This document shows positions 1 to 43,538 of a stretch of DNA of 43,538 bases, piece after piece. The stretch lies in NCBI GenBank assembly GCA_021296095.1, contig JAGWBB010000027.1, forward strand, positions 351-43,888, read 5' to 3'. The notes under the pieces are model-generated. The model saw only the letters and a list, made by a program, of their open reading frames with translations, made no database searches and had not been told where the DNA came from. How positions within the stretch are numbered: the stretch's first letter is position 1; each line of letters starts with the position of its first letter. Position numbers and translations under genes: made by a program. Source of the DNA: Desulfurellaceae bacterium (lineage in GTDB: Bacteria; Desulfobacterota; Binatia; Bin18).

Positions 1-236
1 GCTTCTTGCCACACGGCCATGAGCATGGCCTCGGGCGAGGACAGGTGGCGCAGGTAGCGATCATAGTCGCCCCAGGCCGTTTCTGAGGCCTGGCGGTAGG
101 TCTGGATGAGGTCTGGGGTGGGAATGTCGGGCCATCGCCGGCGTATGATCGCGCAAGCGTGATCGAGCGCTTCCTGAATGGAGTCGCCGTCATCGGCCAG
201 CGTTCCGTCAAAATCAAAGAAAATCGCTGTCAGCAT
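1..236 (-). CDS. HAD-superfamily hydrolase, N-terminal part (gene runs off the left edge)
   Basis: Reading from an ATG at 236 toward the window start gives 78 residues that open with FFDFDGTLAD. This is the HAD motif I (DxDGTL) with the nucleophilic Asp and the second Asp acid/base. HAD phosphatases hydrolyse phosphate monoesters, and the helical residues after motif I would belong to the cap domain. The rest, including motifs II-IV, lies outside the window, so substrate and subfamily (phosphoglycolate-phosphatase-like or other) cannot be judged. No clear Shine-Dalgarno is seen before the ATG. The gene is divergent from typA, with about 250 bp between them. Confidence 0.75.
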   Translation of the reverse strand, partial: MLTAIFFDFDGTLADDGDSIQEALDHACAIIRRRWPDIPTPDLIQTYRQASETAWGDYDRYLRHLSSPEAMLMAVWQE

Positions 237-380
237 GAGGCAATGGGAAACAGTGCGGGCCTGTCTTGAGACTGCACGCCATTGTGCTCTTTATCGCCAG
301 CTCGTGCAATCATCGAGCGGAGACTCTGGGGCTGAGCGGGCTTGGATTCGCCTGTAGGCATATGGCTTTCGTCTCCTGCA

Positions 381-389
381 TGCTATGCT
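381..389 (+). promoter_or_regulatory. Possible extended -10 promoter element for typA
   Basis: The HAD-typA divergent intergenic region (237-487) contains TGCTATGCT, which fits an extended -10 (TGnTATnnT). The hexamer 17 bp upstream (361-366, TATGGC) is a poor -35. It would give a leader of about 90 nt before the typA GTG. This is a pattern match only. Confidence 0.2.
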
Positions 390-473
390 CGTCCGGCTGC
401 GTATCAAAAGCCAAAGACCGCAGGTCCATTGCCCGTGTCCTGGGCACTTGCGAAGCGTGTAGATTGATATCTC

Positions 474-480
474 AGGAGGA
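474..480 (+). promoter_or_regulatory. Strong ribosome binding site that sets the typA start
   Basis: AGGAGGA lies 7 nt before the GTG at 488. The reading frame is open back to 266, but the extra 74 residues have no TypA homology and are Cys-rich out-of-family sequence. The strong site supports GTG 488 as the real start. Confidence 0.75.
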
Positions 481-487
481 TTGCCCG

Positions 488-2353
488 GTGCGGGACACCA
501 TACCCCGACGCGACGATATCCGAAACGTTGCCATTATTGCTCATGTTGACCATGGGAAAACAACCCTGATTGATGCCTTACTGAGGCAGAGCGGTGTGTG
601 CCGAACTCAGGATCAGATGGTCGACCGGATCATGGACTCCCATGAGCTGGAGCGGGAGCGGGGCATCACCATTCTGGCCAAAAATGCGGCTCTGGAGTAT
701 CAGGGCATGAAAATCAATTTTGTGGATACACCCGGCCACGCCGATTTCGGTGGCGAGGTGGAACGCTCGTTGGCCATGGTCGATGGAGTCATGCTGCTGG
801 TTGATGCCTCTGAAGGTCCCTTACCGCAGACCCGTTTTGTCTTAAAAAAGGCGCTCGAAGCAGGCCTGCCGTCGATTGTGTGCATCAACAAGATCGATCG
901 ACCGGACGCGCGTACTGCTGAGGTCCTGGCCGAAATCTACGACCTGTTCATCGACCTGGACGCAAACGACGAGCAGCTGGATTTTCCCGTTGTCTATACC
1001 AATGCCCGGGCTGGGATTGCGACCTTGAATGCTGTCGAAGCCGGACAAGCTGTTACCTCGGGAGACCTGCAGCCCTTATTTGCTCTCATTATCTCGGCCC
1101 TGCCGGGTCCGCTCAGCGACCACCTGGCAACGGTGCAGTTTCAGGTCAACAATCTTGACTACCATGACTACGTGGGACGCCTGGCGATTGGCCGGATTGT
1201 TGGCGGCAGCATGCGGACTGCGAGTTGGTATACCCTGTGTCGGCTTGATGGCTCGCAGCTCCCGTGCAAACTCAGCCAAATATACAGCTGGCAAGGCGTG
1301 ACGCGGGTTGCAGTTGCCCAAGCCCACGCCGGCGATATCGTTGCGATCGCCGGCATTGAAGAAATCGATATTGGCGAGACGATTACCGACCGAGAAACGC
1401 CCAAGCCCCTGCCCGCGCTACGCGTCGACGAGCCAACGATTGCTATGCTGTTTGGTGTCAACAAAGCGCCCTGGGCGGGCCGCGAAGGCCAGTATGTCAC
1501 CTCGCGGAAATTACGAGAGCGGCTGTGGGTGGAACTGCGTAAAAATGTGAGTCTGCGCATAACAGAGACCGATTCGCCCGATACCTTTCGAGTCATAGGC
1601 CGGGGTGAACTGCAGCTGGCGATCTTTATTGAGACGATGCGCCGCGAGGGCTACGAGCTGGAAGTGTCCCGACCAACCGTTGTGGTCAAAGAGATCAACG
1701 GCCAGCGTCACGAGCCGACCGAACTGCTCGTTGTTGATATCCCTGAAGACTACATTGGTGTGGTCTCGCAACTCCTGTCGGTTCGGCGCGGAACGCTGAC
1801 TCAAATGGAACATACCGGCTCTGGACGGGTGCGCTTGGAGTTTTCGGTTCCCTCCCGAGGCTTGATCGGTTTTCGGTCCCATTTTCTGACTGATACGCGG
1901 GGAACAGGTATTATGCACCTCTTGTTTAATGGCTATGCTCCATGGCAGGGAGCCCTGCACGGTCGGGTGAATGGAGCCCTGGTGGCCGACCGGCAAGGAG
2001 TGGCGGCTCCGTATGCATTGTTTCATTTGCAGGAACGGGGCATGCTGTTCGTGCCGGCTGGCACGCGGGTATATGAAGGCATGGTGATCGGGGAATATTC
2101 GCGCCAGAGCGATCTGGATGTGAACGCCTGCCGTGAAAAAAAGCTGACCAATATGCGGGCGGCCGGCCACGATGAGGCAGTCCGACTGACCCCCCACCGG
2201 GAAATGGGCCTGGAAGATGCGCTTGAGTGGATCGCCGATGATGAGCTGGTTGAAGTGACACCCCAGTCCATTCGTTTGCGCAAGAAGGTCCTGGCCCGTA
2301 ACGTGCGGCCGAAACGCACCAATAGTGACCAGGCCGTGATGCTGAGGAGCTAG
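488..2353 (+). CDS. typA: Ribosome-associated translational GTPase TypA/BipA
   Basis: The 621-residue protein is close to the usual TypA length of about 605-615. The translational GTPase G domain is at the N-terminus: G1 AHVDHGKTT at residues 18-26, G2 within RERGITI, G3 [11 protein letters not shown], and G4 NKIDR. EF-G-like beta-barrel and alpha/beta domains follow, and then the TypA-specific C-terminal domain with the [17 protein letters not shown] stretch. TypA binds 70S ribosomes near the EF-G site and supports 50S assembly and stress or low-temperature growth. The start is GTG 488, chosen by the strong upstream SD. Only 9 nt separate it from the next gene, a flavin oxidase, so the two are probably cotranscribed although no functional link is obvious. 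Confidence 0.95.
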
Positions 2354-2362
2354 GGGGTTTTC

Positions 2363-3739
2363 ATGGCGGTGGCCAAACAGCTGACAGCCTTGCTGCCCGC
2401 AGATCGCGTCTCAACCCGAGCCGCAGATCTGGATCTGGCGGCTCGGGATGAATCGGCGTGCCAGCCGGTCAGCCCCGAGGTGGTTGTCTGGCCGCTGTCT
2501 ACCGACGAGGTCAGCCGTGTGGTCGGCTATGCCTGGACCCACGGAGTACCGGTTACCGCCCGCGGGGCGGGGTCGAGTCTGGAGGGCAATCCGATTCCGG
2601 TCCGGGGCGGGATTGTGTTGGACCTGTCCCGCATGGACGCGGTTGTCGAGGTACATCAGGAGGATCTGCAGGTCAGCGTCCAGCCCGGCATTGTGTATAA
2701 CACGCTGAATGAGCAGCTCAAACCGTGGGGCCTGTTTTTCCCGCCGTCGCCCGGTGGCAGCTCGGATGTGGCGACGATTGGCGGGATGGTCGCCAATAAT
2801 GCCAGCGGCATCTATTCGGTCAAATACGGTGGCACGCGCGAGCATGTGAAGGCTGCCACGGTTGTCACCGGGACCGGACAAGTCCTGGAACTCGGCACCC
2901 GGAGTCGCAAAACCTCCTCCGGCTATCATCTGCTGGGCTTGGTGGTTGGTTCGGAAGGCACGCTGGCGATTGCCACCCAGCTGACGCTGTCCCTGGCCGG
3001 CCTGCCCCAGGGTCGCAAACAGGGCGCCCTGACGTTTCCGACCGAAAAGGCTGCGGCGACGGCTATTGCGACGATGATGCGCTATGGCGTGGATCTGGCT
3101 GCGGTCGAATTTCTTGATCGGCGTTCTCTCGTTGCCCTCAACCGTTACCGAGGGTTTGGCTTGGAGGAGCAGCCGTCGCTGTTTCTTGAGGTCCACGGTA
3201 CTCCAGACTCGGTTGACGGGGTCTTTGAGACCGCCCAAACCGTGTGCGAAGAGCAGGCCGGGCGGGTGATCGTCCTGCCCGACGGACAGAATCCGTGGGA
3301 CGTGCGGCATTTCACTACCCGGGCGATTCAGGCGCTGAAACCCGAGGGCAAAACGATCCGCACCGATATGGGTTTTCCTCTGTCGCGTCTGCCCGAGGTG
3401 GTTGAGCACAGCTATGCGATTGCCGAGCGCCACGGGGTTGTGCTGCACACCTTTGGCCACGCCGGGCTCGGTATTCTCCACGCCCTGCTGCGCGAGGATC
3501 CGACCGATACGCAGCGCTGGGCGGCGGCCCAGCGGGCCAAGGATGAGATGGTCGGGTTTGTGTTGTCGGTCGGCGGGACGGCCTCGGGTGAGCACGGCAT
3601 CGGGTTGGGCAGTCAGAAGTATGTTGCCCAAGAGCACGGCTCCAGCCTCGAGCTGATGAAGCACATCAAGCAGGTGTTTGATCCCAAACACATCCTGAAC
3701 CCGGGCAAGATCTGGCCGGACGAGAGCCCAGACGGCTGA
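2363..3739 (+). CDS. FAD-linked oxidase, GlcD / D-lactate dehydrogenase type
   Basis: The 458-residue protein belongs to the vanillyl-alcohol-oxidase/GlcD flavoprotein family. An N-terminal FAD-binding domain carries RGAGSSLEGN (about residues 68-77) and PPSPGGSSDVATIGG followed by ANNASG. The FAD-oxidase C domain ends with GEHGIG and NPGK. Such enzymes oxidise D-2-hydroxyacids (glycolate, D-lactate and others) and pass electrons to a quinone or a partner Fe-S subunit. The family motif GHxGDGNxH is altered here to GHAGLGILH, with the Asp and Asn lost, so the substrate may differ from GlcD. No glcE or glcF partner is adjacent. The start ATG 2363 follows a purine-rich TAGGGGG site that overlaps the typA stop. 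Confidence 0.85.
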   Translation: MAVAKQLTALLPADRVSTRAADLDLAARDESACQPVSPEVVVWPLSTDEVSRVVGYAWTHGVPVTARGAGSSLEGNPIPVRGGIVLDLSRMDAVVEVHQEDLQVSVQPGIVYNTLNEQLKPWGLFFPPSPGGSSDVATIGGMVANNASGIYSVKYGGTREHVKAATVVTGTGQVLELGTRSRKTSSGYHLLGLVVGSEGTLAIATQLTLSLAGLPQGRKQGALTFPTEKAAATAIATMMRYGVDLAAVEFLDRRSLVALNRYRGFGLEEQPSLFLEVHGTPDSVDGVFETAQTVCEEQAGRVIVLPDGQNPWDVRHFTTRAIQALKPEGKTIRTDMGFPLSRLPEVVEHSYAIAERHGVVLHTFGHAGLGILHALLREDPTDTQRWAAAQRAKDEMVGFVLSVGGTASGEHGIGLGSQKYVAQEHGSSLELMKHIKQVFDPKHILNPGKIWPDESPDG

Positions 3740-3758
3740 GCAGCCTTGACGCCAAGTC

Positions 3759-3788
3759 TTGTTGAGCAGGGCTGGGCCGCAGTATGAT
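3759..3788 (+). promoter_or_regulatory. Candidate sigma70-type promoter for the amidohydrolase
   Basis: TTGTTG (3759-3764) and TATGAT (3783-3788, 5/6 match to TATAAT) are 18 bp apart in the gap between the oxidase stop and the amidohydrolase start. They would give a leader of about 37 nt. This is a sequence match only. Confidence 0.35.
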
Positions 3789-3832
3789 CCAGGGTCTGGA
3801 GATTCTACCGTCATCCATAAGAGGAGGGTTGT

Positions 3833-4942
3833 ATGGCACACTATACGCTCATTTCCGCTGACTCGCACATGTGCGAGCCGCCCGACATGTGGGCCGAACG
3901 GATCGATAAGCAGTATCGGGACCGGGCTCCGCACTCGATTCACGGCCACGAGGGTAAAGAGGGCGAGTTCTTCACCTGTGAGAATATCACCCCGATTCCC
4001 ATGGCTGGGGCCTTCGGCGCCGGGGTCACGGCCGAAGAGCTGCCCAACCATAACAAAAAGGGCTTTGCCGCCGCACCGGCCAGTGTGTGGGATCCGGCCG
4101 AACGCCTCAAGGAACAGGACCGGGATGGGGTGGCGGCCGAGGTGCTGTACACCACGTTTGGCATGATGCTGTACGGCCTGGACGACGCCGGCCTGCGGGC
4201 CGCCTGCTTTCGGGCCTATAACGACTTCGTGGCCGAGTATTGCAGCTATAATACCGACCGGCTGGTCGGCGTCGGGCTGGTGACGCTCGAAGATGTCGAC
4301 GCCGGCGTGGCCGAGCTCAAACGGTGTGCCGACAAGGGCCTGCGGGGAGCGATGATCTGGGCCTCGCCACCGGATGAACGGCCCTATGGCCACCCCGACT
4401 ACGATCCGTTCTGGGCTGCCTCCCAGGACCTGAATATGCCCCTGTCGCTCCACATTCTGACCGGACGGGGAGGAACCGGGATCAACTTCAACAAATTCCT
4501 GACCTCGTATATGTCTCTGCCGGCTGAGATTCAGCGCACCCTGTCAATCATGATATTTGGTGGAGTGTTTGAACGCTTCCCCAAACTTCAGATCGTCTCG
4601 GCCGAGAATGACGTGTCCTGGATTCCGCACTTTCTGTACCGGCTCGACCACGCCTATGACCGCTTCCGGCATTTCGAGGGGGTGAATCTGTCCATGCTGC
4701 CCAGCGAGTACATGAAGCGCAACGTGGTTGGCACCTTTCAGTTCGAGCAGGCCACGGCCGATTTCACCCGTCAGCTGTTTGGCGCCGAACGCATCATGTG
4801 GTCGTCGGATTATCCTCACACCGACTCGACCTGGCCGCACTCGCGTGAGTTCATCGACGAGGCCTTCAGGGATATGCCCGAGGAGGACATCCAGAAGGTG
4901 GTGGGCGGGAATGTCGCCCGCATTTACAGCCTGAACGTATAG
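3833..4942 (+). CDS. Amidohydrolase-2 family metal-dependent hydrolase/decarboxylase (ACMSD-like)
   Basis: The 369-residue protein belongs to the amidohydrolase-related family (PF04909). It opens with ISADSHMCEP, the DxHxxEP variant of the first metal-binding strand common in this family. It continues through SLHI near residue 210 and ends with SSDYPH, which carries the last-strand Asp near residue 323. Characterised relatives include ACMSD and other non-oxidative decarboxylases and hydrolases of aromatic or 2-pyrone intermediates. The exact substrate cannot be inferred. The ATG is preceded by GAGGAGGG. The gene is convergent with the epoxide hydrolase, with a GC-rich hairpin between them. 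Confidence 0.88.
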   Translation: MAHYTLISADSHMCEPPDMWAERIDKQYRDRAPHSIHGHEGKEGEFFTCENITPIPMAGAFGAGVTAEELPNHNKKGFAAAPASVWDPAERLKEQDRDGVAAEVLYTTFGMMLYGLDDAGLRAACFRAYNDFVAEYCSYNTDRLVGVGLVTLEDVDAGVAELKRCADKGLRGAMIWASPPDERPYGHPDYDPFWAASQDLNMPLSLHILTGRGGTGINFNKFLTSYMSLPAEIQRTLSIMIFGGVFERFPKLQIVSAENDVSWIPHFLYRLDHAYDRFRHFEGVNLSMLPSEYMKRNVVGTFQFEQATADFTRQLFGAERIMWSSDYPHTDSTWPHSREFIDEAFRDMPEEDIQKVVGGNVARIYSLNV

Positions 4943-4949
4943 GAGACGG

Positions 4950-4971
4950 GCGGGGGCGGGCTCGCCCCCGC
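4950..4971. terminator. GC-rich hairpin between convergent genes
   Basis: A perfect 9-bp stem (GCGGGGGCG at 4950-4958 with its complement at 4963-4971) has a GGCT tetraloop. It sits between the stops of the amidohydrolase (+) and the epoxide hydrolase (-). There is no strong T-tract on either side, so it may act as a weak bidirectional terminator or as an RNA 3'-end stabiliser. Confidence 0.5.
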
Positions 4972-4978
4972 TCCGTTG

Positions 4979-6142
4979 CTAGCGCAAGGCCCGGAAGAAG
5001 GTGCGGATATCCTCGACGAGTTGCTGCGGCTCTTCGGCGTGGGCAAAGTGTCCGCCGGCGGTCATCAGCGACCAGTGCCTGAGGTTGTAATAGCGCTCGG
5101 CCCAGCGACGCGGCATGAGCGCCAGTTCCTGGGGAAAAACGGCGATGCCGGTCGGCGACTCGACCACCGGGCTACGGTCGTGTGACGGGCTCCACAGGCG
5201 GTGTTTGGCCTCGTAGTAGTAGCGCACCGAGGTGACAAAGGTTTCGGTCACCCAGTAGATCATCATCGTGTTCAGCAGGTCGTCTTTTGAAAACCGCCGC
5301 TCGACCTCGCCTCCGCAGTCACTCCAGTTCCGTCGCCGTTCCAGAATCCAGGCGCACAGCGCGACCGGCGAGTCGTGCATGCCATAGGCCAGGGTTTGCG
5401 GGTCGGTGGTTTGCACCACGACATGGCTGGTTGCGCCCTGCATGCGGGTTTGCATGCGCTCATACCAGCCCTCCTCGTCCGGCCCGTAGTCCTTGGGATC
5501 AATCTGTTCGCCGGCAAAAAATCCCAGCGGAATCGCTAGGTTGATATGCGTGCCGATCAGGTGTTGGGCGTGTTTGTGACCCAGCTGCATGGTTACCAGC
5601 GCTCCCCAGTCACCGCCCTGGGCGCCGAATTTCTCATATCCCAGCACCTCCTGCATCAGTCTCAGCCACAGATCGGCGGTGCGGACAAAGTTGATGCCCG
5701 GGGTGGTCAGGGGCGAGGAAAACCCAAAGCCGGGCAGCGACGGGACGACTACATCAAAGGCGTCCTGGGGATCGCCGCCAAACGCGGCCGGGTCGGACAG
5801 CGGCCGGATGATGTGTTTGAGATCCCAGAAGGTCCACGGCCAGCCGTGGGTCAGGATCAGCGGTATGGGCTTGGGACCTTTGCCCGGCTCATGAATAAAG
5901 TGGATGGGAACGTCCTCGATGGTGGTCGTGTAGTTGGCAAAGGCGTTGATCTCGCGCTCGGTGGCGCGCCAGTCGTAGCCGTCCAGCCAGTACTCGACCA
6001 GCTCCATCAGATAAGCTTTGTTCGTGCCGTAGGCCCAATCGGCATTGTTGAAATCGTGCGGCCAGCGCACCCGGCTCAGGCGTGTACGCAGGTCGGTCAG
6101 GGTCTGCTCGGCAACAGCAATCGTAAACGGTTCTTTTTGCAT
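4979..6142 (-). CDS. Epoxide hydrolase, alpha/beta-hydrolase fold with N-terminal EHN domain
   Basis: The 387-residue protein starts with the EHN (epoxide hydrolase N-terminal) region (residues 4-110), including the family-typical DW and TEREIN/NAF stretch. An alpha/beta-hydrolase core follows: oxyanion-hole HGWP at 99-102, nucleophile Asp178 in GGDWG, and the likely catalytic His in GGHFAH near the C-terminus. Enzymes of this family open epoxides to diols through a covalent Asp ester; microsomal and juvenile-hormone epoxide hydrolases are the model members. The frame stays open upstream to 6253, but homology and a GCGGAG site favour ATG 6142. It lies 28 nt after the SDR gene, so the two form an operon, possibly epoxide opening followed by alcohol oxidation. 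Confidence 0.9.
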   Translation of the reverse strand: MQKEPFTIAVAEQTLTDLRTRLSRVRWPHDFNNADWAYGTNKAYLMELVEYWLDGYDWRATEREINAFANYTTTIEDVPIHFIHEPGKGPKPIPLILTHGWPWTFWDLKHIIRPLSDPAAFGGDPQDAFDVVVPSLPGFGFSSPLTTPGINFVRTADLWLRLMQEVLGYEKFGAQGGDWGALVTMQLGHKHAQHLIGTHINLAIPLGFFAGEQIDPKDYGPDEEGWYERMQTRMQGATSHVVVQTTDPQTLAYGMHDSPVALCAWILERRRNWSDCGGEVERRFSKDDLLNTMMIYWVTETFVTSVRYYYEAKHRLWSPSHDRSPVVESPTGIAVFPQELALMPRRWAERYYNLRHWSLMTAGGHFAHAEEPQQLVEDIRTFFRALR

Positions 6143-6170
6143 GCGAGACTCCGCTGTCTGAGGAAGGCGC

Positions 6171-6962
6171 TCAGTAGGCTGACAAACCGCCGTCGCCGGG
6201 AATTGCCACGCCATTGACCATGCGCGACTCGTCCGAGGCCAGGAACAGGGCAATGCGGGCGATGTCTTCCGGCTCGCCGACTGAGAAGGGATACTTTTCT
6301 ATTTGGGCTTTGAGGTTGATAGCAGCCGCCTGAGCGTTGGGGGCGGGGATATCCAGGCTCTCGCCAAAGCGTTGCTTGACCCGGTCGGTCATAATCACCC
6401 CGGGGCAGATCGCGTTGGCGCGGATGTTGTTTCTGGCATAGGTGCCGGCCAGGACCTGGGTGAAGGACAGGATGGCGCCCTTGGCCGAGGTATAGACGTG
6501 GATTGGGAACGAGCCGCGCAGGGCGACAACCGACGACATGTTGATGATCGAGCCGCCGCCGTTTTCAATCAGTTTGGGAATGCCGTGGCGACAGCACAGA
6601 AAGGTGCCGAGCAGGTCGAGCGAGATAGTGTGGTTCCAGACCGACATATCGACCTCGGTGACCTTGCCGTCTTCGACAATTGAGCCGCCGGCGCTGTTGT
6701 ACAACACGTCGAGCTTGCCGTACACCTCAAGCGTGGTGTCAATCGCGTTTTTCACGCTGTCTTCCTTGGTGACATCGGTTTCCACAAAGGTTGCCTCACC
6801 GCCCCCCTCGCGGACCAGCTTTTCGGCCGCCTGGCCCAGTTCGGGTCGTAACTCGGCAATCATTACCTTGGCTCCTTCCCGGGTAAAAATCTGCGAGGCC
6901 GCCCGGGCAATGCCCGAACCCGCACCGGTAATGAACACCACTTTTCCGTCGAGTCGTCCCAT
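6171..6962 (-). CDS. Short-chain dehydrogenase/reductase (SDR)
   Basis: The 263-residue protein is a classical SDR. The cofactor loop is TGAGSGIA (12-19; the usual final Gly is Ala), the structural motif is NSAG (89-92), and the catalytic residues are Ser143/144, Tyr157 and Lys161 in YTSAK. It ends in a typical SDR C-terminus with GDGG. It would oxidise or reduce a hydroxyl or carbonyl group with NAD(P)(H). The substrate is unknown, but cotranscription with an epoxide hydrolase suggests action on the diol or a related alcohol. AAGGAGGCGAGCT before the ATG is a strong ribosome binding site. Confidence 0.9.
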   Translation of the reverse strand: MGRLDGKVVFITGAGSGIARAASQIFTREGAKVMIAELRPELGQAAEKLVREGGGEATFVETDVTKEDSVKNAIDTTLEVYGKLDVLYNSAGGSIVEDGKVTEVDMSVWNHTISLDLLGTFLCCRHGIPKLIENGGGSIINMSSVVALRGSFPIHVYTSAKGAILSFTQVLAGTYARNNIRANAICPGVIMTDRVKQRFGESLDIPAPNAQAAAINLKAQIEKYPFSVGEPEDIARIALFLASDESRMVNGVAIPGDGGLSAY

Positions 6963-6993
6963 AGCTCGCCTCCTTAAGTATCGCAGTGTCCAG

Positions 6994-7023
6994 ATTATGC
7001 CTCCTCATGGCAGCTACAGGCAA
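6994..7023 (-). promoter_or_regulatory. Candidate promoter of the SDR/epoxide hydrolase operon
   Basis: On the minus strand TTGCCT (7023-7018) and CATAAT (6999-6994, 5/6 to consensus) are 18 bp apart, about 31 nt before the SDR ATG. They lie in the 66-bp gap after acyP, suggesting this operon is transcribed separately from the upstream housekeeping run. Confidence 0.4.
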
Positions 7024-7028
7024 CAGGC

Positions 7029-7316
7029 TTACGAATGAGGCGTGTCATGGCTAATCACGAAATCGACCCACCGCCCGCTCGCCTCCCGCCACGTTGCCCT
7101 GACGTCGGTGACACGCGCCCCCGAAGGCCCACGCCAGCACCAGTCGAGTAGCTGCTCCAGCGTGTCCCGGCGACCCTCTGCCAGCACTTCAACGCTGCCG
7201 TCAGGACAGTTGCAGACCCAGCCGGTGAGGCCCAGTCGGCGTGCCAGCCTGTGTGTTGCAGCCCGGAAAAACACGCCCTGCATCCGGCCCTGAACCGTGA
7301 TGTGAAGCTGGTGCAT
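7029..7316 (-). CDS. acyP: Acylphosphatase
   Basis: The 95-residue protein has the two signature segments of the family. GRMQGVFFR near the N-terminus carries the phosphate-binding Arg, and the GWVCNCPDGSVEV segment carries the catalytic Asn. Acylphosphatase hydrolyses carboxyl-phosphate anhydrides such as acetyl phosphate and 1,3-bisphosphoglycerate in the cytosol. It is the last gene of the rpsO-pnp-protease-dut run, 17 nt after dut. No clear SD precedes the ATG, so translation may depend on coupling. Confidence 0.92.
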   Translation of the reverse strand: MHQLHITVQGRMQGVFFRAATHRLARRLGLTGWVCNCPDGSVEVLAEGRRDTLEQLLDWCWRGPSGARVTDVRATWREASGRWVDFVISHDTPHS

Positions 7317-7333
7317 GTCGGGGGGTGAACGCG

Positions 7334-7786
7334 TTAGCGGTCGGTGTGGCCAAAGCCGCCGCCTCGGCTGCTGGCGGCCAGCGCTTCAACCTCGTGCCAG
7401 TCGACCCGCGCCACCGGCGCGACAACGAGCTGGGCGATGCGCTCCCCGCGCTTGATGCGAACCGGCTGCCGGCCCAGGTTAATGACCAGGATCTTGACCT
7501 CGTCGCGATAGTCGGCGTCAATTGTGCCGGGACTGTTCAGGACCGTCAGACCGCTGCGCAGGGCCAGACCGCTGCGTGGCCGGATTTGCGCTTCATAGCC
7601 GTCTGGCAGGGCCAGCGCAAAACCGGTCGGGATCAGGGAGCGCTCCAGCGGACCGAGGCTGAGTTCGGCCGGCAGGTCGGCATAGATGTCCATGCCTGCG
7701 GCGCCCGCCGTCATATAGCGGGGCAGAGGCAGGGGGTCGGGCTGACGGCGCAGCCGGGTGATGGGGACACGCACGGTCTTGTTCAT
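7334..7786 (-). CDS. dut: dUTP diphosphatase (dUTPase)
   Basis: The 150-residue protein is a standard trimeric dUTPase: motif I AGMDIYAD, motif II PRSGLAL, motif III with [10 protein letters not shown] (catalytic Asp), motif [11 protein letters not shown], and a C-terminal GGGFGHTDR corresponding to the flexible motif V. In motif V the usual ST is HT. It converts dUTP to dUMP, keeping uracil out of DNA and feeding dTMP synthesis. It lies 15 nt after the M16 protease gene in the same operon. Confidence 0.95.
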
Positions 7787-7801
7787 CGGAGACCTGCCGC
7801 A

Positions 7802-9058
7802 TCAGAGGGCGATCAGGGCCTGGGAGTCGCTCATTGAAGGCGGCTCGCCCAACACGGTCAGGGTCAGCCTGTCGGGCCGAAAACACGCGGCCGCCACCGC
7901 CTGGACATCCTCAAGACTGACGCGTTCAATGTCTGTCAAGACCTCGGCAATTGGCACGTCGCGCTGAAAACACATTTCACACCGCGCCAGCCGATGCATC
8001 CAGGCTTCACTCGTTTCAAGTTCAAGCAGGAGGCTGCCTTTGGTCTGACTTTTGGCGCGCTGCAGCTCGCTGGCGGAAATGCCAGACCGGGCGATTTCGG
8101 CCAGGCTGCGACAGGTCAGGTGCATGGCCTCAGGTACCGAGGCGGGGCTGGTCGACAGATAGATGCCCAGATAGCCCGCGTCCCGGGCTGAGAACAGAAA
8201 CGAGCTGACATCGTAGACCAGGCCGTGTTGCTCCCGAATTTCCTGAAACAGGCGGGAACTCATCCCGCCACCCAGGACACTGTTGAGCAGGTGAGCCGCA
8301 TACCACTCGGGGGCAGTCTGCGACACACACGGCACGCCCAGACTGAGGTGGGTTTGTTCGAGTCCGCGGGGGTGGATTGAAACACCGGGACGGGCGACTG
8401 GCGGAGTGTCCTGTCGGGCCTGGGCCGTTCCCGTCAGGCTCGACAGCACCGGCCCCAGCGCTTCAAGCAGCATGGTATGGGAAGCCCCGCCGGCCATGCT
8501 GACGACGATCCGCTGGGGGCAGTAGTGGTCGTGACGATAGCCCAGGAGATCCTCGCGTCGCAGCTGTGAGACCGACTCCAGGGTGCCGGTGATCGGCCAG
8601 CTCAGGGGATGATCGGGCCAGAAGTCGAGGTGAAACAGGTCGCCGATCAGCTCATCCGGCTGGTCTTCGCTCTGGGCCATCTCTTGGCCGATGACCGAGC
8701 GTTCGCGTTCGATCTCTTCGTCCGGGAAGCTTGAGTGGAGGAGGATATCGGCCAGCAGATCGAGGGCCAGCGGCAGGTGTTCGTTCAGGGTGCGCGTATA
8801 GTAGCAGGTATATTCTTTGCCGGTGAAGGCGTCGAGCGTACCGCCGACCGCGTCGATCTCCTGGGCTATCTGGGAGGCGGTGCGTCGGGCCGTGCCTTTG
8901 AAGAAGAGGTGCTCAAGAAAGTGGGAGATACCATTCTGGTGGCGAGGTTCATCGCGCGAGCCGCTCTCGACCCACACACCCACGGTGACCGTGGGCATGC
9001 TCGGGACTTCCTGGGAGACCAGGCGCAGCCCGTTGTCGAGAACTGTGCGGTGGACCAT
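7802..9058 (-). CDS. M16 family zinc metalloprotease (pitrilysin / processing-peptidase type)
   Basis: The 418-residue protein is a one-unit M16B peptidase. The inverted zinc motif HFLEH is at residues 46-50, and the distal zinc ligand Glu is near 126 in the segment EIERERSVIGQEM, matching the HxxEH-x(about 75)-E spacing. The C-terminal half is the second, inactive M16 domain with an R/Y pair. Homologues next to pnp (YmxG in Bacillus, PqqL-like elsewhere) are common but their substrates are poorly known. The ATG directly abuts the pnp stop (no intergenic base), so translational coupling to pnp is likely. Confidence 0.9.
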   Translation of the reverse strand: MVHRTVLDNGLRLVSQEVPSMPTVTVGVWVESGSRDEPRHQNGISHFLEHLFFKGTARRTASQIAQEIDAVGGTLDAFTGKEYTCYYTRTLNEHLPLALDLLADILLHSSFPDEEIERERSVIGQEMAQSEDQPDELIGDLFHLDFWPDHPLSWPITGTLESVSQLRREDLLGYRHDHYCPQRIVVSMAGGASHTMLLEALGPVLSSLTGTAQARQDTPPVARPGVSIHPRGLEQTHLSLGVPCVSQTAPEWYAAHLLNSVLGGGMSSRLFQEIREQHGLVYDVSSFLFSARDAGYLGIYLSTSPASVPEAMHLTCRSLAEIARSGISASELQRAKSQTKGSLLLELETSEAWMHRLARCEMCFQRDVPIAEVLTDIERVSLEDVQAVAAACFRPDRLTLTVLGEPPSMSDSQALIAL

Positions 9059-10492
9059 CTAGCTGTTTCCACCCGCCCGTTGCTGTTCGTCAAGCGCGTC
9101 TTTGTGGCTGAGCCGGATTTTTCCCTGACGGTCAACCTCCAGGACTTTGACCAGGATTTCATCGCCCTCCTGGACTACATCGGTGACCCGCCGCACGCGC
9201 TCGTCGCTGAGTTGAGAAATATGCACCAAGCCATCGCGGCCGGGCAAAATCTCCACAAAGGCGCCAAAGTCAACGACTTTCTTAACCAGACCGGTATAGA
9301 CTTGGCCGATCACGGCCTCGGCCGTGATACGCTCGATCTTGGACAGGGCCTTTTCCAGGGACTCGGTATCGGGCGAGGCGATACACACCGTCCCGTCGTC
9401 TTCAACGTCGATCTTTGCCCCAGTCTCCTCGACAATTGAGCGAATCATCTTGCCGCCGGGGCCAATGATGTCGCGGATTTTGTCCGGGTTGACTTTGATC
9501 AGGTGGATGCGTGGGGCAGAGGCGGCCACCACTGTCCGGGGCGCTTCGAGGGCGCGGACCATCTCGTTCAGGATATGCAGGCGGCCCTCCCGGGCCTGAT
9601 ACAGGGCTTGGCGCATGATCTCGCGGGTGACCCCCGAGATTTTAATATCCATCTGCAGGGCGGTAATGCCTTCGGTCGTGCCGGTCACTTTGAAGTCCAT
9701 ATCACCCAGGTGGTCTTCATCGCCCAGGATATCGCTCAGGATCCGCACCTCTTCGCCCTCTTTGATCAGCCCCATGGCAATCCCGGCAACCGGAGCCGTG
9801 ATGGGCACGCCAGCGTCCATCAGCGCCAGGGTGCCGCCACACACGCTGGCCATTGACGACGAACCGTTCGACTCGAGGATTTCTGACACGATGCGCACGG
9901 TGTACGGAAACTCGGTCGCCGGTGGTTGGACGGCCGACAGGGCGCGTTCGGCCAGGGTGCCGTGGCCAATCTCCCGCCGACCGGGGTTCCGCATGGGTCG
10001 GGCCTCGCCCACGCTGAAGGGCGGGAAGTTGTAGTGCAGCATGAAGCGTTTCGAGTGTTCGCCGGTCAGGCTGTCAACCCGTTGCTCATCCGAAGCCGTG
10101 CCCAGGGTCGTGACAACCAGCGCCTGGGTTTCACCCCGGGTGAAAACGGCCGAGCCGTGGGTGCGCGGCAGTACGCCGACCTCACAGGTAATGGGACGGA
10201 TATCGGCCAGTCCCCGCCCGTCCACCCGGCGGTTGTCCTGAACGACTGCGGTGCGCAGTAGGGTGCTGGTCAGATCTTCAAATGCCCCGGCCAGGTCCTT
10301 TTCGCGGCCTTGATACTCGTCTGCCAAGGCGCTCACCACCTCGCCTTCGGCCGCCTGAATCGCGTCGGCGCGCTCATGTTTGGCCGGGACGAACAGCGCC
10401 TGCTCCAGCTTGGGGGTGGCCACTTGATTGACACGGTCAATCAGGCCGGTATCGGGCGGCGGCGTCTCAAAGCTGCGTTTCGGTTTGCCGGC
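9059..10492 (-). CDS. pnp: Polynucleotide phosphorylase, C-terminal part of a frameshifted pnp
   Basis: This frame opens at 10492 (just after an in-frame TGA at 10495-10493) with AGKPKR. It continues through the all-helical linker, the second RNase PH core ([19 protein letters not shown]), the catalytic Asp region [16 protein letters not shown], the KH domain with GPGGK, and the S1 domain ([13 protein letters not shown]). It encodes everything from the linker to the C-terminus. There is no ATG; the first plausible start codon is a GTG at 10423, inside the linker, with no ribosome binding site. It is best read as the second half of one pnp gene (9059-11139) whose frame was broken. PNPase degrades RNA 3'-5' by phosphorolysis. 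Confidence 0.85.
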
Positions 10493-11139
10493 TCATCAAG
10501 GACCGGGGCGACCGCTTCCTGGGCTAAGAACAGGGCTTCGAGCATCTCCTCTTCGGGGACGACCCGGGCGCCACCCTCGACCATGATGATGGCATCCCGT
10601 CCGGCCGCGACAAACAGATTGATATCGCTGTCTTCGATCTGGCTGAGGGTCGGGTTGACCACCAGCGTGCCGTTCAGCCGGCCGATACGCACCCCGGCGA
10701 TCGGTCCCCGAAACGGAATGTCCGAGACGTGCAGGGCCGCCGAGGCGCCAATCAGGGACAGGCTGTCGGCGTCGTTTTCCCGATCAACCGACAACACAGA
10801 CGCGACCAGCTGGGTTTCACACCCGAACCCCTTGGGGAACAACGGACGGATGGCGCGGTCCGTCATCCGAGAGATCAGGATTTCATGGTTGGACGGTCGC
10901 CCTTCGCGTTTGATGAAGCCGCCCGGGATCTTGCCGGCCGCATAGGTCCGCTCCTGATAATCGACGGTCAGGGGGAAAAAATCGATGCCTTCCCGCGCAG
11001 ATGTGGACGCGACAGCGGTGACCAGCACAACGGTTTCGCCGTACGATACCACGGCCGCACCGCTGGCCTGTTTGGCCCAGCGACCGGTCTCAATCGACAG
11101 CGGCCGTCCGTAAAATTCCATCTCTATCTTCTTATACAT
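10441..11139 (-). CDS. pnp: Polynucleotide phosphorylase, N-terminal part of a frameshifted pnp
   Basis: From ATG 11139 (AAGGAG site, 6-nt spacing) the frame encodes the first RNase PH-like core of PNPase: [51 protein letters not shown] and [17 protein letters not shown]. After APVLDE it leaves the family and stops 17 codons later at 10441. The continuation, AGKPKR, is found in another frame 9 nt further on, but about eight residues expected between them (INELVKE-like in other species) have no coding sequence. A deletion of roughly 22 nt explains both the gap and the frame change. It could be an assembly error or a real lesion. The gene follows rpsO by 55 nt. Confidence 0.85.
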
Positions 11140-11194
11140 GGGACTCCTTGTAGTGACAGGCCTGGAGGGCCCGGCGAAGCGGGGTGTAGGTCGT

Positions 11195-11467
11195 CTAGCG
11201 GCGTAACCCGAGGCGGGTGACGATCGTTCGGTAGCGCCGTGGGTCAATATCGCGCAGATAGTCGAGCAAGCGCCGGCGCCGGCCAACCAGCAGGAGTAGG
11301 CCGCGACGCGAGTGGTGATCTTTGGCGTGGGTTTTGAAATGCTCGGTCAGATAGCTGATCCGTTTGGTCAACAGCGCAATCTGGACTTCCGGGGAACCGG
11401 TATCCTGCTCATGGGTCCGGTATTCTTCGATTGTCTCAAGTTTTTGGGCGGCGGTCTGCACGCTCAT
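11195..11467 (-). CDS. rpsO: 30S ribosomal protein S15
   Basis: The 90-residue protein has the full S15 pattern: [38 protein letters not shown] and [10 protein letters not shown]15 binds 16S rRNA helices 20-22 and nucleates the 30S platform. AAAGGAGAG precedes the ATG. The rpsO-pnp pairing is the classical arrangement. In E. coli S15 represses its own translation through an mRNA fold near the start; I did not find an obvious equivalent fold by eye. Confidence 0.97.
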
Positions 11468-11503
11468 ACGCTCTCCTTTTCTGGCGTAATATGGCTGGTA
11501 CAG

Positions 11504-11532
11504 GTTCTAACACGCTGTTTTCACACTGTAAA
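11504..11532 (-). promoter_or_regulatory. Candidate promoter for rpsO-pnp
   Basis: On the minus strand TTTACA (11532-11527, 5/6 to TTGACA) and TAGAAC (11509-11504, 4/6) are 17 bp apart. They start just after the truB stop and would give a leader of about 30 nt. The position matches the internal rpsO promoter known in E. coli. Confidence 0.45.
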
Positions 11533-11534
11533 GC

Positions 11535-12422
11535 TCACAAGACCCGGGCCAGCCGCCATCGCTCGGGGTGGTGTCGGGCCAGGGCGACCAGGGTTCCGTC
11601 CGGGGTGACGAGCCGGATGAGTTCGTCTGGGGCCGAGGCCGGCGGCAGCTCAGACAGGGGGGCTTGTTGGCCGTGGCGCAGCAGGTGGACCGCTGACGGA
11701 GCAATCTCGACCCCGCGGTAGTGGCCGAGGGCCCGAGAGAGGGAAAGCAGGCCGGTCCTGAGCCAGTCCGGCTCTTCCAGGAGCGTATTCAGGGGCAGGC
11801 TGTCATCAAGTCCGAACGGCCCAAAGGTGGTCCGTCTCAGGCTCAGCAGACAGGCCCCACAGCCGAGGACCGCGCCGAGGTCGGCGGCCAGGGTCCGCAC
11901 ATAGGTGCCCTTGGAGCAGCTGACCGAGAAGCCGAGGGTATCCGGGGCCTGGGCTTCGAGGCTGAGGCGATGAATCACCGCCGGCCGGGGCTGGCGCTCG
12001 ACCACGAGACCCTGGCGGGCGAGCTTGTAGAGCGGAACGCCGTTTTTCTTGATGGCCGAATACATGGGCGGAGTCTGGACAATGTCTCCGCAGAAGCGTC
12101 GCTCAAGCTCGCGCAGGACATCGGAGCTATAGCTGGGGACTGGAGCCGTCTGGCTGATGGTGCCCGTCACGTCCTGGGTATCGGTTTGCACGCCGAGCCG
12201 AATGGTTCCGCTATACGCCTTGTTTTCGGCCATCAGGAACTGGGCGATTTTGGTGCCGGTACCGATACATACCGGCAACACCCCGCTGGCAAACGGATCA
12301 AGCGTTCCCAGATGGCCGATTTTTGTCTTCTTATCAAGGACTTTTTTCAGGCGGCGGATGACATCGGCGGACGTCATCCCGACTGGCTTGTCAACCAGCA
12401 GCAGACCATTTACTTCGGACAC
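11535..12422 (-). CDS. truB: tRNA pseudouridine(55) synthase
   Basis: The 295-residue protein contains the TruB core: GLLLVDKPVGMTS at the N-terminus, catalytic Asp42 in GHLGTLDPFASGVLP, and CSKGTYVRTLAADLG. It makes pseudouridine 55 in the T-loop of tRNAs. A C-terminal PUA-like extension follows. The start is GTG 12422, which overlaps the end of rbfA by 13 nt, so translational coupling is likely. The DHH phosphoesterase gene often found between rbfA and truB is absent. Confidence 0.95.
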   Translation of the reverse strand: MSEVNGLLLVDKPVGMTSADVIRRLKKVLDKKTKIGHLGTLDPFASGVLPVCIGTGTKIAQFLMAENKAYSGTIRLGVQTDTQDVTGTISQTAPVPSYSSDVLRELERRFCGDIVQTPPMYSAIKKNGVPLYKLARQGLVVERQPRPAVIHRLSLEAQAPDTLGFSVSCSKGTYVRTLAADLGAVLGCGACLLSLRRTTFGPFGLDDSLPLNTLLEEPDWLRTGLLSLSRALGHYRGVEIAPSAVHLLRHGQQAPLSELPPASAPDELIRLVTPDGTLVALARHHPERWRLARVL

Positions 12423-12817
12423 GGTGGTTTGTTCTCTTGAGATGCCGAGGGGGTTGGAGCGGCGGCCTTGGTCCGGGCCTGCTGCAACAGTGACTCCATA
12501 TGATTCGCCTGATCAATACTCGTGTCGTACACGAAACGCAGTTGGGGAATCCGGCGCAGTTGCAGGCGTCCGGCGATCTGGCGACGGATGTACGGACCGG
12601 CGCTTTTCAGGCCGGCTTCGACCTCGGCCCGGTTCGGCTGGCGCTCGGCAGAGCCGAGCGTACGGAAGAAAATCCTGGCGTCACCCAGGTCCGGGCTGAT
12701 AGAGGCGGCGGTCAGGATGACGCCTCTCACCCGCGGGTCTTTGACTTCCCGGAGCAGTATGGCGGCCACCGTCTCCAGCAGGAGACCGCTGACACGTTCG
12801 GATCTTCGAGAGGCCAT
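12410..12817 (-). CDS. rbfA: 30S ribosome-binding factor A
   Basis: The 135-residue protein opens with RRSERVSGLL and has the KH-like RbfA core (LREVKDPRV, then ISPDLGDARIFF), ending in a flexible Pro/Ala tail. RbfA binds the 30S neck and helps the last steps of 16S rRNA 5'-end maturation. The reading frame is open far upstream to 13285, but that part is antisense-like low-complexity sequence overlapping ylxP. ATG 12817 abuts the ylxP stop and gives the family length. Confidence 0.95.
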   Translation of the reverse strand: MASRRSERVSGLLLETVAAILLREVKDPRVRGVILTAASISPDLGDARIFFRTLGSAERQPNRAEVEAGLKSAGPYIRRQIAGRLQLRRIPQLRFVYDTSIDQANHMESLLQQARTKAAAPTPSASQENKPPCPK

Positions 12818-12818
12818 A

Positions 12819-13106
12819 CTAGTAATGCAGGAACTCGACGGCTTCCTCGCCGACCTCGGCCAAGTGAAGTTTTTCGATAAAGCGCACGACGGCTCGCAGG
12901 CCCCCGTCAATATAGGCCTGGTCCGTGCCGACCTGGCAGATGCCGAGGACGGCTTTTTGCCATAAGTCCTGTCCACCACACTCGGCAATGGATACGTTGA
13001 ACTCGTTGCGCACCCGGTTCTTGATCCGGCGCAGCACCCCCCGTTTCTCTTTGAGCGAGTGGCTGCCATTGATATACACGGCCAGCTGTAAGACCCCAAC
13101 GACCAC
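12819..13106 (-). CDS. ylxP: DUF503 family protein (YlxP-like)
   Basis: The 95-residue protein matches DUF503 (PF04456). It starts VVGVLQLAVYI, has the conserved SHSLKEKR stretch (about 15-22) and RIKNRVRNEFNVSIAE, and ends with a beta strand. YlxP-type proteins are encoded between infB and rbfA in many bacteria and are linked to ribosome assembly, but their mechanism is not settled. The start is a GTG at 13106 behind GAGGTGGAGT, 24 nt after infB. Confidence 0.9.
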   Translation of the reverse strand: MVVGVLQLAVYINGSHSLKEKRGVLRRIKNRVRNEFNVSIAECGGQDLWQKAVLGICQVGTDQAYIDGGLRAVVRFIEKLHLAEVGEEAVEFLHY

Positions 13107-13130
13107 ACTCCACCTCGTCGTACCACCGAC

Positions 13131-16100
13131 TCAGGCGCGTTGTTGCTCTTCGGGGCGCGGTTTGGGTTCGAGGCGGCGCAGCACCTGTTCAAGCTCGTAA
13201 ATCTCGAGGGCGTCTCCGGGCTGAATGTCTTTACAGCTCTCGAGCCCGACCCCACACTCGGTTCCGGCCGCGACCTCTCGGACATCGTCCTTGAAGCGCT
13301 TCAGGGTAGCGACTTTTCCCTCGTAGATGACTTTGTTATCGCGCCGAAGTCGGGCCTGGACGCCACGCTGGACGCGGCCCTCATTGATATAGCAGCCGGC
13401 GATCATGCCCAGGCGAGAGATTGAGAAGACCTGGCGAACCTCAGCCTGACCCAGCAGTTTTTCCTCGTAGACCGGTTCAAGCAAGCCTTCGAGGGCGGCG
13501 CGGATGTCTTCAATTAGCTCGTAGATGACATTGTACAGCCGGAGCTCAATGCCTTCCCGTTCGGCCATCTGGGCGGCTTTGCTCTCGGCGCGGACGTTGA
13601 AACCGATGATGACACCCCTGGAGGCGGTTGCCAGCAGAACGTCTGACTCGGTGATGCCGCCAGGCGAAGCGTGCAGGATGGAGACCTTGACTTCGTCGGT
13701 AGACAAACGGTTGAGGGCGTCGCTGATGGCTTCGATCGAGCCTTGTACGTCTCCCTTGATGATGACCCGGATGTCTTTCACCGCGCCGGCCTGGACCTGC
13801 TGGTGAAAGTCTTCGAGCGAGGTGCGGGTCGTATTTTTGGCCAACTCGGTCTCGCGGCGTTTGGAACGCCGATGGTCGGTGACTTGACGCGCTTTGGCCT
13901 CATCGTTGAGCACGACAAAAGAGTCGCCGGCTGCCGGCACCCCGGTCAATCCCAGAATCTCGACCGGCATGGACGACGACGCTTTTTCGACCTTGTGGCC
14001 CCAGCTGTCGAGCATGGCGCGAACCCGTCCGTGCTGGATGCCGCACACGAACGGGTCGCCGATTTTGAGTTCGCCCTCCTGGACGAGGACGGTGGCAACC
14101 GGGCCGCGGCCACGGTCGAGTTTGGCCTCGACGATGATGCCCCGGGCAAGTTTGTCGGGATGAGAACGCAGCTCCATGATATCTGCTTGGAGCAGAATCA
14201 GCTCCAGCAGTTCAGGAATGCCCTCCCCGGTCAGGGCCGACACCGGCGCCATGATGATATCGCCGCCAAGATCCTCGGCCAGCAGTCCATGATTCATCAG
14301 TCCACGTTTGACACGATCCGGATCGGCGCCGGGTTTGTCGATTTTATTGACCGCTACAATGATCGGCACGTCCGCCGCCCTGGCATGGTTAATCGCCTCG
14401 ACGGTCTGTGGCATCACGCCGTCGTCGGCGGCAACAATGAGGGTCACGATATCGGTGACCTCGGCCCCACGCGCCCGCATGGCGGTGAAGGCTTCGTGGC
14501 CCGGCGTGTCCAGAAAGGTCAGGCGACGGCCGTCCACCTCGACACTGTAGGCACCGATATGCTGGGTAATGCCACCGTGCTCGTGGGCGGTGACATTGGT
14601 CTGACGGATCGTATCGAGAAGAGACGTTTTGCCGTGATCGACATGACCCATGATGGTGACGACCGGCGGGCGGCCTGCGAGCTGGCCGTCGTCCTCAAGC
14701 GCCTCATGGCTGTCTTCCAGGACCGAATCGACGTTAAAGGCAACGTTCTCAATCGTATGCTCGAACTCACCGGCGATCAGGGCCGCGGTATCCATATCCA
14801 GGACTTGGTTGATGGTTGCCATCAGACCCAGGCCCATGAGCTTTTTAATGACCTCCCCGGCCTTGACACCCATCTGTTTGGATAAGTCGCCGACCGTAAT
14901 GACCTCGGAAATGCGGATCACGCGCTTACTGGCTCTGGGAACGGTGATCTCGGTCTGGCGTTGCTCTTTGCCGGGTTGGATGCGGCGCTTTTTGGCCGGG
15001 CCGCGGGCCTGGCGAACGTCGTGCTCGGGAGCATTCTGAAACTCGGGCTTGCGGATGACTTTCCGCTTTTTGCCTTTTTTGGGCAGGCTGGCGGGCAGCC
15101 CATCACCGCCGTTCCGTAGCGATTCACGAAAGGCGACCGGCTGGGGGGCGGACGAGGGGGCAGAAACCTTGACCTCCGGACGGCTGGGCTTGGCCTCTTG
15201 CAGCTTACCGAGATCGATACGGCCCAGGACCCGGGCCGAGCGGAGGCCGCTCGGCTGTTTCTGGCCAGCGTCGGCTGGACCTGCTGCCTGGGGCGGCGTG
15301 CCTGTCTCGGCCGACGGAGCGGGTTCGGGCGGCAAGGGGTCGTCGGCCGGGGAGCGGGCTGCAAGCGGTGTCACTTGGCCCGGCTCGGCTGGCTCGGCTT
15401 GTTCCGGGGGGCCGGGGGCGACCTCGGGGTGGGGCACTTTCCGCACCTCGATAGCTACCCCTGCATCCGGTATGTCGGCCGGCAGGTCTTCATCCGGCAG
15501 GTCTTGGGCAGGCGGAGGCTCTGCGGCGGACACGTCGACGGGCGGCTGAACGGCAGCCGGCGGCTCTTCCGAGACGGGCTCCGCTAGGCTGGGAGCGTCG
15601 GTGGACAACGCGTGTCGGGCTTCGGTCGCCAGGCCAGCCGGGACGGGCGGCTCGGGTGTGTCCTGGGGTAAAGCCGGAATCAGGGCTGGCGTTTCGCTTG
15701 GCTCCTGGGGCGCCGGAGGGAGGACGGCAGGTTGTTGCGGAAGAGGCGGCGGAACCGGGTCGGGCGAACCAAAAGCGATTGGTGGCGGTGCGCTGAAGGA
15801 CTCGTTGAGAGACGGGGCGGTGAAGACCGGCTCTGAGGGTGGAGCCGCTTCCTCATGGACCTCAACCCGTTTGGTCCGACGCCGGATGACGTTGGGCTTG
15901 ATGCGGCTCTCACGCACTTCCTCCCGGGCAGTCACGAGATGCTCATTTTGGTCAACCTCGGTCACCACGCGTTCTGCGACGAGTTTTTCCTCTCCCAGCA
16001 CGAAGTCTGGGGTCGGCTGCGGAGCATCTCCGGCACGGACCAAGGCGAACTCGTCGTCGGTCAGCGTGCTCTGGGGCTTTTTCCCCTGTACCCCCACAAG

Positions 16101-16175
16101 CTCAAGCTTGGCGATGAGCTGACGGGTCTCCAGCCCCAATTCCTTGGCCAATTCGTGGACGCGCTTTCGTGGCAT
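13131..16175 (-). CDS. infB: Translation initiation factor IF-2
   Basis: The 1014-residue protein has an N-terminal IF2_N module ([15 protein letters not shown]), then a long Pro/Glu/Ala-rich, probably disordered linker (about 90-330). A second IF2_N domain ([20 protein letters not shown]) follows, then the G domain from about residue 508 with [17 protein letters not shown] and NKIDKP, and domains II, III and the C-terminal fMet-tRNA-binding C2 domain. IF-2 brings fMet-tRNA to the 30S subunit and promotes subunit joining. It sits in the rimP-nusA-ylxR-infB operon, 19 nt after ylxR. The length is at the upper end for the family because of the linker. Confidence 0.97.
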
Positions 16176-16194
16176 AGAACCGCATTCCCTCCGG

Positions 16195-16461
16195 TCACAG
16201 TGTCAGGCTGTTCTCAATCAGGCTGGCGTAGCGTTCTCGGACTTCTCGCGAAACCGTTGTCTTGAGCGAGCGGACAAAGCTTGCACGGGCCTTCCTAAAG
16301 GCATCCAGACACGCGCGACGCGGATGGAGATAGGCTCCTCGGCCGGGGCCGGGGCCGGGCTGCAAGAGTCCGTCTTGGCCCAGGGCAAAGCGGAACAGGC
16401 GTCCCTGCCGCTCACGCTGCCCACAGCCGACACAGCGACGTAGAGGCTTGGCCCGCTTCAT
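16195..16461 (-). CDS. ylxR: YlxR/RnpM family RNA-binding protein (DUF448)
   Basis: The 88-residue protein has the family's start RRCVGCGQR, then LFRF and [16 protein letters not shown], which form the nucleic-acid-binding surface of the YlxR fold. In Bacillus subtilis this protein was reported to bind and modulate RNase P (renamed RnpM). The start overlaps the nusA stop by 4 nt (ATGA), indicating coupling, and infB follows after 19 nt. Confidence 0.92.
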
Positions 16462-17834
16462 ACTTCTTCCGATGCCGCCTGTGCACCGTCTACCCCGGTG
16501 GCGGCTTGGCCCACGAGGGCTGACTGGGGGCTGCCCGTCTGCCCCGCTGGCCCGTCTGGCGTGTCGACCGGTTCCTGAGGGTCGGCTTCTGCTGCGGCCT
16601 GCTCGTCGACATAGTCCTGGGCGGCCTGGAGGATGGCTTGGGCCTTATCCGCTTCTATGCCCTCCAGTTCGGCCAGGGTGGCCTCATCGGCTTCAGCCAC
16701 GTCGGCGGCCGATTTATAGCCCTGTTGGTATAAGAGTTCTGCGGTCAGATCGCCAATGCCCGTCATGCCGGTCAACGACTCCAGCGCGCGCGTGCGTTCC
16801 AGCTCGATCTCGGATTCTGAGCGGACATCGAGCCGCCAGGCTGTCAAACGAGAAGCCAGACGGACGTTCTGGCCTTTTTTGCCAATGGCCAAGGACAGCT
16901 GATCGTCGGGAACGATGATTTCCATCGCGTGGTCATCTTCGTCGAGAATAATCTTGGACACCTTGGCTGGCAAGATGGCTCGGCAGACGTACTCGGCCGG
17001 ATCGGGTGTCCAGGGTACGATATCGACCCGTTCGCCACGGAGTTCCTGCACGACGGCCTGGACTCGGGTGCCCTTCATGCCCACGCAGGCACCAACCGGG
17101 TCGACATCCGGGTCGGTGGAATGGACGGCAATCTTGGCCCGGCTGCCCGGCTCACGGGCCGCCCCTTTGATTTCAATAATCCCTTCGTAGACCTCGGGCG
17201 CTTCCTGCTCAAAGAGTTTGATCAGGAAACCGGGATGGGTGCGAGACAGGACAATCTGGGGACCTTTATGGGACATCTCGACATCCAGCACAAAGGCGCG
17301 AATGCGGTCTCCCTGCCGATACCGTTCCCAGGGAATCTGTTCTTTTTCGGGCAGGACAGCGTCGGTACGGCCGAGGTTGACGATAATGTTCTTGCGCTCG
17401 ATACGCTGCACGATGCCGGAGAAGATTTCGCCTTTGCGATCCCGAAATTCGTTGTAGATCAGCTCGCGCTCGGCTTCCCGTACCTTCTGAATCACGCTTT
17501 GCTTGGCCACCTGGGCGGCGATCCGGCCGAACGAGGTGGCCGGCAACTTACTGAGCAACTCATCGCCCTCCTGGGCTTCGGGATCCATATTGGCCCGGGC
17601 GTCGGCAAGCGTGATCTCGGTTTCCGGGTCGGTCACGGTCTGCACCACGGTCTTGATTTCAAACAGTTCCACCTCACCGATCTCGTGATTGAATTTGGCC
17701 TCGATCTGTTTCTGACCAAAGGTGCGTCTGGCGGCGGACAGCATGGCGCTCTCAATGGCTTCAATGATGACCTGACGATCCATGCCTTTTTCTTTGCTGA
17801 CCTGTTCGATCACCCGATTGAGATCTGGCTGCAT
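16458..17834 (-). CDS. nusA: Transcription termination/antitermination factor NusA
   Basis: The 458-residue protein has the N-terminal RNA polymerase-binding domain (1-130), an S1 domain from about 135 (GEIFSGIVQRIERKN), KH1 around 240 (VGACVGMKGTR) and KH2 around 315-330 (AIGKKGQNVRLA). A C-terminal helix-hairpin-helix segment follows (TGIGDLTAELLYQQGY, about 350-370) and then an acidic tail. NusA stimulates pausing and intrinsic termination and supports antitermination. It lies 14 nt after rimP. The intrinsic terminator before rimP would be a natural NusA-responsive autoregulatory site. Confidence 0.97.
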   Translation of the reverse strand: MQPDLNRVIEQVSKEKGMDRQVIIEAIESAMLSAARRTFGQKQIEAKFNHEIGEVELFEIKTVVQTVTDPETEITLADARANMDPEAQEGDELLSKLPATSFGRIAAQVAKQSVIQKVREAERELIYNEFRDRKGEIFSGIVQRIERKNIIVNLGRTDAVLPEKEQIPWERYRQGDRIRAFVLDVEMSHKGPQIVLSRTHPGFLIKLFEQEAPEVYEGIIEIKGAAREPGSRAKIAVHSTDPDVDPVGACVGMKGTRVQAVVQELRGERVDIVPWTPDPAEYVCRAILPAKVSKIILDEDDHAMEIIVPDDQLSLAIGKKGQNVRLASRLTAWRLDVRSESEIELERTRALESLTGMTGIGDLTAELLYQQGYKSAADVAEADEATLAELEGIEADKAQAILQAAQDYVDEQAAAEADPQEPVDTPDGPAGQTGSPQSALVGQAATGVDGAQAASEEV

Positions 17835-17848
17835 GAGTCGTGTTCTCC

Positions 17849-18370
17849 CTAGTGGGCCGTTTTCCGTCGTCCCACGTGTTTTTTCTTCTGGCCGCCGACC
17901 GGAAACTCATAATCGACATGCGCTCTGGCTATCGCCTGCCAGGGAATATGCACTAGGCCAAGCTCTCCGTCCTCAATACTGACCTGACGCTCATCCGTTT
18001 CTCTCAGCGGACCGCTAAACGTCCGCTGGCCGTGCCTGACGCTTGTTGTCTGGAGACGAATTCGCTGGCCGAGATAGCGGGTGTAGTGACTCGGGCGGAG
18101 CAGCGGGCGGTTAATGCCAGGCGAAGACACCTCAAGCGTATAGCGTCGGGGTATGAGGTCATGGGCGTCGAGCACGTCGCTCAGTTCCCGGTGGATCTGC
18201 GTCAAATCGTCAAGCGGAACGCCGTCTTGTCGATCAAGCGTGATGCGGAGTATCCACTGTCTGGCTTCTGATCGAAAGACAACCTCCCAGATTTCACAGC
18301 CCGTCGCTTCTACCACCTCGGCCGCGATGCGCTCGACTTGCCGGACAATGTCTCGGTCTCCAGACTGCAT
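17849..18370 (-). CDS. rimP: Ribosome maturation factor RimP
   Basis: From ATG 18370 the protein has 173 residues and the RimP pattern: IVRQVERIAAEVVEATGCEIWEVVF, LRITLDRQDGVPLDDL, and SSPGINRPL followed by the C-terminal SH3-like domain. RimP binds the 30S subunit and assists its assembly. A GTG at 18391 would add seven residues (PTFFLE plus start), but these are encoded by the terminator hairpin and its U-tract and do not match the family N-terminus. The ATG has GGAG immediately against it, too close to serve as a normal SD, so initiation here is unusual. It is the first gene of the nusA-infB operon. Confidence 0.93.
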   Translation of the reverse strand: MQSGDRDIVRQVERIAAEVVEATGCEIWEVVFRSEARQWILRITLDRQDGVPLDDLTQIHRELSDVLDAHDLIPRRYTLEVSSPGINRPLLRPSHYTRYLGQRIRLQTTSVRHGQRTFSGPLRETDERQVSIEDGELGLVHIPWQAIARAHVDYEFPVGGQKKKHVGRRKTAH

Positions 18371-18374
18371 CTCC

Positions 18375-18402
18375 AAAAAAAAAGTGGGCACCAGCCCACT
18401 TT
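18375..18402 (-). terminator. Intrinsic terminator directly before rimP: probable attenuator
   Basis: On the minus strand AGTGGGC (18400-18394) pairs with GCCCACT (18389-18383) around a TGGT loop. The stem can extend by two A-T pairs, and eight T follow (18382-18375). GGAG and the rimP ATG (18370) come next, so the U-tract is 4 nt from the start codon. It can end readthrough from greA and, because a promoter-like sequence lies about 20-50 nt upstream, it can also attenuate the rimP-nusA-infB operon. The folded hairpin would also cover the ribosome landing site. Confidence 0.85.
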
Positions 18403-18421
18403 CCCTCTTACCCCTGCCCGC

Positions 18422-18450
18422 ACACTAGACGATCTGCGGCGGTTGTGCAA
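18422..18450 (-). promoter_or_regulatory. Candidate promoter of the rimP-nusA-infB operon
   Basis: On the minus strand TTGCAC (18450-18445) and TAGTGT (18427-18422) are 17 bp apart. Transcription would begin near 18415, about 15 nt before the terminator hairpin. The hexamers match the consensus only partly (3/6 each), so confidence rests mainly on position and spacing. Confidence 0.4.
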
Positions 18451-18463
18451 GAGCCGCAGATCG
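18430..18463. repeat. 11-bp perfect inverted repeat in the greA-rimP gap
   Basis: CGATCTGCGGC (18430-18440) and its exact complement (18453-18463) flank a 12-nt loop. No T-tract follows on either strand. The repeat overlaps the spacer and -35 of the candidate rimP promoter, so it could be an operator, a 3'-end stabilising hairpin of the greA mRNA, or a remnant terminator. Confidence 0.6.
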
Positions 18464-18488
18464 CAAAATTCGTTCTCATAGACGCTCT

Positions 18489-18974
18489 TCAGCTGTTCAG
18501 ATCGTTGTTTCTCTCGTGCAGGGTAGTCAGCTCGATGATTTCGTAGATCCGTTTGCCCTGAGGGGTCAACACCTCGGCCTCGTCGTCAACCGATTTATGC
18601 AGCAGCGCTTGGCCAATCGGTGAGTGGAGGGAGATCTTGCCGCTGGCAGGATCGACTTCCTCTGGAAAGACGATGCGGTACTCGACAATCTCTCCGCTGT
18701 CGATGTCTTCGAGTTTGACTTGGCTCCCATACGCGACCACATCTTTGGGAATGCTCGATAAGTCGTACAGGGACAACTGGCTTATCCGCTCTTCATGTTG
18801 AGCAATGCGCGCCCGGACAAAGTCCTGGCGCGCCCGGGCGGCCTCATACTCGGCATTCTCACTCAGATCACCATGGGCGGCCGCCTCCTGGAGATCTTTT
18901 GGAATCTTCACGTTCAGCTCGTGGTAGAGTTCTTCGAGCTCTTGTCTGAGCCGTTTTGTAATAGGCAGTTCCAT
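18489..18974 (-). CDS. greA: Transcription elongation factor GreA
   Basis: The 161-residue protein has the N-terminal coiled coil (LRQELEELYHEL, then AAAHGDLSENAEYEAARARQ with the acidic tip DLSENAEY) and the C-terminal FKBP-like globular domain ending with SPIGQALLHKSVDDEAEV. GreA inserts its coiled coil into the RNA polymerase secondary channel and stimulates transcript cleavage in backtracked complexes. ATG 18974 has AGGAG 9 nt upstream; the frame is open further to 19295 but without homology. It sits just upstream of the rimP-nusA operon, so three RNA-polymerase or ribosome factors are clustered. Confidence 0.95.
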   Translation of the reverse strand: MELPITKRLRQELEELYHELNVKIPKDLQEAAAHGDLSENAEYEAARARQDFVRARIAQHEERISQLSLYDLSSIPKDVVAYGSQVKLEDIDSGEIVEYRIVFPEEVDPASGKISLHSPIGQALLHKSVDDEAEVLTPQGKRIYEIIELTTLHERNNDLNS

Positions 18975-19012
18975 GCGTCGTGCTCCTGCGGCGTGGGATG
19001 TGCACAAAGGCA

Positions 19013-19042
19013 GCAGGGGTTGGTTACACAACCAACCCCTGC
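19013..19042 (-). terminator. 13-bp hairpin after the thiolase gene
   Basis: GCAGGGGTTGGTT (19013-19025) and its exact complement (19030-19042) form a 13-bp stem with a 4-nt loop, 26 nt after the thiolase stop on the minus strand. The downstream sequence has only TGCCTTTG, so the U-tract is weak. It is probably a terminator or mRNA-end stabiliser separating the thiolase operon from greA. Confidence 0.55.
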
Positions 19043-19068
19043 CGGAAAAGCGGACCGGGGAGAGAAGA

Positions 19069-20205
19069 TCAGGCGGTGAGAATGTGGACCGTACACGCCG
19101 AGCCCAGGCCAATGACGTGGGCCAGACCGGCCTTGGCCCCTTCGACCTGCCGCGCTCCGCCGTTGCCGCGCAGCTGGTTGACCAGCTCATAGATATTGGC
19201 CACTCCGGTTGCGCCGAGCGGATGGCCTTTTGACAGCAGTCCGCCGCTGACGTTGACCGGGATTTTGCCGCCCAGGGCGGTCTCACCCTGGTCAATCAAC
19301 TGACCGGCTTCCCCCTCGCCACACAGACCGAGGTTTTCATAGTGCAGCAGCTCGGCCGTGGCAAAGCAGTCGTGCAGTTCGACCAGATCAAGGTCCTGGG
19401 GACCGAGACCGGATTTTTCATAGGCCTGTTTGGCCGCATTTTGGGTCAGGGTGTTGACGTCGGGCATGGTCAGGTCACGGTCGGTATACGGATCGGACGT
19501 CAGGACCGAAGCCGCCACCTTGATCGGCTTGGTGGTGAACTGCTTGAGCTTTTCTTCAGAGACCAGAATGGTTGCGGCCGCCCCGTCGCCGGTCGGGCAG
19601 CACATATACAGGGTGTTCGGGTAGGCGACCATCCGGGCTTTCATCACGTCGCCCAGAGACACCTCAACCTGGTACTGAGACAGAGGGTTATGGACCGAGT
19701 GTTTGTGATTTTTGACCGAGATCTTGGCAAACTGTTCCGCCGTGGTGCCATACTTGCGCATGTGTTCAACCCCGGCCTGGCCAAACACCGCCGGCATCAG
19801 ACCACTGCCCAGGACGCCCTCGACACTCTCGCCGCCGCTCCGTGCGCCGCCGCCGAGCAGGCCCATTTTGCCCATCTGCTCAACGCCGACCGCCATGGTG
19901 ACATCGTACATGCCGGAGGCAACGCCGACATAGGCTTCGCGGAAGGCGGTCGAACCGGTCGCGCAGGCGTTGGAGACGTTAAAGACGGGGATGCCGGTCT
20001 GCCCGATCTGCTGCAGAATCTTCTGGCCGTTCATGGCGTTGGCCTGAAACAGGTTGCCGCACACGAACATCTCGATATCCTTGATCGACATGCCGGCATC
20101 TGTGAGGGCGCCGAGAGCGGCTTCGGCACCGAGCTGGGAAACATCCTTGTCCGGATAGCGACCAAATTTAATCATTCCTACGCCGAGTACGTATACGTCT
20201 TTCAT
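19069..20205 (-). CDS. Thiolase-superfamily acyltransferase (SCP-x/SCP2-thiolase type)
   Basis: The 378-residue protein is a thiolase-fold enzyme of the SCP2-thiolase/lipid-transfer-protein branch. The nucleophilic Cys is C81 in NACATG. The signature HDCFATAELLHYENLGLC and the GHPLGATG loop with the second catalytic His are present, and the C-terminus has SACTVHIL. It could cleave or condense 3-ketoacyl-CoA. In this branch some members, such as Ltp2 of steroid side-chain degradation, are instead retro-aldolases that need a DUF35 partner, and a DUF35 gene lies 63 nt upstream in the same operon. Substrate is unknown. Confidence 0.88.
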   Translation of the reverse strand: MKDVYVLGVGMIKFGRYPDKDVSQLGAEAALGALTDAGMSIKDIEMFVCGNLFQANAMNGQKILQQIGQTGIPVFNVSNACATGSTAFREAYVGVASGMYDVTMAVGVEQMGKMGLLGGGARSGGESVEGVLGSGLMPAVFGQAGVEHMRKYGTTAEQFAKISVKNHKHSVHNPLSQYQVEVSLGDVMKARMVAYPNTLYMCCPTGDGAAATILVSEEKLKQFTTKPIKVAASVLTSDPYTDRDLTMPDVNTLTQNAAKQAYEKSGLGPQDLDLVELHDCFATAELLHYENLGLCGEGEAGQLIDQGETALGGKIPVNVSGGLLSKGHPLGATGVANIYELVNQLRGNGGARQVEGAKAGLAHVIGLGSACTVHILTA

Positions 20206-20268
20206 GATTGTGCCTCCCTTTCTGCAGCGCGGTGTCGGGTGTGTGGCTCGGCGTATCCGAGCCGATGT

Positions 20269-20730
20269 TCAATTCTGGCTGGGCTTGAAGAAAAAAGCAA
20301 TGATATCAATAGTTTCTTCTCCGCCCTGGGCATTTTTCTCTTTGCGTTCGCGGACTTTTCGGGTCACCATTTCAACCGGCATGCCAAACTGGAGCTTGGC
20401 CGGGTCGGGCTCAACATCGACCAGATTGCAGCGCACGCTGACTCCCTCGGGCAGGTCAACAATGGCCGATACATACGGCACCGGCACGCCGGGGACCGAC
20501 TGGTGGACGATGGAGTAGACATACAGGGTGCCGTGGTCGCTGAGTGCGACCTCGCTGAGCGGGTCGGTGGCCGTACATTTACTACAGCCCACCCGACCGG
20601 CCCCGATGAAGTGGGCGCCGCACGCGGTGCAGCGGTAGCCGACCAGATAGGGTTTTGTATCGGGGGAGGTCGGCAAGCGCAGCATGGGGGCGATTGCCCG
20701 TTGTGTATTGTCTGTTGCTTCTGCCGCCAT
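20269..20730 (-). CDS. Zn-ribbon / OB-fold protein (DUF35), thiolase partner
   Basis: The 153-residue protein has a rubredoxin-like zinc ribbon (CTACG, then GCSKC) at about residues 35-52 and a C-terminal OB-fold with a PYVSAIVDLPEGV strand. This is the DUF35 layout (PF12172 plus PF01796). Such proteins bind acyl-CoA and form complexes with thiolases, HMG-CoA synthases or Ltp aldolases. ATG 20730 has AAGGAGA 8 nt upstream; the frame extends to 20811 without support. It is the first gene of a two-gene operon with the thiolase and is divergent from comF. Confidence 0.88.
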   Translation of the reverse strand: MAAEATDNTQRAIAPMLRLPTSPDTKPYLVGYRCTACGAHFIGAGRVGCSKCTATDPLSEVALSDHGTLYVYSIVHQSVPGVPVPYVSAIVDLPEGVSVRCNLVDVEPDPAKLQFGMPVEMVTRKVRERKEKNAQGGEETIDIIAFFFKPSQN

Positions 20731-20893
20731 AACCAGATCTCCTTCCGTGAGCCTGTGGTGTGTCTCCAAACTTTCGCCGCCACCAATACCTGAGCACAGC
20801 CCCGAAAACAAGCCCTCAGCCTGAGTTCAGCCGGGGAGGGAGAGCGGGTCCGAGCCTTGCTTGTCCGGCCGCAGGCGGTATACAAGCCCCTGC

Positions 20894-21640
20894 ATGAGAG
20901 CCCGCGACATAGTGCGCTCCATCAGGCGTGTGGCCGTCTCCTTTCTCTACCCCCACCGTTGTCTCGGGTGTGAGGTGCTGCTTGATGACGGGCGGTTTTT
21001 CTGTCCGGCGTGTTCCAGGGCGGTCGAGCCGATCATTGCGCCGTTCTGTCAACGCTGCGGCCTGCCGTTTGGCGCAGGTTCGCTGCCCGTGTGTAGCCGC
21101 TGTTTTCGGCGCCAACCCGCCTTTCGCCAGGCGCGGGCGTGGGCCTATTACGACAGCCCGGGAAAAAGCATCCAGCCGCTCAGTGCGGCGATTCAGCGCT
21201 GTAAATATCAACGCCGGCTGGATAATGGCGCGGCCTTGGCCGAGCTGGCGGCCGAGCACTGCAGGCTGGCCGCCGGGGGCTATGACTGGATTCTGCCCGT
21301 TCCGCTGCACATCGACCGTTTGCGCTGGCGGGGTTTCAACCAGTCCCTCCTGCTGGCCCGGGCGATTGGCGAGCGACACAAGATTTGGGTTGAGCCGTTT
21401 GTGCTCCAGCGCATCAGGCCGACCCTGCCCCAGACCCAGCTCACCCAACCCCGGCGCCGGGCCAATGTGCGGGGCGCGTTTGCCGTGTCCGACCCGGAAG
21501 GTCTGCGCGGCAAACACCTGCTGCTGGTTGACGACGTGTATACCTCGGGTGCCACGGTTGAGGAGTGCGCTCGGACGCTGTATCAGGGGGGAGCACGGAC
21601 CGTCGATGTCTTTACCCTGACACGGGCGGTTGTGCGTTAG
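20894..21640 (+). CDS. comF: ComF family phosphoribosyltransferase-like protein
   Basis: The protein (248 residues from ATG 20894; 259 if TTG 20861 is used) has two CxxC pairs (CLGC, CPAC) and then CQRC and CSRC in its N-terminal zinc-binding region. A phosphoribosyltransferase domain follows with the PRPP motif LLVDDVYTSGAT (about 215-226 of the longer form). ComF homologues support DNA uptake in competent bacteria, but many carriers are not known to be competent and the enzyme activity is unproven. Neither start has a good SD. It is 16 nt before purN. Confidence 0.88.
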   Translation: MRARDIVRSIRRVAVSFLYPHRCLGCEVLLDDGRFFCPACSRAVEPIIAPFCQRCGLPFGAGSLPVCSRCFRRQPAFRQARAWAYYDSPGKSIQPLSAAIQRCKYQRRLDNGAALAELAAEHCRLAAGGYDWILPVPLHIDRLRWRGFNQSLLLARAIGERHKIWVEPFVLQRIRPTLPQTQLTQPRRRANVRGAFAVSDPEGLRGKHLLLVDDVYTSGATVEECARTLYQGGARTVDVFTLTRAVVR

Positions 21641-21656
21641 CGTGGAGCAGAATGAT

Positions 21657-22337
21657 ATGCGGGCCGGACAGAATCCTCTGCCGCTGGGCGTGCTCATTTC
21701 AGGTGGAGGCACGAATCTGCAAGCGATTATCGACGCGATTGCGGACGGCCAGCTGCCGGCCGAGATTCGGCTGGTGGTGAGCAACCGCCACGACGCCTAC
21801 GGCCTCAGCCGGGCCGAGCGGCACGGCATACCGAGCGCGGTGTTGCCGCATCGCGGCTACCCGTCACGTCGGGCGTTTGAGGCTGCGCTGATAAGCACCC
21901 TGCGCGAGCGGGGGGTTAATCTGGTCGTGCTGGCCGGTTTCATGCGATTGCTGTCACCCTTTTTCATTCGCGCTTTTCCTCAACGCATCGTGAACATTCA
22001 TCCCGGCCTTCTGCCGGCCTTTCCCGGGCTGCACGCCCAGCGCCAGGCCCTCGAACGTGGAGTCCGGATTGCCGGAGCCACCGTCCATTTTGTGGATGAA
22101 GAGATGGACCATGGCCCGATTATCTGCCAGGCTGCGGTGCCGGTGTATCCTGACGATACGGAGGACAGCCTGAGCGCGCGCATTCTGACCCAGGAACACC
22201 GGATCTATCCGCATGCGATTCGGCTGTTTGCCGAAGGCCGCCTGGAAGTTCGGGGTCGTTCCGTTGTGGTCCGTGACGAAGTGTGCCTCTCGGACGGGTT
22301 GTTGGCGGTTCCTGAGCCGAAAGGCGAACGAGGATGA
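21657..22337 (+). CDS. purN: Phosphoribosylglycinamide formyltransferase
   Basis: The 226-residue protein has the PurN pattern: SGGGTNLQAIIDA at the N-terminus, then VLAGFMRLL, NIHPGLLPAFPG with the catalytic Asn/His, and DEEMDHGPII with the catalytic Asp. It transfers a formyl group from 10-formyl-THF to GAR in purine synthesis. ATG 21657 is preceded by GGAG at 9 nt; GTG 21642 is an alternative. Its last codons overlap the start of rnhC by 4 nt (ATGA). Confidence 0.95.
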   Translation: MRAGQNPLPLGVLISGGGTNLQAIIDAIADGQLPAEIRLVVSNRHDAYGLSRAERHGIPSAVLPHRGYPSRRAFEAALISTLRERGVNLVVLAGFMRLLSPFFIRAFPQRIVNIHPGLLPAFPGLHAQRQALERGVRIAGATVHFVDEEMDHGPIICQAAVPVYPDDTEDSLSARILTQEHRIYPHAIRLFAEGRLEVRGRSVVVRDEVCLSDGLLAVPEPKGERG

Positions 22338-23008
22338 CTTCCTCATCGGGAAGAACTCATCGCTCATCTTCGATGGCGGCTGGGCTTGGACACCTCGGTC
22401 TTGACGAGTCGGGAAAGGGCGACTACTTCGGTCCGCTGGTCATTGCCGGCGTGCATGTCTCGCCCGAACTGGAAGGACCACTGCGGGACGCCGGGGTCCG
22501 GGACAGCAAGAGCCTCTCCGACACGCGGGCCGGTGCCTTATCGCGGCACATTCGACAGTCCTGCCCACATGACATCGTGGTGATCGGACCCGAACGCTAC
22601 AACAGAATGTATGCGTCCTTCAACAATCTCAACAAGCTTCTGGCGTGGGGCCATGCCCGAGCAATCGAGAATCTGCTTGAGCAGGTGGCGTGTGAGCAGG
22701 TGGTCGTCGACCAGTTTGGCGCCGCGCGTTTTCTCAACACGGCGCTGATGGACAAAGGCCGCCGGGCTCAGGTCGTTCAGAAACCCCGGGCCGAGGTCGA
22801 GGTCGCTGTGGCCGCGGCGTCGATTGTGGCCCGGGCGGAATTTCTGCACCGCTTGCAGGACTTGAGCCGTGAGTACGGCATGAACCTGCCCAAAGGGGCC
22901 AGCGTAGTCATTGCGGCTGGGAAAGAATTTGTACGTAAGCACGGCCCGGACGCCCTCGGCCGGGTGGCCAAACTGCATTTTCGGACCACCGAGAAGATCC
23001 TGCGTTGA
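22334..23008 (+). CDS. rnhC: Ribonuclease HIII-like protein lacking the N-terminal substrate-binding domain
   Basis: The 224-residue protein carries the RNase HIII signature DESGKGDYFGPL (Asp24 and Glu25 are the first catalytic acids), VVVDQFG with a further acidic residue, and EVEVAVAAASIVAR. RNase HII would instead read DEAGRGPLAG at the first motif. Classical RNase HIII (about 300 residues) begins with a TBP-like domain of about 80-90 residues that binds RNA/DNA hybrids. Here only about 20 Ser/His-rich residues precede the catalytic core. It would cleave RNA in RNA:DNA hybrids. The start overlaps purN (ATGA); an alternative ATG at 22373 lacks an SD. Confidence 0.85.
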   Translation: MTSSSGRTHRSSSMAAGLGHLGLDESGKGDYFGPLVIAGVHVSPELEGPLRDAGVRDSKSLSDTRAGALSRHIRQSCPHDIVVIGPERYNRMYASFNNLNKLLAWGHARAIENLLEQVACEQVVVDQFGAARFLNTALMDKGRRAQVVQKPRAEVEVAVAAASIVARAEFLHRLQDLSREYGMNLPKGASVVIAAGKEFVRKHGPDALGRVAKLHFRTTEKILR

Positions 23009-23150
23009 ATGCATCACCGCTTTGGCGTACCCGTCCGTCTGCGAGAACCGACGACTTCGCCCTGTCTGTTGTACGCAGCTGGTCTGCCGTCCCTACTGCC
23101 CCCGGTCTCTGCCCTTGCTTGCCGTTCACTTTTCCTCTATCCCGACTGCC

Positions 23151-23954
23151 ATGGCACACGAAACACACCCCGCCTTCGCCCGTCTGGTCGAGATCATGGC
23201 CCGTCTGCGCAGCCCCGGGGGATGTCCCTGGGACCGGGAGCAGACGCCGGATTCCTTAACCCCCTATCTGCTCGAAGAAACCTACGAAGTCCTGGAAGCT
23301 TTGGAGGACAGGAACTGGCCGGAATTCAAGGAAGAACTCGGTGACCTACTGCTCCAGATTGTGTTTCATGCCCAGCTGATGGCCGAGAGCGACAGGTTCA
23401 GCATTGACGATGTGGCTCAGGCGATCAGCGATAAGCTGGTCCGCCGTCACCCCCATGTCTTTGGTGATACCCAGGTCAAAGATGCCCGCGAGGTGGCCCA
23501 GAATTGGGTCAAGATCAAGGAGCAGGAGAAAAAGGGGAAAGCCGACCAGTCGGTTTTGGCCGGCGTGCCCAAGGCCGCCCCGGCCCTGATTCAGGCCCAG
23601 CGTCTGGGTGAGAAGGCCTCACGGGTGGGTTTTGACTGGACATCGGCGGCTGCGGTGTTTGAGAAAGTCCGTGAAGAGGTGGATGAGTTGGCCGAGACGC
23701 TCCAGGCTCCCGACCGTAGTCCAGACCCCGACCGTCAGGAACACGAGCTGGGCGATCTGCTGTTTGTCCTGACCAGCCTGGCCCGCCATCTCGACCTGGA
23801 TGCCGAGTCGGCATTGCGTCGGGCCAGTACCCGCTTCGGTCGGCGCTTTCGGTATATCGAGACCCAACTGGCCGACAATGCCGAAGACATCCACACCGCT
23901 CCGCTGGAACGCCTAGAAGCGCTGTGGCAGGCGGCCAAGCAGACGCTCGGGTAG
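23151..23954 (+). CDS. mazG: Nucleoside triphosphate pyrophosphohydrolase MazG
   Basis: The 267-residue protein has two MazG units. The first carries SPGGCPWDREQTP, LLEETYEVLEAL and EEL.GDLLLQI (EExxE and ExxD metal ligands), followed by HPHVFGD and NWVKIK. The second has KVREEVDELAETL and HELGDLLFVL. MazG hydrolyses non-canonical or excess NTPs to NMP and PPi. ATG 23151 has no recognisable SD. The 142-bp gap after rnhC is pyrimidine-rich and shows nothing else. The 3' end overlaps murJ, on the other strand, by 42 bp. Confidence 0.95.
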   Translation: MAHETHPAFARLVEIMARLRSPGGCPWDREQTPDSLTPYLLEETYEVLEALEDRNWPEFKEELGDLLLQIVFHAQLMAESDRFSIDDVAQAISDKLVRRHPHVFGDTQVKDAREVAQNWVKIKEQEKKGKADQSVLAGVPKAAPALIQAQRLGEKASRVGFDWTSAAAVFEKVREEVDELAETLQAPDRSPDPDRQEHELGDLLFVLTSLARHLDLDAESALRRASTRFGRRFRYIETQLADNAEDIHTAPLERLEALWQAAKQTLG

Positions 23955-25574
23955 CAGGCCGAGCAGGGCTGCCAGGTCTGATTTCCTGCCCCACCACATC
24001 AGCCCGCCGAAGCTGACCACGCCCACACCGATGGCCGCCAACAATACGGCCAGGCGTCCGAACACCGACCCGTCCGGGTCGAGCCATTGCATCTGCCCGG
24101 CCACCAGCCACACCGGTCCAGCCATTACGGCTGCGGCGAGCAGGCTCCAGGCCAGCGAGGCCAGACAAGGAGACCATGGAAATTGGGGCAGACGACGGAA
24201 TACGACGACGGCCAACAGCAGCATATTGACCACCATGGCCAAGGAGGAGGCCAGCCCGAGCCCGACCAGGCCATAGTCGCAGACGGCCAGCGCGGCACTC
24301 AGGCGGCCAAAGAACCGGGCCAAGCCGGAGGCGTCGGGAGCGACGCTGAGACTGCCCATCAGCACCAGACTGAGGCCGACATGGACCACCAGACTCAGCC
24401 CGGCGGTCCGTACCGGCGTACGGGTATCGCCGAGAGCGTATAAACACGAAACCAGCAGGCGACTGACGGCAATCGGCCACAGACCAAGGACAAATGCCTG
24501 GAGTACGCCGGCCGTGTGCACGACCTGGTCGGCCGGGAAGGCGCCCCGAAAGAAGAGGCTGGCGGTAACCGGAACGGCCAGCACCAGCAGTCCCAGGCTT
24601 GTCGGTACGACAATGGTATTGGTGATCCGCAGGGCGAAGCCGAGGCTTTCTGCCAGGCCGACCAAGTCGCTCCGCTGAGCCTGGGCGGCCAGGCTCGGCA
24701 GTGTAGCGCTGGCCAGGGCGGCTACAAGAATCCCCTGGGGAAACTCGAACAGCCGGCTGGCATACCACAGCACGGAGACGCCGCCGGCACCGAGGAGAGA
24801 CGCCAGCACAGTATTCACCACCAGACCGAGCTGATAGACCGCCGCTCCGAATACGACCGGAACCAGCAGGCCCCCAATCCGTATCACAGCCGGATGACGT
24901 GGCCGCCACTGGGGGCGGACCAGCAGCCCCAAACGGCCCAGGGTCGGGACCTGCCAGGCGACTTGCAGCACGCCGCCGAGCGCGACGCCGTAGGCCAGGC
25001 TGAAGATCGGTTCGGCCAGGAAGCGCGAGACTCCCAAGGCACAGCCGATGATGGCCATATTCAACAGCACCGGGGCAAAGGCCGGGGCGCTGAAATGCCG
25101 CCGGGTGTGGCACACCCCGGTCGCCAGGGCGAGCAGCCCGACCCAGAACAGATAGACAAAGGTGAGCTCGGTCAGGGCAACCGCCAGGACCAACGTGTCC
25201 GGGTCAAAGCCTGGGGCAAAAAGGCGGACCAGGGGGGCGGCACACACGATCCCGAGTCCGGTCAGCAGCAGCAAGACCCCGCTCGTGACCCCGAACACGG
25301 CGCGCAGCATGTCTTGGGTTTCGGCCCGGGAGTGATGGACCACATACTCGGTGACAACCGGGATGATGGCGGCGTTGCTGGCCCCTTCGCCGACCAGGCG
25401 GCGCAACAGGTTGGGGATGCGAAAGGCGACAAAAAAGGCATCGGTGGCCGCGCCGGCTCCGAACAGGCCGGCGATGAGCATGTCGCGGATCAGCCCTGTC
25501 ACTCGGCTGAGCAGGGTCAGGAGACCGATCTGGCCTGCGGCCCGGACTATCCTGCGCTCCTCCCTCACCACCAC
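23913..25574 (-). CDS. murJ: Lipid II flippase MurJ (MviN)
   Basis: The 553-residue, strongly hydrophobic protein has about 14 predicted membrane helices. The MurJ N-terminal signature is LLSRVTGLIRDMLIA, then AATDAFFVAFRIPNLLRRLVGEGA, with Arg residues in the central cavity. It flips lipid-linked peptidoglycan precursors across the inner membrane (MOP superfamily). The start is within three consecutive GTG codons near 25574. The gene is convergent with mazG, their ends overlapping, and divergent from rpsT. Confidence 0.95.
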   Translation of the reverse strand: MVVREERRIVRAAGQIGLLTLLSRVTGLIRDMLIAGLFGAGAATDAFFVAFRIPNLLRRLVGEGASNAAIIPVVTEYVVHHSRAETQDMLRAVFGVTSGVLLLLTGLGIVCAAPLVRLFAPGFDPDTLVLAVALTELTFVYLFWVGLLALATGVCHTRRHFSAPAFAPVLLNMAIIGCALGVSRFLAEPIFSLAYGVALGGVLQVAWQVPTLGRLGLLVRPQWRPRHPAVIRIGGLLVPVVFGAAVYQLGLVVNTVLASLLGAGGVSVLWYASRLFEFPQGILVAALASATLPSLAAQAQRSDLVGLAESLGFALRITNTIVVPTSLGLLVLAVPVTASLFFRGAFPADQVVHTAGVLQAFVLGLWPIAVSRLLVSCLYALGDTRTPVRTAGLSLVVHVGLSLVLMGSLSVAPDASGLARFFGRLSAALAVCDYGLVGLGLASSLAMVVNMLLLAVVVFRRLPQFPWSPCLASLAWSLLAAAVMAGPVWLVAGQMQWLDPDGSVFGRLAVLLAAIGVGVVSFGGLMWWGRKSDLAALLGLLPERLLGRLPQRF

Positions 25575-25685
25575 CTCTGGGCGGGCCGGCTGCGGGTGGG
25601 CCGGCCCTCATCGTGCGGCTGACATTGCTCGCCGGCGTGGTCCATGATAGGAAGTGCCCGCTGTACACGGAAAGGAGGGCGTCCT

Positions 25686-25937
25686 GTGCCTTTTGCCGAG
25701 AAAAAACGATTTATCCAGAGCGAAGCCCGCCGCATTCGGAATCACGCCGCCAAATCCCGGGTCAAGACCGTCATGAAGAGAGTCACGAGCGCTCTTGAGT
25801 CTGATGATCCGGGTGCGGTTGACACTCAGCTGCGCGACGCGATGAGCGCGCTCCACAAAGCGGGCAGAAAGAAAATTCTGCACCCCAATACCGCCGCCCG
25901 GCGGATTGCCCGGCTGTCGAAAATGGTCCAGAGATGA
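25686..25937 (+). CDS. rpsT: 30S ribosomal protein S20
   Basis: From a GTG at 25686, behind AAAGGAGGG, the protein has 83 residues: AEKKRFIQSEARRIRNHAAKS, then VKTVMKRVTSAL and KILHPNTAARRIARL, the typical three-helix S20. S20 binds the 16S rRNA 5' domain. It is a lone + strand gene between two minus-strand blocks. In many proteobacteria rpsT lies near murJ, leuS-lptE and holA. A non-AUG start is also seen for E. coli rpsT (UUG), where it matters for autoregulation. Confidence 0.95.
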   Translation: MPFAEKKRFIQSEARRIRNHAAKSRVKTVMKRVTSALESDDPGAVDTQLRDAMSALHKAGRKKILHPNTAARRIARLSKMVQR

Positions 25938-26030
25938 ACGACGGTCTCTTGAGGCGGCGGTCAGCATCGTTCTCCTCTGCGGGAGCCTGCCGCCACCCCG
26001 CCTCCCGAGTCGCAGAGACCTGGGTCTCGC

Positions 26031-26609
26031 CTAAAAATCTTCTCCCAAACGAAAATACGCTTCCTGGGCGGCTTCTCTGACCAGACGCTCCAGGGACAGC
26101 CGGCGTTGGGTTTCCGAAAACTGGATATCGGTAAAGCTCGACAGATCCCGGGGGTCGAGCGTCCCCTGCAGAAAATCCGGGCTGGTGGTCACTGCCACCT
26201 GGGGCACCGAACTGCTGTCTTCGACCACCCGAATATTCTCCGCCTGCCACAAGACCTCACCGCTGTCCCGGTGGGTGAGCCGCATGTCAAAGCTCAGGGC
26301 CGCCTGATACTCCAAGACCTGGTCGCGGCGATCAAAGGTCTGCGCTCGAAAAGAAACCTCGTTCAGGCTGACGTGCAGAATGCCCTCGCCGCGGTCGGAC
26401 ACCTGTAGCCCGCCGTAGATGCGAAATTCTCGCTCAAAGGCCCAGCGCAGTTCTTGCTCGACCCCGGCTTCCGGAGTGTGATTTTCAAACTCGGCAAAGC
26501 TGATCGTGGTCACCGCCTGGGGGAGACTGGGGACGCCGGCCAGGCGATACCCGCAGCCGGCCAGCCCCAACAGGCTGGTGATCACAAGCCAGGCCACAGG
26601 CCGGCTCAT
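26031..26609 (-). CDS. lptE: LPS-assembly lipoprotein LptE
   Basis: The 192-residue protein starts with a lipoprotein signal peptide ending in a LAGC lipobox (Cys19), followed by GYRLAG and the two-layer alpha/beta LptE core, with FENHTPEAGVEQEL typical of the family. It plugs the LptD barrel at the outer membrane and guides lipopolysaccharide insertion. It lies 28 nt after leuS, the standard order. An in-frame GTG at 26636 is possible but would lengthen the signal peptide with charged residues. The 93-bp gap to rpsT holds imperfect hairpins but no gene. Confidence 0.88.
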   Translation of the reverse strand: MSRPVAWLVITSLLGLAGCGYRLAGVPSLPQAVTTISFAEFENHTPEAGVEQELRWAFEREFRIYGGLQVSDRGEGILHVSLNEVSFRAQTFDRRDQVLEYQAALSFDMRLTHRDSGEVLWQAENIRVVEDSSSVPQVAVTTSPDFLQGTLDPRDLSSFTDIQFSETQRRLSLERLVREAAQEAYFRLGEDF

Positions 26610-26637
26610 CCGCCGAGTGTCGCCCGTGGACTTCACT

Positions 26638-29343
26638 TTATGACACCACAAAATTGACCATCCGTCCGGGCACGACGATCTCGCGGCGGAGGGTTTTGCC
26701 CGCAAGATACTCCTGGACCTTCTCGTGTTCCCGCGCCCTGGCCAGCAGGGTCGCCTGATCGGCATCGGCCGGGATATCGATTTTTGCCCGCAGCTTGCCG
26801 TTAATCTGAACGGGAATCGTCCGGGTGTCCTCACGGAGCAGGGCCGGATCGTAGTCCGGCCAGGCGACATAGGCCAGGCTGTCGGTGTGGCCGAGCCGCT
26901 GCCAGAGTTCTTCGGCCAGGTGGGGGGCGAACGGGGACAGCAACAAGACCAGCTGCTCGACCAGGGGCTGGGGCAGTTGCTCGGCTTTGTGAGCCTCATT
27001 GACCAGGACCATCAGCGTGCTCAGCGCCGTATGAAAGCGCAAGCCATCGATATCTTCCGTCACCTTTTGGATCGTTTTGTGGAGCAGGCGGGTCAGATTC
27101 GCCTGCGGATCGAGCGGCCGGTCCACAATCTGGGGCCGCACCGCTCCGGCCTCGTCAATGAGCAAAGACCAGCTCCGACCCAGGAAACGCGAGACCCCGG
27201 CGACTGAGCGGGTATTCCACGGTTTGACCTGCTCCAGGGGACCCATGAACATCTCGTAACAGCGCAGGGCATCCGCCCCATACTCGGCAATCACGTCGTC
27301 GGGATTGACGACATTGCCCCGCGACTTTGACATTTTGTCGGTTTGGGGCTCAAGCTCAATGTCCTGGTTGTGGGGATGGTACGGGGTTTCCTCGCGCCAG
27401 ACCACCTCATTGACCGGCACATACTTGACCGATGCGCTGATGTCTGGATTCGAACTCAGGCCATAGGTCTCTTCCCCGTTCGCGTCGAGCTTGTGGACCT
27501 CCCGATAGCTGTAGCGTTGTCCGTCGCCATCCTCGTAATAGCGGTAGCTGAAGCCCAGAATCATGCCCTGATTGACTAGGCGCTGGAACGGCTCGGGGGT
27601 GGAGACCACGCCGCAGTCGTATAAAACGTGATGCCAGAATCGGGCGTACAGCAGGTGCAGCACCGCGTGCTCGACACCTCCGACATAGAGGTCGACCGGC
27701 ATCCAGTAGCGCTCTTTTTCCGGGTCGCACAGCCGGTCGGCATTATGCGGGTCAAGATAGCGCAGATAATACCAACAGCTGCCCGCCCATTGGGGCATGG
27801 TGTTGGTCTCACGCAGGGCGGGTTTGCCGCTTGCGGGGTCCTGGGTTTCGACCCACTGCCGGGCTGCCGCCAGGGGTGGTTCGCCGGTGCCGGTGGGCCG
27901 AAAACTTTCCACCTCGGGCAACAACACCGGCAAATCCTGGGGGGCGAGCGGTGTGGGCTCACCATCGACGTGCAGGATCGGAAACGGTTCACCCCAGTAG
28001 CGCTGGCGGCTGAACAGCCAGTCACGCAATTTATACGTTACCGTCCCTTCGCCGTGGCCGTGCTGCTCCAGCCAGGCGGTCATCCTGGTCTTGGCGTCGG
28101 CAATATCCAGGCCGTCAAGAAAGCCCGAGTTGACGTGCGGGCCGTCTCCGACATACGCCTCGGTGTCCATGTCGCCGCCCTGGACGACCTCAATAATCGG
28201 GATGTCGAACCGCCTGGCGAACTCCCAGTCGCGCTGGTCGCCGCCCGGGACGGCCATGATGGCTCCTGTCCCATAGCTCATCAGCACATAGTCGGCGATC
28301 CAGATCGGAATGGCCTGGCCGTTGACCGGATTGCACGCATACGCGCCGGTGGCCACGCCCGTTTTTTCCTTGACCAGATCGGTCCGGGCGAGGTCTGATT
28401 TGCGGGCCGCCTCGCGCCGGTAGGCCTCGACCGCAGCGCGTCGGTCGGGTGTCGTGCTGGCCTCAACCAGCGGGTGTTCCGGGGCCAGGACACAATAGGT
28501 CGCGCCAAACAAGGTGTCTGGCCGAGTGGTAAAGACGTCAAAAAATGTGTCGTGTCCGGCCGGCAGGTCGGCGCGCGGCGTCCCGTCCGGCTGACACAGC
28601 GCGAAGCGGATACGGGCACCCTCGCTCCGGCCGATCCAGTTACGCTGCATTTCTTTGACGTTATCCGGCCAGTCGAGCTGGTCCAGACCGGCCAACAGGC
28701 GCTCGGCATAGGCGGTGATGCGCAGCATCCACTGCCGCATCGGACGCCGGATCACCTCATGTCCGCCCCGCTCGCTCTTGCCGTCCACGACTTCTTCATT
28801 GGCCAGTACCGTCCCCAGCGCGGGGCACCAGTTGACGGGCACTTCGGCGATATAGGCCAGACCACGTTCGTACAGCTTGAGAAAAATCCACTGGGTCCAG
28901 CGGTAGTAGCCCGGATCGCAGGTCGCGATCTCGCGGTCCCAGTCATACGAGAAGCCAAGGGCCTGAATCTGACGCCGGAAGGTGTCAATATTGCGCTGGG
29001 TGGTCTGGCGCGGATGGGTTCCGGTTTCAATGGCGTACTGCTCGGCGGGTAGCCCGAACGCGTCCCAGCCCATCGGATGCAAGACGTTAAAGCCGCGCAT
29101 CCGCTTGTAGCGGGCCAGAATATCGGTCGCCGTGTAGCCCTCCGGGTGGCCGACATGCAGCCCTGAGCCGCTGGGATAGGGAAACATGTCCATGATGTAG
29201 TACTTGGGCTTGTCGGGGTCGATGTCGGCCCGAAACGTCTTGTTGTCGAGCCAGAAACGCTGCCACTTTGGCTCGATCTCTTCGGGCCGATAGCGGACCC
29301 GGCCGCCTTTACTTTGATCGGTCTGAGGGTTGGCTTGACTCAT
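26638..29343 (-). CDS. leuS: Leucyl-tRNA synthetase
   Basis: The 901-residue protein has the class I HIGH motif as HVGH in [10 protein letters not shown] (about 53-62), a CP1 editing domain ([19 protein letters not shown]), the KMSKS motif (about 669-674) and the anticodon-binding domain. It charges tRNA-Leu. In the editing pocket the common AHDxRD reads GGDQRD; the key Asp is kept but the preceding His is not. The ATG overlaps the end of nusB by 35 nt. Confidence 0.97.
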
Positions 29344-29779
29344 GACGGTCTGCTTTCTTCCCTACCAGCGTGGCGATCCGATCCAGCACGCCGTTGATGA
29401 AGGTCGGCGCCTCATCGCTGCAATAGCGGCGCGCAATTTCAATCGCCTCGTTAATCGTCACCCCGGCCGATAGCTCGGGAGAGCACAGCAACTCGTACGC
29501 ACCCAGGCGCAGCAAGTTCCAGTCAACCTTGGGCAAGCGCCCCAGCCGCCAGTGTTCCGCAGCCTCGGCGATCAGCCCGTCCAGACGCTCGCGTTCCCGC
29601 CACGCTCCTTCCACCAGCTCGGTCGTAAACTCCCGCGTGCGCGCTCCGGGTTGGAAGTTTTGCCAGAACATGGCCAGGGCCTGGCGCGGCTCGGTATCGG
29701 TCATCTCAAGCTGGTACAGCACTTGCAGGGCGAACTCTCGGCCCTGCCGTCGGGAGCCGTGGGGGTGGTGGGATGGCAT
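29309..29779 (-). CDS. nusB: Transcription antitermination factor NusB
   Basis: The 156-residue all-helical protein has [16 protein letters not shown] at the N-terminus, then [14 protein letters not shown] and [25 protein letters not shown], the characteristic NusB segment. NusB with S10 binds boxA RNA and supports rRNA antitermination. It follows ribH by 19 nt, the widespread ribH-nusB order, and its 3' end overlaps leuS. Confidence 0.95.
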
Positions 29780-29798
29780 CGGGGTGTGGACGGGCGGG

Positions 29799-30266
29799 TC
29801 AGCCCAGTTCTTTCAGGGTATTCACCATCTCGATTGCCGCAGCTGCGGCCTCGGCACCCTTATTGCCCAGTTTGGCTCCGGCTCGGTCGAGCGCCTGCTC
29901 GACCGAGTCGGTCGTCAACACCCCAAAGGTGATCGGCAGTCCGTGGGCGAGCATGATTTCTTTAATTCCCTGGGTCATGGCCGCAGCAATATAATCGAAA
30001 TGCGGCGTCTCACCCTTGATGACGGCACCCAGACAGATGAGCGCGTCGTAGCGACCGCTGGCGGCCAGCTTCTTGGCAAACAGGGGAATGTCGTAGGCAC
30101 CGGGCACGAGCACGACGTCAATCGCCTCGGGGCTGACGCCGTGGCGGCACAGGGTATCGAGCGCCCCGGATTGAAGCCGCTCAGTCACCAGACCGTTGAA
30201 CTGCGACACAACCAAGCCATAGCGCTGGCCGCCTGCGTCCATGTTGCCCTGGATAATGCGTACCAT
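29799..30266 (-). CDS. ribH: 6,7-dimethyl-8-ribityllumazine synthase
   Basis: The 155-residue protein has the lumazine synthase pattern: VVSQFN for the pyrimidine site, VPGAYDIP, GAVIKGETPHFDYI and PITFGVLTTD. It condenses 3,4-dihydroxybutanone 4-phosphate with the ribitylaminouracil. ATG 30266 matches the family start and has AGGCGAGG upstream. It lies 23 nt after ribBA. Confidence 0.95.
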   Translation of the reverse strand: MVRIIQGNMDAGGQRYGLVVSQFNGLVTERLQSGALDTLCRHGVSPEAIDVVLVPGAYDIPLFAKKLAASGRYDALICLGAVIKGETPHFDYIAAAMTQGIKEIMLAHGLPITFGVLTTDSVEQALDRAGAKLGNKGAEAAAAAIEMVNTLKELG

Positions 30267-30289
30267 ACCTCGCCTACTCTTTCGCCTTC

Positions 30290-31513
30290 TCACAGCAGGG
30301 GTTTGAGTTCGCTGAACAGATGGCCCAGTTTTTCTTTCTTGACCCGCAGGTAGCGAATATTGCCCTCATGCGGCGGGGTTTCAATCGCCCGCCGTTCCGC
30401 CACCTTGATCCCGTAGCCCTCCAGGCCGCTGATTTTTTGCGGGTTGTTGGTCAACAGACGCACCTCCGAAATATGCAGGTCGTGCAGGATCTGGGCTCCG
30501 ATCCCATAGTCGCGCAAGTCTTCTTCAAACCCGAGGTGGAGGTTGGCCTCGACCGTATCAAAGCCCTGGTCTTGGAGCGCGTAGGCCCGGATTTTATTGG
30601 CCAGACCAATGCCCCGACCCTCCTGGTGCAGGTACAGGATAACGCCTTTGCCCTCTTTGGCAATATCGGTCATGGCTTGGCGCAGCTGCTCGCCGCAGTC
30701 ACACCGCTCCGAACCAAACACGTCGCCGGTCAAGCACTGGGAGTGAACCCGGACCGAGACCAGGTCGCGCGGATGAATTTTCCCTTTGACCAGGGCGATG
30801 TGTTCATGGGCGTCAATATCGGTCCGGTAGGCAATAGCATGAAACTTGCCGCCGAACGGGCTGGCGACATCCGCCTCGGCGACCCGGTGGACGAGCGACT
30901 CGGTCCGCAGGCGATAGGCCATCAGGTTGGACAGGCAAACGATCTTGAGCTGGTATTGATCGGCCAGGGCTTCGAGATCGGCCTCGCTGGCCAGGTCGCC
31001 GTCTTCGCCCAGAATCGTACACAGGGTTGCGGCCGGGGTTAAGCGGCTCAGGCGGGTCAAATCGACCGCTCCTTCAGACAGACCGGGGCGGGCCAGCACC
31101 CCGCCGCGGCGAGCCAGCAGGGGATGGACGTGGCCGGGCATGACAATGTCGTCAGGACCGGCCTTGGGTTTTATCGCGGTGGTAATCGTGACCGCGCGAT
31201 CATAGGCGGAGATCCCGGTGGTGACGCCTTTACGGGCTTCGATAGAGGCACCAAACAGGCGCTGGTGGTTCAGCGCCGGTCCCGAGCCGAGCATCGGGAT
31301 GCCGAGTTGGCGGATCTTTTCTTCGGTCAGGGCCAGACACACCAGACCTCGCCCGTGGGTGGCCATGAAATTCACCGCCTCCGGGGTGGTTTTGTCGGCG
31401 GCGATACACAGATTTGCCTCACCATGTACTTCGTCGTCATCCACCAGGATGATCATCTTGCCCTTGCGCAGGTCGGCGATAACTTTCTCAACTGGTGCGA
31501 CCGGTAGTGGCAT
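30290..31513 (-). CDS. ribBA: RibBA-type protein: DHBP synthase-like domain fused to GTP cyclohydrolase II
   Basis: The 407-residue protein joins a RibB domain (1 to about 205) to a RibA domain. RibA looks intact: the zinc site is in GSERCDCGEQ (about 262-271), with HQEGRGIGLANKIRAY and VRLLTNNPQK. RibB keeps GVTTGISAYDRA and GHVHPLLARRGGV, but the N-terminal active-site loop, normally DDEDRENEGDL, reads DDDEVHGEANL at residues 25-35. The Arg, the first metal-binding Glu and the terminal Asp are replaced. GTP cyclohydrolase II activity is likely; DHBP synthase activity is uncertain. GGGAGGG precedes the ATG. Confidence 0.92.
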   Translation of the reverse strand: MPLPVAPVEKVIADLRKGKMIILVDDDEVHGEANLCIAADKTTPEAVNFMATHGRGLVCLALTEEKIRQLGIPMLGSGPALNHQRLFGASIEARKGVTTGISAYDRAVTITTAIKPKAGPDDIVMPGHVHPLLARRGGVLARPGLSEGAVDLTRLSRLTPAATLCTILGEDGDLASEADLEALADQYQLKIVCLSNLMAYRLRTESLVHRVAEADVASPFGGKFHAIAYRTDIDAHEHIALVKGKIHPRDLVSVRVHSQCLTGDVFGSERCDCGEQLRQAMTDIAKEGKGVILYLHQEGRGIGLANKIRAYALQDQGFDTVEANLHLGFEEDLRDYGIGAQILHDLHISEVRLLTNNPQKISGLEGYGIKVAERRAIETPPHEGNIRYLRVKKEKLGHLFSELKPLL

Positions 31514-31532
31514 AGACCCTCCCTCTTGTTTT

Positions 31533-31636
31533 CAAAGTGAAGGCTGATCTCTTGTCGTTAATCCAGTATCAGCAGTCACTTTGCCAAAGTAAAGGCTGAT
31601 CTCTTCCCATCAATTCGGTTATCAGCCTTCACTTTG
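31533..31636. repeat. Two tandem ~51-bp palindromic repeats between ribD and ribBA
   Basis: Unit 1 is 31533-31583 and unit 2 is 31585-31636. Each starts CAAAGTRAAGGCTGATCTCTT (20 of 21 bases shared) and ends ATCAGCNNTCACTTTG. The ends of each unit are inverted repeats of 16 bp (14/16 paired in unit 1, 15/16 in unit 2) around a loop of about 19-20 nt that differs between units. The ribD stop codon lies inside the last arm. This could be a REP/MITE-type intergenic palindrome pair or a structured operon spacer. It does not fit an FMN riboswitch. Confidence 0.8.
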
Positions 31637-32747
31637 TCCCCCGTTGGGCTGCCGCCCAGTCAATGTAGGCACTCACCACCACATCGTCTCCCCGCTGACT
31701 GACCTCTATGGTGTGGAGCTTGTGCCCGGCGGCAATCCGGCTGATGCCAAGCGTTCCGATCATGGCGCGTCCATCGCCGCCGAGCAAGATGGGTCCGTAA
31801 AAAAAGAGGACTTTGTCAACCAGTCGCTCGCGCAGGGCCGTGGCCGCCACCTGACCCCCACCCTCGATGAGTACGTGCTTGAGCCCGCGGCATGCCAACT
31901 CCTGGAGCAGTCGGGCGAGCGAGACCCGGCCCTTGGCCGCAGCCAGGGACAAGACCTCGACATTGGGCCGCTCGAACACGTGCCGCCGCTTTGCTCCGGC
32001 CCGGGTCGTGGCGATCAACGTGGGTGCCTGCGAGGCTTGGGTGTAGATGCGAGCCTGGGGACTGATCGACAGGCGGCTGTCCAGGACGACCCGTACCGGG
32101 TCACGGCCGCCCCGAATGCGGCACGTCAGTTGTGGGTCATCGCTCCGCACGGTCTCGGCCCCGACCAGCACGGCATCGACTCGATTCCTGAGCTGGTGTA
32201 CCAGCCGCCGCGAGGCGGGACCGCTGATCCAGCGAGAGTCGCCCGTCGCGGTGGCAATCCGTCCGTCCAAGGACGCGGCCAGCTTGAGCGTGACCATCGG
32301 CCGACCGGTCCGGATGAAAATACGGAAATCCTCGTTCAGCCGCTCACACGCCTGTCTCAAGACCCCGGTCTTGGTCTGAATTCCGGCCCGCCGCAAGCGA
32401 CGCAGCCCGCGTCCGGCAACCAGCGGATTGGGATCGCGGGTACCGACCACCACCCGTTGAATGCCGGCCTGTATCACTGCATCGGCACACGGCGGGGTGC
32501 GGCCGTGGTGAGAGCAGGGTTCGAGATTGACGTACAGGGTGGCGCCGGCGGCGGAGTCTTTCAGGCTGCGCAGGGCTTCGATTTCGGCGTGCGGCCGGCC
32601 CGCCTTGCGGTGAAACCCCTCGCCGATGACGCGCCCCTCGCGAACGACGACCGCCCCGACCGCAGGGTTGGGGCTGGTCCGCCCCAGACCCCGGGCAGCG
32701 AGTTCCAGGGCTCGCTGCATATAGACGGCGTCGGAAGTGTGGTTCAT
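31629..32747 (-). CDS. ribD: Bifunctional riboflavin biosynthesis deaminase/reductase RibD
   Basis: The 372-residue protein has an N-terminal zinc cytidine-deaminase-like domain (SPNPAVGAVVV, GRPHAEIEAL, then PCSHHGRTPPC with the zinc ligands). A C-terminal reductase domain starts near 150 (VTLKLAASLDGRIAT) and includes ILLGGDGRAM. It deaminates the GTP cyclohydrolase II product and reduces its ribose. ATG 32747 fits the family start better than the ATG at 32765. A small hairpin lies in its leader. Its stop sits inside the tandem palindromic repeat. Confidence 0.93.
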   Translation of the reverse strand: MNHTSDAVYMQRALELAARGLGRTSPNPAVGAVVVREGRVIGEGFHRKAGRPHAEIEALRSLKDSAAGATLYVNLEPCSHHGRTPPCADAVIQAGIQRVVVGTRDPNPLVAGRGLRRLRRAGIQTKTGVLRQACERLNEDFRIFIRTGRPMVTLKLAASLDGRIATATGDSRWISGPASRRLVHQLRNRVDAVLVGAETVRSDDPQLTCRIRGGRDPVRVVLDSRLSISPQARIYTQASQAPTLIATTRAGAKRRHVFERPNVEVLSLAAAKGRVSLARLLQELACRGLKHVLIEGGGQVAATALRERLVDKVLFFYGPILLGGDGRAMIGTLGISRIAAGHKLHTIEVSQRGDDVVVSAYIDWAAAQRGTK

Positions 32748-32755
32748 CCTGTCTG

Positions 32756-32773
32756 CCTCACCCAAGGGTGAGG
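32756..32773. repeat. Short palindrome in the ribD leader
   Basis: CCTCACCC and GGGTGAGG flank AA, about 9 nt before the ribD ATG. On the minus strand the 3' arm (GGGTGAGG) is the best SD-like sequence for ribD, so folding could restrict initiation. No riboflavin (RFN) consensus is seen. Confidence 0.45.
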
Positions 32774-32802
32774 GCGGATCTCTGTGTCACAGGTGATGGA
32801 CG

Positions 32803-33327
32803 TCATGGGGTGCGGGTGGGTGACGGCTTTTTCTTGCGGGCGCGGGACCGATCCGGTTTGGGATCACTCTGGCTGCGCTCTCGGATCAGGATTTTGAGTT
32901 CATTCATGAACGCGTCCAGATCCTGGAATGAGCGATACACTGACGCAAAGCGGACATAGGCCACTTTATCCAGATCGTACAGCTGGCGCATGACCTCTTC
33001 ACCGACCCGCGCACTCCTCAGCTCTTTCTCTCCGGAGCCCTGCAGGGAACGCTCGATACGGTCGGCAATGTCTTCAATCGTCTCAATGCTGATCGGTCGC
33101 TTCTCGCACGCCTTGGACAGGCCCGCAACCACTTTCTGGCGACTGTAGGCTTCTCGGCGGCCGTCTTTCTTGACGACCAGGGGCAGAATTTCCTCCACCC
33201 GCTCATAGGTCGTAAAACGGCGTTCGCATCCCTCGCACTCGCGTCGGCGCCTGATGACGTCGCCGTCTCGACTCAGTCGTGAGTCGATGACACGGTTGTC
33301 CTGGTGCGAGCAAAAGGGGCACTTCAT
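32803..33327 (-). CDS. nrdR: Transcriptional repressor NrdR
   Basis: The 174-residue protein begins MKCPFC and continues with [22 protein letters not shown], giving a four-Cys zinc ribbon (C3, C6 and the CEGC pair), followed by RRFTTYER and the ATP-cone domain. NrdR senses ATP/dATP and represses ribonucleotide reductase genes at NrdR boxes. It is 11 nt after glyA, a common pairing. The C-terminus has a basic tail (SRARKKKPS) beyond the usual 150-160 residues. The longer frame to 33378 overlaps glyA and lacks homology. Confidence 0.95.
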
Positions 33328-33338
33328 AACGCTCGGGG

Positions 33339-34589
33339 TCAGGAGCTGGTGGGGTCGTAGACCGGGAACTGGCGGCACAGGTCACGCACCTCTGCCCCGA
33401 TAGCGTCGAGTGCCGTGTCGTCTCCGACTCTTTGCAGGGCGCGCCAGATCAGCTCGGCAATCACCTCCATTTCGGGCTCTTTCATCCCCCGGCTGGTGAC
33501 GGCCGGCGTCCCGATACGTACACCGCTGGTGACAAACGGCGAGCGGGGGTCAAACGGAATGGCGTTTTTATTGACGGTAATCCGCGCTCGGTCCAGCGTG
33601 TTCTGGGCCAGCTTGCCGGTCAACTCCGTGGCGCGCAGGTCGAGCAGCATGAGGTGGTTGTCGGTGCCGCCGGAGACCAACTGAAAGCCACGCCTGAGCA
33701 GTCCCTCGGCCAGCGTTTTGGCGTTGGCCAGGATTTGCCGCTGATAGGCTTTGAAGGCCGGGCTGGCGGCTTCTTTGAGTGCCACCGCCTTGGCGGCGAT
33801 GACGTGCATCAGGGGGCCACCCTGTGTGCCGGGAAAAACGGACGCGTTCACGCTTTTGGCCAAATCCTGGCGACATAAGATCATACCGCCGCGCGGTCCG
33901 CGCAGCGTTTTATGAGTCGTGGTGGTCACTAGTTCGGCGTACGGCACCGGGGAGGGGTGCAGGCCGGCCGCAACCAGACCGGCAAAATGGGCAATATCGA
34001 CCATGACCAGAGCGCCGATTTCGTCCGCAATCTGACGGAAGGGCGCGGCATCAATCTGCCGCGGATAGGCGCTGTGGCCGGCAACCAGCATCTTGGGCCG
34101 GTGTTTGCGGGCCAGGGCGGCGATTTCCTGGTAGTCGATACGCTGGTCGGACTCGCGTACGCCGTAGGGAATGACCGTGAAAAATTTGCCCGAGAAGTTG
34201 ACCGGACTGCCGTGGGTGAGATGACCGCCGTGGGACAGGTTCATGCTCAGGATGGTATCGCCCGGCTGGAGCTGGGAGAAATACGCCGCCATATTGGCCT
34301 GCGCGCCGGAGTGGGGCTGGACATTGGCGTGCTCGGCGCCGAATAGGGCTTTGGCCCGATCAATGGCAAGCTGCTCGGCGACATCGACGTAGGCACAGCC
34401 GCCATAATAGCGCTTGCCGGGATAGCCTTCCGCGTACTTATTGGTAAGAACCGAGCCCTGGGCTTCCAGCACGGCCTGACTGACCAGGTTCTCGGATGCA
34501 ATCAGCTCAAGATTGTCCTCTTGACGCTGGGCTTCGTGCCGGATCGCCGCATACACCTCGGGGTCTTGCTGGGCCAAGCTGCTGTTCAT
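33339..34589 (-). CDS. glyA: Serine hydroxymethyltransferase
   Basis: The 416-residue PLP enzyme has [21 protein letters not shown], the tetrahydrofolate/PLP site [24 protein letters not shown] and the Schiff-base Lys in [14 protein letters not shown]. It converts serine plus THF to glycine and 5,10-methylene-THF. The ATG at 34589 has GAGGG 7 nt upstream; the in-frame ATG at 34595 is too close to that site. It lies 141 nt after acpP. That gap shows no gene, so fabF, often found here, is absent. Confidence 0.96.
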
Positions 34590-34730
34590 ACACATTCCCT
34601 CGGGTAACGATGATGCCTGAATCCGAACTGTACAGCCTCTCGGGCGCGGGAGAAAAGACACGCCGGGCTGCCGCAAGACCCAGCCGCTGCCATGTTTCCC
34701 CGCTGCCGAGGGCGGGCGCACCGCCAGACA

Positions 34731-34973
34731 CTAGGCCTGCTGACTGTCGATATAGGTAATGACGTCTTTGACGGTCCGAATCTTCTCGACGTCTTCGTCA
34801 GAGATCTCGGTGTTATACTCTTCTTCGAGGGCCATGACGAGCTCGACGATATCGAGCGAGTCGGCGCCTAAATCCTCGATAAACGACGCCTCCTGGGTCA
34901 CCTCTTCGCGGCTCACGCCGAGTTGTTCACAGATGATTTCCGTGACGCGTTCCTGTGTTGCACTCTCTGCCAT
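34731..34973 (-). CDS. acpP: Acyl carrier protein
   Basis: The 80-residue acidic four-helix protein has the phosphopantetheine attachment Ser39 in [12 protein letters not shown]. It carries growing acyl chains in type II fatty acid synthesis. GAGGAGGA precedes the ATG. It lies 50 nt after fabG as the last fatty-acid gene of the cluster. Confidence 0.97.
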
Positions 34974-35023
34974 AACGCTGTCCTCCTCTATCGCTCACCC
35001 AGATGCCAGAGCCGGGGCGGCGC

Positions 35024-35773
35024 TTATACATACATGCCGCCGTTGACGTTGATGACCTGTCCGGTGATATACGCCGCTAGGGGGCTGACCAGGAAGGCCA
35101 CCACTTCGGCGACCTCTGCCGGGGTGCCCAATCGGCCGGCTGGAATGAGGCTCAAATATCCTGTTTTGACCTGATCTGGCAAGGACCCGGTCATGTCGGT
35201 TTCAATAAAGCCCGGGGCTACCGCGTTGACGGTAATGGTGCGTGAGGCCAGCTCTTTGGCCAGGGTCCTGGTCAGTCCCAGAATGCCCGCTTTGGCCGCG
35301 CTGTAGGCGGCCTGTCCGGTGTTGCCGGTCTGGGCCACCACTGACGTCAGGTTCACGATCCGGCCGCTCCGCTGGCGCACCATGGCTCGGGCCACGGCTT
35401 TGCTGCACAGAAAAGCGCCCTTGAGGTTGACCCCCATGACCCGTTCCCACTCGTCTTCTTTCAGGCGCAACAGCAGGCCGTCGAGCGCCAGGCCGGCGTT
35501 GTTGACCAGGATGTCGATCCGGCCGTGTCGCGCCACCACATCCTGGACGCTGGTCGTGACCTCGGCCTGATCGGCGACGTTAAAGCGGCACGGCTCAGCC
35601 CGGCCGCCGGTCGCCCGAATATGGGCACATACCTCTTCGGCCGCTGCCTGATTTTGCACGTAATTGACCTGGACCTGAGCGCCGTCCTCGGCCAGGCGCT
35701 CGGCAATCGCCCGGCCGATACCGCGTGAGGCGCCCGTCACAAGGGCGACCTGTCCCTCCAGCCTGGCGGTCAT
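35024..35773 (-). CDS. fabG: 3-oxoacyl-ACP reductase FabG
   Basis: The 249-residue SDR has TGASRGIG for NADPH binding, NNAG, and catalytic Ser/Tyr/Lys in the segment ending YSAAKAG. It ends with NVNGGMYV, very typical of FabG. It reduces 3-ketoacyl-ACP in each elongation cycle. The start overlaps the fabD stop by 4 nt (ATGA), indicating coupling, and no separate SD is seen. Position between fabD and acpP supports FabG rather than a generic SDR. Confidence 0.95.
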   Translation of the reverse strand: MTARLEGQVALVTGASRGIGRAIAERLAEDGAQVQVNYVQNQAAAEEVCAHIRATGGRAEPCRFNVADQAEVTTSVQDVVARHGRIDILVNNAGLALDGLLLRLKEDEWERVMGVNLKGAFLCSKAVARAMVRQRSGRIVNLTSVVAQTGNTGQAAYSAAKAGILGLTRTLAKELASRTITVNAVAPGFIETDMTGSLPDQVKTGYLSLIPAGRLGTPAEVAEVVAFLVSPLAAYITGQVINVNGGMYV

Positions 35774-36708
35774 GCGAGCAGTCCTTGCACCGCCCCGAGG
35801 TGGCCGGGCTGCCCAAAAGAGGCGCACGGGATGCCGGAGTCAATCCGTTTGAGCAAGCCGCTCAACACGCGCCCGGGGCCGATTTCGACCGCTGCCTGGC
35901 AGCCCAGGGGGCGAAGCTGGTGCATGCTCTCCTCCCAGCGGACCGGAGCCGTCACCTGCTGGAAGAGCAGAGGTTTAACCCGGTCAGGGTCCTGGTGGGG
36001 CTGGGCCGTGACATTTGGAATCAGGGCAAGCGACAGGGTCTGAACCGCGAGTGAGGCCAAGACCTGGCGCAGCCCATCGGCCGCCGGGGCCATCAGGTCG
36101 CAGTGGAAGGGCGCGCTCACCGCCAACTCAAGAGCCCGCTTCGCGCCCCGCGTCTTGGCGACCTCGACCGCCCGCCGGACGGCCTCGGCATGGCCCGCCA
36201 CCACCACCTGGGCGCCGCCGTTGATATTGGCCGGGGAAACGAGCTGGCCTTGGGCGGCTTCCTGACACACCTCGGCAACAGCCTGGGGTGAGAGTCCCAT
36301 CAGGGCCGCCATACTGCCGACTCCGGCCGGGACGGCCTCTTGCATCAGCCGACCACGTTCGCGGACGGTCCGCAGGGCATCGGCGAACGACAACGCCCCG
36401 GCTGCGACCAGCGCGGTGTACTCGCCCAGACTGTGGCCCGCTACGCACACCGGCCGAAGGTCCGTCTCGTGCTCGAGCACCCGCAGGGCGGCGATACTGG
36501 TCGCCAGGATGGCCGGTTGGGCATTAGCGGTCAGCCGCAGGTCGTCTTCCGGGCCCGCGAAGCACAGCGCCGACAGTTTGAACTGCAAGGCTTCGTCCGC
36601 TTCGCTGAAGACCTCGGCGGCAACCGCGAACTGCTGTGTCAGCGCCTCCCCCATCCCGACCGTCTGGGCACCCTGGCCGGGGAAGAGCAGCGCCAGCCTG
36701 TGGCTCAT
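35770..36708 (-). CDS. fabD: Malonyl-CoA:ACP transacylase FabD
   Basis: The 312-residue protein has FPGQGAQTVGMG at the N-terminus, the nucleophile Ser93 in GHSLGEY, and the catalytic His in SAPFHCDLM. It loads malonyl groups on ACP. Its start overlaps plsX by 4 nt and its stop overlaps fabG by 4 nt. A fabH gene, usual between plsX and fabD, is absent. Confidence 0.96.
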   Translation of the reverse strand: MSHRLALLFPGQGAQTVGMGEALTQQFAVAAEVFSEADEALQFKLSALCFAGPEDDLRLTANAQPAILATSIAALRVLEHETDLRPVCVAGHSLGEYTALVAAGALSFADALRTVRERGRLMQEAVPAGVGSMAALMGLSPQAVAEVCQEAAQGQLVSPANINGGAQVVVAGHAEAVRRAVEVAKTRGAKRALELAVSAPFHCDLMAPAADGLRQVLASLAVQTLSLALIPNVTAQPHQDPDRVKPLLFQQVTAPVRWEESMHQLRPLGCQAAVEIGPGRVLSGLLKRIDSGIPCASFGQPGHLGAVQGLLA

Positions 36709-37997
36709 TTGTGGTGTTCCTCTTCTTTCTGATCTGGTGTGTGGCCGGAGTTGGATTGGGCAAAGCCGATCGTCTGGTCGGTCGAGCCGGTCGGCTCCTG
36801 GCCGGCGTGTCCGTTGGGCCGCTGGTGGCTGGCCGGTGCGGGTTGTCGGTGGGTATCGAACTCCGGTGTGTCGGCCCGAGCCGACGGGTGTCTGTCTGGC
36901 GGCGACTCAGGTCCATGGCCGTCGCGGTGGCGGAAGCGGTCCCGAATGTGCGTCCACAGGGTGCGACCGCCACGTTTGATCTCGGCGGTCAAAAACGCGG
37001 TTTCCGGCAGGGCGTGCAGGTTTGCAATAATCTGATCGTTCACCCCCCGACGGACCGACTCATCGGCCAGGCGGATCGCGTTTTTGATCGCCTTGGGGCT
37101 GGACGCGCCATGGGCGATAATCGGCAGTCCCTTGGTTCCCAACAGCGGGGCGCCGCCAATCTCATCCGTATCCAGACTGGCGCGCAGATCGGCAAAAGAG
37201 CGGCGCAGCAAGAGGTAGGCGAGCTTGCCCTGCCAGTTGGCGGTGAACAGAGAACGCAGCTGGGCGTGCAGAAAGTCGTAGAAGCCCTCCATGGTCTTGA
37301 GGGCGACATTGCCGGTAAAGCCGTCGGTAACAATGACATCGACTTTCCCGCTGTTGAGGTCGCGGCCTTCGATATAGCCAATGTAATTGAGCGACAGCTT
37401 TCCGAGAATTTCGTGCGCGACGCGGGTCGCCTCGGTCCCCTTTGAGTCTTCCTCACCGTTGCTCAGGACGCCGATGCGCGGATACCGAATGCCGCGCACG
37501 ACACGGGCGTAGACCTCGCCCATGATGGCGAACTGGACCAAGTGTTGCGGTTTACACTCCACATTTGCCCCGGAATCAATGAGACAGGCGCGCTGGCCCA
37601 GAGTCGGCAACACGGTGACAATGGCCGGCCGCTCGACGCCTTTGAGACGGCCGAGGCTGGTGATGGCCAGGGCCAGCACAGCCCCGGAGTTGCCGGCACT
37701 GACGACCGCTCCGGCGTTGCCCGATTTGACATGGTTAAACGCGACGTGCAGCGACGAGTCGCGTTTGTTGCGCATGGCCGCGGTCGGCGAGTCGCTCATG
37801 CTGATCGTCTCGGTGGCGTGCTGGATGGACAGCAGCGAGGATTCTTTGGCCCGGACACGTTCAAGCTCGTGCAAAATGCGGTCTCGATTGCCGACCAGCA
37901 AGACCTCAATACCGTACTCCCGGGATGCAGAGACCGCACCCTCGACGACGGCGCCTGGGGCATAGTCGCCGCCCATGGCATCAACTGCGATATACAT
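36705..37997 (-). CDS. plsX: Phosphate acyltransferase PlsX with a long disordered C-terminal tail
   Basis: The 430-residue protein has the PlsX core: IAVDAMGGDYAPGAVVEGA, AGNSGAVLALA, DSGANVECKP and VTDGFTGNVALKTMEG. It makes acyl-phosphate from acyl-ACP for phospholipid synthesis. The core ends near residue 345. About 85 further residues rich in His, Pro, Gly and Gln have no PlsX counterpart; most family members are 330-350 residues. The tail ends in EEEHHK and overlaps the fabD start. It lies 24 nt after the yceD-like gene. Confidence 0.94.
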   Translation of the reverse strand: MYIAVDAMGGDYAPGAVVEGAVSASREYGIEVLLVGNRDRILHELERVRAKESSLLSIQHATETISMSDSPTAAMRNKRDSSLHVAFNHVKSGNAGAVVSAGNSGAVLALAITSLGRLKGVERPAIVTVLPTLGQRACLIDSGANVECKPQHLVQFAIMGEVYARVVRGIRYPRIGVLSNGEEDSKGTEATRVAHEILGKLSLNYIGYIEGRDLNSGKVDVIVTDGFTGNVALKTMEGFYDFLHAQLRSLFTANWQGKLAYLLLRRSFADLRASLDTDEIGGAPLLGTKGLPIIAHGASSPKAIKNAIRLADESVRRGVNDQIIANLHALPETAFLTAEIKRGGRTLWTHIRDRFRHRDGHGPESPPDRHPSARADTPEFDTHRQPAPASHQRPNGHAGQEPTGSTDQTIGFAQSNSGHTPDQKEEEHHK

Positions 37998-38021
37998 AGG
38001 GATGCGTGGGAAGACAGGCGC

Positions 38022-38570
38022 TTATTTGATGACTCCTTGGGGAGCAGTCCGGACTGAAGAGAGGAGGGCCAGGGGCGAAGCGTTGCCGCTCGGCTGGCAG
38101 GCGCAGCTGTCTTGGTTCAGGTTGATGCCACACTGGGGGCACAGGCCCTGGCACGCTTCATAACACACCGGAGCACTAGGCAGGGCTAGCATGACTTGTT
38201 CGTGGATCAGCGCTGAGACGTCAACATGTTCTCCGTGATAAAAACTCGCCGACAGCTCGTCCTGGTCCAGCGCAATCTCGCGGCCGAGCCGGGGCGTGGG
38301 CTGAAGAATCACCGAGAATGAACGATCCAGGGGAAAGGTGTACGTCTCCAGGCAGCGCACGCACTGAGCGCTGAGTGTCGTCTGGACGCTGCCGTCAAAG
38401 AAGAGGTCGTGCCCCGAGCGAAAATGGCTCAGCCGAATGTGCGCCAGCGCTTCAACCCGGTACTCGGACGTGGCCTGGGCTGAGGAGAGGAACTGGCCGA
38501 GTTCCTGGGCCTCCTCGCTAAAAGCCAGGACGGTCGGGGACGTGAGGATATCTTCGATATGGATCTTCAC
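38022..38570 (-). CDS. yceD: DUF177 (YceD-like) protein
   Basis: The 182-residue protein belongs to DUF177 (PF02620). It has the CVRCLE segment, acidic strands, and a C-terminal Cys cluster (CYEACQGLCPQCGINLN, then CAC) that may bind zinc. YceD proteins are encoded next to rpmF-plsX in most bacteria and are tied to 23S rRNA accumulation. Here rpmF (L32) is not in the 24-nt gap before plsX. The start is a GTG at 38570. It is the first gene of the plsX-fab run. Confidence 0.88.
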   Translation of the reverse strand: MKIHIEDILTSPTVLAFSEEAQELGQFLSSAQATSEYRVEALAHIRLSHFRSGHDLFFDGSVQTTLSAQCVRCLETYTFPLDRSFSVILQPTPRLGREIALDQDELSASFYHGEHVDVSALIHEQVMLALPSAPVCYEACQGLCPQCGINLNQDSCACQPSGNASPLALLSSVRTAPQGVIK

Positions 38571-38596
38571 CGGACCAGCCCATTCGCAACAGCATC

Positions 38597-38625
38597 CATA
38601 TAGTATGATCTCTGGACAAATGCAA
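38597..38625 (-). promoter_or_regulatory. Candidate promoter of the yceD-plsX-fab operon
   Basis: On the minus strand TTGCAT (38625-38620) and TATATG (38602-38597) are 17 bp apart, giving a leader of about 20 nt before the yceD GTG. The surrounding ACTATATG is notably AT-rich in a GC-rich region. Confidence 0.4.
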
Positions 38626-38684
38626 CGCGCCGGACCCGGCCTTGGCTTGACTGTCAGGCGCTGATCGGTTAGCTGTCGGGAGTC

Positions 38685-38870
38685 GTGCAGGTCATCGCGC
38701 TCACGCTCTTCATTGTCTGGATCCTGAGTCTGTGGCTGCTCCTCACCGGGCGCTGCCCCGGCTTGCCCTGGCTGTCCTTCCAGCCGGCAGCCCTGCTGAG
38801 CGGGATGCTCTTGTTTGTGGTCATGAGCCTGCTCGGCCTAGCCTGTGTCGTCCTGATCGTTGCTCCCTAG
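38685..38870 (+). CDS. Possible small two-helix membrane protein
   Basis: A 61-residue frame starts at a GTG with GGGAG just upstream. Residues 2-20 and 37-60 are two hydrophobic segments separated by a Pro-rich turn (GRCPGLPW), fitting a small inner-membrane hairpin protein. I recognise no family. It is divergent from yceD, which fits its own promoter. Hydrophobic composition in a real coding frame is the only support. Confidence 0.35.
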   Translation: MQVIALTLFIVWILSLWLLLTGRCPGLPWLSFQPAALLSGMLLFVVMSLLGLACVVLIVAP

Positions 38871-39150
38871 CCCCCCCACCTCGACAAGATCGCAGGTGCG
38901 TCTCAGCGAGACGCTCACTCTGTGCCTCACTCCTGATCTTTTTGTCGGCGTCATGGGTCTGTTCCCCACCTGCGCCCATGCTTCCCACATTCACGAACTG
39001 AGACAGTCTGGGAGAGAAACCCGGTATTGTCCTTCCTCGGAGTGCGACAGTTAAGTCACAGGCCATTGCAGCGGTAACCCAAACGCCTCAGCCAGGAGTC
39101 TAAACAAGAGTCTGACCAAAAGATGAAACTGTGAGACAAGGAGGAAGGGC
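38871..39150 (+). other. 280-bp intergenic stretch without a gene
   Basis: It contains a 7-bp inverted repeat (GCGTCTC at 38898-38904 with complement at 38908-38914). A short run of T occurs at about 38938, too far for a typical terminator. The last 20 bp hold a strong AAGGAGG site for the next gene. No promoter is convincing by eye. Confidence 0.4.
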
Positions 39151-39522
39151 ATGAAGCTGAGAAGCCTGTTAGGCGGGGGAGCAGCACTGACAGTCGTGGT
39201 GCTGCTCAGTACGCCAGCCGTTGCCGAGCTGCCTGGCGACCGCACGGCGCGTAGAATCGAACGTATGCAAGAATGGCTCGATCTGTCTGAGAAGCAAGCC
39301 GCAGAGGTGCGTCTGATTCTTCAACGGGCGCGGCACAACGGCCGGTGTCGACAAAGTGGGGACGTTGATGCCCGCCGAACCTGTAGACGAGCAAAACGCG
39401 AGGCCGTGCGCAAAGAGTTGGCGACGATTTTGACGCAACAGCAACTCGAAACATTTAAGGGCTTACACGCTGAACATAAAACCGGTCGGACAGAGCGCCG
39501 ACAAGGCCGCCCTCACCACTGA
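39151..39522 (+). CDS. Secreted Spy/CpxP-like small protein
   Basis: The 123-residue protein starts with a Sec signal peptide (MKLRSLL, hydrophobic core, cleavage probably after AVAE-like region near 25). The mature part is helical and very basic. It has MQEWLDLSEKQAAEVR, resembling the LxLTxxQ helices of Spy/CpxP proteins, and a second copy, LATILTQQQLETFKGL. Such proteins act as periplasmic chaperones or metal-stress modulators. Two Cys (in GRCRQ and RTCRR) could form a disulfide. The AAGGAGG site at 6 nt makes the start convincing. Family placement is by motif resemblance only. Confidence 0.65.
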   Translation: MKLRSLLGGGAALTVVVLLSTPAVAELPGDRTARRIERMQEWLDLSEKQAAEVRLILQRARHNGRCRQSGDVDARRTCRRAKREAVRKELATILTQQQLETFKGLHAEHKTGRTERRQGRPHH

Positions 39523-39625
39523 GACTCGTCGAGCGGCTTTTCCAGCTTAATGAAACACGGACTGAGGAAAACCAAAGCGCAACCTTCCCGTTGGTCCGTT
39601 GTTTGTGAAGCAGAGAGAGGGTGTC

Positions 39626-40045
39626 ATGAAAAAATCATCTCCCGCGTCACGTTATATAAAAGACGTTCATCGTTCGGCCCAGCCCATCCTATCGTACGAT
39701 ATCGGCGCGGTCAGTCGACTGTTACCAAACGCGGTCATTCTGCCCGAGCAGTTCTACGCTTCTTCCACCGAAGGTCAGGTGCAGGACGGAGAAGTCGCAC
39801 TCAGGCGGCGCTGTTTCCAAAGACGGTTTGTTCGCAGAGACCGCCGCGTCCAGCGGCTGGCCCAGGAGGCCGAGGAGTGGTTTACGGCCGACGATGCGGA
39901 CTGGCCGTTCTCGTTCGTGAATATCTGTGCGGTCCTGAGACTCGAGCCCGACTATATCCGGCGTGGGCTGAAGCGCTGGTGTGAACGCTACGGCGACACA
40001 GCGGAGCGCGTGACCTCAGTCCGCTCCTTCCGCTTTGCCGCCTGA
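39626..40045 (+). CDS. Uncharacterised basic protein with a WPFSF-like C-terminal domain
   Basis: I do not recognise a named family. The 139-residue protein has an Arg-rich middle (residues 65-80: RRRCFQRRFVRRDRR) and a C-terminal segment AEEWFTADDADWPFSF followed by ICAVLRLEPDYIRRGLKRW. The latter reads like two helices joined by a turn (L.L.PDYIRRGL), as in some small DNA-binding domains. A GAGAGG site lies 5 nt before the ATG. It follows the secreted protein by about 100 bp on the same strand and is convergent with the acyl-CoA dehydrogenase. Function is unknown; a regulatory DNA-binding role is a guess. Confidence 0.6.
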   Translation: MKKSSPASRYIKDVHRSAQPILSYDIGAVSRLLPNAVILPEQFYASSTEGQVQDGEVALRRRCFQRRFVRRDRRVQRLAQEAEEWFTADDADWPFSFVNICAVLRLEPDYIRRGLKRWCERYGDTAERVTSVRSFRFAA

Positions 40046-40092
40046 GCCGAGAATGTCCCGTCGAGGTGCTGCTCAATCTCGGAGCGGCAGGC

Positions 40093-41214
40093 TTAATCCA
40101 GCGTATGCTGAGCTACCAGCTCTCTATTCCAGGTCGCGTCGCCAAAGGTGACTTCTGAGCCTTTGGCCCGCTTGAAATAGATATGCAGATCGTGCTCCCA
40201 GGTAAAACCGATGCCACCGTGGACCTGAATCCCGTCCGCGCTGACCTTGCGATACGCGTCGCTACAGTAGGCTTTGGCCATGGCCGACGCCAGAGCCGCA
40301 TCAGGCGTGGCGTTCGAGACCGCCCAGGCTGCATAATAGGTTGCCGACTTAGCGCTTTCGACCTGCACCAGCATGTCGGCACATTTATGCTGAATGGCCT
40401 GAAAGGAGCCGATCGGCCGGCCGAACTGTTCTCTGATCTTGGCGTACTCGACGCTCATATCCAGGACGCGCTGGGCGCCGCCGACCATCTCGGCACACAG
40501 CGCGACCTTGCTGTGATCCAGCATCCGGCTGAGCCTGTCCCAGTCCAGTCCCGGCGAGCCGAGCAGGGCGTCCGGCCCAAGTTCGACCTTGTCCAGCCTC
40601 AGCTCGCACAGCTTGCGGGTCTGGTCCATGGTTTTCAGCAGGCTGATACTCACGCCGGCCTGCTGGCGGTCGATCAGAAACAGCCCAAATCCCTCGGCGG
40701 TCCGCGCGGCACACACGATCATGTCAGCCACATGGGCGTCCGGAACAAACAGCTTCACCCCGCTGAGCCGATATCCACCGTCGTGTTGTTCGGCCCTCAG
40801 ACGCACGCCCTCGGCATCCCAACGCGCGTTGTCTTCCAGGACGGCCAGGCTTGTCTTGAGCTGTCCCGAGGCGATGCGGGGCAACAGCTGCTGCTTCTGC
40901 TCCTCGCTGCCCGCCTCGGCAATGGTAGCGCCGCCCAGCACGACCGTCGAGAAAAACGGCCCGGGCAACACAACCCGGCCCATTTCTTCGAGCACGACGA
41001 CCATGTCGATCAGGCTGAGTCCTGAGCCGCCGTACTGTTCGGGCAGAATGAGGCCCATCCAGCCCAGCTCGGCCATCTGCTGCCACAACGCATCGGCATA
41101 ACCCCGCTCGTCCTCCATCATTTGGCGGACATAGCTCATCGGACATTCGTTGTTCAAGAAATCTGCCGCAGACTGGCGCAGCAACTCCTGCTCCTCGGTG
41201 AAGCCAAAATCCAT
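40093..41214 (-). CDS. Acyl-CoA dehydrogenase
   Basis: The 373-residue flavoprotein has the N-terminal helical domain (TEEQELLRQSAADFL), PEQYGGSGLS, the beta domain, and the C-terminal helical domain with REQFGRPIGSFQAIQHKCADM and the signature QVHGGIGFTWEHDLH. At the C-terminus, where many acyl-CoA dehydrogenases place the catalytic Glu in a YEG-type motif, it reads FGDATWNREL. The same ending is seen in the non-catalytic-type subunits of heteromeric enzymes such as those of steroid side-chain degradation. It may need a partner not present in the window. GGAG precedes the ATG; it is the third gene of the operon. Confidence 0.9.
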   Translation of the reverse strand: MDFGFTEEQELLRQSAADFLNNECPMSYVRQMMEDERGYADALWQQMAELGWMGLILPEQYGGSGLSLIDMVVVLEEMGRVVLPGPFFSTVVLGGATIAEAGSEEQKQQLLPRIASGQLKTSLAVLEDNARWDAEGVRLRAEQHDGGYRLSGVKLFVPDAHVADMIVCAARTAEGFGLFLIDRQQAGVSISLLKTMDQTRKLCELRLDKVELGPDALLGSPGLDWDRLSRMLDHSKVALCAEMVGGAQRVLDMSVEYAKIREQFGRPIGSFQAIQHKCADMLVQVESAKSATYYAAWAVSNATPDAALASAMAKAYCSDAYRKVSADGIQVHGGIGFTWEHDLHIYFKRAKGSEVTFGDATWNRELVAQHTLD

Positions 41215-41230
41215 GCAGTGCTCCGGAAAA

Positions 41231-41304
41231 GGGGAACGATAATGCCCAAGTCGGATGAGAAAAGATTATCGTTTCCCTTTCGAGGGGAACGCTAGCGTTC
41301 CCCT
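41231..41304. repeat. Two palindromes with shared GGGGAACG arms between thiolase and dehydrogenase
   Basis: GGGGAACGATAAT (41231-41243) pairs with 41265-41277 (12/13). A perfect 22-bp palindrome, arm AGGGGAACGC, lies at 41283-41304. On the minus strand the outer hairpin is followed by TTTTCC, so it can act as a weak terminator. Both share GGGGAACG/CGTTCCCC arms, the layout of an REP-like doublet. Confidence 0.7.
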
Positions 41305-41314
41305 ATATTTCTCT

Positions 41315-42457
41315 TTAACTATTGGCCAGAATCGACACGCAGCCGACCGAACCCGGGCCGCCTAGATTGTGCGCCAGCCCGACTTGGGCATCCTTGACTT
41401 GGCGTTCCCCGGCCTTGTTCCACAGGTGCTGACCGACCTCGTAGATCATGCGGATACCGGTCGCGCCAATGGGATGGCCGAACGATTTGAGACCGCCCGA
41501 CGGATTGACCGGAATCTCGCCGCCGATTGCCGCCCGGCCCTCTTCCACGTACTTCCAGCCCTCGCCCTTTTGGCACAGCCCGAGGTCTTCGTAGTTGAGG
41601 ATTTCGGTGATCGTGAAGCAGTCGTGGCACTCGACCAGATCAATGTCCTTGACCGTCATGCCGGCCTGCTCGTAGGCCGACTGCGCGGCCTGGGCCGTGG
41701 CCGGGAAGCCGGTATAGGCGAAACCCGGTTTCATATACGGCTCGCCCGAGGTGACCGACAGGCCGATGCCTTTGACCTTCAGCGGATCGGGCCGGAAGGA
41801 TGTGGCCAGCTCGGACTTGCAGATGATCACCGCGGCCGCCCCATCCGTGGTCGGACAGCAGTCGAACAGGCCCAGCGGGCTACAGATCAGCGGCGCGTTG
41901 ACGACCTGCTCTTCGGTCACCTCCATCCGAAAGTGCGCCTTGGGGCTCATGGTGCCGTTGTGATGATTTTTGATCGCTACCTGAGCCAGGGCGTGTTTGT
42001 CGATGCCGTAGGTCTCGAAGTAGCGGTTGGCGGCCATCGCGAACAGCGACGGCGCGGTCGTGCCGTAGCCGACAACGGGATGATTGCCAAAGGTGCCCAG
42101 GCCGCGCTGGCCGGAGTCGCGCAGCTTCTCGAAGCCGAGCGCCAGGACCACATCGTACATGCCCGAGGCCACCGCCATGCAGGCGTTGCGGAAGGCGTCC
42201 ATCCCTGAAGCACAGTAGTTCTCAACCCGGGTAATCGGGATATTGTACAGCTTCAGGGGGTCGGCCAGGGCGTTGCCGGCGCTGGCCGAACTCAGGGTGC
42301 CGACCCAGGCGGCCTGAATCTGGCCGGGGTCAATACCGGCGTCGGCGTAGGCTTCCAGGGCTGCCGTGACGACCATATCTTCCGCGCTCATGTCGTAGTT
42401 CTCGCCGAATTTGCTGCAGCCCGCCCCAATCACCGACACCTTGTCACGAATATTCAT
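41315..42457 (-). CDS. Thiolase-superfamily enzyme, operon with a DUF35-fused HMG-CoA synthase-like protein
   Basis: The 380-residue thiolase-fold protein has the nucleophile Cys82 in ENYCASGMDAF. The signature ECHDCFTITEILNYEDLGLC, NPSGG and GHPIGATG (second catalytic His) follow, with LGGPGSVGCVSIL at the end. It is of the SCP2-thiolase type, similar in layout to the other thiolase in the window. It lies 28 nt after a gene fusing an HMG-CoA synthase-like domain to DUF35. In archaea a thiolase, HMG-CoA synthase and DUF35 form one complex that channels acetoacetyl-CoA. Substrate here is unknown. AAGGAGGAGA precedes ATG 42457; the frame to 42565 lacks homology. Confidence 0.88.
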   Translation of the reverse strand: MNIRDKVSVIGAGCSKFGENYDMSAEDMVVTAALEAYADAGIDPGQIQAAWVGTLSSASAGNALADPLKLYNIPITRVENYCASGMDAFRNACMAVASGMYDVVLALGFEKLRDSGQRGLGTFGNHPVVGYGTTAPSLFAMAANRYFETYGIDKHALAQVAIKNHHNGTMSPKAHFRMEVTEEQVVNAPLICSPLGLFDCCPTTDGAAAVIICKSELATSFRPDPLKVKGIGLSVTSGEPYMKPGFAYTGFPATAQAAQSAYEQAGMTVKDIDLVECHDCFTITEILNYEDLGLCQKGEGWKYVEEGRAAIGGEIPVNPSGGLKSFGHPIGATGIRMIYEVGQHLWNKAGERQVKDAQVGLAHNLGGPGSVGCVSILANS

Positions 42458-42485
42458 CTGTCTCCTCCTTCCTGGAGTGTGTTGC

Positions 42486-43538
42486 TCAGCTGCTGACCGG
42501 TCTGGCCTTCCAGAAATAGTTCTTGATGCCAGACCCCTCGTGGTACTTTCTAAACGTGAGTTCAACCGGCATGCCGATGGCCACCCGGTCGGATTCGCAG
42601 TCGGTCAGCTGCACAAAGACCCGACCGCCGCCGTCGAGGTCAACCACCGCATGCGTGGTCGGCGGATCGGGCGTTTCGGTCAGATAGTCATGGGTGAAGG
42701 TGAACAGCTTGCCGGTCCGGGCCAGCTTCACCTCGTCAAGACCGTCACGATGGCCGCACTCGACACAGATCCGGTGGATGGGAAACTGAATCGTGTCGCA
42801 GTTGGGGCATTTCCCGCCGTGGAGCGGCAAAATCTCGTTTTTATCCCGCAGCAAAACAACCGGGGTCGATTCGTCCGGGGTCGAGTAATCCTTTTTCATC
42901 AGCTTGCGGAAGCGGGCGTATTTGCCGTACGACGACATAGTGCGTTTGCGCTCAATCTGCGAGTAGACGCTACGCACCAGTTGGTAGTCGGCCATGGCTT
43001 CGGTCACGCGGAAGACGGCCGCGTCCCCGCCGTCGCCATAGCCGGCGACCAGAATCAGATCGCCTGGCTTGGACCGTTCCAGAACTGCGGCCAGCAACAC
43101 CAGGGGCTGGGCCGTACCCGAATCGCCGAGCGTGGTCCAGAACGTATCCTGAACCTGAGACTTGACATCCAGTTCCAGGCTGCGCAGGGCCGCCTGCATG
43201 GCGCGCTGGCTCGGACCGGCAATGGCCGCGCTGGTGATATCCCGGGCGCTCAGCCCACACCTGTCCAGCACCCCCGTGACTGCGGCGGCGACAAAACGGT
43301 TGTAGCCAAACTTGTTCTCAAACCCGCCCGGGAAGGAGCGCAGGTAGTCCTGCTCTTCGGTGCGCCAGGTGCCGAGAAACTCCTGGCCCATGGTATACGT
43401 CCCGACCACCTCGGCCAGTACCCCGTCGGTCCCGACCACCAGCGCTCCGCCCGCATCGCCATAGTTCTGCTCCTGCTGGGTATCGGGCTCACCCATGCGC
43501 GAGTCGCCCGCACATACCAGCAGGCGCTGACCGTCCTG
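42486..43538 (-). CDS. HMG-CoA synthase-like domain fused to a DUF35 Zn-ribbon/OB-fold (N-terminus beyond window)
   Basis: The frame is open to the right edge, so 350 residues are visible and the start is missing. The visible N-terminal part resembles the C-terminal region of HMG-CoA synthase/KAS III-like proteins (LLVCAGDSR, YGDAGGALVVG, then a GDSGTAQPLVLL-type loop and GYGDGGDAAVFRV). A zinc ribbon (CPNC, then CVECGH) at about 120 residues from the end leads into an OB-fold with THAVVDLDGGGRVFVQLTD. Thus two proteins that are separate in archaea are fused. The catalytic Cys should lie outside the window. It is the first visible gene of the thiolase/acyl-CoA dehydrogenase operon. Confidence 0.82.
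   Translation of the reverse strand, partial: QDGQRLLVCAGDSRMGEPDTQQEQNYGDAGGALVVGTDGVLAEVVGTYTMGQEFLGTWRTEEQDYLRSFPGGFENKFGYNRFVAAAVTGVLDRCGLSARDITSAAIAGPSQRAMQAALRSLELDVKSQVQDTFWTTLGDSGTAQPLVLLAAVLERSKPGDLILVAGYGDGGDAAVFRVTEAMADYQLVRSVYSQIERKRTMSSYGKYARFRKLMKKDYSTPDESTPVVLLRDKNEILPLHGGKCPNCDTIQFPIHRICVECGHRDGLDEVKLARTGKLFTFTHDYLTETPDPPTTHAVVDLDGGGRVFVQLTDCESDRVAIGMPVELTFRKYHEGSGIKNYFWKARPVSS

Follow-up and report, generated by a model that had tools for sequence, protein, structure and literature searches.

The window analyzed here, a stretch of 43,538 nucleotides, originates from Candidatus Binatota, and its RimP is 98% identical to that of the Candidatus Binatota MAG WTHE01000010.1. On the minus strand, the genes run in the order greA, a 118-nt gap, rimP, nusA and infB. 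The first of these, greA (18489..18974, assigned by domain match), is the gene found upstream of rimP in the window's own family. rimP (17849..18370) encodes 173 aa with PF02576 and PF17384 and begins with the ATG at 18370-18368, as read from the sequence. It is followed by nusA (16458..17834; 458 aa with NusA_N, S1, KH_5 and HHH_5) and by infB (13131..16175), which encodes IF-2 by domain match. Elsewhere on the minus strand, at 20364-21784, two ORFs (20816-21784 and 20364-20885) show no Pfam match.

Directly ahead of rimP, the minus strand carries a terminator-like hairpin, 5'-AAAGUGGGC-UGGU-GCCCACUUU followed by UUUUUU, which was read from the sequence at 18402-18375. The stem is composed of a 5' arm, AAAGTGGGC (18394..18402), with the core GTGGGC, and a 3' arm, GCCCACTTT (18381..18389), the pairs of which are backed by compensatory changes. 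Between the arms lies the loop TGGT (18390..18393), which varies in sequence among relatives. The U-tract consists of nine T (18375..18383), with three at its start that are able to join the stem and six beyond it (18380-18375), and GGAG (18374-18371) fills the 4-nt gap between this tract and the rimP ATG. An earlier sequence-only reading of this DNA had described the hairpin and the 4-nt gap, both of which were read directly here, yet its T-run of eight has to be corrected to nine. When folded, the 41 nt from the expected transcription start to the end of the U-tract (18415-18375) reach -19.3 kcal/mol (z = -4.5), as compared with -9.6 ± 2.1 kcal/mol for shuffled versions, 0 of 200 of which were as good. 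The pattern GTGGGC-N3-6-GCCCRC-T6 matches the window once, with 0 matches expected from shuffles. It should be noted that a generic promoter and terminator scan of the window listed neither the hairpin nor the promoter described below, as its terminator rule missed the hairpin site. Nonetheless, as both elements are conserved class-wide, chance can be ruled out for them.

The promoter elements, also on the minus strand, comprise a -35-like TTGCAC (18445..18450), read directly and with its TTG invariant in 53 of 53 aligned relatives, and, after a 17-nt spacer, a -10-like TAGTGT (18422..18427). The expected transcription start would lie near A18415 (18415..18415, minus strand), 7 nt after the -10, about 13 nt ahead of the A-U-extended stem and 16 nt ahead of the GC core. 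By consensus alone, this promoter is weak, as the -10 matches at only 3 of 6 positions and as the generic scan omits it. In most of the 53 aligned sequences, a TA is found 17-18 nt after the -35 hexamer, while the -10 in other families reads TATAAA (f3), TAAAAA or TAGAAA (f16) or TAGAAA (f6) and is mostly preceded by an extended TGn. The claim that a -35/-10 pair lies just upstream of the hairpin is thus backed by TTG and TA elements conserved in relatives, a matter of sequence conservation, and these data support a real promoter at the corresponding site, though how strong it is in the family of the window is uncertain. A 12-bp hairpin was also noted around the -35 region (18429-18464, minus strand), with TTGCAC in its loop. 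It was set aside, as some of its pairs are lost in the sister genome G001 and it is not conserved.

To describe conservation across the class, 148 of its genomes were searched for RimP, which was found in 139, and 110 upstream regions were read. A terminator-like hairpin is present upstream of rimP in 108 of the 110 fetched sequences, and a fully paired 6-bp core with a T-rich tail in 107, covering 15 of the 17 class families (all but f11 and f14), and the 5' arm reads GTGGGC in 95 of these 107; conservation of the hairpin in relatives, a check proposed by the earlier reading, is thereby confirmed. The core was unscored in three sequences, namely L030, where a masked run of N falls within the stem, L094, where the contig ends, and L099, whose stem is divergent. 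The hairpin is still kept where RimP identity is merely 32-58%, that is, outside the genus, and exactly nine T are found in all 15 members of the window's own family. GTGGGC..GCCCAC hairpins are likewise found upstream of rimP in L020 (a 'bacterium' MAG) and L021 (an 'Actinomycetes bacterium' MAG), the latter without a T-run.

The covariation set comprised 88 distinct sequences, in which 94.9% of cells are paired at the true register, as opposed to 34-61% in slid controls. Twenty-five cells, across six pairs, are changed on both sides, where shuffling gave a mean of 6.2 and 0 of 500 shuffles were as high. Such compensatory changes support the view that the stem would act as RNA. Within the 5' arm GUGGGC, the U is retained in 84 of the 88 sequences, whereas the base opposite it is A in 44 of the distinct sequences and G in 40. 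This asymmetry, by which the 5' arm is held more strictly than pairing needs, hints that the arm may be read as sequence by some factor.

The pattern GTGGGC-N3-6-GCCCRC-T6 occurs in 97 of 145 genomes, with 99 listed matches. The match places were compared with RimP coordinates partly via fetched regions and partly by hand, and every compared match lies upstream of rimP. The opposite strand of the same palindrome matched as well in G011, and only the opposite strand did so in G079. What appeared to be a second motif copy in G053 was rejected, as it is a near-identical variant of the same rimP locus on another contig; this MAG holds two near-identical rimP leaders (L118 and L121, at G053:C25 and C80), probably strain variants. 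With a covariance model of the hairpin, rimP was the top match in all 15 family genomes having rimP, at 37-43 bits, and other loci in the same search of these 15 genomes scored about 31 bits or less. The possibility of a regulon sharing the motif was likewise rejected, considering these low scores of the secondary matches and their differing sequences. With one locus per genome and rimP as the top match, the hairpin is therefore not a stock terminator of these genomes. Within genus g2 (L139-L144), a further terminator-like hairpin, GGTGGGTCCG..GGACCCACC followed by T8, is conserved at another locus, around position 1501.

As for the neighbors, nusA immediately follows rimP in 33 of 34 loci, the other being a contig that ends inside rimP, while greA lies upstream of rimP in all 15 family loci and, within the flanking sequence covered, in only 7 of the 19 outside-family loci, although these counts are not all independent, as some loci come from two collections (e.g., L018/L028 and L019/L033). 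Judged by gene neighborhood, the hairpin travels with rimP-nusA and not with greA. The supposition that the leader is independent of greA is borne out by the families in which greA was not found upstream, where hairpin and promoter are still there.

Taken as a whole, the leader is probably an attenuator of the rimP-leader type, with a transcription start at about 18415, partial termination and NusA raising the stopped fraction. A sigma-70-type promoter would start the RNA near 18415, and the polymerase would at once make the GC-rich hairpin and then U9. Some polymerases would stop there and release a short RNA (about 41 nt), whereas the others would continue into rimP-nusA-infB; NusA translated from this longer mRNA would then most likely raise the stopped fraction, limiting its own operon. 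The start site, the termination, its partial extent and NusA as the sensor are what we infer in this scheme. As so short a leader could hold neither a leader peptide nor a riboswitch, a factor acting on the polymerase and the hairpin is favored, and NusA autoregulation appears to us the best mechanism. Several points weigh against this model: the -10 is weak in the window's own family, the action of NusA is deduced from other phyla, and U9 behind a strong stem could lead to nearly complete termination. An antiterminator was sought by eye in the alignments, which, from the expected start up to the stem, show no stretch conserved from family to family. In f16 (L048-L101), a conserved TACACTTTAGGnGTT..CACTC lies near the expected transcript start, and its CACUUU could pair with the stem AAAGUG; at about the same place, f3, f5, f6, f7 and f13 have a GGCCG element. 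On this view by eye, antitermination was set aside as a general mechanism, as the CACUUU/AAAGUG pairing is not common to the families.

Other explanations of the hairpin need to be considered. It might merely be the intrinsic terminator of greA, or a general upstream terminator, insulating rimP. Indeed, greA and rimP flank it in the window and its family, it is the sole hairpin with a T-run seen in that gap, and it would stop greA read-through as well. However, hairpin and promoter occur together upstream of rimP in families where greA was not found upstream, the promoter elements precede the hairpin, which any rimP transcript starting there would have to traverse, and conservation of the stem extends to its sequence, beyond mere stability. 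We thus regard this explanation as very unlikely. Even less credible, to the point of being nearly dismissed, is that the palindrome serves as a DNA operator rather than as an RNA element. A 22-bp near-palindrome directly downstream of promoter elements would be in place for such a role, yet G-U pairs occur in about half of the sequences, the compensatory changes are of the RNA type, and the strictly one-sided T-tract misfits a symmetric DNA site.

A closer variant retains attenuation but replaces NusA by another sensor, such as RimP, NusG, or the polymerase speed or UTP supply at the U-tract. From conservation alone, RimP or general polymerase factors, e.g., NusG, would be candidates as well. 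The 5' arm GUGGGC, stricter than pairing needs, suggests sequence recognition by some factor, and RimP is named as a possible alternative regulator of the rimP-leader by Naville & Gautheret (2010, PMC2965389). On the other hand, NusA in B. subtilis is autoregulated by NusA-stimulated termination in the leader, according to a 2025 review (PMC12288461, which refers to Mondal et al. 2016), and PMC2965389 cites that NusA represses its own operon in E. coli. The B. subtilis precedent invoked by the sequence-only reading is thus stated in the literature, and a like mechanism is proposed for the rimP-leader itself in PMC2965389. A sensor other than NusA is accordingly judged unlikely.

Translation of rimP was considered by scoring SD sequences against a standard anti-SD, from which the host's own 16S end may differ. 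On this basis, no SD is part of the window's hairpin, nor is the rimP AUG. Among the 15 family members that have the hairpin, none shows a well-spaced SD between it and the AUG, the GGAG of the window having zero spacing, while purine-rich SD-like RNA is found upstream of the hairpin in 14 of the 15, the exception being G015, which represents one genus. The proposal that the hairpin would block ribosome landing therefore finds no support. The mean strength of the upstream SD-like RNA is -9.7 kcal/mol in the window's family, with other families averaging -1.3 to -8.5, and in families such as f3, f6, f7, f15 and f16 the U-tract is often followed at once by GGAGG, GAGG or GGGG. A reading compatible with attenuation is that, in the window's family, the hairpin brings the upstream purine-rich SD nearer to the AUG and so aids RimP translation. 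The placement of SD-like RNA ahead of the stem in the family, and directly behind the U-tract in several other families, speaks for it. However, the bridged spacing of 12-22 nt exceeds the usual optimum, one genus (G015) lacks the upstream SD, the upstream values of f7, f10 and f12 are fairly strong too, 7 of the 15 sequences come from one genus, and S1 could bring ribosomes to the U-rich stretch with no SD needed. We thus consider this role conceivable but rather doubtful. The idea that RNA slippage on U9 might fuse an upstream start with rimP was rejected by eye, as the frame offset differs between genera and as L005 and L006 carry a stop in that frame.

Returning to the attenuator that we prefer, its leader varies in length across the class. 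In most families, 20-36 nt separate the -10 from the stem, but in f2 this spacing falls to 5-13 nt and in f15 to 9-11 nt; it should be noted that a few distance rows were scored at other sites, the homologous site being taken from family alignments. Short -10-to-stem loci upstream of rimP in f2 and f15 are L103, L111, L115, L053 and L055. If the start is taken 6-8 nt after the -10, the stem in these two families would begin at about +1 to +6, and the terminated RNA is expected to be about 22-30 nt long. As the hairpin would then stand at the 5' end of the transcript, with no room for another leader element, a factor acting on polymerase and hairpin is again favored. We tentatively suggest, more as a possibility than as an expectation, that the Binatota element is a minimal attenuator consisting of a promoter and a terminator (as in the 22-30-nt RNAs of f2 and f15), with regulation resting on the polymerase, the hairpin and the GUGGGC arm alone, and that the hairpin of the window's family also positions the ribosome. 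Such compact leaders make sequence-reading of the hairpin by NusA testable on short synthetic templates.

The rimP-leader of Naville & Gautheret is described in PMC2965389 as a terminator of the form GGGc(...)gCCC that ends in a U-run and is located 4-130 nt ahead of the start codon. The paper also states that the motif is absent from other terminators, that no antiterminator is visible and that NusA is the likely regulator, and the section consulted leaves Binatota unmentioned. In the window, too, the hairpin lies in the 5' leader of rimP-nusA-infB, GTGGGC..GCCCAC with T9 fits GGGc(...)gCCC and its T-stretch, as it does class-wide, the 4-nt gap between hairpin and start is within the 4-130 nt range, and the motif is confined to one locus per Binatota genome. 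The differences are that the Binatota core is extended to GUGGGC/GCCC(A/G)C and that the leader is very short, its U-tract ending at about 41 nt (about 22-30 nt expected in the sister families f2 and f15), as compared with the 180-nt B. subtilis leader. The rimP leader of E. coli has the same core, CTGGGCTTTAGGCCCTTTTTTT (TGGGC-TTTA-GGCCC-T7). Rfam RF01770 (rimP), for which E. coli gave the only match among 14 control genomes, shares the gene position, whereas the window is without the tandem CCCG...CGGG terminator, and the RF01770 covariance model at its gathering score had no match in this genome. What the window has in common with the NusA-autoregulated attenuator of B. subtilis is that the 5' leader of its nusA operon holds a putative intrinsic terminator. 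Considering these similarities and differences in sequence, the element is very likely a new, compact Binatota member of the known rimP-leader attenuators, which extends the rimP-leader to a little-studied lineage, with evidence from more than 100 genomes and with one stem sequence held at one place per genome.
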